A stretch of DNA of 39,253 bases from an uncultured Clostridia bacterium (GTDB lineage: Bacteria > Bacillota > Clostridia > Christensenellales > Aristaeellaceae): positions 1-39,253 of the forward strand of contig CAMNEH010000013.1 of the NCBI GenBank assembly GCA_946536315.1. The letters run 5' to 3'. The notes under the pieces were generated by a model. The model saw only the letters and a list, made by a program, of their open reading frames with translations, made no database searches and was not told where the DNA came from. Positions within the stretch are counted from its first letter, which is position 1. Each line of letters begins with the position of its first letter. The position numbers and the translations under genes were made by a program. Below, piece by piece: positions 1 through 39,253 of the stretch.

Positions 1-646
1 CGAGCAGATTCGCAAGGGCCTCCGACAGATACGGTACCGCCTCCTCTATCTGATCATTCTGGGCCAGAATTGAACCGATCCGGGAGTTGTACACCCCGCC
101 CGCATTGTGGGCTTTCCAAAGCGCTATGGCCTTGTCCGTTTCGTCCAGCCCCAGATACGTTTGCGCGATGTTACCGTAGATCGTTTGCTCGCTGATCTGG
201 GGATCTTTGTTTTGGCTCAGCAGCAGACGGGACTGCTCCAGAAGCTCCAGTGCACGACGAAGCAGCTTTTTGTCTCCAGCCTCAATGCCGAACGCGCGGT
301 ACAGCGCGGCGCTCTCATTGACGATTTGAAAGGAGTGCGGGTACTTCCTGAGCGCCTTTTCCGCCTCCGCCAGCCCGTCCCGATCCTTGCTGCGGCGGTA
401 TTCCCGCAAACGCTTCACCGTCGCTTCCAGGCGGTTATCCTTGATTTCATAGCCAAGCAGCACGTCCACGGAGGTATCAAAGAAGTCCGCCATCTGAATG
501 ATCAGCTCCAGCTCCGGGACCGACAGCTTGGCCTCCCACTTATACACCGCGCCTGCCGTCACCCCTAAGGCCTCGGCAAGCTGCTCCTGGGTCAGCGACC
601 GTTCCTTGCGGAAAGCGCGGATGTTTTCCGCCAGGCTCATCTTCAT
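1..646 (-). CDS. XRE-family HTH regulator with C-terminal TPR-like repeats (partial, 3' end outside window)
   Basis: Read on the minus strand from ATG 646-644 behind an AAGGAGG site at 660-654, the frame stays open to the window edge (about 215 codons). The first ~65 residues form a Cro/C1-type helix-turn-helix (SLTQEQLAEALGVTAGAVYKWE, shown here only to the core LTQEQLAEALGV), followed by a typical STSVDVLLGY-like end (DTSVDVLLGYE). From about residue 72 there are helical pairs resembling tetratricopeptide repeats (LEATVKRLREY, ALELLEQSRLLL, GNIAQTYLGLDETDKAIALW). The family usually binds a local operator and uses the TPR part to sense a peptide or partner protein; the ligand is unknown here. 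A strong promoter lies directly upstream on the same strand. The C-terminus is cut by the window edge, so the total length is unknown. Confidence 0.88.
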   Translation of the reverse strand, partial: MKMSLAENIRAFRKERSLTQEQLAEALGVTAGAVYKWEAKLSVPELELIIQMADFFDTSVDVLLGYEIKDNRLEATVKRLREYRRSKDRDGLAEAEKALRKYPHSFQIVNESAALYRAFGIEAGDKKLLRRALELLEQSRLLLSQNKDPQISEQTIYGNIAQTYLGLDETDKAIALWKAHNAGGVYNSRIGSILAQNDQIEEAVPYLSEALANLL

Positions 647-675
647 GCGTCCGCCTCCTTTGCGTTCTATCAATG

Positions 676-704
676 ATTATAAGCCGTCATTGCAAGAAAA
701 GCAA
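676..704 (-). promoter_or_regulatory. Sigma-A-type promoter of the XRE regulator
   Basis: On the minus strand TTGCTT (704-699) and TATAAT (681-676) are separated by exactly 17 bp, about 30 bp upstream of the XRE ATG. Sequence match only; no start-site data. Confidence 0.75.
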
Positions 705-806
705 CAGATGATTCGTATGAAAAAGATATCTTTTTTTCTACCGTCAGTAAGAACTTGGCTTCTACAGGGCCCCTAAACGACAAAAGCCGCTGGTATCCAC
801 AGCTGA

Positions 807-947
807 AGGCGCACCTATCTGGCTATCGAGGTGCCCGGCAAGGATGGGCAGGCCGAGTGGCTGGAGCCTGTCAACGCCATGCTGACAGGCTTGTCCATAG
901 ATGAAACACTTTGGCCGTACAGCGCCGAATTGCGTTCAAATTCTTAA
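807..947 (+). pseudogene. Short C-terminal coding remnant, unrecognised
   Basis: An open stretch of 46 codons with coding-like GC-rich codon use (AIEVPGKDGQAEWLEPVNAM is its middle) starts right after an in-frame TGA (804-806), ends at TAA 945-947, and has no start codon or ribosome site in a suitable place. It sits in an otherwise AT-rich gap. It reads like the surviving 3' end of a lost gene. I do not recognise the family. It could also be a chance open frame. Confidence 0.35.
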
Positions 948-1016
948 CGACATCTTGATGCCACATATACATGTTTCATATATCAACATCTCCGTTTGTG
1001 CAAAATTTGACGTTTC

Positions 1017-1031
1017 GTTTCAAATTGAAAC
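1017..1031. promoter_or_regulatory. 15-bp palindrome, possible operator
   Basis: GTTTCAA-A-TTGAAAC is a perfect inverted repeat with 7-bp arms around one central base. It lies 20 bp upstream of the -35 of the esterase promoter, where regulators often bind. The neighbouring XRE regulator is the obvious candidate binder, but this is inference. Confidence 0.4.
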
Positions 1032-1050
1032 ATTTTATGCTAAACACCAG

Positions 1051-1080
1051 TTGCTTTTGTGAACGGTATACGGCTAATAT
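1051..1080 (+). promoter_or_regulatory. Promoter of the secreted two-domain esterase
   Basis: TTGCTT (1051-1056), an 18-bp spacer and TATAAT-like TAATAT (1075-1080) precede the gene by about 105 bp, leaving a leader of roughly 100 nt. Confidence 0.5.
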
Positions 1081-1184
1081 ATAAATCGTTCTAAAACATT
1101 CCGGAAGATGCAGGCCCAACCATTGAACCACCTCCGCACCTTCGGGTTCGCCGCATCTGGAATGACAGAAAGGAGCGTTTCACC

Positions 1185-2873
1185 ATGAAAAGGATCGTTG
1201 CTCTTCTGCTCAGCGTCATGCTCGTATTGAGCTGCGCCGCCATCGCCGAGGTAGAGATCAGGGAATTCCCTGAGGTCCCCGCGGATTATTCCAAAGCGGT
1301 GGATCCCGCGAATCCGCTGAAAACCATCTACCAGGGCGCGTACCAGGTCAGCGTCGCCGTCGGCGAGACGGAGCGCAAGGCCGTCGTCTACCTGGCCGAG
1401 GACTATGCCCAGACCCAGGGCTTCGTCATGGTCGTGCCGGCGACCGGCACCACCCCGGCCCAGGCCCTGGAAGAGGGCGGCTGGCAGGCAGTCGCCGACG
1501 CCAACGGCCTGTACCTGATGGTGCTTGACACCACCGAAGCCGCGGCGGACGCTGCGTTCCTGGACGCGGCTACCAGCCTGGCTGACACGCGCAACTACTG
1601 GCGCCAGCCCGAGGGCCGCAACTATCTGGCCGCTTACGGTGACAACGCGGATGCCGCGCTGGCCTTCGTGGAAGGCTACCTGCCCAATGTGTGGGCCGGC
1701 GCCGCCATCTTCGGCGACCTGAGCCTGAATGCGGCGGACATCAGCAATGAGAACGGCATCGAGCTGCCGGTCTGGCTGTTTGTCTCCGAAATGAACGACA
1801 ACGAGGAAGCGCTGGTGGACCTGTTCAAGGGCTTCAACGGCTGCACGGACGAGGCCTTCTCCAACATGTGGGCGGACCGCATCTATTTCCCGAATCCCAA
1901 GGTCAATGACCTGCTGCTCAATGACCAGCCCGTCAGCCAGGTTCGCGTGACTGTGAAGGAAGACGCGGCTGCCCTGAACGCGGAGCGCGCCGCTGTGGTA
2001 TATGATTTCTTCAAGCTGGCGACCCGTGAGGTGGGTTATGGCCCGAAGGCCATCCGTACCGCGCATGACCTGTCCGACTGGGGCGCTACGCTGGAAAGCG
2101 TGGTCATCGATGGCATCACCCGCTCCTGGGTGCAGTATGTTCCCTCCAAGATCCGTGAAACCGCGGAGGGCAAAGCGCCGCTGCTGGTGGCTGTGCATGG
2201 CGCGGCCCTGAACGGCGAATACTTTGCCGAACGTACGGGCTTCATTCGGCTGGCCGAGGAGTTTGGCTTCATCATCGCCTTCCCGACCGGCAGCATTTCC
2301 ACCGGCATCGCTCCCAGCTGGAACATCAGCAAGGCGGAAGATCAGTGGGACGATGTGGGCTTCATCCAGGCCATGATCGAGAAGATCAAGGCGGAGCAGC
2401 CCGTCGACGCCTCCCGCATCTACTATTACGGCCATTCCATGGGCGGCTTGTTCGTGCAGAAGCTGGTCGGCTACCTGGACGGCACCTTTGCCGCTGTTTG
2501 CGCGACCGGCTGCGCCGCCAAGACGATCAACGTCCAGCCCTATGAAAATGTGACGCCCGTCTGGGTCGTCATTGGCGAGAACGACTTCTCCGGCACCAAA
2601 ATCGAAAGTGAGGACGCCCAGCATCTGATCGCCGCCTTCAAGGGCTACAATAAAGCCAAGGATGAGGGCATCGCCTTCCGCGCCGGCCGCTTCGAGAACT
2701 ATGAATGGTGCGATGAGAACGGCATGCCCGTCGTGCGCTATACCATCGCGGATGAAATGCCCCACACCGGCACACTGGACGAAGGCATCCTGTTCTTCAA
2801 CTGGCTCAGCCGCTACAGCCGCAATGAGGACGGCACCGTCAGCTACGGCGGCGGCATCTACAACGCCCGCTGA
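1185..2873 (+). CDS. Secreted alpha/beta-hydrolase esterase (PHB-depolymerase/LpqC-like) with a degenerate N-terminal hydrolase-like domain
   Basis: This 562-residue exported protein starts at ATG 1185 after an AAAGGAG site, with a signal peptide (MKRIVALLLSVMLVLSCAAIAE). A Cys at residue 17 leaves a lipoprotein possible but weak. The C-terminal half (about 280-545) is an esterase of the PHB depolymerase/feruloyl esterase type: oxyanion region VAVHGAALNG, nucleophile elbow GHSMGG with Ser418, likely acid Asp467 (GENDFSG) and His527 (MPHTGTLDEG). The N-terminal half (about 45-250) has a similar order of elements (FVMVVPATG, YLMVLDTT, VWAGAAIFGD) but no GxSxG, so it looks like a duplicated, catalytically dead copy. 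Such enzymes cleave ester side groups or polyesters outside the cell; the substrate is not deducible. Two more exported hydrolases follow, suggesting one degradative locus. Confidence 0.85.
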   Translation: MKRIVALLLSVMLVLSCAAIAEVEIREFPEVPADYSKAVDPANPLKTIYQGAYQVSVAVGETERKAVVYLAEDYAQTQGFVMVVPATGTTPAQALEEGGWQAVADANGLYLMVLDTTEAAADAAFLDAATSLADTRNYWRQPEGRNYLAAYGDNADAALAFVEGYLPNVWAGAAIFGDLSLNAADISNENGIELPVWLFVSEMNDNEEALVDLFKGFNGCTDEAFSNMWADRIYFPNPKVNDLLLNDQPVSQVRVTVKEDAAALNAERAAVVYDFFKLATREVGYGPKAIRTAHDLSDWGATLESVVIDGITRSWVQYVPSKIRETAEGKAPLLVAVHGAALNGEYFAERTGFIRLAEEFGFIIAFPTGSISTGIAPSWNISKAEDQWDDVGFIQAMIEKIKAEQPVDASRIYYYGHSMGGLFVQKLVGYLDGTFAAVCATGCAAKTINVQPYENVTPVWVVIGENDFSGTKIESEDAQHLIAAFKGYNKAKDEGIAFRAGRFENYEWCDENGMPVVRYTIADEMPHTGTLDEGILFFNWLSRYSRNEDGTVSYGGGIYNAR

Positions 2874-2885
2874 TCCGTCTTTCAG

Positions 2886-2910
2886 GGAACGGGGCCTTCC
2901 GCTCCGTTCC
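2886..2910 (+). terminator. Weak stem-loop after the esterase
   Basis: GGAACGG (2886-2892) pairs with CCGTTCC (2904-2910) around an 11-nt loop, followed by a pyrimidine-rich tcctttc rather than a clean U-tract. Possible partial terminator. Confidence 0.4.
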
Positions 2911-2967
2911 TCCTTTCATCCCGAACCCGACCCGTCAAGGGTATAGAAGTAAAAGGAGGTCTATTAT

Positions 2968-4134
2968 ATGAAGAAACTGGTTTGCCTGATCCTGGCGCTG
3001 ACGATGGCGTTAGCCTGCGTGTCCGCACTGGCGGAAGAAAAAAGTGAGCTGCAGAAAGCCTACGATGAGGAAATGCACCTTGCGCGTTACATCACCAGCC
3101 GCGGCGCAGCTTATGAGTTTGACACTTGGAATGAATACGAGCACTACTGGTTCCAGATTGCTTGGAGTTTCGACAAGACCGGCAAGCCCATTGAAGCGGC
3201 TGACGAAGGCATCTTCAACAAGTATGGCGAGCAGGTAGCCGCGGGCGGCCAGGAAGTGGTGGACAAGCTGCGCACCATGCGCGAAGCCCTGGTCCAGAAG
3301 GTGGACGATCCCGAATCTGTCTGCTGGTACATTTGGCGCGACGGCACCCCTGAAGGCATGGCTCAGGAAGATGGCGTAGCAGAGCTAGACTTTGCTCATA
3401 CTTATGACGAAGCGGGCTTCGTACCGTTCCTGGTTCCCTATATGGTCGAAGATCAGAGCACTGTCAAGGGTAACGTGATCCTGGTTGCCGGAGGCGGCTT
3501 CATCCAGCGCTGCCATGACTATGAGGGCGACGCCTCTGCACTCATGCTCAACAGCCTTGGTTACAACGCTTTCGTTCTTCAGCGCCGTGTCGCTCCCTTT
3601 GCAAACGTGGATTGCTCTCTCGACCTGCAGCGCGCTGTGCGTTACATCAAATACTATGCTGAGGAAAAAGGAATTGGCGCAGTAGAAAACATCTGCACAG
3701 TCGGCTTCTCCGGAGGCGGTGATACGATCAATAATCAGCTGAACACCTGCTATGGCGACATCAAGCCCGATGCCATTTATCCTACGTATGTTTGCGATGA
3801 AATCGACGCTGTAAACTCTGACTACAAGGTTGCCGGCATCTTCTATGGCGCTGCCATGGATTATGCGAGTGAAAACCCCAATATGCCCGCCTTGTTCTTC
3901 GCGGTAGGTACTGAAGATGGTATGGCCTATCCGAATACTATGGATATGTATGCCAAAGCGCACGAAAACGGCTGGAAAGCCAGCCTGTATGTGGCCGCTG
4001 AAGCGCCTCACGGCTTCGCGCTGACCGGCGTCCGCGCTTTCACGGACGAGGGCACCACGACGGCCGCTTTCGCAGTAAAGGCTTTCGATAACTTCATGGA
4101 TGTATATTTCGGCCACCTGCCTGTGCACTTCTGA
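2968..4134 (+). CDS. Secreted alpha/beta hydrolase (GFSGGG type), paralogue A
   Basis: This 388-residue protein starts at ATG 2968 after AAAGGAGG and carries a signal peptide ending near ALA|EE. The hydrolase core follows an N-terminal helical region (about 25-130). The core has VILVAGGGF, which resembles the oxyanion strand of HSL/BD-FAE-type esterases, then LGYNAFVLQRRVAP, the nucleophile elbow GFSGGG with Ser248, likely acid Asp317 (VGTEDG) and His348 (APHGF). Carbohydrate-ester or peptide-ester cleavage outside the cell is the family expectation; substrate unknown. It is about 60-70% similar by eye to the next gene. Its middle part uses clearly more A/T-ending codons than the flanking paralogue, while its last ~100 bp return to the local style, as if mosaic or acquired. 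Confidence 0.82.
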   Translation: MKKLVCLILALTMALACVSALAEEKSELQKAYDEEMHLARYITSRGAAYEFDTWNEYEHYWFQIAWSFDKTGKPIEAADEGIFNKYGEQVAAGGQEVVDKLRTMREALVQKVDDPESVCWYIWRDGTPEGMAQEDGVAELDFAHTYDEAGFVPFLVPYMVEDQSTVKGNVILVAGGGFIQRCHDYEGDASALMLNSLGYNAFVLQRRVAPFANVDCSLDLQRAVRYIKYYAEEKGIGAVENICTVGFSGGGDTINNQLNTCYGDIKPDAIYPTYVCDEIDAVNSDYKVAGIFYGAAMDYASENPNMPALFFAVGTEDGMAYPNTMDMYAKAHENGWKASLYVAAEAPHGFALTGVRAFTDEGTTTAAFAVKAFDNFMDVYFGHLPVHF

Positions 4135-4171
4135 TTGCTCCAAGCAGCTTCCTTTCACCCATCCCTTTGAC

Positions 4172-4206
4172 GCATCCGGCGGGCGACAGCACCGCCCGCC
4201 GGATGC
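4172..4206 (+). terminator. Perfect 14-bp stem-loop without U-tract
   Basis: GCATCCGGCGGGCG (4172-4185) and its exact complement (4193-4206) enclose a 7-nt loop between the two hydrolase paralogues. No run of T follows, so it may be a processing or stability element rather than an intrinsic terminator. Confidence 0.6.
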
Positions 4207-4255
4207 CCTTCCAGTCATCCAACCCTGAAGGATTGAAATAAAAGGAGGAGATTCC

Positions 4256-5392
4256 ATGAAGAAACTGCTTTGCCTGGCCCTCGCGCTGATGATGGCGTTC
4301 GCCTGTGTCTCCGCGCTGGCTGACGACTCCGACCTGCAGAAGGCCTACGATGAGGAAATGCACCTGGCCCGCTATATCGTCAACCGCGGCCCCGCCTGGG
4401 AATACAACGGGCTGATGGATTATGAGCATTACTGGTTCCAGGTCGCCTGGGCGCAGGACAAGAAATCCAACAAGGTCGAGGACATGGAAAACGCCCAGGA
4501 GATCGTCGACACCCTGAAGGCGAAGCGCGAGGCGCTGGTCCAGGTCATCGATGATCCCGAAAGCGTCGTCTGGGAAATCTGGGGCGAGAACATGCCGCAG
4601 GCAGCCAACGCGTCCGAATATGTCTATGAGCAGACCTTCGATGAAGCCGGCTTTAAGCCCTTCCTGGTCCCCTATATGCTGGAGGATCAGTCCGCGGTCA
4701 AGGGCAACGCGATCGTGATCGCGGGCGGCGGCTTCAACCAGCGCTGCCATGACTATGAAAGCTATCCCGTCGCGCTGGACCTGAACCGGCTGGGCTACAA
4801 CGCCTTCATTCTCCAGCGCCGCGTAGCGCCTTCCGAAACCATCGACTGCTCCCTGGACCTGCAGCGCGCTGTCCGCTGGCTGAAGGCCAACGCGGAAGCG
4901 AAGGGCATCGGCGCGATCGACAAGCTCTGGACCATCGGCTTCTCCGGCGGCGGCATGACCATCATGAACCAGCTGAATACCTGCTATGGCGATATTACGC
5001 CTGACGCTGTGTACCCGGACTATGTCTGCGATGAGATCGACAGCATCAATTCTGATTACGCTGTGGCGGCGATCTTCTACGGCGTGGTGACGCCCTATGA
5101 TTCCGAAAACCCCAACATGCCCAAGTTCTACGTCTGCGGCGGCTCCATCGACAATAAGGTACCCCCGAAGAACTACCTGGAGTTCTACCAGACCGCGCTG
5201 GATAAGGGCTGGGCTGCCGAGCTGTACATCGCCTACAACGTGCACCACGGCTTCGCCACCAACGGCGTGCGCGCGTTCTCCGATGTCGGCTACACCAGCG
5301 CGCTCCAGAACATCGTCCTGCTCGAAAACTTCCTGGACATCGAGTTCGGCTACAAGGCCGCGACCTTCGATTCCGAATGGCATTATAAGTAA
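4256..5392 (+). CDS. Secreted alpha/beta hydrolase (GFSGGG type), paralogue B
   Basis: This 378-residue protein has ATG 4256 behind AAAGGAGG and a signal peptide nearly identical to paralogue A (ending ALA|DD). The shared order is LQKAYDEEMHLARYI at the mature N-terminus, AIVIAGGGF, LGYNAFILQRRVAP, GFSGGG with nucleophile Ser230, Asp299 (GGSIDNK) as likely acid and His331 (VHHGFA). It is about ten residues shorter than A in the N-terminal helical region. The upstream sequence (gaa(g/t)...aaaaggagg) also resembles that of A, consistent with tandem duplication. Codon use matches the GC-rich neighbourhood. A strong intrinsic terminator follows, so the hydrolase group probably ends here. Exact substrate unknown. 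Confidence 0.84.
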   Translation: MKKLLCLALALMMAFACVSALADDSDLQKAYDEEMHLARYIVNRGPAWEYNGLMDYEHYWFQVAWAQDKKSNKVEDMENAQEIVDTLKAKREALVQVIDDPESVVWEIWGENMPQAANASEYVYEQTFDEAGFKPFLVPYMLEDQSAVKGNAIVIAGGGFNQRCHDYESYPVALDLNRLGYNAFILQRRVAPSETIDCSLDLQRAVRWLKANAEAKGIGAIDKLWTIGFSGGGMTIMNQLNTCYGDITPDAVYPDYVCDEIDSINSDYAVAAIFYGVVTPYDSENPNMPKFYVCGGSIDNKVPPKNYLEFYQTALDKGWAAELYIAYNVHHGFATNGVRAFSDVGYTSALQNIVLLENFLDIEFGYKAATFDSEWHYK

Positions 5393-5410
5393 TCAGATCC
5401 ATTGACCGCA

Positions 5411-5437
5411 CAGGCTGCCGCAAGGCAGCCTGTTTTT
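5411..5437 (+). terminator. Strong intrinsic terminator
   Basis: CAGGCTGCC-GCAA-GGCAGCCTG is a perfect 9-bp stem with a GNRA tetraloop followed by TTTTT, immediately after paralogue B. Confidence 0.92.
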
Positions 5438-5595
5438 ATGCGGCTGCGGCCATGCTGACCGCTGCGCCTGGACATGGACGCGTGGGCCTGCGGAATATTT
5501 TTTTTGATCCATGGAATAAAACCGGCGTCTGCTTCGTCAGTAATAATGAACGTGTTCCGCGGGAACGCGCGAACAAATCACAGGAGGAACGTATC

Positions 5596-6402
5596 ATGCT
5601 CAGAAAGACATGTCTTTTCGCTACTTTGGCTGCGCTGATCCTGGCGATGATGGCGCCGGCCGGCGCCGAGCCGCTCTTCACGGACGCCTGCCAGGCACGC
5701 CTGACCGCGCGCAATGCGCTGAATGCCAAATACGGCCTCAGCCCTGCGCTGCTGGGATACTTCGAGGAGGCCCTCAATCAGGACGGCGAGGGTTACCTGG
5801 TCAGCTATTACGCGGCCAACGAGGATCTGGATTACGTACTGGGCCGTTATACGGTCCGCGTGAACGGGGAACAGGCGGAAGCGGCCTGGTCCTGGGACGG
5901 GAAGGATGTTCCCTACGCGGGCAACGGCCTCGCCGCGCACGCCTGGGGTAAGGAGCAGCTGACGGAGATCTGGCTGATCAATCTGCAGACCGCGGACATG
6001 CGCAATTATGCCCTGATCGCGCGCGCCATCTCGATCGAAGCCGTGAAGAAGGAAGGGTATCTCAGCGGCACCCCGCAGGATGACGAACCGGACATCCCGG
6101 CGGAGTACGACCCCTCGCTCGCCAAGCTGACCGCGGAGGAAGCCCAGAAGATCGCGCTCAAAGGCGTACAGACGGCCTACGGTCTGACGGACGAGCAGAT
6201 GGCGGGCTTCGTGGTGGATCGGGAGGACATTCTGTATGAAGCCTCCGCCGAAACCGGCGAGCCGACCCTGGTGGTGTCCTGCATCAACTGGGATGAAGAC
6301 GGCTGGAAGGAAGGCAACGGCCTGTACATGGTCACGGTCAACCTGGCGTCCGGCCTGATCGAATATATGTACTATATGGATGGCGTCATCGGCAACGGCT
6401 GA
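5596..6402 (+). CDS. Exported protein with two PepSY-like repeats
   Basis: I start this 268-residue protein at ATG 5596, because CAGGAGGA lies 9 bases upstream and a signal peptide begins there (MLRKTCLFATLAALILA, cleavage near AGA|E). A longer frame to 5452 is open but has no site. The mature part contains two similar units: RLTARNALNAKYGLSPALL... (about residues 33-105) and LTAEEAQKIALKGVQTAYGL... (about 175-262). Each has a helix with an AYGL/KYGL turn, then strands ending in a V/GxYxV element (GRYTVRVNG, GLYMVTVNL). This order resembles PepSY/peptidase-propeptide-type domains, which often act as inhibitors or wall-associated modules. That family assignment is by pattern only. No enzyme motifs are seen. 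Confidence 0.72.
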   Translation: MLRKTCLFATLAALILAMMAPAGAEPLFTDACQARLTARNALNAKYGLSPALLGYFEEALNQDGEGYLVSYYAANEDLDYVLGRYTVRVNGEQAEAAWSWDGKDVPYAGNGLAAHAWGKEQLTEIWLINLQTADMRNYALIARAISIEAVKKEGYLSGTPQDDEPDIPAEYDPSLAKLTAEEAQKIALKGVQTAYGLTDEQMAGFVVDREDILYEASAETGEPTLVVSCINWDEDGWKEGNGLYMVTVNLASGLIEYMYYMDGVIGNG

Positions 6403-6463
6403 GCGCAACCCTGAGTTTATGGAATTGTAACGCTTTGTTGATGGTTGCGCAATGAATTTGGGA

Positions 6464-6469
6464 TATAAT
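6464..6469 (+). promoter_or_regulatory. -10 element TATAAT upstream of the SH3b protein
   Basis: A consensus TATAAT lies 37 bp before the ATG at 6506. The only -35-like element, TTGATG (6438-6443), is 20 bp away, which is wide, so the promoter may depend on an activator or another element. Confidence 0.4.
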
Positions 6470-6505
6470 GGGTGTGCGCGAATTTTCTCTCACTGGAGGA
6501 CAGGT

Positions 6506-8365
6506 ATGAAACGAATCATGGCTGTGGCGCTGGTTCTGGTGCTGGCGCTGAGCATGGCGGTCACCGCCTCGGCGGCTGACCTGGGGGTCGGCACAGTCCA
6601 CGGCGGCTGGCTGCGCATGCGCTCCGCCCCGACGACCCTCTCCGCGGTCATCGGCCGGTATTATACCGGCACCAAAGTGACCGTGCATTCCGCGATCGGC
6701 TCGTGGTATTATGTGACCGCGCCGGATGGTGTGACGGGGTATATGAGCCGGAACTACGTCACCCTCAATGCCGGCGGCGCCGGGACGCCCGGTTCGGGCT
6801 GGTCGGGTACGCCCAGCGGCGAAACGGGATATGTCACCAGCCAGAACGGGCGTGGCGTGCGCCTGCGCTCGAGCCCGTCTACGGCCACCAGCGCAAACAT
6901 CATCGGCCTGTACAGCGTGGGCACGAAGCTCACGGTGCTGCAGCACGGCACCGGATGGCACTATATCCAGATCGGCGGTCAGGTCGGCTATATGATGTCC
7001 CAGTTCATCATCATCAGCGGCGGGCCGGCGCCCATTGATCCTGAACCCATCGTGCCGGACGTCCATTACACGGCGTATGTGACCAGCCAGAACGGCAAGG
7101 GCGTCCGTCTGCGCAGCGGCCCCGGGGTCAACTACAGCATGCTGGGCACCTATCCGGTCGGCACACAGGTCACGGTGCTCAAGAATCTCGGCGCCTGGTC
7201 TTACATCAGCATCGCGGGCAAGAAGGGCTATATGATGTCCGTCTTCCTGACCACGGTCGCGCCGTGGGGACCGACGCCCCCGCCGTGGGGCCCGACCCCG
7301 CCCCCGGTGACGCCGACGGCGACGCCGGTGCCCGGTCCGGGCGGCGTGCTGCAGGACGCGCAGATCACCATTCAGAATCCGATCATCGGCGACCGCATGT
7401 ATGTCTATGTGACGCCCTCCGGCGCGCAGTACAGCGTGCGTTGGTACAACGAGCTCAACGTTCAGGTCGGCGCCAGCAACGGCTACACCGTGCAGGAGTC
7501 TGACCGCGGCCACCGCCTCCGCGCGGTCGTCAGCGGGCAAAATGGCTGGTCCGGCAGCATTACCACCGTATTTACCGACATTATCGGCGGAACAGCGCCG
7601 GTCCCGCAGACACTGACAGGCTCCGTTTCCATCCCGGGTACGGCGAAGGTCAACGATACCCTGATCCCGATCGTGAAGGACTGCAACGCGAGCGCGCTCG
7701 TCTTTACCTGGTACGTGGACGGCCTGAAGCACTCGCAGCAGAACAGCCTCAAGGTGACGGCCGAGATGGCCGGCAAGACCGTACAGGTGGTCGTGACGGC
7801 CGCGGGCTATCAAAACAGCCTCACGGCGGTCACGCAGGTTCAGGCTGCCACGCCGTCTACCACGCCCACGCCTTCGGTCGTGGAGCTGATCACCCCGCCG
7901 CCGGCGGTCTCGTTCACGCCCGCGCCTCCGGTGACGCCGGTGGTGGAACCGGTGACGCCCGTAGTGGAGCCGGTGACGCCCGTAGTGGAGCCGGTGACGC
8001 CCGTAGTGGAGCCGGTGACGCCCGTAGTGGAGCCGGTGACGCCGGTGGTGGAACCGGTGACGCCCGTAGTGGAACCGGTGACGCCGGTGGTGGAGCCGGT
8101 GACGCCCGTAGTGGAGCCGATCACGCCGGTAGTGGAGCCGGTGACCCCAGTAGTGGAGCCAATCACTCCCGCGGTGGAGCCGGTGACCCCAGTAGTGGAG
8201 CCAATCACTCCCGCGGTGGAGCCGGTGACCCCTGCAGTGGAGCCAATTACCCCCGCGGTGGAGCCGGTGACGCCCGTGGTAGAGCCAATCAGCCCCGGAG
8301 TGGAACCGGTCGCGCCTTCCGTGGAAGCCACGTCTTCGTCCGAGGCTGAGCTGATCGTGCCCTGA
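6506..8365 (+). CDS. Secreted protein with three bacterial SH3 domains, two Ig-like domains and a Pro/Glu heptad-repeat tail
   Basis: Start ATG 6506 is chosen over the longer frame because CTGGAGGA precedes it and the signal peptide starts there ([22 protein letters not shown]). The 619 residues hold three SH3b domains (about 27-92, 108-174, 190-253). The second and third are close copies (YVTSQNG(R/K)GVRLRS, VGT, TVL, GYMMS). A Pro-rich linker follows, then two beta domains (about 285-365 and 370-448; [15 protein letters not shown]). The tail (about 476-608) is 19 heptads of (V/I)TP(V/A)VEP. SH3b domains commonly bind peptidoglycan, and the Pro-rich tail could span or stick to the wall. There is no LPXTG, catalytic domain or membrane anchor; the protein ends in ...EAELIVP. 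A binding or structural wall protein is the likely role. Confidence 0.85.
7931..8329 (+). repeat. 21-bp tandem repeat, 19 units
   Basis: Nineteen consecutive 21-bp units (type gtgacgcc(c/g)gtagtggagcc(g/a)) encode (V/I)TP(V/A)VEP heptads. Units 2-5 are identical. Units 11-12 and 13-14 form an exact 42-bp higher-order repeat alternating VTP and ITP. The last two units have diverged. The pattern fits recent slippage expansion in the 5' part. Confidence 0.95.
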
Positions 8366-8378
8366 AACACTGTCAATC

Positions 8379-8418
8379 ACAACCGCCGCATACCGGTCAC
8401 ACGGTATGCGGCGGTTGT
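8379..8418 (+). terminator. Perfect 17-bp stem-loop without U-tract
   Basis: ACAACCGCCGCATACCG (8379-8395) and its exact complement (8402-8418) enclose the loop GTCACA, 13 bp after the SH3b gene. Pairing resumes beyond one mismatch (CAAT/ATTG). No T-run follows on either strand. Confidence 0.6.
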
Positions 8419-8627
8419 CATTGGGCCGGTCTCATCAGCTATATGCAGTTCAAACTGATCAGGGACACGGGAGAATCGGGAAACGGGAATCCTTTTGCCC
8501 GGCAGCGCGGACTGCGATGATTTGCATGCCATGGCCCGGCGTTTTTTTCCAAGGGCCACGGCTGCTGCCGGGCGGGGACGGCGTATGTGGGGCAGTTCAA
8601 CGGCGACCTGGTGTTCACTCACCATGA
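8419..8627. other. Gene-poor stretch, nothing recognised
   Basis: No ribosome site, coherent frame or recognisable protein fragment was found. Short open frames change phase every few dozen bases, which fits decayed coding DNA belonging to the leucine-rich-repeat remnant downstream. Confidence 0.4.
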
Positions 8628-8866
8628 AACCCAGTGTTTCAGGCTCAGACGTTTAAATCGATCGGCACCGGCGCATTTTCACTGACTGACCTGGAGAGCA
8701 TTGTCCTTCCCGGGAGAGTGGACTATCTCGGAGAAGAACTGTTCAGGGAATGTTCTGAACTGGTAGAGGTATTGGAGAAAATGCCTTTTTGGATTGTGAA
8801 TCCCTGAAAACCTGTTATTTGCCGGACACTGTTGAATATATCGGCCCTGATGCGTTCGCCTCTTAA
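8628..8866 (+). pseudogene. Frameshifted BspA-type leucine-rich-repeat (LRR_5) fragment
   Basis: From 8652 the plus strand reads FKSIGTGAFSLTDLESIVLP, then VDYLGEELFRECSEL, which is the IG..AF...L..I.LP.....I...AF..C..L pattern of BspA/LRR_5 surface repeats. The frame hits TGA shortly after ATG CCT TTT TGG. In the -1 frame it resumes as DCESLKTCYLPDTVEYIG, PDAFAS, and stops at 8866. One extra T in the T5 run at 8786-8790 would join both parts as MPFLDCESL. There is no start codon, and an in-frame TGA (8625-8627) lies upstream, so only about two repeats survive. This is a relic of a surface LRR protein, or a sequencing indel in a remnant. Confidence 0.72.
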
Positions 8867-9015
8867 GTATTTCCATCATGATAACACTGCGAAATGCACT
8901 TCAATGGAGCAGGTGCAGATCATTTTAAAATACCTTATGGGATGGTAAAGACCATAAAAACAGAATTTGTCAGATGGAACAATCAATCAGGAGATTGCGG
9001 TATCATGTTCCAAGG
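8867..9015. other. Intergenic, no gene seen
   Basis: AT-richer stretch between the leucine-rich-repeat remnant and the convergent mnmM gene. No start codon with ribosome site and no clear terminator was found. Confidence 0.4.
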
Positions 9016-9588
9016 CTAATACTGCTTTTCAGCCGCGAAACAGACCGGTGCGGCGGGCCCGGCGTTCACAAATACGTGCTCGAGAATGTTGAATTCCTGC
9101 GGGCGTATGCCGCTGAACAGCGCCCTCAGGGCGTTCAGCTCGCGCAGGCCCTCGTCGTGCCCGGGATAACAGCACACCAACAGCAGGCCGCCGGGTGTCA
9201 GCAGCGCCATGGCGGCCTGCACGGCGGCCAGGGTGGAGGGCAGCAGCGTCGTGACGCTTTTGTCGCCGCCCGGCAGGAAGCCGAGGTTGAAGTCGATCAG
9301 CCGGGGCGGGCGCTCCAGGTACTTGGCCATTTGGGCGTGGCTGTCCTGAATCAGCGTGACGCGGTCGATCAGCCCGGCGGCCGTCAGCCGCGCGCGCGTC
9401 TGCGCCAGGGCCTGCGCCTGGATGTCAAACGCGGTCACGCGGCCCTCGGCGCCGACCAGACGCGCGAGGCGCTCGGTATCGTGCCCGTTGCCCATTGTCG
9501 CGTCCACCGCGGCGTCCCCGGGACGGAGCGCCCGCGCCATATAGTCCGCGGCGATCCAGCGCGCGGAGCGCAGCAGCGGCTCAGTCAT
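9016..9588 (-). CDS. mnmM: tRNA (mnm5s2U34)-type methyltransferase, YtqB/MnmM family
   Basis: This 190-residue Rossmann-fold methyltransferase has the family SAM-binding loop VDATMGNGHDTERLA (about 29-43), the acidic strand AFDIQAQAL (about 53-61) and the family-specific core DFNLGFLPGGDKSVTT followed by GGLLLVCCYPGHDEG. These fit PF06962, once called 'rRNA methylase'. Its Bacillus subtilis member YtqB was shown to be MnmM, which completes mnm5s2U at the tRNA wobble base. Length is normal for the family. The start overlaps the end of rluB by 8 bp, so the two are translationally coupled in an RNA-modification operon. Assignment to MnmM rather than another PF06962 activity follows from family only. 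Confidence 0.87.
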   Translation of the reverse strand: MTEPLLRSARWIAADYMARALRPGDAAVDATMGNGHDTERLARLVGAEGRVTAFDIQAQALAQTRARLTAAGLIDRVTLIQDSHAQMAKYLERPPRLIDFNLGFLPGGDKSVTTLLPSTLAAVQAAMALLTPGGLLLVCCYPGHDEGLRELNALRALFSGIRPQEFNILEHVFVNAGPAAPVCFAAEKQY

Positions 9589-10291
9589 CGAGCGCCTTCA
9601 GCCGCGCGATCTCTTCGGCGGTCAGGTCGCGCCACTGCCCGCGGGGCAGGGGGCCCAGCGTCAGCGGGCCGAACCCCACGCGCTTCAGCGCGAGCACCTG
9701 CAGCCCGACGGCCTCGAACATCCGGCGGACCTGGCGGTTGCGGCCCTCGTGAATGGTCACGGTGACGTAGCACACGTCCTCGTCCTGGCGGGTGAGCTGC
9801 ACGCGCGCGGGCGACGTGCGCCGCTCGTCGAGCACGACGCCGCCGCGCAGGGTGCGAATCTGTTCACGCGTGATCGTGCCGCCGACGCGGGCGACGTAGG
9901 TCTTGTCCACCTCGTTGCGCGGGTGCAGCAGGCGGTTGGTCAGCTCGCCGTCGTTGGTCAGCAGCAGCAGGCCCTCGCTGTCGTAGTCGAGCCGCCCGAC
10001 GGGAAATACGCGGACGCGCAGGTGCTCAAAGTGACTCAGCACCGTTTTGCGGCCCTCCGGGTCCGTCACGGTGGTCACTTCTCCCGCGGGCTTGTGATAC
10101 ATGATGTAGCGCTTGACGGCCGCGGGCTTCACCGGCTTGCCGTCCACAGTCACGTGCGCGCCTTCTTCGACCTGCGTGCCCATTTCCGTCACGGTCAGTC
10201 CGTTCACGGTGACCCGGCCTTCGCGGATCATGTCCTCGGCGTGCCGGCGGCTGGCGACGCCGCAGTCCGCCAGGTATTTCTGCAGTCGCAT
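9581..10291 (-). CDS. rluB: 23S rRNA pseudouridine synthase, RsuA/RluB family
   Basis: A cytosolic enzyme of 236 residues, starting at ATG 10291 after GGAGGAGG. An N-terminal S4 RNA-binding domain (MRLQKYLADCGVASRRHAED, residues 1-60) precedes the catalytic domain. The catalytic domain has IMYHKPAGEVTT (63-74) and the signature GRLDYDSEGLLLLTNDG with catalytic Asp102. The conserved end IHEGRNRQVRRMF is also present. RluB modifies U2605-type positions of 23S rRNA; the RsuA/RluE relatives are hard to separate by eye, but the S4 domain and length fit RluB best. It is the middle gene of the nudC-rluB-mnmM minus-strand operon (15-bp gap before, 8-bp overlap after). Confidence 0.92.
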   Translation of the reverse strand: MRLQKYLADCGVASRRHAEDMIREGRVTVNGLTVTEMGTQVEEGAHVTVDGKPVKPAAVKRYIMYHKPAGEVTTVTDPEGRKTVLSHFEHLRVRVFPVGRLDYDSEGLLLLTNDGELTNRLLHPRNEVDKTYVARVGGTITREQIRTLRGGVVLDERRTSPARVQLTRQDEDVCYVTVTIHEGRNRQVRRMFEAVGLQVLALKRVGFGPLTLGPLPRGQWRDLTAEEIARLKALDD

Positions 10292-10306
10292 AGGATTCCT
10301 CCTCCG

Positions 10307-11626
10307 TTATGATTCGCCCAGGTCATAGGCGTAGCGCGGGTCATTGTCCTCGGACACGTGAATGATGCCGCGGCGCTGAAAGCCCAGCTTGGTCAGCAGC
10401 CCCTGCATGACGGTATTGTCCGGGTGCGTGTCGATACGCAGGTAGCCGGACTGGGCCAGCGCCCAGCGCAAAATGGCGGTGCCGACGCCGGCGCGCAGAC
10501 CGGCCGACGCGGCGCGGTGCACGACGCCATAAGGCCTGTCCAGCCGCCAGGCGCCCTGCGTGATATCGCGGTACCCCGGCTCGGCGTCCAGCGCATAGTC
10601 GTAGTAAAACACGCCCTGCAGCTGTCCGTCCGCCTCGCAGACATAGCATTTGCCCCGCTCGATGTCGCGGGCGATCAGGGCTTCGGGCGGCCAGTTCGAT
10701 GGCCCCCACTGGCGCGGATTGCCGTGCGCCGCCATAAAGCTGCGCGCGGTGGCGTATACGCGCATGATCGCGGGCAGCTCGTCGGCCCGGGCGTGGCGGA
10801 TGCGCAGACCGCCGTCGCGCGGGAACGGATCGAATCCGTCCCGGAACCGCGCGATCATATCATTGGTCAGCGAGGCGCTGTCGTTCAGCGCGCCGATCTC
10901 GCCGCGCGGCAGCCAGTACGCGTCCCTGAGTTCGCTGTGGTCGACGCGGATCTCGCCCTCGGCGACCTCGCAGTAAAAGCCCAGCAGCAGGTTGTGGTCA
11001 AACCCCCAGGGTTGGGCGCCTGCGTAGCGCGTGCGCAGGACCTTCAGGCCGACTTCTTCCATCACCTCGCGGCGGACCGTGTCCTCGGGCGTTTCCCCGA
11101 TCTCGCAGTATCCGGCCAGCAGCGCGCGCCCGGTATACGGCCGCCCGGCGTAGTGGGATACCAGGATGCGCTCTCCCTGTACCACGCCGATGATGACAGC
11201 CGGCGCGATCGTCGGATAGACAGTGTTCCCGCAGCCGGGACATACCATGGCGCGCTCGGCGGTGGACGCGGCCATCGCCTGCCCGCAGCGTCCGCAGTAG
11301 CGCTGGTGACGGTACCAGTAGTCCAGGTGCATGCCGGTCACCGCGGCAAAGGCGCGCTCCTGCGGCTGGGCAACGCGCAGCGCTCGCCGCTCCACGGTGT
11401 CAAACGGGCGGTCCGCCGCGGCCGGCGCCAGATAGTATTCCTCATCGCCGACGCGAAACAGGTAGGTCAGCGCTTCGCCCGGGAAATCCGCGGCACGGGG
11501 GAAGGCCAGCGGCGAGGCGGATGCCACGTATACGCCGCGCTGGCCGTAGCACAGCACCGGGTCCGTTGGCCGGGGTGACCGTATGGCGTACCGCAGATCG
11601 TATTCCGCCTGTATGTCCTGAATCAT
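10307..11626 (-). CDS. nudC: NudC-type Nudix NAD(H) pyrophosphatase fused to a GNAT acetyltransferase
   Basis: The 439-residue protein joins two enzymes. Residues 1-265 look like NudC: an N-terminal beta region, a four-Cys zinc site (Cys111, Cys114, Cys129, Cys132), a Nudix box from Gly172 to Leu194 with the REVMEEVGL core, and AQPWGFDHNLLLGF, which matches the NudC SQPWPFPxS(L)M region and specifies NAD(H) hydrolysis or deNADding of RNA. Residues about 274-439 (LRIRHARADELPAIMRVY...) form a GNAT acetyltransferase with RAGVGTAILRWAL as the acetyl-CoA loop and LLTKLGFQRRGI near the end. Start ATG 11626 follows GGGAGGA. No stop, frameshift or internal start with a good site separates the halves. 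It heads the operon with rluB and mnmM. Confidence 0.88.
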   Translation of the reverse strand: MIQDIQAEYDLRYAIRSPRPTDPVLCYGQRGVYVASASPLAFPRAADFPGEALTYLFRVGDEEYYLAPAAADRPFDTVERRALRVAQPQERAFAAVTGMHLDYWYRHQRYCGRCGQAMAASTAERAMVCPGCGNTVYPTIAPAVIIGVVQGERILVSHYAGRPYTGRALLAGYCEIGETPEDTVRREVMEEVGLKVLRTRYAGAQPWGFDHNLLLGFYCEVAEGEIRVDHSELRDAYWLPRGEIGALNDSASLTNDMIARFRDGFDPFPRDGGLRIRHARADELPAIMRVYATARSFMAAHGNPRQWGPSNWPPEALIARDIERGKCYVCEADGQLQGVFYYDYALDAEPGYRDITQGAWRLDRPYGVVHRAASAGLRAGVGTAILRWALAQSGYLRIDTHPDNTVMQGLLTKLGFQRRGIIHVSEDNDPRYAYDLGES

Positions 11627-11652
11627 CTGGCAATTATCCTCCCGAATTTTAC

Positions 11653-11681
11653 TTGCAATTTTGTGGGCTATCCTGTATAAT
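11653..11681 (+). promoter_or_regulatory. Promoter of the DUF4332 gene
   Basis: TTGCAA (11653-11658), a 17-bp spacer and consensus TATAAT (11676-11681) lie 53 bp upstream of the start. Confidence 0.82.
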
Positions 11682-11734
11682 GGTTTTAGGCTATCTTACT
11701 GAAACGGTCTGGGGACTTGGAAAGGATGATGAAC

Positions 11735-12139
11735 ATGAAGAAGATCGATCTGATCGAGGGAATCGGCGAGGCGTACCGCGAAAAACTGAACGCGGAGGGC
11801 ATCGTCACCGTGGAGCAGCTGCTGGAAGCCTGCCGGACCAAGAAGGACCGCAAGGCGCTGGCGGAGAAGACGGAGACGACCGAAAAGCAGGTGCTGACCT
11901 GGGCCAACCACGCGGACCTGTTCCGCATCAAGGGGGTCGCGGGTCAGTACGCCGACCTGCTGGAGGCGGCCGGGGTGGATACCGTCAGCGAGCTGGCGCA
12001 GCGCGCCCCGGAAAACCTGACCCAGCGTATGGAGCAGCTGAACGAGGAAAAGCACCTGGTGCGCAGCGTGCCCTATCTGAAAATGGTGAAAAAATGGGTA
12101 GCGCAGGCGAAGGAGCTGCCCCGCGTGCTGGAATACTGA
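11735..12139 (+). CDS. DUF4332 helix-hairpin-helix protein
   Basis: I choose ATG 11735 because AAAGGA lies 8 bases upstream; nearby upstream TTG/ATG codons overlap that site. The 134-residue soluble protein has two helix-hairpin-helix units: DLIEGIGEAYREKLNAEGI (about 4-22), followed by TVEQLLEA, and ADLFRIKGVAGQYADLLEAA (about 62-81), followed by GVDTVSELA. The order matches DUF4332 (PF14229), whose members resemble DNA-binding HhH folds but have no settled function. It has its own promoter and a terminator behind it, so it is probably monocistronic. Confidence 0.82.
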   Translation: MKKIDLIEGIGEAYREKLNAEGIVTVEQLLEACRTKKDRKALAEKTETTEKQVLTWANHADLFRIKGVAGQYADLLEAAGVDTVSELAQRAPENLTQRMEQLNEEKHLVRSVPYLKMVKKWVAQAKELPRVLEY

Positions 12140-12177
12140 GGCCGCGGCGCGTTCCATCGGCGAAACTGCGCGGTCTG

Positions 12178-12209
12178 GCGCGGCGTGACGCGTTTACGCC
12201 GCGCTTTTT
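12178..12209 (+). terminator. Intrinsic terminator of the DUF4332 gene
   Basis: GCGCGGCGT (12178-12186) pairs with ACGCCGCGC (12196-12204), followed by TTTTTA. Confidence 0.85.
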
Positions 12210-12277
12210 ATATTGTACAGAATCCACGGATGGTTTGCAAGTGAAATGTTGAACGTAGTGCTGGAGCAAAAAATGCC

Positions 12278-12306
12278 TTTTCAAACGCCGGCGAATCTGA
12301 TAAAAT
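12278..12306 (+). promoter_or_regulatory. Possible promoter of the VanW-like gene
   Basis: TTTTCA (12278-12283), 17 bp, TAAAAT (12301-12306); spacing is ideal but both hexamers are imperfect. The -10 lies only 22 bp before the ATG. Confidence 0.45.
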
Positions 12307-12328
12307 AGAGGGCCGAGGGGGTGAGGCG

Positions 12329-13789
12329 ATGAGCGGGCACTGGACGGACCCGTCCTGGGATGAAGCGCCCGTGACGCCGCCCGCCCCGGGGAAGCGGACC
12401 AAAGGCCGGCATGGGCGCGCGCCCGCGGACAAACCGGGCGTTTGGGCGTGGGTGACGATGGTCTCCCTGGCGGTCATCGCCGTCCTGCTGCTGCTGGGCG
12501 TGCGGCGGGTCGCCGAGTGGGAACAGTTTCGCCGCCTGATGGCACAGGACCGGGCCGAAACGCTGGCGGAGGGCCTGCGGATCGGGGACACGCCGGTCGG
12601 CGGACTGACCCGCGCGCAGGCGATGGCCCTGCTGAACACGCAGCCTGCGCAGGCGCAGCCCCCGCTGCGGCTGCGCATCCGCGCGGACGACCTGGAATGG
12701 GTGCTGACGCAGGACGACCTGTCGACACCGGCGGATTCCGGCGCGATGGTCAGCGAGGCGTGGAGCGCGAGCCGCCGGCTGACGCTGCGCCGCGGGGAAA
12801 TCGTGGACACGCCCCTGGCCGCCCGCGAGCGGCTGCGCGATTCCATCCGGACGGAGGGCCTGCAGGTGACCGCGCATTCCGGGAACCTGCTGGAGGACAT
12901 TGCCCGCTACGTGGACGGCCTGGCCGCGGCGGTGGACCGCGCGCCCGTCAACGCGGCGCTGAGCGCCGTCGATTTTTCCCGGCGGGATTTCCAGTTTACG
13001 GAGGATATTCCCGGCAGGACGCTGGACCGCACCGCGCTGGTCAGCGCGATCGCGGTGGCGCTGGACGCGGGGGAGGACGTGGTCGAGGCGCAGGTGCGCC
13101 AGGTGCCCGCCGGCCTGACCAGGCTCCGGCTCAAGAACACCTTCGGCTGCCTGGAAATCCGGAGCTTTGATACGCAGACCTCCGCCGGCGATGACCAGGT
13201 GCGCGCGATGACGGAAGCGCTGAACGGCGCGATCATCCCGGGCGGCGAAACGCTCAGCCTGCGCGGACTGATGAACGGCCGGGTGACCGGGCTGGAGCAG
13301 GCCAACGCCGACCGGTTTGCTTCGGCCCTGTTTGATGCAGGGCTCTGCGCGGGGATGCGCCTGGTCGAGCGCGCCGCGCTGGACACCGCGGCCGCGCGCG
13401 GGCTGGAGGCGCACGTGGACGACACGGCGGACCTGAAACTGAACAACGCTTCGGAATCGCCCATGTGCGTGCTGTGCTATTACACGCCGCTGAACAGCCG
13501 CGGCACGCGCGGGGCCGTGACGCTGGAGGTGTACGGCCTGCTGCGCCCGGCGGGCGAAACGGCGGCCCTGAGCGTCGAAACGGTCGAAACGGTCAGGGCG
13601 GGCGCGCCGGAATATACGGTCAATCCGGATCTGGCGCCGGGCACGACGCTGCTCAGGCGCGAAGCGCGGGACGGCGAAACGGTCCGTACCCTGCTTCAGA
13701 AAATGAACAACGGCCGCGTGTACGCGACGGAGGTCGTGTGCGTCTGGACCTATCCGCCGGTGAGCAGACTCATCGAGCGGGGGCCGTGA
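12329..13789 (+). CDS. Membrane-anchored VanW-like protein with a C-terminal G5-like domain
   Basis: The 486-residue protein starts at ATG 12329 after GGGGGTGAGG. A basic, Pro-rich cytoplasmic tail (1-37) precedes one membrane segment (about 38-58, VWAWVTMVSLAVIAVLLLLG). Outside, LRIGDTPVGGLTRAQAMALL (83-102) is the entry motif of the putative peptidoglycan-binding domain found before VanW domains. A VanW-like region (about 285-400) has LNGAIIPGGETLSLRGLM, GLCAGMRLVERAALDTA and LKLNNASESPMCVL, but the usual FSFN.....RT..GY and LYNAAL landmarks are poorly kept. A G5-like end (about 420-475: PGTTLLRREARDGE) follows. Such proteins sit at the cell wall; biochemical role unknown. It begins a close-packed run with the TetR and acyltransferase genes. 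Confidence 0.75.
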   Translation: MSGHWTDPSWDEAPVTPPAPGKRTKGRHGRAPADKPGVWAWVTMVSLAVIAVLLLLGVRRVAEWEQFRRLMAQDRAETLAEGLRIGDTPVGGLTRAQAMALLNTQPAQAQPPLRLRIRADDLEWVLTQDDLSTPADSGAMVSEAWSASRRLTLRRGEIVDTPLAARERLRDSIRTEGLQVTAHSGNLLEDIARYVDGLAAAVDRAPVNAALSAVDFSRRDFQFTEDIPGRTLDRTALVSAIAVALDAGEDVVEAQVRQVPAGLTRLRLKNTFGCLEIRSFDTQTSAGDDQVRAMTEALNGAIIPGGETLSLRGLMNGRVTGLEQANADRFASALFDAGLCAGMRLVERAALDTAAARGLEAHVDDTADLKLNNASESPMCVLCYYTPLNSRGTRGAVTLEVYGLLRPAGETAALSVETVETVRAGAPEYTVNPDLAPGTTLLRREARDGETVRTLLQKMNNGRVYATEVVCVWTYPPVSRLIERGP

Positions 13790-13832
13790 CAGCGCGCCAG
13801 ACCAGGATCAACATACCGGACAGGAGGCAAGG

Positions 13833-14576
13833 ATGCGTAAAGGCGACGAACGGAAGGCAGCGCTGCTGAAGGCGGCGAAGGAGCTTTTCTTTACCCGGGG
13901 CTATGCCGCGACCAGTGTGAACGATATTCTGGACACGCAGCATATCAGCAAGGGCAGCTTCTATCACCATTTTGAGAGCAAGCTGGAGGTGCTGACCGCG
14001 CTGTGCAAGCAGCACCAGGAGGATGCGGCGGACCGCTTCCGCAGCGCGGTGACGGACGAAATGCCCGCGCTGGATCAGCTGGACCTGCTCCTGTACCACG
14101 CGCTGCCCGCCGTGCCCGAGGAAACGCAGATGTGCGCGCTTCTGCTGCAGCTGGTGCGGACCCCGGAGGGCGACCAGGTGATCTCGGCGATGCTGAACGC
14201 GCAGAGGATCGCTTTTTACAGCCAGTTTGCCGGCCTGATCCGCCGCCTGGCGGAGGAGGACCGGGCCTACCTGCCGTTTCCCGCGCTGCCGGAGCTGGCG
14301 TGGGATATGTATACGACGCTCTATCGCCGCGTGCTCGGCCTGGGGCTGGACTATGCGCTGCAGCGCAAGCCGGTGTCGCCGGAGTATGCGGATGAGGCGC
14401 AGCTGATGCAGGCGATGCGCTATGTGCTGGAGCGGACGCTGGATCTGCCGTTTGGCAGTCTGACGATCGTCCGGGCGGAAATCCTGCGCGGCGTGCTCAC
14501 GGAAGCGGCCGACATCGCCCGGGCGGCGCGCCAGGCGGAAAACGGCGCCGAAGAGCATCAGCTGAGCATGTTCTGA
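13833..14576 (+). CDS. TetR/AcrR-family transcriptional regulator
   Basis: A 247-residue protein starting at ATG 13833 after AGGAGGCAAGG. Residues 7-60 form the TetR DNA-binding domain: ALLKAAKELFFTRGYAATSV, then VNDILDTQHISKGSFYHHFESKLEVL, which contains the recognition helix. The C-terminal helical ligand domain is unspecific. It is 44 bp after the VanW-like gene and 18 bp before the membrane acyltransferase gene, so it may repress the latter in response to a lipid or drug-like ligand; that is context inference. Confidence 0.9.
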   Translation: MRKGDERKAALLKAAKELFFTRGYAATSVNDILDTQHISKGSFYHHFESKLEVLTALCKQHQEDAADRFRSAVTDEMPALDQLDLLLYHALPAVPEETQMCALLLQLVRTPEGDQVISAMLNAQRIAFYSQFAGLIRRLAEEDRAYLPFPALPELAWDMYTTLYRRVLGLGLDYALQRKPVSPEYADEAQLMQAMRYVLERTLDLPFGSLTIVRAEILRGVLTEAADIARAARQAENGAEEHQLSMF

Positions 14577-14594
14577 CCCTGAAAGGATTGTTGC

Positions 14595-16631
14595 ATGGAG
14601 CGTCAGTCTCATGGCTCTTTTCTCCCATTGAGTCACATGTCCGTATTGTTCAATTTCTTATTCAGCATGCTGACCAGCAGCCTGCTGCTGAACAACCCTC
14701 TGATCGGCGGCGGGCTGTACCTGCTGGGCAGGACGGTCACGGTGTACGCGCGCTGGCTGCATCCGCTGCATTATCATCAGCAAAGCAAATTCCGCAAGCG
14801 CCTCGGCATGGTCATCCTGCTGGTCGTGTTCGTCTGCGCGCTGCTGCTGTCCACCGCGCTGCCGGTGAAGATCGATTCCACGGTGTTCTGGCTGATCGTG
14901 ACCATCGCCTTTCTCGGGACGCTGCGCCCGCTGATCACACAGCGCGTGGTGGAGCGCCTGACTGCGAAGGGAACACGCCCGTTCAAGGCGTTTGTCCGGC
15001 TGATCTTTGTGCAGCTGGCGATGCTGGTGCTGCCGTTTTCCTTGATCTTCCTGACGGTGCTTCCGCCGGAGAGCTGGATGCTGTCGGTGGGCTATCTGAT
15101 CGGCAGCGCGTGGGAGACCATGGAATGCTGGCGGCTGCGCTACGACCGGACGGAGCCTGACCCCGGGGACGCGAAGGACCTGGAGGGACTCAGGAGCGTG
15201 CACGCGTGGAATACGTACTCCCGGCTGCTGTTCGTCATGACGGCGGCCATTCAGGCTACGCTCATCATGGCGTATACCTTTATCAGCTGCACCGCGGGCG
15301 AAATGCTGATCTGCATCGGCATCGCCGTGGTCGGCACCAGCGCCGCCTATGCCCTGACCGGCGCGCTGATGCGCCTGCTCGGCGCGCGCAGGCGGGACCC
15401 CACGAATATGCTGTTCCTGGGCATTGCGCTGTGGATCGCGGGGCTGGTGACCTTTTCCGATAACATCCTGAAACAGTCGCTGCTGTATGCTTACCTGTCG
15501 CTGGCGCTGTCCATGATGGGCATCGGCATGTGCGTACGCGTGCTCAACTATATGGAGCATACCATGCGCAATGTCGTCGCGTTTTCCCTGGGCCGTCTGC
15601 CGGCGCAGGCGCTGGGACGCTCCCTGCATTTTCAGGCGGACTTCGCGTCGCTGACGGGGCAGCTGATCGCGCTGCTGGGCATCGCGCTGTTCTGCTTCTT
15701 CAACCAGAACAGCTTCCCGCACACGCTGTATGATCTGGCGAAGGGCATCCGTCCGCTGATGCTGGTGCCCGCGTTGCTGCTGGTACTCGCTGCGCTGGTC
15801 TGTGCGCTGCTGTTCCCGATGACCAAGCAGCACATGCAGAAGCTGGACCGGTACATGTCTCTGGAGCACGAGGGCGAGGAAAACCCGGCCCTGCGCGCCC
15901 AGCTGGAGGACGTGGTCATCCGGCGCTCGCTCAAGCATTATGGCGTCAAGCTGATCATGCTGGTCATGCGCCCCTTCTTTTACCATCGCATCCGCGGGCA
16001 GGAGAATGTGCCGAATGACCCGGATCGCGCCCTGGTGTTCGTATGCAATCACGGCGAGATTTACGGCCCGATCGTGACCAACCTGTACGTGCCGTTCTCC
16101 TTCCGCCCGTGGGTGATCAGCGAAATGATGGACGTGAAGGCGATCGCGAAGCGCTGCGCGGAGGGCACGTTCACCCTGTGGCACTGGATGCCCGCGAAGT
16201 GGCGCATGCCGATCGCGCGCGCGGTGGCGCCGTTCATGGCGTGGATCATGCGGTCCGTGGACGCGATCCCCGTGTATTACCAGGAGCCGGCCAAGCTGCG
16301 CCACACCTTCCGCGAGAGCGTGGCCGCCATGGAAGCCGGGGACAATATCCTGCTGTTTCCCGAAAACTCGGACGATACGCCGGACCACCACTATAAGCTG
16401 TCGGGCGTCAGCCATTTCTTTACGGGCTTCACGATGCTGGCACCGATGTATTACCGCAAAACGGGCAAGCGCACCATTTTTGTGCCGATCTACGCTGACC
16501 GGAAAAAGCGGGTGCTGACCTTCGGCCGGCCAACGGAGTATGACCCAGACAACGATGCGAACAATGAACGCGACCGCCTGTGCGCGTACCTGCGCGGTGA
16601 GATGCTGAAGATTGCCGGAGGTGAGGCGTGA
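14595..16631 (+). CDS. Polytopic membrane protein fused to a PlsC-like glycerolipid acyltransferase domain
   Basis: This 678-residue protein starts at ATG 14595 after AAAGGATTG. Residues about 15-410 contain roughly ten hydrophobic segments (for example VILLVVFVCALLLSTAL and LLIALLGIALFCFF-like stretches), compatible with a transporter-like (MFS/LplT-style) half. Residues about 440-678 form a PlsC/LPLAT acyltransferase: FVCNHGEIYGP (482-492) is motif I, VDAIPVYY the central strand, and LLFPENSDD (586-594) motif III. In canonical HX4D motif I the Asp would be at residue 491, but Gly is there; only His486 remains, with Glu488 nearby. Motif III keeps FPE. The order resembles LplT-Aas fusions that flip and reacylate lysophospholipids. 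A TetR gene lies just upstream, and the stop overlaps the dprA start by 4 bp. Confidence 0.8.
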   Translation: MERQSHGSFLPLSHMSVLFNFLFSMLTSSLLLNNPLIGGGLYLLGRTVTVYARWLHPLHYHQQSKFRKRLGMVILLVVFVCALLLSTALPVKIDSTVFWLIVTIAFLGTLRPLITQRVVERLTAKGTRPFKAFVRLIFVQLAMLVLPFSLIFLTVLPPESWMLSVGYLIGSAWETMECWRLRYDRTEPDPGDAKDLEGLRSVHAWNTYSRLLFVMTAAIQATLIMAYTFISCTAGEMLICIGIAVVGTSAAYALTGALMRLLGARRRDPTNMLFLGIALWIAGLVTFSDNILKQSLLYAYLSLALSMMGIGMCVRVLNYMEHTMRNVVAFSLGRLPAQALGRSLHFQADFASLTGQLIALLGIALFCFFNQNSFPHTLYDLAKGIRPLMLVPALLLVLAALVCALLFPMTKQHMQKLDRYMSLEHEGEENPALRAQLEDVVIRRSLKHYGVKLIMLVMRPFFYHRIRGQENVPNDPDRALVFVCNHGEIYGPIVTNLYVPFSFRPWVISEMMDVKAIAKRCAEGTFTLWHWMPAKWRMPIARAVAPFMAWIMRSVDAIPVYYQEPAKLRHTFRESVAAMEAGDNILLFPENSDDTPDHHYKLSGVSHFFTGFTMLAPMYYRKTGKRTIFVPIYADRKKRVLTFGRPTEYDPDNDANNERDRLCAYLRGEMLKIAGGEA

Positions 16632-17704
16632 CGTATCCCGAGGAAACGGCGGCCCTGATCTGGTTGAGCCTTGCGGAAAGCCTGACCGCGCGCGGACGCC
16701 GCCTGCTCCTTGACCGGGCGGGCTGCGCGGCGCAGGCCCTGCGGCAGTTTGGCCGGGACGACGCGCAATGGACGGGCGAAAAAGCGTGCCGGGAGCTGGA
16801 GGACGCGCGGACGGCGCTGCCAAAGGTGCTTTCCCGGATGGACGCGCTGGGCATCCGCGCGGTCTCCGCCGGGGATGAGGCGTTCCCTGACCGGCTCAGG
16901 GAGATCCCGGATGCGCCGGACCTCCTGTATCTGCGCGGACAGCTGCCGCGCCGGCCGATGGTCGCCATCGTGGGCTCCCGCCGGGACACCCGCTACGGGC
17001 GGGAGCAGACGCTGCGCATCGCCCGGGACCTGGCGGACGCCGGGGTGTGCGTGGTCAGCGGCCTCGCGCGCGGCATCGACACCGCGGCGCACCGCGGCGC
17101 GGTCCAGGCGGGCGGCGTCACGGTCGGTGTGCTGGGCTGCGGACTGGACAGCGTGTATCCGAAGGAGAACACCGCGCTGACGGAGGAGATCCTGCGCCTG
17201 GGCGGCGGGCTGATCAGCGAGTACCCACTGGGCGCCGCGCCGCTGCCGTATCATTTTCCGCACCGCAACCGGTTGATCAGCGGACTGGCGGACGCCGTGC
17301 TGCTGATCGAGGCGACCCTGCGCTCCGGCACACAGAGCACCGTGAACCACGCGCTGGCCCAGGGAAAAACGGTGTTCGCGCTGCCGGGCAATGTGGACGC
17401 GCCGGGCAGCGAGCTGCCGCTGCAGCTGTTGAAGGACGGCGCTGAGATGTGCACCTGCGCCTCGGACATCCTGACCCGCCTCAAACTGCCCGCTCCGGAA
17501 GCGCCGGCGCGGCCGGACACTGCGCCGGAACCGGACGACCCGATCCTGCGCGCGCTCTTCCGTGAGGAAAAGACGTTTGAGGAGCTGCTGGAGGAGACCA
17601 GGCTGCCGGCGCAGACGCTCACCGCGCGCCTGGGACTGCTGGAGCTTGAGGAAAAGATCGATCGCCTGCCCGGGCGCAGCTTTGGGCTCAGCCGCCCGCG
17701 CTGA
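16628..17704 (+). CDS. dprA: DNA-processing protein DprA
   Basis: The 358-residue protein uses GTG 16628, overlapping the acyltransferase stop (GTGA), with GGAGGTGAG upstream. The N-terminal helical SAM-like region (1-75) precedes the Rossmann-like DprA core with VAIVGSRR (112-119), SGLARGIDTAAHRGA (144-158), GCGLDSVYPKEN, FPHRNRLISGL and ALPGNVDAPGS. A C-terminal winged-helix-like tail (about 300-358) is also typical. DprA loads RecA onto incoming single-stranded DNA during transformation, so this points to at least a relic of natural competence; many Clostridia keep it without known competence. Length and motifs are intact. Confidence 0.95.
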   Translation: MTYPEETAALIWLSLAESLTARGRRLLLDRAGCAAQALRQFGRDDAQWTGEKACRELEDARTALPKVLSRMDALGIRAVSAGDEAFPDRLREIPDAPDLLYLRGQLPRRPMVAIVGSRRDTRYGREQTLRIARDLADAGVCVVSGLARGIDTAAHRGAVQAGGVTVGVLGCGLDSVYPKENTALTEEILRLGGGLISEYPLGAAPLPYHFPHRNRLISGLADAVLLIEATLRSGTQSTVNHALAQGKTVFALPGNVDAPGSELPLQLLKDGAEMCTCASDILTRLKLPAPEAPARPDTAPEPDDPILRALFREEKTFEELLEETRLPAQTLTARLGLLELEEKIDRLPGRSFGLSRPR

Positions 17705-17725
17705 CCGGACGGCGGAACTGTGCGC

Positions 17726-17755
17726 ATGGTGAACCGGCGGAGCGCCGGTGACCAT
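17726..17755 (+). other. Stem-loop between dprA and the UshA-like gene
   Basis: ACCGGCG-GAG-CGCCGGT (17733-17749) is a perfect 7-bp stem, extended by ATGGT/ACCAT outside a small internal loop. No U-tract; it may limit readthrough or act as an mRNA end. Confidence 0.5.
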
Positions 17756-17796
17756 AGAGGACCCAGTGAACCCCGACAACGAAAGGAGTAAGACCG

Positions 17797-19629
17797 ATGA
17801 AACAACTGCTCTGTCTGTGTCTGGCGATGTGCATGCTGCTGGCCGCGATCGGCGGTGCGGCGGCGGAAGAGCGCCAGGCGGTCGAAATCAACCTGTACGG
17901 GATCGGCGACTTTGGCGGCGCGCTGGACGACGCCGGCACGCCGAATGGCAATCCGGGCGGCGCGCGCATCGTCGGCAAAATGAAGGCACTCACCGCGCAG
18001 GCGGCTCATCCCATCGTCCTGGCGGGCGGCACCAGCTATACCGGCTCCGCGATTTCCGAGACCAACCATGGCGCGCTGGTCAACGCGATGTACAGGGCCA
18101 TGGGCGTCAAGTATGCGGCGGTGGGCAATCATGACTTTGATTGGTCCGACGTGAATACGCGCAGCGACGTGTTCGCCGGCTGGGAGGCTGAAGGCGGCTT
18201 CACTTTCCTGAACGCGAACGTGTACTGGACCGAAGGGGAGCACACCGGCGAGCGCGTGTTCAAGCCCTATGACCTCATGGACATCGATGGGGTCCGCGTC
18301 GGCTTCTTCAGCGTCATCGACGAGGGCAACATGTCCGCGATCTCCAATGTGAACAAGGAAGGCATTGAGATGGTCTCCTCCGTGGATGAAGCCGCGAAGG
18401 TGGTGCGCGAGCTGCGCAATGAGGGCGCGCAGGTCGTCGTCGCGCTGGCGCACGTATACGGCGAGCAGGCGGCGCCCTATACCGCTGAGCAGCCGATCGG
18501 CAGCAACCTGGCCAATCTGATCGCCGCCTGTGAGGAAGCCGGCGGCATCGACGCGGTCTTCGGCTCCCAGACCACCAGCCCGATGTGCGGCAAGGTAGGG
18601 GATACCGCCGTGGTCAAGGCCCAGAATTTCGGCAAGCTCATCGGCCACCTGACCATCACCGTCGCGCCCGACGGGACCGTCACGGCCGAGCCGGAGCTGA
18701 TTCCGCTGACCCAGGTCACCGCCGGTGATCAGAACCTGTTCGGCTCCGACGAAACGACGCACGACGCTCTGCCTGTGGACGGGGAATTCCTTGCCGTGTA
18801 CAACGGCTACAACGACGCGCTGTCGGTGCTGATGGACGCGCCGCGCGGACTGGCGGACACGGAGATGAGCTTTGAGCCCGACGAGCTGAAGTTCGCCTAT
18901 CAGAAGTGGTACCTTCGCAACAACCTGTATTACCTGAACCATGTGTACGGCGAGCATGTGGACGCGTACTTCCACCAGAAGGGCGGCATCCGCAATATCG
19001 GCGCCGACGTGATCAGGCCCGGGGACACGATCAGCCTGCGCCTGCTGTACGCGGCCGCGCCGTTTGAAAACTATATCTATACCCTGGACATGAAGGGCAC
19101 CGATATCAAGGCGCTGCTGTCCGGCGAATGCCAGCTGGGCACCTATGCCAGCCTGCTGCAGTACGGCTTTGACGTCGTCTACGAAAGCGGCGATCCTTAC
19201 GAGGGCAACGGCCCGGTCGCGTCCCTGAGCCTGAACGGGGAACCGGTCGAGGACGAACGGGTCTATCGCATCGCGACCAACAGCTTCCTGTATCCCGGCC
19301 CGGGCGACGGCATCGACTTCAGCGCCGGCTTTAACGCGACCCACACCAACGTGCTGAACCGTACGGCGCTGCTCAAGGCGCTGCTGCACCAGAGCGCGAC
19401 GCTGACCTTCCTGCAGGGGCAGGACCTGACGCCCGCGTTCTCCCCGACGGTGTACGAATACACGGTCTCCGGCTGGGAAGGGCTGCACTGCGCCGCGAAC
19501 GAGGACGCGAAAATCGTCATGGATGACAGCGATGAAAACGTCGTGGTCATCACGGTGACCTCGCCGTACGAGGACCCCTACACGGATCCGGGCACGGTCA
19601 GCAACACCTATACGATCCGGCTGAAATAA
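17797..19629 (+). CDS. Exported UshA/5'-nucleotidase-like protein with degraded metal-binding motifs
   Basis: A 610-residue protein with a signal peptide (MKQLLCLCLAMCMLLAA, AAA|EE) after AAAGGAG. Residues 30-300 follow the metallophosphatase fold and 330-520 the 5'-nucleotidase C-terminal domain (QKGGIRNIG at 394-402, AAPFENYIYTLDMKG). Metal ligands are mostly lost: the D-x-H motif reads GDFGG (Asp38 kept, His replaced by Gly40), the second-motif Asp is Gly78 (LAGGTS), and the GHxH/GHSQ motif reads FGSQTT (255-260). Only GNHDFDW (110-116) and His219 (ALAH) remain. The tail (about 535-610) resembles a cadherin-like beta-sandwich domain. It may bind nucleotides or another ligand without hydrolysing it. 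It is flanked by stem-loops on both sides. Confidence 0.8.
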   Translation: MKQLLCLCLAMCMLLAAIGGAAAEERQAVEINLYGIGDFGGALDDAGTPNGNPGGARIVGKMKALTAQAAHPIVLAGGTSYTGSAISETNHGALVNAMYRAMGVKYAAVGNHDFDWSDVNTRSDVFAGWEAEGGFTFLNANVYWTEGEHTGERVFKPYDLMDIDGVRVGFFSVIDEGNMSAISNVNKEGIEMVSSVDEAAKVVRELRNEGAQVVVALAHVYGEQAAPYTAEQPIGSNLANLIAACEEAGGIDAVFGSQTTSPMCGKVGDTAVVKAQNFGKLIGHLTITVAPDGTVTAEPELIPLTQVTAGDQNLFGSDETTHDALPVDGEFLAVYNGYNDALSVLMDAPRGLADTEMSFEPDELKFAYQKWYLRNNLYYLNHVYGEHVDAYFHQKGGIRNIGADVIRPGDTISLRLLYAAAPFENYIYTLDMKGTDIKALLSGECQLGTYASLLQYGFDVVYESGDPYEGNGPVASLSLNGEPVEDERVYRIATNSFLYPGPGDGIDFSAGFNATHTNVLNRTALLKALLHQSATLTFLQGQDLTPAFSPTVYEYTVSGWEGLHCAANEDAKIVMDDSDENVVVITVTSPYEDPYTDPGTVSNTYTIRLK

Positions 19630-19631
19630 TC

Positions 19632-19669
19632 ACCGGCGGCCTTGCGCGTTGAACGGCAAGGCCGCCGGT
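19632..19669 (+). terminator. Perfect 14-bp stem-loop after the UshA-like gene
   Basis: ACCGGCGGCCTTGC (19632-19645) and its exact complement (19656-19669) enclose a 10-nt loop directly after the stop codon. Only a short T-poor tail follows, with TTTTTTT 16 bp later. Confidence 0.65.
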
Positions 19670-19701
19670 TCCTATGGGACTGCATTTTTTTCGCCGCTCG
19701 C

Positions 19702-19730
19702 TTGACAGCCGCGGGCAAACGGTATATATT
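19702..19730 (+). promoter_or_regulatory. Strong promoter of the 81-residue protein
   Basis: Consensus TTGACA (19702-19707), 17-bp spacer, TATATT (19725-19730), 49 bp before the ATG. Confidence 0.85.
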
Positions 19731-19779
19731 TCAGAATAGCCTGAACAGGCAAACTATTTGCGGAAAGAAGGTCTTTACG

Positions 19780-20025
19780 ATGGCTGACATGCTGAATGTG
19801 GAACAACTGAAGGCGAAAGCGGAAACCCTGATTAAGAGCATTTCCGGGGACAAGGATCTGCTGGCGTCCTTTGCCAAGGACCCCGTGGGCACGCTCGAAA
19901 AAAAGCTGGGTGTCGATCTGCCCGATGAGCAGATCAATCAGCTGATCAAGATGATCAAGGAAAAAATCGGCGAGGCCGGCACGAAGTCCATCCTGGACAA
20001 GATCAAGGGATTCTTCGGAAAATAA
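19780..20025 (+). CDS. Small helical protein of unknown function (resembles RiPP leader-like orphan proteins)
   Basis: An 81-residue protein from ATG 19780; GAAAGAAGG sits 9-10 bases upstream. It is soluble, Lys/Asp/Glu-rich and predicted helical: LKAKAETLIKSISGDKDLLA, SFAKDPVGTLEKKLGVDLPD, EQINQLIKMIKEKIG, then SILDKIKGFFGK. The FxxDPxxxLEKxLGVDLPDEQxNxLI segment resembles the leader part of Nif11/NHLP-type precursor peptides, and similar small proteins are common in Clostridia. There is no Cys/Ser/Thr-rich core peptide and no modifying enzyme nearby, so a true RiPP precursor is doubtful. Its own near-consensus promoter and strong flanking hairpins indicate an abundant monocistronic transcript. 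Function unknown. Confidence 0.8.
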   Translation: MADMLNVEQLKAKAETLIKSISGDKDLLASFAKDPVGTLEKKLGVDLPDEQINQLIKMIKEKIGEAGTKSILDKIKGFFGK

Positions 20026-20041
20026 TCGCATCCACATATCA

Positions 20042-20071
20042 AACAGGGGAGGACGCAGGTCCTCCCCTGTT
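20042..20071. terminator. Perfect 13-bp hairpin between convergent genes
   Basis: AACAGGGGAGGAC-GCAG-GTCCTCCCCTGTT (20042-20071) lies between the small protein and the tlyA stop on the other strand, so it can serve both. T-runs are weak on both sides (TTTTTTT only at 20083). Confidence 0.7.
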
Positions 20072-20074
20072 CAT

Positions 20075-20881
20075 TTACAACGTTTTTTTCAGCGTCTCAT
20101 GCGCTTCTCTGACGAGGGCGGCGATGTCCGCGTCGGAGGGAGCGGGACACAGGCCGGGCTGAAGGTCGGCCAGAAATTCGATATTCCCCTTCGGGCCGGT
20201 GATTGGCGAGTAGGTGAAGCGGCGCACGCTCCAGCCGAGCGCGTCCGCGGCGTCGGCGATGGCGCGCAGGACCTGGCGGTGGGTGCTTTCCTCGCGCACG
20301 ACGCCGTTTTTGCCGACCAGCCCGCGGCCGGCCTCAAACTGCGGCTTGACCAGCGTGACCACCTGGCCCTCATCCCCCATAACGCCGATGGCGGCAGGCA
20401 GGATTTTGGTGATGGAGATAAATGAAACGTCCATCACGGTCAGGGTTGGGTGCAGGGCAAACATGTCCGGCGTGAGCGTACGCGCGTTGGTGCGTTCCAT
20501 CACGGTGACGCGCGCGTCCTGGCTCAGGGCGTAATCGAACTGGCCGTAGCCGACGTCGATGGCGTAGACATGCGCCGCGCCGTGGCGCAGCAGCACGTCG
20601 GTAAAGCCGCCGGCGGCCGCGCCGATATCCATGCACACCCGGCCGGCGACCTGCGGCCGGAACACCTCGATGGCGCGCTCCAGCTTGTGAAAGCCGCGGC
20701 TGGCGACGCGGTCCACCGTGCCGCGGACGGTCAGCGTCTGCCCGTCCTCGATCAGCTCGGAGGGCTTTTCGATCCGGCGGTCGCCCAGATACACCTGTCC
20801 GGCCATGATCAGCGCCTGCGCCTTCTGCCGGCTGTCCACCTGTCCGGATTCCGCCAGGCGGATATCCGCGCGCTGTTTCAT
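20075..20881 (-). CDS. tlyA: TlyA-type rRNA 2'-O-methyltransferase
   Basis: A 268-residue protein with an N-terminal S4 domain (about 3-60) and an FtsJ-like methyltransferase. The SAM loop is MDIGAAAGGFTD (84-95), followed by YAIDVGYGQFDY, VMDVSFISI with Asp151, and LVKPQFEAGR with Lys179; Lys66 starts the catalytic region. These positions fit the 2'-O-methyltransferase K-D-K-E set. The family methylates 16S/23S rRNA cytidines, which underlies capreomycin sensitivity in mycobacteria; the old name hemolysin is misleading. Start ATG 20881 overlaps the dxs stop (ATGA), so translation is coupled to dxs. Confidence 0.93.
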   Translation of the reverse strand: MKQRADIRLAESGQVDSRQKAQALIMAGQVYLGDRRIEKPSELIEDGQTLTVRGTVDRVASRGFHKLERAIEVFRPQVAGRVCMDIGAAAGGFTDVLLRHGAAHVYAIDVGYGQFDYALSQDARVTVMERTNARTLTPDMFALHPTLTVMDVSFISITKILPAAIGVMGDEGQVVTLVKPQFEAGRGLVGKNGVVREESTHRQVLRAIADAADALGWSVRRFTYSPITGPKGNIEFLADLQPGLCPAPSDADIAALVREAHETLKKTL

Positions 20882-22734
20882 GTATGTTCTCCTTTCAGTC
20901 GCCGGAGGATGTCATCGGCGAGCCCTTCCGCGTCCAGCCCGGCGGCCTTCAGCAGCGCGCCGCGCTCCCCATGCGCCGGAAAACTGTCCGGCAGGGCGTA
21001 GCAGGCCAGCGGCGGCTGAACGCCTTCGCGCACCGCGGCGGCGGTCAGCATCTCGCCAAACCCGCCGCTGCGGATGTTTTCCTCCAGGGTCATCCATGGC
21101 CGGCCCTGAACCGCCTGCCAGAGGCCGGGGTCCAGCGGCCGCAGCTGCGTGACCGCGGCGACCTGCACGGACTTGCCGGCGGCCTGCAGGATCGCGGCGG
21201 CGCGGACGCCTTCCTCGGCAATGGCCCCGGCGCAGAGCAGCACGGCGTCTTCGCCTTCCGTGAGCGCGGCGTATCCGCCGGAGATGTCCGCGGCAGCCAG
21301 CAGGGGGTGCTGCGGGATTTTCCGCGGGTAACAGATCGCGGTCGGGGCGTCGGCGCTGAGCGCGTCGGCCAGCATGCGGCGCAGCTGCCCTTCGTTGACG
21401 GGGCAGGCGATCCGCATGCCGGGCATGGTCAGCAGGTAGGACAGGCCGAAGATGCCGTGGTGCGACGCGCCGTCCGGCCCGCTCAGCCCCGCGCGGTCCA
21501 GCAGGAAGATCACTGGCAGGCGCTGCAGGCATACGTCCATCAGCATCTGGTCGTAGGCGCGCTGCAAAAACGTGTCGTAGATCGCGCACACCGCGCGCTG
21601 GCCGCCGCGCGCCAGGCCAGCCGCCAGGCTGACCGCGTGCTCCTCGGCGATCCCGACGTCGAACAGCCGCCCGGGGCAGGCGCGGTCAAAGGCCGAAAAC
21701 CCGGTGCCGTCCTTCATCGCGGCGGTGATCACGCAGATGTCCCCGCGCGTCTGTTCCGCTTCGATCAGCGCCTGAGCGGCGGTTTTACCAAACTCGGGCG
21801 CCTGCTGCTCCTTCACGACGCCGCTCTCCACGTAGAACGGCGAAACGCCGTGGAATACGTCGGGACTGTTTTCCGCGGGGGTGTAGCCGTGGCCCTTCTG
21901 CGTGACCACGTGGATGAGCACCGGCTCGTTCAGCAGCGCCGCGCGCCGGAAGACGCGCTCCATCGCGGAGACGTTGTGCCCGTCGATCGGGCCCAGGTAA
22001 CGGAAGCCGAGCGAGCTGAAAAACGTGTCGTTCACGAAGATGTTGCGGATGTGATCCTTGGAGCGCTCGAAAAAACGGTACAGCACTTCCCCGCCCAGCG
22101 GGGCGCGCCTGAGCGCGCGGGAGACGGCCTTCTTCGCCCCGAGCCAGCCCTTGGACAGGCGCATGGTGGTCAGGTACCGGGACATCGCGCCGACGTTGCC
22201 GGAAATGGACATGCCGTTGTCGTTCAGGATCACGATGACCGGGGTATTGCTGCTGCCGGCGTCGTTGAGCGCTTCATAGCACATGCCGCCCGTCAGCGCG
22301 CCGTCGCCCAGGACGGCCACGGTATGCCCGGGCTGGCCCGCCAGGGCGCGCGCGCGCTGCAGGCCCACGGCCAGCGAAATCGCGTTGGACGCGTGCCCGG
22401 TCGTGAACAGGTCGCATTCGCTCTCGTCCCGGTTGGGAAAGCCGGAGAGGCCGCCGGTCTGCCGGAGCGTATGGAAGTCCGCCTCGCGCCCGGTCAGCAG
22501 CTTATACGCATAGCACTGGTGGCCGACGTCGAAGAGAATCTGATCCTCCGGCGGGTGAAAGGCGCGCAGCAGCGCCATCGTCAGTTCCACCGCGCCGAGA
22601 TTGGACGACAGATGTCCTCCGTTCTCCGCGACGGTCTGGATGATCCGCTCCCGCAGTGCGGCCGCCAGCGCTTCCAGCTCGTTCTCGCGCAGGCTGTTCA
22701 GGTCGCCGGGGCAGTGGATGTCCGTCAGGTTCAT
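20878..22734 (-). CDS. dxs: 1-deoxy-D-xylulose-5-phosphate synthase
   Basis: I start at ATG 22734 (618 residues) because GACGGAGG precedes it and the protein begins there like other DXS enzymes; a longer frame to 22824 would include the promoter. Visible motifs are HLSSNLG (41-47), DVGHQCYAYK (69-78), TTGHASNAIS (111-120), the thiamine-diphosphate motif GDGALTGG (143-150) with its later Asn, GIAEEHAV with the catalytic Glu, and DRAGLSGPDGASHHG in the transketolase-like middle domain. The cytosolic enzyme joins pyruvate and glyceraldehyde-3-phosphate, the first step of the MEP isoprenoid pathway. dxs followed by tlyA is a common Bacillota arrangement. Confidence 0.96.
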   Translation of the reverse strand: MNLTDIHCPGDLNSLRENELEALAAALRERIIQTVAENGGHLSSNLGAVELTMALLRAFHPPEDQILFDVGHQCYAYKLLTGREADFHTLRQTGGLSGFPNRDESECDLFTTGHASNAISLAVGLQRARALAGQPGHTVAVLGDGALTGGMCYEALNDAGSSNTPVIVILNDNGMSISGNVGAMSRYLTTMRLSKGWLGAKKAVSRALRRAPLGGEVLYRFFERSKDHIRNIFVNDTFFSSLGFRYLGPIDGHNVSAMERVFRRAALLNEPVLIHVVTQKGHGYTPAENSPDVFHGVSPFYVESGVVKEQQAPEFGKTAAQALIEAEQTRGDICVITAAMKDGTGFSAFDRACPGRLFDVGIAEEHAVSLAAGLARGGQRAVCAIYDTFLQRAYDQMLMDVCLQRLPVIFLLDRAGLSGPDGASHHGIFGLSYLLTMPGMRIACPVNEGQLRRMLADALSADAPTAICYPRKIPQHPLLAAADISGGYAALTEGEDAVLLCAGAIAEEGVRAAAILQAAGKSVQVAAVTQLRPLDPGLWQAVQGRPWMTLEENIRSGGFGEMLTAAAVREGVQPPLACYALPDSFPAHGERGALLKAAGLDAEGLADDILRRLKGEHT

Positions 22735-22756
22735 GAGCGCCTCCGTCAATTCAAAT

Positions 22757-22779
22757 GGGATGGGGGAAACCCCCATCCC
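22757..22779 (-). other. 10-bp hairpin at the 5' end of the dxs mRNA
   Basis: On the minus strand GGGATGGGGG-TTT-CCCCCATCCC begins about 5-7 bases after the -10 box, so it would form at or next to the transcript 5' end, upstream of the ribosome site. Confidence 0.7.
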
Positions 22780-22783
22780 GGAC

Positions 22784-22812
22784 ATTATACCATATAGCTG
22801 GCAAAGACGCAA
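22784..22812 (-). promoter_or_regulatory. Promoter of dxs-tlyA
   Basis: Minus strand TTGCGT (22812-22807), 17 bp, consensus TATAAT (22789-22784), 50 bp before the chosen ATG. Confidence 0.82.
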
Positions 22813-22842
22813 ACACGGCACCAACGCATCATGGCATCCCGG

Positions 22843-23721
22843 TCACTCTGGTCTGTACCAGCAGTACACCCGGACGTCGTCTGTTGGCCGGATGGTGAGG
22901 GGATACTGTCCGCCGTCGATCGGGAAGTAGTCAAAGTCGGTGACCTGAACGTGCTCGTGACACGGCGCGGCCTCTGCCGGCACGTAGAGGATGGATACGG
23001 CGACGCCGCCGTCGGTGGTCAGACAGTTCCAGCAATGGTCCTGGTGCTCGTCGATGTAGCGCTGAATGACCTCGCCATAGCGCGGATGCGAGGCGCAGTG
23101 GATGACCAGCGGGTAATCCAGATACGGCGCCAGCAGCGGGACCTCCTCCGCGGTAAACCCATAGTCGCGCAGGGTGCCGATGTAGACCATGACGTGGCGG
23201 TACCGGGTGCGCGTGATCAGCAGGTCGCCGACCCGGAGCGTGTCCTTGAGCGCTTCCGGCGCGGGCATCGGCTTTTCGTCAAACTTCCAGTTCCACCCGC
23301 CGCAGTAAAGGTCGTTCTTACGGTAGCGGCGGTCGTTGAGGATGTCGCCGAGGCTGGGCAATTTGGGCCGTTTGCACTGCTTCCAGATCCAGGTGGTCAT
23401 GCCGGTGCAGTCCAGCCCGTATACGTAGACCTTTTTCGCCTGGTAATACTCGGTCGATTCCCAGCAGTCGCGCTTGGCAAACTCCGGATACCGGGACATC
23501 AGCAGGTTGGTCGGCCGCCCGCCGAAGAAGTACGGCATGCCGGTGGGAAACAGCGATTGCACCTCGGCGCCGGTCAGCTGGTTGTAGCGGCGCTGAAAAA
23601 TGTTGTCCTGCTCCAACAGCTGAAAAGCGGCGTCCAGCAGGGACGACCGCTCCAGTTCAGCCCTCGCCGCCCCGAAGACGGCGAGGGCGCATACAAACAG
23701 CAGCAAGCAAATTCTGATCAT
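22843..23721 (-). CDS. Exported NlpC/P60-like cysteine hydrolase
   Basis: A 292-residue protein with a signal peptide (MIRICLLLFVCALAVFGAARA). The NlpC/P60-type triad appears as YGLDCTGMTTWIW with nucleophile Cys105, LRVGDLLITRTRYRHVMVYIG with His176, and VIHCAS with His208. An extended N-terminal region (22-100) includes FFGGRP and resembles the lead-in of wall amidases. The segment after Cys105 up to the VGDL element is longer than in minimal NlpC domains. The family cuts gamma-D-Glu-diaminoacid or related bonds in peptidoglycan peptides. The start codon lies 1 bp after the stop of the large surface protein, so it is coupled to that gene and could help insert it into the wall. Confidence 0.8.
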   Translation of the reverse strand: MIRICLLLFVCALAVFGAARAELERSSLLDAAFQLLEQDNIFQRRYNQLTGAEVQSLFPTGMPYFFGGRPTNLLMSRYPEFAKRDCWESTEYYQAKKVYVYGLDCTGMTTWIWKQCKRPKLPSLGDILNDRRYRKNDLYCGGWNWKFDEKPMPAPEALKDTLRVGDLLITRTRYRHVMVYIGTLRDYGFTAEEVPLLAPYLDYPLVIHCASHPRYGEVIQRYIDEHQDHCWNCLTTDGGVAVSILYVPAEAAPCHEHVQVTDFDYFPIDGGQYPLTIRPTDDVRVYCWYRPE

Positions 23722-23722
23722 T

Positions 23723-26700
23723 TTATTCGTCCAGCATCGTGGTCAGCGCGCGCGCCTCGTTATAGGTCAGGCCGGCGCAGAGGATCGGGTTGTCGGGGTA
23801 AATGGCCTGCCAGAGCGTGGCGTCGCTGTTCAGCAGCGCGCGGGCAGCGGCCAGGCAGTTGGACAGGACGGGCTTCACATCGCCGTCCGCGGCGACGGTC
23901 CTGGCGTTGATCAGCGCAGTCATGGCATTGCTCCAGCCCAGGCGGCCGACGGCCAGGATGGTGCTCAGGTCGTCCGCGCTGCTTTCCTGATGGCTGCGCA
24001 CGAAGCGCTCGATGGTTGAATGGTTTGCGCACAGCGTTTCCCGCAGGGTCAGGCGCCCGTCGGCTTCCCTGCTCAGCAGCCAGCCGCAGTCAGCGGCGGC
24101 GGGCGCTTCGGACGCGAGGACTTCGGCGCCCTCGGCCCCTGACAGGCGGTGCAGCGCCTCGCACAGGTCCACACAGCGCACCTCGATCAGATCGGTCAGG
24201 CGCTGCAGGCGGGTGGCCTTGTCCATGGCAGCGTCATTTTCCAGCATGGCCTGCCACGCAGACAGGTAGCGCTCGAACGCGCGCTGGCTGTCCATGACGG
24301 TAGCGCCCTGCCCGGGCAGCGCGGCGGCCAGGGCGCGGTACAGGGCGCTGGCTTCACGCTGCCACAGCGCCATCACCTGCCGGGCGGCGGAAATCCGGTC
24401 CTCTCCGGTCGCAGCGGCGTCCAGGATCGCCTGTGCCTTGCTGTCGACGGTCAGATGGTCCGCGCACAGGGTCAGCGCGTAGGTCGTCTGCGTGTCGTCC
24501 TGATAGGTCTGGATCCGGCGGCAGCTGTCGTCCCCGGCGTAGCTGTCCAGGTGCTTTTTGCCGTCGCCGACCAGGCTGACGACCGGGCCGAAGCCGACGC
24601 TGCCCAGATAGCCGTTGGCGTTATAGTAGTCGGCGTAGGCGTAATTCTCGACCGTGCCGTTGATCACGTCCGGCATGGCCACCGTATAGCTGAATGGAAC
24701 GGTATACGGCACGCCCGGAAGCAGCGCGGGAATGATGGCGATGACGCCGCCGCTGTCCGTCGCCAGCGAATCGATGACCTCCACATACAGCGGTTCGTGG
24801 AAGAGGTTGGTGACGGTGATGTCGTAGGTGATGGTCTCGTTGAAGCGGTACATGCCGGTGTCGCTGGCGGGCGTACTGGTCTCGGTCTTCTCGATGCTGA
24901 CCATCGGCTCGCCGTCGGGGAAGCCGGTCGGCACCTCGACCGTATTGCTGATCGCGGTGATCATCTCGCCGCCCGCCGAGCCTGCGGCATTGGCGCTGTT
25001 CAGGATGGCGGCGGATGCGTCGGGTTCCGTCACGGTGTAGGCGAACGAGAGCGTATCCGTGAAATGCGGCGGCATGGTGTCATAAGCGCCGAGCTCGCAG
25101 CCGGTCTCCTCGTTCCAGAACAGCGGGTCTGTCACTGACACTCCGGTCAGCGTCGCGCCGCTGGGGTTGGATACCGTTACGTGGAAGGTGACGACCTCGC
25201 CCGGCGTGAAGTACGCGCCGTTCGCGGGATTGAAATCAAAGGATTTGACGAGGCTGAGACCGGGCGGCGCGTACAGCGGCGCGGCCACGATGTTGGAATA
25301 GGTTTCGCTTTCATCCTGCTCGCCGGGCTCGCGGTAGCGGACTGACGCCTGGTTGTACAGCGTCTGGAAGCTGGCGATGTCCTCCGCGGTCACCGTGTAT
25401 CCAAAGTTGAAAACCCACTCCTCGTCCGGCGCCAGCGCGGCCTTTGTCGCCAGCTTGGAGGCTTCTTCTGTTTTAAACACCGGATCGATCAGCGTGAGAT
25501 CGGTCAGCGTCTGACCGGAGACGTTTTTGACCGTCAGCTGGTAGTGGATCATTTCGCTTTCCTGGTAGCCCGCCGGGTTGTCCGGGCCGCCGACACGGGC
25601 TTTGAAGAGGTCGACCGGATCGAGCAGCGGCAGGGAGGTCAGGTCGGCGGAGAGGTGCGCCTTGTTGGACTCGCAGGGTTTGTCCTCGCTGCCATCGGTC
25701 ACGACGACGCCGTGCGCGACGACCGTACGCTCGACGGCGCCGGCGGCCAGGTCGTCTGCGATGACGGTGGTCTTCTGCGTCACGGTGATCGGCGGGTCGC
25801 CGGGCTCCAGTGTCGTAAAGATGTACGGGGCCCATTCGCTCAGGTTGTCCGCCGCGAGCGGATCGGTGCTGCGGCCGGGATAGTCCTCCACGACCACGTC
25901 TGTGAGCTGCACGGCCACGCTGCCGGTATTGGTGAGGGTCATCGCGGCGGAAATCTCATCGCCGATGCCCGCGCCGGGGGCCGGCGCGGTGACGCAGGTC
26001 AGCGTCAGCTCCGCGTGGCGCTTTTCGCCTTCCAGCGCATAATTGATCTTCAGCACATTGGTGTACAGGTAGTGGTTTTCCTCCGCCTCATCGACCCAGT
26101 AATAGCCCATGCTGAAGCTGCGCTCGACGTTGCCGTCGCCGATATCGAGCGGAGAAACAATGATGCGGTAATCGAATCCGCCCTCCTGGTCCGGATCGAG
26201 CCCGCTTATGAACTCGCCGCCCCAGCTGTACTGGTCGTAGAATACCTTGTCATTTGGCCAGGGAGAGAACGCGTAGGGTTTGACCCACACATTGCCCTCG
26301 TTATGGGCGGTGATGCGCAGGTCGATCACGCTGCCCAGTACCAGGTCGCCGTCCGGTCCGCCGGTGTAGGACAGCGTCAGCAGCGGATTGACTTCGCTGC
26401 CGGCCTTGGCGGCGTCCAGGGTCAGCGGGTAGGGCTCGGCCCAGACCTCCTTATGGTTCGGCAGATCCCAGCCCACTGCGTCAAAGCTCAGCTCGATCTG
26501 GCCGACGTCGGCCTCCTCCGGGAGCACCGTGTACGTGCAGTCGCGGGAATATGGCTCGCCCGGCGCGAGAGACACGCTGCTAACAGGCATGCCGTAGGCG
26601 TCGTACAGGGTCACATCGTCCAGCGCGACGCTGCTGTGGTTGACAGCGGTCAGGTGAATGGTGATGATATCGTCCGCGTAATACGGCTCGGACGAGCCGT

Positions 26701-27991
26701 CCACGATGACCGCGGACAGGGACAGTTTATAGGTGTTCTTGTTCGCGCTGAGCGGCACGGCGCACTCCGCGGTGTCCGCGGCCGGCGTGCCAAAGCCGTC
26801 TTCATACTGCGCCGACACGTCCTCGAAGAATACGCCGCCATGCGACGCGGCAAAGTTCACATGCGCCTCGGTGACCTGATAGCTGTAATGCAGCGTTTCC
26901 TGCTGGTGCGGGGCCAGCGTTTCGGGCCAGCCCTCCACGACCGGGTGGGACGCGTAGCTGAAGGTCAGCGCTTCGTCTGATTCGTTGGTCAGCGTCAGCG
27001 CAAAGGCGATATAATCATTCAGCGCATACGTCTGCGGCTCCATCAGAGCCGCGCTGAGAGAAATGACGGGCAAGGGCTCTTCCGCCACTTCCTCAGGTTC
27101 GACCGTGGGCTCTGCGTCGGGTTTGACCGCTGCCGGCTCCACACCGCCCGGCGGGAGGGACGACGGTTCGCCCTGCAGCGGCACGTCCACGTCCGCGATA
27201 TCGGAGAATGGGCGCTCCAGGGGAGTGCCCCATCCGGCGATCGCGGCATAGGCCGCGCTGTACCGTACGCGGGCGCGCATGTCATTCTGCGCGGCCTGGT
27301 CGATCATGGCCTGGGTCACAGTGAGGGTGGATGGAAGCGTGCGGCTCTCGCCCGGCTTCAGTGAAAGCGGGTACAGGGTATCCAGGCTCGGGGACGCCTC
27401 CTTGAAAAGCAGCTCCTCGCTGCCTGCGTTCAGAACGGTCACCAGAATGCTGAACTGCTCGCCGAGACTGAACGGCCCGTCGCCCTCCAGCGCCGCCGTC
27501 AGGACCAGGCCGTCCTGCCCGGGCTGCGTGGCCGGCAGGCTGGCGGCGGAACCTTCGTCTTCTGTCGCGCCGCAGACCGCGCACGTGCGCCGGCGCAGGC
27601 CGTCGCGGACGGTGACCCACTCGCCCCACTGGTGCGGGGCCAGCTCGCCGGCGTACTGCCACTCGTATCCGCCGCCGCACACCGTGCAGCGATGCTCCTC
27701 CTTCGCGCGCTCGACGCAGCTCGCTTCGGATATACGCACCCATGGCCCATACCGATGACCGAGCGCGGGAATGGTTTCCTGCTGAACGACGCCCTGAACG
27801 TTGCGCCGCTGGCGCAGACCCGGCTGGGTGCAGGTCGGCTCGCGGACGGTGACCCAGTCGCCCCAAAGGGCCTCCTGGTCGATCAGGGAAGGCTGCGGCG
27901 TGACCGGCGCGGTCGCCGCCAGGGCTGCCTGCGCCAGCGCGAGCATCAGCGCCAGTGCCAGCAGCGCGCTGCAGAAACGGGAGAACTTCAT
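23723..27991 (-). CDS. Large exported surface protein with Cys-containing repeats, eight DUF11-like beta domains and a helical C-terminal domain
   Basis: A 1422-residue protein from ATG 27991 after AAGGAGG, with a signal peptide ending near ALA|AT. Residues about 40-145 hold three W..W units with Cys pairs (WGDWVTVREPTCTQPG; CVERAKEEHRCTVCG; WGEWVTVRD...CAVCG). Residues about 155-1140 hold eight related beta-sandwich repeats, each with a ...Y.....I.....LTN.(S/G)... core (FALTLTNESDEAL, ITAHNEGNVWV, MTLTNTGSVAV, LTVKNVSGQTL, VTVSNPSGATL, ITVTNLFHEPL), like DUF11/CARDB-type adhesin stalks. The last ~260 residues (1160-1422) are helical, with LCADHLTVDSKAQ and LCANHSTIERFVR as two similar segments and a LprI-like ...SQRAFERYLSAW stretch. 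No LPXTG or SLH anchor is present. An adhesin or stalk role is likely. Confidence 0.82.
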   Translation of the reverse strand: MKFSRFCSALLALALMLALAQAALAATAPVTPQPSLIDQEALWGDWVTVREPTCTQPGLRQRRNVQGVVQQETIPALGHRYGPWVRISEASCVERAKEEHRCTVCGGGYEWQYAGELAPHQWGEWVTVRDGLRRRTCAVCGATEDEGSAASLPATQPGQDGLVLTAALEGDGPFSLGEQFSILVTVLNAGSEELLFKEASPSLDTLYPLSLKPGESRTLPSTLTVTQAMIDQAAQNDMRARVRYSAAYAAIAGWGTPLERPFSDIADVDVPLQGEPSSLPPGGVEPAAVKPDAEPTVEPEEVAEEPLPVISLSAALMEPQTYALNDYIAFALTLTNESDEALTFSYASHPVVEGWPETLAPHQQETLHYSYQVTEAHVNFAASHGGVFFEDVSAQYEDGFGTPAADTAECAVPLSANKNTYKLSLSAVIVDGSSEPYYADDIITIHLTAVNHSSVALDDVTLYDAYGMPVSSVSLAPGEPYSRDCTYTVLPEEADVGQIELSFDAVGWDLPNHKEVWAEPYPLTLDAAKAGSEVNPLLTLSYTGGPDGDLVLGSVIDLRITAHNEGNVWVKPYAFSPWPNDKVFYDQYSWGGEFISGLDPDQEGGFDYRIIVSPLDIGDGNVERSFSMGYYWVDEAEENHYLYTNVLKINYALEGEKRHAELTLTCVTAPAPGAGIGDEISAAMTLTNTGSVAVQLTDVVVEDYPGRSTDPLAADNLSEWAPYIFTTLEPGDPPITVTQKTTVIADDLAAGAVERTVVAHGVVVTDGSEDKPCESNKAHLSADLTSLPLLDPVDLFKARVGGPDNPAGYQESEMIHYQLTVKNVSGQTLTDLTLIDPVFKTEEASKLATKAALAPDEEWVFNFGYTVTAEDIASFQTLYNQASVRYREPGEQDESETYSNIVAAPLYAPPGLSLVKSFDFNPANGAYFTPGEVVTFHVTVSNPSGATLTGVSVTDPLFWNEETGCELGAYDTMPPHFTDTLSFAYTVTEPDASAAILNSANAAGSAGGEMITAISNTVEVPTGFPDGEPMVSIEKTETSTPASDTGMYRFNETITYDITVTNLFHEPLYVEVIDSLATDSGGVIAIIPALLPGVPYTVPFSYTVAMPDVINGTVENYAYADYYNANGYLGSVGFGPVVSLVGDGKKHLDSYAGDDSCRRIQTYQDDTQTTYALTLCADHLTVDSKAQAILDAAATGEDRISAARQVMALWQREASALYRALAAALPGQGATVMDSQRAFERYLSAWQAMLENDAAMDKATRLQRLTDLIEVRCVDLCEALHRLSGAEGAEVLASEAPAAADCGWLLSREADGRLTLRETLCANHSTIERFVRSHQESSADDLSTILAVGRLGWSNAMTALINARTVAADGDVKPVLSNCLAAARALLNSDATLWQAIYPDNPILCAGLTYNEARALTTMLDE

Positions 27992-28024
27992 ATGATCAGT
28001 ACCTCCTTACGGAATGTCCCGTGT

Positions 28025-29089
28025 TCAGGGAGCGACGCATTCCACAGTCAGCCCGGTGCTGTACAGCGTCCGGGTGATGGACGCGGTGACGATCGGGGTT
28101 TCCACGGTGACGGACGATCCGTCTGCGGCGGTCACGGTGGACTTCTTGGTCAGCAGGTGACCGTTGATTTTCCACATCACGCTGCCGGAACTGCTGTTCA
28201 GCCGGATGGTGGTGCCGGGTTCCACGCTGCCGCTGGAAACGTTCTGATGCCCGCCTCCCGAAAACCGGCAGCCCGCGCACGATATCTTCAGCTTCGACGC
28301 GGTGGTGGAGGATTCCTTCTTGGCGCTCTGCTTCAGCTTGACGAATACGGGCTCGTAGGTCCTGGAAACGTTCAGCGCGCGGACGACCATCTCGGTCACA
28401 TTGGTATCGAAGGTGACGGTGACGCCGTCAAACTTCCAGCAGCTGATTTTTTTGCCGCTCGGAATGGTCGCCTTCACGCGCACCGTCACCTGCCCGCCGG
28501 ATTCGGCGCGCTTCGTGGCGCGGTTCACATAATCCCTGGTGAAATCGAAGGCGGTCATCCATCCGCCCGCGCCCTTCAGGTCGCTGCGGACATGGCAGAG
28601 CTTGGCGTGAACGGTTTTGACGGTCAGCTCGTCTCCGGTGCGCTGAGCCTGAATGTCCTGGGCGGTCAGCAGGGTCTGGCTGTTCTTGCCCTTGGCGACC
28701 GCCTCCACGGTCATGTTGGCGGTCACGTTCTCCAGCGTGAGCTGCGTCGGCGCCTTGGGCTTAAAGTCGTAGCGCACGCCGTCGATCACCCAGTAGCTGA
28801 GGGCCTTGCCCTTGGGCAGGTCGGCGGTTACCTGCAGGCTGACGGGCGTGTCGTAGGATACGGCGCTGAACCTGTTCTTGCCGTCCTCCTGCCAGGCGAT
28901 CGACGCGCCGACGGCCCGGACGGTGATCTTGCCCTCGCCAGTCGTGGCGTGCTGTGATTTGATATCCGGCAGGGTGGCCGCTTTCGTGGCGGCAACGGCC
29001 CCTTTGTACACATACCAGGTTTCCGCCTGGGCGCTGGTGGCCAACAGGAGAAACGCCAACAGCAGCAAACAAATGCGCCTCGGTTTCAT
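28025..29089 (-). CDS. Exported protein with three InlB-like B repeats
   Basis: A 354-residue protein from ATG 29089 after GAAGGAGG, with a signal peptide (MKPRRICLLLLAFLLLATSAQA). The mature part has three beta units (about 45-131, 138-245, 265-354) of the divergent InlB B-repeat/bacterial repeat type. In each, a VTxx(I/L)(P)xGK(x)(I/L)SxW(x)(I/F)DG phrase (VTADLPKGKALSYWVIDGV; VKATIPSGKKISCWKFDGV; EPGTTIRLNSSSGSVMWKING) leads to a final VTxN(V)T...EAV/V strand. Such repeats occur in Gram-positive surface proteins. Cys pairs (CAGC, SCW) may form disulfides. It is the first gene of the surface operon, 33 bp upstream of the 1422-residue protein. Confidence 0.8.
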   Translation of the reverse strand: MKPRRICLLLLAFLLLATSAQAETWYVYKGAVAATKAATLPDIKSQHATTGEGKITVRAVGASIAWQEDGKNRFSAVSYDTPVSLQVTADLPKGKALSYWVIDGVRYDFKPKAPTQLTLENVTANMTVEAVAKGKNSQTLLTAQDIQAQRTGDELTVKTVHAKLCHVRSDLKGAGGWMTAFDFTRDYVNRATKRAESGGQVTVRVKATIPSGKKISCWKFDGVTVTFDTNVTEMVVRALNVSRTYEPVFVKLKQSAKKESSTTASKLKISCAGCRFSGGGHQNVSSGSVEPGTTIRLNSSSGSVMWKINGHLLTKKSTVTAADGSSVTVETPIVTASITRTLYSTGLTVECVAP

Positions 29090-29156
29090 AATCGGCCTCC
29101 TTCAATGGGTCAGTATCCGGTACAGCTGCGAAAAAAAGTGATTTTTCACCGTGATC

Positions 29157-29185
29157 AGCATACCACCATTGGGCCGGATTGTCTA
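29157..29185 (-). promoter_or_regulatory. Probable promoter of the surface-protein operon
   Basis: Minus strand TAGACA (29185-29180), 17 bp, TATGCT (29162-29157), about 68 bp upstream of ATG 29089. The -10 has the same form as that of the trp T-box promoter. Confidence 0.6.
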
Positions 29186-29302
29186 TGCAAACCGAACGTT
29201 TTCCCTCAAATATTGAGACAAATTTGTATTTTTGGGCCAAAATGCGGATGAAACCATCATGTTTGCTGCAAATTCGGCCGATTTGCCGCAGGCGGCAGGC
29301 AT

Positions 29303-29944
29303 TTAAATGCCCTGAGCGGCCTGCGCGCAGTATTCCTCCAGCGTCCATCCCTGCTCGCGGATGATGCGCGCGGCGGCCTCGCCGACATAGCGGTAATGCC
29401 AGGGCTCGTAATCGATGCCGGTGACGGCTTCCTTGCCCTTGGGATAACGGAGGATGAAGCCATACTCCCAGCAGTGCGCCGACAGCCAGGTAAACTGCGG
29501 CGTATCCTCAAACGTACCATGGTCGTAGCGTGCGGTTACGTCAAAGGCGAGGCCGGTCTCGTGTTCGCTGCAGCCTGGCAGCTGGGCGGTATTGCCTTCG
29601 GCCTGCGCGTACAGCTCGGCCTGCCGTTCCCGGCTGCGGTAGCCGCTGGTCACGATGAAGCCGTTCATGTCTTCGTTCTCGGCCTGCAGAAACATCCGGT
29701 TCGCCGCCTCGAAGGTCTCGCGCTCCAGCTGTATGCCGCTGGAGGCGAGCAGGAAGTGCCGTTTCTGCTCATACAGGTTCACCAGCTCGCCGGGGGTAAA
29801 ATCCTCCGGCAGCGGATGAGCGGCGTTCACCAGCAGCACCGCCGGACCGCTCACCGGCGCGGCGGGCGTGCCTGCGCGCGGGGCCAGCAGGACGGCGGCC
29901 GACAGCGCCAGGATCAGGACGAGCGCGAACAGCGCTTTTTTCAT
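29303..29944 (-). CDS. VanY-type D-alanyl-D-alanine carboxypeptidase
   Basis: A 213-residue exported or membrane-anchored enzyme from ATG 29944 after GGGAGGGAG. One N-terminal hydrophobic segment (3-22) is followed by the zinc peptidase domain: VTSGYRSRERQAELYA (98-113) with the substrate-binding Arg103, SEHETGLAFD (126-135) giving zinc ligands His128 and Asp135, and YEPWHYRYVG (179-188) with catalytic Glu180 and zinc ligand His183. This is the full VanY/LAS motif set, so it should trim terminal D-Ala from peptidoglycan precursors or muropeptides. No vanHAX or two-component genes are nearby, so wall housekeeping is more likely than glycopeptide resistance. Confidence 0.93.
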   Translation of the reverse strand: MKKALFALVLILALSAAVLLAPRAGTPAAPVSGPAVLLVNAAHPLPEDFTPGELVNLYEQKRHFLLASSGIQLERETFEAANRMFLQAENEDMNGFIVTSGYRSRERQAELYAQAEGNTAQLPGCSEHETGLAFDVTARYDHGTFEDTPQFTWLSAHCWEYGFILRYPKGKEAVTGIDYEPWHYRYVGEAAARIIREQGWTLEEYCAQAAQGI

Positions 29945-29977
29945 CGGTTGATCTCCCTCCCGTTTGATTGTTTCCTC

Positions 29978-30000
29978 ACGGCCCGGCAGCGGCCGTTTTT
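29978..30000. other. GC-rich hairpin in the VanY leader region
   Basis: ACGGCC-CGGCAGC-GGCCGT is followed by a T-run on the plus strand (29996-30000). On the minus strand it lies in the 5' leader of the VanY-type transcript, preceded by AAAAA. On the plus strand it would be a terminator with no gene in front of it. Confidence 0.45.
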
Positions 30001-30012
30001 ACGCATGCTGTC

Positions 30013-30041
30013 AGCTTAGCCGAAACGCGCCGCTTTGTCAA
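30013..30041 (-). promoter_or_regulatory. Promoter of the VanY-type gene
   Basis: Minus strand consensus TTGACA (30041-30036), 17 bp, TAAGCT (30018-30013). Confidence 0.75.
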
Positions 30042-30064
30042 GCGGGTCATCAGTCGAAGCAGGC

Positions 30065-30093
30065 TTGCGGTGTCAGGCAAATGGGCGTATAAT
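30065..30093 (+). promoter_or_regulatory. Promoter of the acyltransferase-3 gene
   Basis: TTGCGG (30065-30070), 17 bp, consensus TATAAT (30088-30093), 60 bp before the ATG. It is back to back with the VanY promoter, with 23 bp between their -35 elements. Confidence 0.8.
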
Positions 30094-30153
30094 GGCAGAG
30101 GAGCATGACACGGTGAAACAGGGGCCTGCCGCCCTCGTGAAAGGATTGAGCGG

Positions 30154-31308
30154 ATGGATTGGCTGGATTTATTCTATTTTCTGCTGGGCGCGCTGCTGTG
30201 CTGGGGCGCGAAGGGCTGCCGCAGGGGACAATGGAACAGTGACTGTACGTCGCTCGGGCAGACGAAGACGCTGGAGGGCGCGGCGGCGCTGGGCGTGGCG
30301 CTGCATCACATCGCACAGAAGACCTGCGGCAGCTGGCACCCCAGGCAGTACATCGTTCACGGACTGGATGTGTTTGTGGACATGGGGTATATCCTGGTGG
30401 CAGTGTTCTTCTTCTGCAGCGGGCTGGGGCTGTACAAAAGCGTACGGACCAAGCCGGACTACCTGAAGGGGTTTTTCAGGCGGCGGATGCTGCCCCTGGT
30501 CATCGCGTTCTACCTGTCGGAGTGGCTTCACCTGGGGGTGCGCGCGCTGATGGGCGAGCGGATGACGGCGGCGGATGTGCTGTGGTATCTGTCAGGGCTG
30601 AGGCTGGCCAACATGAACGCGTGGTATATGGTCGCGCTGCCGCTGTTCTACCTGTTCTTCTGGCTGGCTTTCCGCTTCTGCCGCCGGGAGGGCGCGGCCA
30701 TCGGCTGGGTATTTCTGGGCGTGCTCGCGTATACGGTCGGCTGCGCCTTTGTGGACCATCAGGACGTCTGGTGGGTGCGTGGAGAGTGGTGGTATAACAG
30801 CGTGATCCTCTTTCCCATCGGGCTGCTGTTCGGCCGGCATGAGGAAGCGCTCCTGCGGCGGTTCAGGCGCGGGTACCCTGTCTGGCTGGGACTCAGCCTG
30901 GTGGGCGTGTTCGCGGCGCTGCGGCTCGCCGGCGCGGCGGTCGGACGCTGGGGGTACTACGGCGAAAACTGGGGCGATCCAATGAAGGTGCTCCACCGCC
31001 TGGGCAGCGCCGGCGCGCAGTGGCTGGTCTGCGCCGCGGTGGTCCTCGCCTGCGTACTGGTGATGATGAAGTGCCGGTTTGGCAACCGCGCGCTGACCTG
31101 GCTGGGCAAAATGTCGCTGGATTTCTACCTGGCGCACGGCATTTTTGTGGAGCTGTTCGGTTTCAGCTTCCTGGACCGTGCCAAGCCGCTGTACTATATC
31201 CGCAGCGTGCCGCTCTTCCTGCTGACCGTGCTCGCGTGCGGGGCGGTATCGGCAATGCTGTTCCGACGTTTGCGGATGGCGGTGACACGCCTCGCGGGTC
31301 ACGTATGA
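30154..31308 (+). CDS. Acyltransferase-3 (OafA/YrhL-like) integral membrane protein
   Basis: A 384-residue protein from ATG 30154 after AAAGGATT. It has about ten membrane segments. The entry motif KTLEGAAALGVALHHIAQ (38-55) corresponds to the R/K...A..V...H motif of acyltransferase family 3, with candidate catalytic His51/His52. FFFCSGLGLYKSV then F(F)RRRMLPLVIAFY follow in the usual order, and LTWLGKMSLDFYLAHG near the end matches the family's G..S..iYl.H motif. Members O-acetylate or otherwise acylate wall polymers, capsular sugars or exopolysaccharides. The acceptor is unknown here. No SGNH partner domain is fused. Confidence 0.87.
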   Translation: MDWLDLFYFLLGALLCWGAKGCRRGQWNSDCTSLGQTKTLEGAAALGVALHHIAQKTCGSWHPRQYIVHGLDVFVDMGYILVAVFFFCSGLGLYKSVRTKPDYLKGFFRRRMLPLVIAFYLSEWLHLGVRALMGERMTAADVLWYLSGLRLANMNAWYMVALPLFYLFFWLAFRFCRREGAAIGWVFLGVLAYTVGCAFVDHQDVWWVRGEWWYNSVILFPIGLLFGRHEEALLRRFRRGYPVWLGLSLVGVFAALRLAGAAVGRWGYYGENWGDPMKVLHRLGSAGAQWLVCAAVVLACVLVMMKCRFGNRALTWLGKMSLDFYLAHGIFVELFGFSFLDRAKPLYYIRSVPLFLLTVLACGAVSAMLFRRLRMAVTRLAGHV

Positions 31309-31326
31309 GTGAGGATCACGTCCATC

Positions 31327-31356
31327 TTGACAGCCGGGCCGGTTTTCTGGTATAAG
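31327..31356 (+). promoter_or_regulatory. Promoter of the ParB-like/BMP operon
   Basis: Consensus TTGACA (31327-31332), 18 bp, TATAAG (31351-31356), giving a leader of about 85 nt before ATG 31447. Confidence 0.75.
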
Positions 31357-31446
31357 GCTATCGGAAACCCGGGCCACAGCGCCCGGACTTCCGGACAGGG
31401 CGGCGGGGCCGCCTGAGCAAAGCCAACCACAGAAAGGAATTGACGC

Positions 31447-33402
31447 ATGTCTCGCAGTGACGCTATTCAGCAGTATAAAGTGGCCCTCAGAGCAGGGCAG
31501 AAGTATTTCAACGCGCAGGAGGCGCAGCACAAATCTCCCTATCTGGCCGTACTGGACGAGCTGACCAACGATACCCTGTTCTCCGGCCAGCAGGCCCTGG
31601 GGGTCATCGAAATCCCGCTCTCCCTGGTCGTGGGGACGTTTTCGGCAGGACGGAAGACAGCCTTCGCGGGCAACTATATGCCCATCCTGCCGGAAAACTC
31701 CGAATTTGCCGGGAAGTGGGTGAGCCTGTGCGACGCCCATCTTTCGGAGGGCGGCATCCGCGACGCGATCAAATGTATGGAATTCCTGGGCCGGTTCTAC
31801 GTCATCGAGGGGCACAAGCGCGTGTCGGTGCTCAAAAGCTTCGGCGCGCCGAGCATCATGGCCGAGGTGACGCGCATGGTGCCCGTGTGGACCGATACCC
31901 CCGAAATCAAGGCGTATTATGAGTTTATGCGCTTTTATAAGCAGACCGGCATGTACGATATCCAGTTTACCGAACCGGGCTCTTACGCGCGGCTGCTCGA
32001 CCGGCTGGGGTACGCTGAGGACCATGTCTGGACGCATGACGAGCGCGCGAACCTCCTGTCGATCTATATGAAGTTCTCCCGCGTGGTGACGCCGCGCATG
32101 CTGGTCCGCATGCCCGGCCGCCAGGTCTGCGACGTCATGCTGGAGTGCATGGAGGTCTATTCGCCGGACGAGCTTATCAAGGCGGACGACGCCCGGCTGC
32201 AGAAGCTGGTCATGCCGCTCATGCGCGACTTTGAGGTCAATCCGGACGAAGCGGCGGACACACACATTTCCATGCGGCCGGAAGTGCAGGACAAGGGCCT
32301 CGTTCGCCAGCTGCTGGAGGATCTGTCGCGGCCGGACGCGCTCAAAATCGCCTTCATTTACTCCGCGCCGCCGGAGTCGAGCGAGTGGACCGCGGCGCAC
32401 GACGAAGGCCGGCGCCGGATGGAGGAGGCCTTCGAAAACCAGGTGCTGGTCCGCACCTATATCGCTACGCGGGAGACGGCCGATGCCGTGATGGAAACGG
32501 CCGTGGCGGACGGCGCGCAGGTCATTTTTGTGACCGCTCCGCTGCTGATGGGCTCCGCGCGGCGCATCGCCGCGATGCACCCGGGCCTCAAGGTGCTGGT
32601 GTGCGCGCTGTCCGTGCCGTATACGGGCATCAGGACCTATTACGCACGGGTATACGAGGCGAAATTTGTGCTCGGCGCGATCGCTGGAACGCTCTGCGGC
32701 GGCGAGCCGATCGGCTGCGTCGCGCAGTATCCGATCCTGGGCGTGCCGGCGGCGATCAACGCGTTCGCGCTCGGCGCGCGCATGACCTGCCCGGACGCGC
32801 GCGTGCTGCTGGAGTGGTCCTGCATGCCCGGCAATCCCTATGAAAAGCTGATGAAGGCCGGCGCGAGGCTGATCACCGGACAGCCGGGTACGCTGCCCTC
32901 GCTCAAGGACGGCGCGGGCCTGTTCGAAGCGTGCGGAGGCGGGCTGCATTCGCTCGCCAGGGAGGTCTGGAACTGGGGACGGATGTATCAGAAGATCGTG
33001 CGCAGCATTCTGGACGGCGGCTGGGAGCAGGAGGATAACGCGCCCTCGGTCAATTACTGGTGGGGCATGAACGGCGGCGTGATCAACGTCCGGCTCTCGG
33101 AGCAGCTGACGCCCGGCGCCTCTCAGCTGGCGGATATCCTGCGCAGCGGCATGGTGAACGGCAGCATCCAGCCCTTCCTGTGCGAGATGAAGGATCAGCG
33201 CGGTACAATGCGCCTGGACGGCGAGCGCTGGCTGACGCCGATCGAGATCATGCAGATGAACTGGCTGAGCGAATATGTGACCGGCATCCTGCCCAAGCCG
33301 GACGAGGTGCTCGAAATGTCGCGGGAGACCACGCGTCTCCTGGCGCTGCCGGAGGAGCCGGCGGAGCCCAAGGGCCAGCAGGAGCCCTCGCAGGAGGAAT
33401 GA
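31447..33402 (+). CDS. Cytosolic fusion of a ParB/sulfiredoxin-like domain and a BMP (PnrA-like nucleoside-binding) domain
   Basis: A 651-residue protein from ATG 31447 after AGAAAGGAA. It has no signal peptide, lipobox or membrane segment. Residues about 52-150 resemble a ParB/Srx domain: GVIEIPLSLVVGTF, then YVIEGHKRVSVLKSFGAP with the GHxR-like Gly122-His123-Lys124-Arg125, followed by IMAEVTRMVP. A helical linker (150-290) leads to a BMP/PnrA-type periplasmic-binding fold (about 294-610: LKIAFIYSAPPES, DGAQVIFVTAPLLMG, YYARVYEAKFVLGAIAGTL, IGCVAQYPILGVPAAINAFALGA). BMP proteins normally bind purine nucleosides outside the cell for ABC import; here the domain must work inside. A Pro/Glu/Gln-rich tail ends the protein. 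Role unknown; an intracellular nucleoside sensor is my inference. Confidence 0.78.
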   Translation: MSRSDAIQQYKVALRAGQKYFNAQEAQHKSPYLAVLDELTNDTLFSGQQALGVIEIPLSLVVGTFSAGRKTAFAGNYMPILPENSEFAGKWVSLCDAHLSEGGIRDAIKCMEFLGRFYVIEGHKRVSVLKSFGAPSIMAEVTRMVPVWTDTPEIKAYYEFMRFYKQTGMYDIQFTEPGSYARLLDRLGYAEDHVWTHDERANLLSIYMKFSRVVTPRMLVRMPGRQVCDVMLECMEVYSPDELIKADDARLQKLVMPLMRDFEVNPDEAADTHISMRPEVQDKGLVRQLLEDLSRPDALKIAFIYSAPPESSEWTAAHDEGRRRMEEAFENQVLVRTYIATRETADAVMETAVADGAQVIFVTAPLLMGSARRIAAMHPGLKVLVCALSVPYTGIRTYYARVYEAKFVLGAIAGTLCGGEPIGCVAQYPILGVPAAINAFALGARMTCPDARVLLEWSCMPGNPYEKLMKAGARLITGQPGTLPSLKDGAGLFEACGGGLHSLAREVWNWGRMYQKIVRSILDGGWEQEDNAPSVNYWWGMNGGVINVRLSEQLTPGASQLADILRSGMVNGSIQPFLCEMKDQRGTMRLDGERWLTPIEIMQMNWLSEYVTGILPKPDEVLEMSRETTRLLALPEEPAEPKGQQEPSQEE

Positions 33403-33406
33403 GCGC

Positions 33407-33997
33407 ATGAAGATACTGGCGGTGTCGGATGTCGAATGCCCCGCGCTGTGGGAATACTACCGCCCCGAACGGATGGAAGGGGTGGATGTGATCGTTTCCT
33501 GCGGCGACCTTCGGCGGGAATATCTGGAGTTTCTGGTCACGATGACCAACAAGCCCGTCCTGTATGTGCCGGGCAACCATGACAAAGGATATGTCAAAAA
33601 TCCGCCGGAGGGGTGCGACTGCATCGACGGCATCGTTTACCAGTATCGTGGGGTGCGTTTTCTCGGGCTGGGCGGGTGCAAGTTCTATAACGACCCCGTC
33701 TACCAGTATACTGAAAAACAGATGGAACGCCGCGTCCGCCAGCTGCGCCGCGCCCTGAAAAAGAGCGGCGGCGTGGACGTGGTGGTGACACACGCCGCCC
33801 CTGCCGGGTGCGGCGACCGCCAGGACCCAGCGCATCAGGGCTTCGTCTGTTTTCTGGACCTGATGCGGCGGTACAGGCCGCGCTACTTCCTGCACGGGCA
33901 CGTGCACATGAACTATGACCGGGACATCCCGCGGCAGATGACCTACGAGCAAACGGAAATCATCAACGCGTACGAGCGTTACACCGTCGAGCTGTAG
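33407..33997 (+). CDS. Calcineurin-like metallophosphoesterase
   Basis: A 196-residue cytosolic protein from ATG 33407; the AGGAGG site lies inside the end of the preceding gene, 4 bp away, so the two are cotranslated. Motifs in order are SDVE (7-10), CGDL (32-35), GNHD (56-59), VVTHAAP (about 126-132) and LHGHVH (about 163-168). The first motif usually reads D-x-H; here it is Asp8-Val-Glu10, so Glu replaces a metal-binding His, which also occurs in some small Clostridia phosphoesterases. The rest of the two-metal centre is intact, so a phosphodiesterase or phosphatase activity is plausible. The substrate is unknown; a nucleotide would suit the neighbouring BMP fusion. Confidence 0.86.
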   Translation: MKILAVSDVECPALWEYYRPERMEGVDVIVSCGDLRREYLEFLVTMTNKPVLYVPGNHDKGYVKNPPEGCDCIDGIVYQYRGVRFLGLGGCKFYNDPVYQYTEKQMERRVRQLRRALKKSGGVDVVVTHAAPAGCGDRQDPAHQGFVCFLDLMRRYRPRYFLHGHVHMNYDRDIPRQMTYEQTEIINAYERYTVEL

Positions 33998-34014
33998 CAA
34001 CGACAGGAGGAATT

Positions 34015-35838
34015 ATGCCTGGACCCGGATCGCGCGGCCCGATGGGGCGCGGCTATCTGACCGAGGAAGAAAAGCGCAACGCGCCAAAGGTGACCGCGGC
34101 GCTGCTCAGGCGCGTGCTGTCTTACCTGCGGCCCTACTGGCGCCAGCTGGCGCTGGTGCTGGGATGCATCGTCGTCTCGTCCGTGTGCAGCGTGTTCCCC
34201 TCGGTGCTGACCGGACGGATCATCGACGAGGGCCTGATCGGCCGAAACATGGGCGCGCTGGTCCGGCTGATCCTGATTTCCCTGGCGCTCAACCTGGGCG
34301 CCAATCTGATCGGCGTGGGCGAAAGCTACCTGAACAGCTGGATCGCGCAGCACATCTCCTACGATATGCGCAACCAGATGTACGCCCATTTGCAGAAAAT
34401 GTCCCAGCGCTTCTTTACGTCCGCCAACCAGGGCGACATCATCACGCGCATGACCAGCGATATCTCCGGCGTGGAAACCGTCGTATCCAACACCTTTGCC
34501 AGCATCCTGTCCAATGTGATCACTTTGGCGGTCGCGCTGATCGCGATGTTCAGGAAAAACTGGCTGCTGGCGCTGATCGGCATGGTGGTGGTGCCGCTGT
34601 TTACGCTGCCGACGCGCATGGCCGGTAAAAGGCGCTGGAAGCTCGCGGGCGAGGCGCAGGCGTGCAACGACGAAATCAACGGCATCCTGAACGAAACGCT
34701 GTCGGTGAGCGGACAGCTGCTGGTCAAGCTGTTCGGCAGGGAAAAGCAGGAGTACGAACGCTACCGCGACGCCAACGGCCGCATGATCCGCCTGAACATC
34801 CGGGAGCGCATGGCGGGACGCTGGTTTTTTATGCTGCTGAGCACGCTGACGACCATCGGCCCGATGCTGCTCTATCTGGTGGGCGGCTTGCTGATCATGC
34901 GCTATGACAGCGCGCTCACCGTCGGCGATATCACCGTGCTGGTGACGCTGCTGGGCCGGATGTACGGGCCGGTCAACAGCCTGCTCAATATTCAGGTGGA
35001 CTGGATCCGTTCCATGGCCATGTTCACGCGCATCTTTGATTATTATGACATGCCGGTCGAAATTGACGACCGCCCCGGCGCGCGGACGCTGACCGACGCA
35101 AAGGGTGAGGTGCGCTTCGAGCACGTCGGCTTCTCCTATGACGGCGAGCATCCGATCCTGCGCGATATCAGCTTCGAGCTCAGAAGCGGGGACTGCGTCG
35201 CCATCGTCGGGCCGAGCGGCAGCGGCAAGAGTACCATCGTCAACCTGATCCCGAGACTGTGGGACGTTTCGTCCGGCCGCGTCTTCTTTGACGGGCAGGA
35301 CGTACGCGACCTGACGCTGTCGTCGCTGCGCGCGGAAATCGGCGTGGTGACGCAGGAGACCTACCTGTTCAACGGCAGCATCCGGGATAATTTGCTTTAC
35401 GCGCGGCCGGACGCGACGGAAGAGGATATGTTGAACGCGTGCCGGCAGGCCAATATCCTGGATTTCATTCAGCGCCAGCCCGAGGGACTGGACACCATGG
35501 TCGGCAATCGCGGGCTGAAGCTGTCCGGCGGCGAGAAGCAGCGCATCTCCATCGCCCGCGCTCTGCTCAAGGATCCCGCGCTGCTGATTTTTGACGAAGC
35601 CACCTCCGCGCTGGATTCGATTTCGGAGGCCGCCATCCAGAAAGCCATCAATCCGCTGATCGAGCAGCGCACGTCCATCCTGATCGCGCACCGGCTGTCC
35701 ACCATCCTCGCCGCGGATGAAATCCTGGTGGTCCGCGACGGACACATCGTCGAGCGCGGCACGCACAAGCAACTGGTCAACGCCGGCGGCACCTATCAGG
35801 AATTGTACGAAACGCAGTTCAGCAAGGCGCTGGCGTGA
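34015..35838 (+). CDS. ABC exporter half-transporter (permease fused to ATPase)
   Basis: A 607-residue protein from ATG 34015 after ACAGGAGG, 17 bp behind the phosphoesterase. An N-terminal membrane domain with six segments (about 35-335) is fused to an ATPase domain. The ATPase has Walker A GPSGSGKST (399-407), Q-loop VVTQETYLFNGS, signature LSGGEKQR (503-510), Walker B LLIFDE (523-528) followed by ATSALD, and H-loop His559 in AHRLST. The arrangement is that of MsbA/LmrA/YknU-type exporters for lipids, drugs or peptides. It may work as a homodimer, since no second half-transporter is adjacent. Cargo unknown. Confidence 0.93.
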   Translation: MPGPGSRGPMGRGYLTEEEKRNAPKVTAALLRRVLSYLRPYWRQLALVLGCIVVSSVCSVFPSVLTGRIIDEGLIGRNMGALVRLILISLALNLGANLIGVGESYLNSWIAQHISYDMRNQMYAHLQKMSQRFFTSANQGDIITRMTSDISGVETVVSNTFASILSNVITLAVALIAMFRKNWLLALIGMVVVPLFTLPTRMAGKRRWKLAGEAQACNDEINGILNETLSVSGQLLVKLFGREKQEYERYRDANGRMIRLNIRERMAGRWFFMLLSTLTTIGPMLLYLVGGLLIMRYDSALTVGDITVLVTLLGRMYGPVNSLLNIQVDWIRSMAMFTRIFDYYDMPVEIDDRPGARTLTDAKGEVRFEHVGFSYDGEHPILRDISFELRSGDCVAIVGPSGSGKSTIVNLIPRLWDVSSGRVFFDGQDVRDLTLSSLRAEIGVVTQETYLFNGSIRDNLLYARPDATEEDMLNACRQANILDFIQRQPEGLDTMVGNRGLKLSGGEKQRISIARALLKDPALLIFDEATSALDSISEAAIQKAINPLIEQRTSILIAHRLSTILAADEILVVRDGHIVERGTHKQLVNAGGTYQELYETQFSKALA

Positions 35839-35878
35839 CAAAAATACAATCCGAATACAGCGCGACTTGAAAAAACGC

Positions 35879-35907
35879 TTGACAAGCATTTGAATTTCGG
35901 GTATGCT
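35879..35907 (+). promoter_or_regulatory. Promoter of the trp importer leader
   Basis: Consensus TTGACA (35879-35884), 17 bp, TATGCT (35902-35907). Confidence 0.8.
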
Positions 35908-35913
35908 TGGCAT

Positions 35914-36186
35914 GTCGAAACCGATGAGGGAGAAGAGTAGCAGCCCTGTACTGCGGCAAAGAGAGCCGACGGCAGTGAGAATGCGGCGCGCAGGGGGTAT
36001 GTGAATGGGCTCCTGAGGGCGCTCCGAAAGGCAACCGGTAGGCAGCGACGGGGACCGCACCCGTTATCCAGGCGGCGCATATCGCAGGTATGCGGATGAG
36101 CGTGCTCCGTTCTTCGGGGCAAAGCTGAGTGGCACCACGGGAATACCGCCTCAGCGCACAGGTGAATTGTGCGTTGGGGCGTTTTT
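35914..36186 (+). promoter_or_regulatory. T-box riboswitch, tryptophan-specific (specifier UGG)
   Basis: The leader has all T-box landmarks in order. A stem I base with GATGAGGGAGAAGAGTAG is followed by the AG-rich AAAGAGAGCC element and a distal loop region GGCAGTGAGAATG. A specifier segment GTGAA-TGG-GCTCCTGAG follows, with UGG at 36006-36008. The T-box sequence is GAGTGGCACCACGG. The antiterminator pairs GCTGAG (36124-36129) with CTCAGC (36150-36155), with TGGCACC bulged and CGG/CCG inside. The competing terminator pairs CGCCTCAGCGCAC (36147-36159) with GTGCGTTGGGGCG (36169-36181), followed by TTTTT. UGGC in the bulge would pair with a G73-CCA tRNA end, as in tRNA-Trp. Uncharged tRNA-Trp should therefore allow readthrough into the importer genes. 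Confidence 0.95.
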
Positions 36187-36271
36187 GTTCCCTGCCTTCC
36201 GTGTCACGGCCGTCATGGAGGGCAGACCTTATCCGGTATCGATGACGATCAACGAAAGGATGGTAAATCAG

Positions 36272-37297
36272 ATGAAAAAAATCATGGCGGTTCTCCTGGC
36301 GGCGATGCTCCTGATGTCCGTTGGCGCAGTGTCCCTCGCGGAAGAAGCGAAGACCTTCAAAATCGGCATCTGCAACTTTGTGGACGACGCGTCCCTGAAC
36401 CAGATCATCGCGAATATCCGCGACAGGCTCGGCGAAATCGAGCAGGAACGCGGCGTGAAGATCGAAATCATGGAAGACAACTGCAACCTGGACGGCAGTG
36501 TGCTGGAACAGATCATCGCCAATTTCATCGCCAGCGACGTTCAGCTGATGGTCGCCGTGGCGACGCCGGTCGCCATCGCCATGCAGGCGAAAACGGAGGA
36601 CAGCGCGCTGCCGGTCGTGTTTGCCGCTGTATCCGATCCGGTCGGCGCCGGCCTGGTGGAAAGCATGGAAGCGCCCGGCGCGAACCTGACCGGGACCTCG
36701 GACTACCTGGATACCAACGCCGTGTTCAACCTGCTGTTCGCCCTGAACCCGGACGCGTCCAAGGTCGCCCTGCTGTACAACCCGTCCGAGGACGCCTCCA
36801 CGGCCCCGATCGAGGCGGCCAAGGCGATCCTGGCCGACAAGGGCGTGAGCTATAAGGAGTACAGCGGCGCGAACGTGTCCGAGGTAGTCCTGGCCGCGGA
36901 CGCGATCGTCGCGGACGGCATGGACGCCGTGTTTACGCCGACCGACAATACGATCATGGCGTCGGAGCTGTCGATTTACGAGACCTTCGCCGAGGCGGGC
37001 ATCCCGCATTACACCGGCGCGGATTCCTTCGCGCTGAACGGCGCATTCCTGGGCTACGGCGTGGACTATGCCAACCTCGGCCGGGAAACGGGCGATATGG
37101 TGGCGGCGATCCTGCTGGACGGCGCCGATCCGGCGGCGACCCCTGTCAAGACCTTCGACAACGGTACCGCGACCGTGAATACGGAAATCTGCGCCGCGCT
37201 CGGGCTGGAATACGACGCGGTGGCGGAGCTGTTTGCCCCGTACTGCATCAAGGTGCAGCCGATCGCTACGGCGGAAAGCTTTGAAGACGTCAAATAA
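36272..37297 (+). CDS. trpX: Tryptophan ABC importer, substrate-binding protein
   Basis: A 341-residue exported protein; ATG 36272 is chosen because GAAAGGATGG precedes it and a signal peptide starts there (MKKIMAVLLAAMLLMSVGAVSLA|EE). The mature protein follows the ABC substrate-binding family PF04392: FKIGICNFVDDASLNQII, AVATPVAIAMQ, LPVVFAAVSDPVGAGLV, GANLTGTSDYLD, KVALLYNPSEDAS and a Y.G.D.FA.NGA end. There is no lipobox; it may stay near the membrane by other means. The Trp specifier of the upstream T-box gives the substrate, matching TrpX of the TrpXYZ systems. First gene of the operon. Confidence 0.92.
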   Translation: MKKIMAVLLAAMLLMSVGAVSLAEEAKTFKIGICNFVDDASLNQIIANIRDRLGEIEQERGVKIEIMEDNCNLDGSVLEQIIANFIASDVQLMVAVATPVAIAMQAKTEDSALPVVFAAVSDPVGAGLVESMEAPGANLTGTSDYLDTNAVFNLLFALNPDASKVALLYNPSEDASTAPIEAAKAILADKGVSYKEYSGANVSEVVLAADAIVADGMDAVFTPTDNTIMASELSIYETFAEAGIPHYTGADSFALNGAFLGYGVDYANLGRETGDMVAAILLDGADPAATPVKTFDNGTATVNTEICAALGLEYDAVAELFAPYCIKVQPIATAESFEDVK

Positions 37298-37315
37298 TGA
37301 ATGAAAAACCGGCGG

Positions 37316-37343
37316 AGCCCGGGCGGCGCATGCCGTCCGGGCT
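37316..37343 (+). other. 12-bp stem-loop between trpX and trpY
   Basis: AGCCCGGGCGGC-GCAT-GCCGTCCGGGCT (37316-37343), with one G-U pair. It has no U-tract and lies just upstream of the trpY ribosome site, so it could protect the binding-protein mRNA segment and set unequal expression. Confidence 0.65.
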
Positions 37344-37363
37344 ACCCGGCTGATGAGGGAACA

Positions 37364-38305
37364 ATGAGTCTGGATAAGATTGTGGTCCTGGGCCAGACCG
37401 CGCTGGAGCTCGGCCTGGTCAACGCGCTGACAGTGCTGGCGCTGTTTTTGAGCTATTCCATGCTGGACGTGTGCGACCTGTCGACCGACGGCTGCTTCAC
37501 GCTGGGGTCCGCGGTCGGGGCGCTGGTGGCCATCGCGGGCTATCCGTGGCTGAGCCTGCCCGCGGCCATGCTCGCCGGCGCACTGTCCGGCCTGCTGACG
37601 GCGACGCTGCAGACGCGCATGGGCGTGCAGAGCCTGCTGGCCGGCATCGTGGTCAATACCGGGCTGTACTCGGTCAACATGGCGCTGACCGGCAACAAGC
37701 CGACACTGAACATGAACAAGACGCCGACCGTGTTCGTCTTCGCGAAGGATTTCCTGAAGGGCACGCCGTTCAGCGGGCAGCATGTGCTGTTCGTCCTGCT
37801 GATCGCGGTGGCGCTGGCGGTGGTCTTTTTGTGGCGCTTCCTGCGCACCAAGCTGGGGCTGGCCATCCGCGCCACCGGCAGCAACGCGGATATGGTGCGG
37901 TCCTCCTCGATCAACCCGACCTTCACCACGACGGTGGGCCTGTGCGTATCCAATATGCTGACGGCGCTGTCAGGCTGCCTGATGGCGCAGCAGCAGAAGG
38001 GATATGACGTCAACAAGGGCTCCGGCATGGTGACGGTGGCGCTGGCCTCGCTGCTGATCGGCGGCGTCATTTTCGGCAAGCACCGGAGCATCCCGCTGCG
38101 TCTGATCGGCGCGGTGCTCGGCGCGTTCATTTTCCGGCTGGTGTACACGCTCGCGCTGCGCTTCAACATGCCGGCGTTCATGCTGAAGGCGGTCTCCTCG
38201 CTGATCGTGATCCTTGCGCTGTCCGGCTCATATTTCAAAGGACAATTGCCCTATATCATGAAACGCCTGAAAGGCAGGGGAGGGTCCGGCCGTGCTGAAG
38301 CTTGA
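37364..38305 (+). CDS. trpY: Tryptophan ABC importer, permease
   Basis: A 313-residue membrane protein. ATG 37364 is chosen because GAGGGA precedes it and the mature permease begins there; the longer frame from 37301 would run through the intergenic stem-loop. About eight membrane segments have the branched-chain permease pattern of PF02653: SYSMLDVCDLSTDGCFTLGSAVGA near the N-terminus, GVQSLLAGIVVNTGLYSVN, LGLAIRATGSNADMVRSSSIN (the EAA-like cytoplasmic loop), and GSGMVTVALASLLIGG. It would form the Trp channel together with the ATPase below, whose start overlaps its end. Confidence 0.92.
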   Translation: MSLDKIVVLGQTALELGLVNALTVLALFLSYSMLDVCDLSTDGCFTLGSAVGALVAIAGYPWLSLPAAMLAGALSGLLTATLQTRMGVQSLLAGIVVNTGLYSVNMALTGNKPTLNMNKTPTVFVFAKDFLKGTPFSGQHVLFVLLIAVALAVVFLWRFLRTKLGLAIRATGSNADMVRSSSINPTFTTTVGLCVSNMLTALSGCLMAQQQKGYDVNKGSGMVTVALASLLIGGVIFGKHRSIPLRLIGAVLGAFIFRLVYTLALRFNMPAFMLKAVSSLIVILALSGSYFKGQLPYIMKRLKGRGGSGRAEA

Positions 38306-39083
38306 ACAGGTCAGTAAAACCTTTTATCCCGGGACGCCCAACGCGCGGCTCGCGCTGGACCGGCTGAACCTGCACATCCTGCCGGGGGATTTTGTCAGCA
38401 TCATCGGCGCGAACGGCGCGGGCAAATCCACGCTGTTCAACGCGATCTGCGGAAGCTTTTACCTGGACGAGGGCTGGGTGGTGCTGGACAACAGGGACGT
38501 GACCATGCTGCCCGAGTATAAGCGCGCGCGGCAGATCGGCCGCCTGTTTCAGGACCCCATGCGCGGCACCGCGCCGGATATGAGCATTGAGGAAAACCTC
38601 GCCCTGGCTGCCGGGCTGGGGGGCTGGATGTCCCATGTCACCAGCGCGGACCGCAGGAGCTTCCGGGACCGCCTCGCCCTGCTGAATATGGGCCTGGAGG
38701 ACCGCATGTCGCAGCCGGTGGGCCTGCTGTCCGGCGGACAGCGCCAGGCGCTGACGCTGCTGATGGCCACCTACCAGACGCCGAAGCTGCTGCTGCTGGA
38801 CGAGCATACCGCCGCGCTGGACCCCGGGACCGCGGAAAAGGTGCTCGCTCTGACGGAAACGATCGTCCGGGAACACCAGCTGACCTGCCTGATGATCACG
38901 CATAACATGCAGTCCGCGCTGGACCTGGGCAACCGGACGCTGATGATGGACCAGGGCCGGGTGATTTACGACGTGCGGGGCGAGGAGCGCGCCAGGCTGA
39001 CGGTGCATGACCTGACCGAAAAATTCCACGAAAAATCCGGGCGCGAGCTGAACAACGACCGGATGCTGCTCGGCGTGTCCTGA
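38292..39083 (+). CDS. trpZ: Tryptophan ABC importer, ATP-binding protein
   Basis: A 263-residue ATPase from GTG 38292 after GGGGAGGG, overlapping trpY by 14 bp. It has Walker A GANGAGKST (about 39-47), Q-loop LFQDPMRG, signature LSGGQRQ, Walker B LLLLDEHTAALDP and the H-loop ITHNMQSAL. The DEHTAALDP form is typical of the ATPases that pair with PF04392 binding proteins. An alternative start one codon later is not better. It ends the T-box-controlled operon. Confidence 0.92.
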   Translation: MLKLEQVSKTFYPGTPNARLALDRLNLHILPGDFVSIIGANGAGKSTLFNAICGSFYLDEGWVVLDNRDVTMLPEYKRARQIGRLFQDPMRGTAPDMSIEENLALAAGLGGWMSHVTSADRRSFRDRLALLNMGLEDRMSQPVGLLSGGQRQALTLLMATYQTPKLLLLDEHTAALDPGTAEKVLALTETIVREHQLTCLMITHNMQSALDLGNRTLMMDQGRVIYDVRGEERARLTVHDLTEKFHEKSGRELNNDRMLLGVS

Positions 39084-39253
39084 CAGATACGGTCAACGCA
39101 TGAATTAAGCTCGTCACTTTGCTGTGAATACTGCGGGAATTGAATGTATCTGGGCACACAGTCACAGTTCAATGCTTTTCTGCATGGTTGCAAGTAAAAG
39201 GGGCACATTATAACACAAAAAATAAAAAAATTTATTTTTTTTCGCACGTTTTC
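39084..39253. other. AT-rich intergenic end of the window
   Basis: Base composition drops sharply to AT-rich after trpZ. An A/T-only inverted repeat AAAAAATAAA (39217-39226) / TTTATTTTTT (39231-39240) ends in more T. It could be a weak terminator or a low-complexity run. No gene seen. Confidence 0.35.

Follow-up and report, generated by a model that had tools for sequence, protein, structure and literature searches.

A gene for a 651-aa protein, predicted to fuse a ParB/Srx-like domain, a helical domain and a BMP domain, was found almost only together with, and beside, a gene encoding one subfamily of calcineurin-like metallophosphoesterases, and this phosphoesterase is the real partner of the fusion gene. 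The pair lies in the window, i.e., the whole stretch of 39,253 nt that was analysed from an uncultured bacterium of the class Clostridia, with the following features:

31447..33402, plus strand: fusion protein of ParB/Srx-like, helical and BMP parts, 651 aa (codon-position GC, Pfam, Foldseek)
31579..31887, plus strand: predicted ParB/Srx-like domain, residues about 45–147 (AF2 model of residues 1–295; Foldseek, VIA)
31702..31770, plus strand: counterpart of the C motif of ParB, helix 86–99 followed by the loop GIRDA (alignment of 34 sequences)
31810..31821, plus strand: P motif GxxR, residues 122–125, GHKR (aligned to sulfiredoxin GCHR)
31900..32232, plus strand: helical domain, residues about 150–262 (profile–profile match, Pfam in relatives)
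32332..33294, plus strand: BMP domain of the AtzT/3s99 type, residues 296–616, with purine-contact residues substituted (Pfam, VIA, alignment)
33407..33997, plus strand: calcineurin-like metallophosphoesterase, 196 aa (Pfam PF00149, 8e-11; alignment)
34015..35838, plus strand: ABC exporter, outside the conserved module (Pfam, neighbourhood comparison)

The GC content by codon position (0.63/0.43/0.85) marks the frame of the fusion gene as coding, and over half of the family genomes sampled encode full-length homologues with 32–72% identity; therefore, the 651-aa open reading frame is real. An antisense frame of 938 aa (30592–33408, minus strand) was rejected as an artefact of the third-position GC content, the longest antisense overlap ranging from 69 to 692 codons across loci, and a 2238-aa fusion at one locus (L078) turned out to be a spurious open frame upstream of an internal true start. 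The 651-aa protein matched no family in an NCBIfam search, and Pfam matched no domain in its N-terminal half and a BMP domain (PF02608) at residues 299–457, its score of 34.8 bits lying above the cut-off of 24.1. The full-length structure model, based on an alignment only ten sequences deep, reached a mean pLDDT of 69.

The phosphoesterase gene begins at the fifth base after the stop codon of the fusion gene. We used 100 genomes of the family and 196 of the class, 295 different genomes altogether. The fusion occurred in 72 of them, the phosphoesterase in 70 and both in 69. In 66 of these 69 genomes the two genes are adjacent, and in the other three they lie on separate contigs. The phosphoesterase is located downstream in 47 adjacent pairs, upstream in 10 and convergent in 9, most gaps are shorter than 120 bases, and a 4-base overlap occurs in several pairs. 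For this co-occurrence, the Fisher p of 1.5e-62 ignores shared ancestry and reads only as “strong”. At least two changes of gene arrangement are needed on the tree, and the linkage survives them, which argues against mere descent of a shared operon. The original prediction had placed the fusion gene in one operon with a phosphoesterase and an ABC exporter; the survey of homologues bore out the former link, which is our strongest result, and not the latter.

Around 44 fusion loci, no gene family recurs comparably to the phosphoesterase; gene clustering of these neighbourhoods missed a few adjacent phosphoesterases, which were recovered by profile searches. parA is not a recurrent neighbour among them. 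Apart from the window, only its nearest relatives have the ABC exporter beside the fusion gene, and the exporter was thus ruled out as a component of the system. Elsewhere in the window, positions 36218–39083 (plus strand) encode a TrpX-like ABC transporter with its ATPase, permease and substrate-binding protein (NCBIfam TrpX, 202 bits, below the cut-off of 390). On the minus strand, a 1422-aa open reading frame (23723–27991) has, by eye, a signal-like N terminus and repeated domains, and another (29303–29944) resembles a VanY-type D,D-carboxypeptidase by eye (GYRSRERQ, GLAFDV).

The metal-ligand residues D8, D34, N57, H129, H165 and H167 are kept in the window phosphoesterase. Within the motifs GD, GNHD/E, H and GHxH, residues D34, N57, H58, H129, H165 and H167 were found in all 39 aligned sequences and D59 in 37 of them. 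The His of the DxH motif, in turn, is replaced throughout (Glu in 31, including the window, Pro in 4, Ala in 4). The nearest solved relatives in profile searches were Dbr1 and MPPED2 (E about 5e-5), with matches that are local only.

For the N-terminal half, an AF2 model of residues 1–295 was obtained (mean pLDDT 78, pTM 0.70). Its best Foldseek match was Noc (7ol9_B, E 6.8e-6), followed by ParB, KorB and sulfiredoxin. VIA gave Z values of 7.9 for Noc over 80 residues, 7.3 for ParB, 7.1 for plant sulfiredoxin, about 6.1 for SerK and 5.9 for SbnI (the latter two spanning 5.9–6.3), values that unrelated folds may also reach, Z below 8 not being decisive alone. The superpositions on ParB/Srx-type structures mostly cover residues 51–147. 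The assignment rests on three findings taken together: the first 28 VIA matches are all of the ParB/Srx/SerK/SbnI type, residues 122–125 form a GxxR motif, and a profile search of the PDB independently returned plant sulfiredoxin as best match at the same place (E 0.04). Thus, the GHKR-bearing ParB/Srx-like domain of the original prediction is confirmed by the models as a core fold at about residues 48–158, with a best Z that is moderate and weak support from sequence: the curated cut-off of PF02195 was not reached, and only 3 of 34 members were touched by this family at all (best E 0.008). A match of the N-domain profile to a Shiga toxin subunit (E 2.4) is due to chance.

Residues G122, K124 and R125 of the P motif are invariant among 34 sequences, and so are E86, F87, K90 and W91 in helix 86–99 of the region equivalent to the C motif, here defined according to the main text of a survey of the ParB-CTPase fold (PMC12704722); the loop that follows has the family consensus GIRDP, compared to GIRDA in the window. 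In the profile alignment with sulfiredoxin, which like SerK and SbnI has a ParB/Srx fold that binds ATP or ADP, K90 falls on a Lys and R125 on the Arg of GCHR, whereas the catalytic Cys of GCHR is Asn or His in the fusion family.

Comparing profiles, the window N-terminal half matched standalone ParB-like proteins over 198 columns that end near residue 235 (E 1e-18, probability 99.1); the ParB-like and helical parts are therefore common to the fusion and the standalone proteins. VIA matches of residues 194–262 to Stl and exosome structures (Z 4–5) are not meaningful. A protein with an N-terminal DNA-binding ParB-like part and a C-terminal ligand domain of the periplasmic-binding type might act as a transcription regulator similar to LacI or Med, the activator of comK. 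Foldseek alignments to Noc, ParB and KorB indeed span 223–263 columns of the N-terminal half, and Med as well as LacI-type regulators are among the matches of the BMP domain. However, the superposition on ParB is limited to residues about 51–147, helices 150–262 were not superposed on the helix-turn-helix part of ParB by VIA (Foldseek rmsd 15–20 Å), and the conserved neighbour is an enzyme rather than a regulated transporter or pathway. We regard a regulator of this kind as distinctly improbable.

The BMP fold claimed for the C-terminal half is well supported, although its designation as PnrA-type is loose. Searching solved structures with phmmer, the best matches were AtzT (9.9e-32) and the Brucella BMP protein 3s99 (2.9e-24), both from residue 297 on. 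The full-length model matched AtzT with a Foldseek E of 2.0e-17 and a VIA Z of 27.2 over 302 residues and 3s99 with a Z of 27.1, compared to 19–21 for the nucleoside binders Lbp, BmpD and PnrA. Hence, judged by the model, the domain comes closest to AtzT and 3s99, two periplasmic binders of purine bases, and not to PnrA.

In AtzT, guanine is contacted by Asn218, Asn220, Glu165, Ser97 and the backbone N of Phe98, and stacked by Tyr45 and Trp194 (PMC6834077). All 12 standalone clostridial BMP lipoproteins examined have Trp/Tyr, Ser, Phe/Tyr, Glu, Trp, His and Asp at the sites of Tyr45, Ser97, Phe98, Glu165, Trp194, Asn218 and Asn220, whereas these sites read W, A, P, G, P, Q and P in the window protein, or W-A-P-K-G-A-P-Q-P when nine AtzT positions are considered. 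The Tyr45 stacking site is retained as Trp314, which is invariant in all 44 fused proteins; among these, 40 have Pro at the Phe98 site, 35 have Gly at the Glu165 site, and 5 retain Trp194. When the tree is rooted with the standalone BMP proteins, the fused family forms one clade. Near-basal members (L093–L097) keep most of the purine pocket, with Glu/Asp, Trp, His/Gln and Asp/Asn at pocket sites, and a derived clade of 35 rows that includes the window (SH-aLRT 99) has Gly at the Glu165 site. We read this pattern as a putatively purine-type ancestor whose pocket changed later in the window's clade. As the AtzT-type purine contacts are replaced there, a nucleoside ligand for the window protein is not supported, nor is the nucleoside sensor that the original prediction had proposed. 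The alternative given there, an enzyme that uses nucleotides, may still apply.

With most purine contacts gone, the BMP domain of the window could also be purely structural. It would then be a vestigial scaffold, for instance for dimerisation, that binds nothing, leaving the ParB-helical part and the phosphoesterase as the parts that matter. The composition of the pocket is compatible with this, and so is the presence of the core without BMP in other lineages (see below). On the other hand, W314, H318, Y398, R401, E404, N438 and W457 are near-invariant, and the derived clade in turn conserves Gly432 and Pro365, which suggests that the pocket was changed rather than abandoned, and we consider the scaffold unlikely.

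No export signal or lipobox was found in the window protein or its 44 fused homologues on the basis of hydropathy in the first 60 residues. The highest mean Kyte–Doolittle value over 17 residues in this region was 1.46 among the 44 homologues, compared to 1.99–3.05 in the 12 standalone lipoproteins, ten of which have a lipobox. A signal lost in the window by misannotation would be expected to show in homologues, and none of the 44 has one; an intracellular protein, as originally proposed, therefore stands: the fusion protein is likely cytosolic. This bears on the name that RefSeq gives to a homologue from Collinsella aerofaciens, “BMP family ABC transporter substrate-binding protein” (WP_320677882.1). 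Taken literally, the name would make the fusion an ordinary part of a BMP-type nucleoside ABC transporter whose export signal had been overlooked. Apart from the name, this could appeal to a BMP domain above the Pfam cut-off. Yet a hydrophobic signal distinguishes the standalone lipoproteins from all 44 homologues, the N-terminal part is of the ParB type, no BMP-type permease or ATPase gene recurs in the 44 neighbourhoods, and the purine contacts are lost, making a transporter part very hard to credit.

The N-terminal profile also matches proteins of about 320–365 aa (E about 1e-16), plus shorter ones, in other families of the phylum. Some of these proteins carry 4Fe-4S domains and Pfam DUF4032, the latter matched by two of them; no paper on DUF4032 was found in the open-access literature. 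At six of nine loci fetched (L123–L128), the ParB-helical protein directly adjoins the same phosphoesterase family; so does a shorter ParB-like protein at another locus (L131), and a ParB-type protein lies beside the phosphoesterase at two further loci (L163 and L160). At L123–L128 and L163, the ParB-helical protein ends in a 4Fe-4S or Cys-rich domain and the phosphoesterase gene comes first. Across a sample of 398 genomes of the phylum, the ParB-type domain occurred in 24, the phosphoesterase in 25 and both in 22, and the two are adjacent by coordinates in 19 of the 22. A weaker ParB-like partner adjoins the phosphoesterase in G561, no adjacent partner was recognised in G295, G587, G608, G310 and G673, and two genomes (G574 and G626) have the ParB-type domain and lack the phosphoesterase. 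At positions 5192–5842 of contig G179:C20 (locus L129), a genome without the fusion encodes a more remote member of the phosphoesterase family (E 4.7e-52), with no recognised partner beside it. By comparison of these sequences, the core looks like a ParB-fold protein plus phosphoesterase, with an exchangeable C-terminal sensor.

Our preferred, though tentative, interpretation, to which we give somewhat less than an even chance, is that the fusion forms the sensing half of a conserved, cytosolic module of two genes, in which a ligand-gated nucleotide switch controls the phosphoesterase. The ParB-fold domain would bind an NTP via the GxxR motif, and the BMP domain would close on a small cytosolic ligand, ancestrally perhaps a purine base and now something else in the window's clade. 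Binding of this ligand may alter the NTP state, which in turn would switch the partner phosphoesterase by direct contact, and the latter would hydrolyse a nucleotide or phosphodiester. The C-terminal domain could thus serve as exchangeable input for a metabolite or redox signal, the ParB fold as switch and the phosphoesterase as output. A broader version is more doubtful, though still conceivable: a previously undescribed signalling module in which an NTP-gated ParB-fold switch, with interchangeable solute-binding or 4Fe-4S sensors at the C terminus, would control a dedicated phosphoesterase whose metal site is atypical and whose substrate may be a nucleotide messenger.

The main rivals of the switch model are the scaffold-only BMP domain and an enzyme pair. 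In such a pair, the ParB/Srx-like domain would be a nucleotide-dependent transferase or kinase, as SerK and SbnI are, acting on a compound bound in the BMP domain, and its product would be removed or processed by the phosphoesterase. The presence of SerK and SbnI among the structural matches and an obligate partner that is a phosphoesterase are consistent with this. However, the 4Fe-4S version in other lineages suits a sensor better than a substrate-holding domain, and no counterpart of the catalytic Glu of SerK and SbnI was located in the fusion protein by the comparisons at fold level; an enzyme pair appears rather improbable.

With regard to known systems, the kind of fold is familiar; the fusion, the partner that almost always accompanies it and the swapping of C-terminal domains appear undescribed. 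As far as the main text of the 2025 survey goes (PMC12704722), ParB-CTPase fold proteins with fused domains likewise combine a ParB/Srx fold, a GxxR P motif, a C-motif-like helix plus loop and an extra domain; many orphan members also resemble the fusion in lacking a recognisable Box III. The search in that survey applied the curated threshold of PF02195, which the fusion family misses, and its main text reports many fusions and mentions neither BMP nor phosphoesterase (PMC12704722). PnrA, BmpD and Lbp share the BMP superfamily fold, and unlike the fusion they are exported and have no ParB-like domain. Med (2hqb, Z 18.8) represents a BMP-type fold in a regulatory protein of Bacillus, and its solved chain again has no ParB-like domain. 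In the open-access literature, no paper on the fusion together with the phosphoesterase was found. With C-terminal domains that are exchanged while the core stays constant, the module lends itself directly to testing how nucleotide switches of the ParB type couple to other outputs, a question left open in the main text of the survey (PMC12704722).

The pair is widespread in Clostridia of gut and rumen, and its misleading name hides a role that is likely cytosolic. A Subdoligranulum variabile record carries the pair, and so does the Collinsella aerofaciens record (Actinomycetota), in which WP_320677882.1 and WP_320677883.1, the latter named “metallophosphoesterase”, overlap by 4 bases. This Collinsella record of 900 kb (NZ_OY725717.1, locus L166) is labelled plasmid 6; it contains rplA, rplK, nusG, secE and tuf, and probably belongs to the chromosome despite its label.
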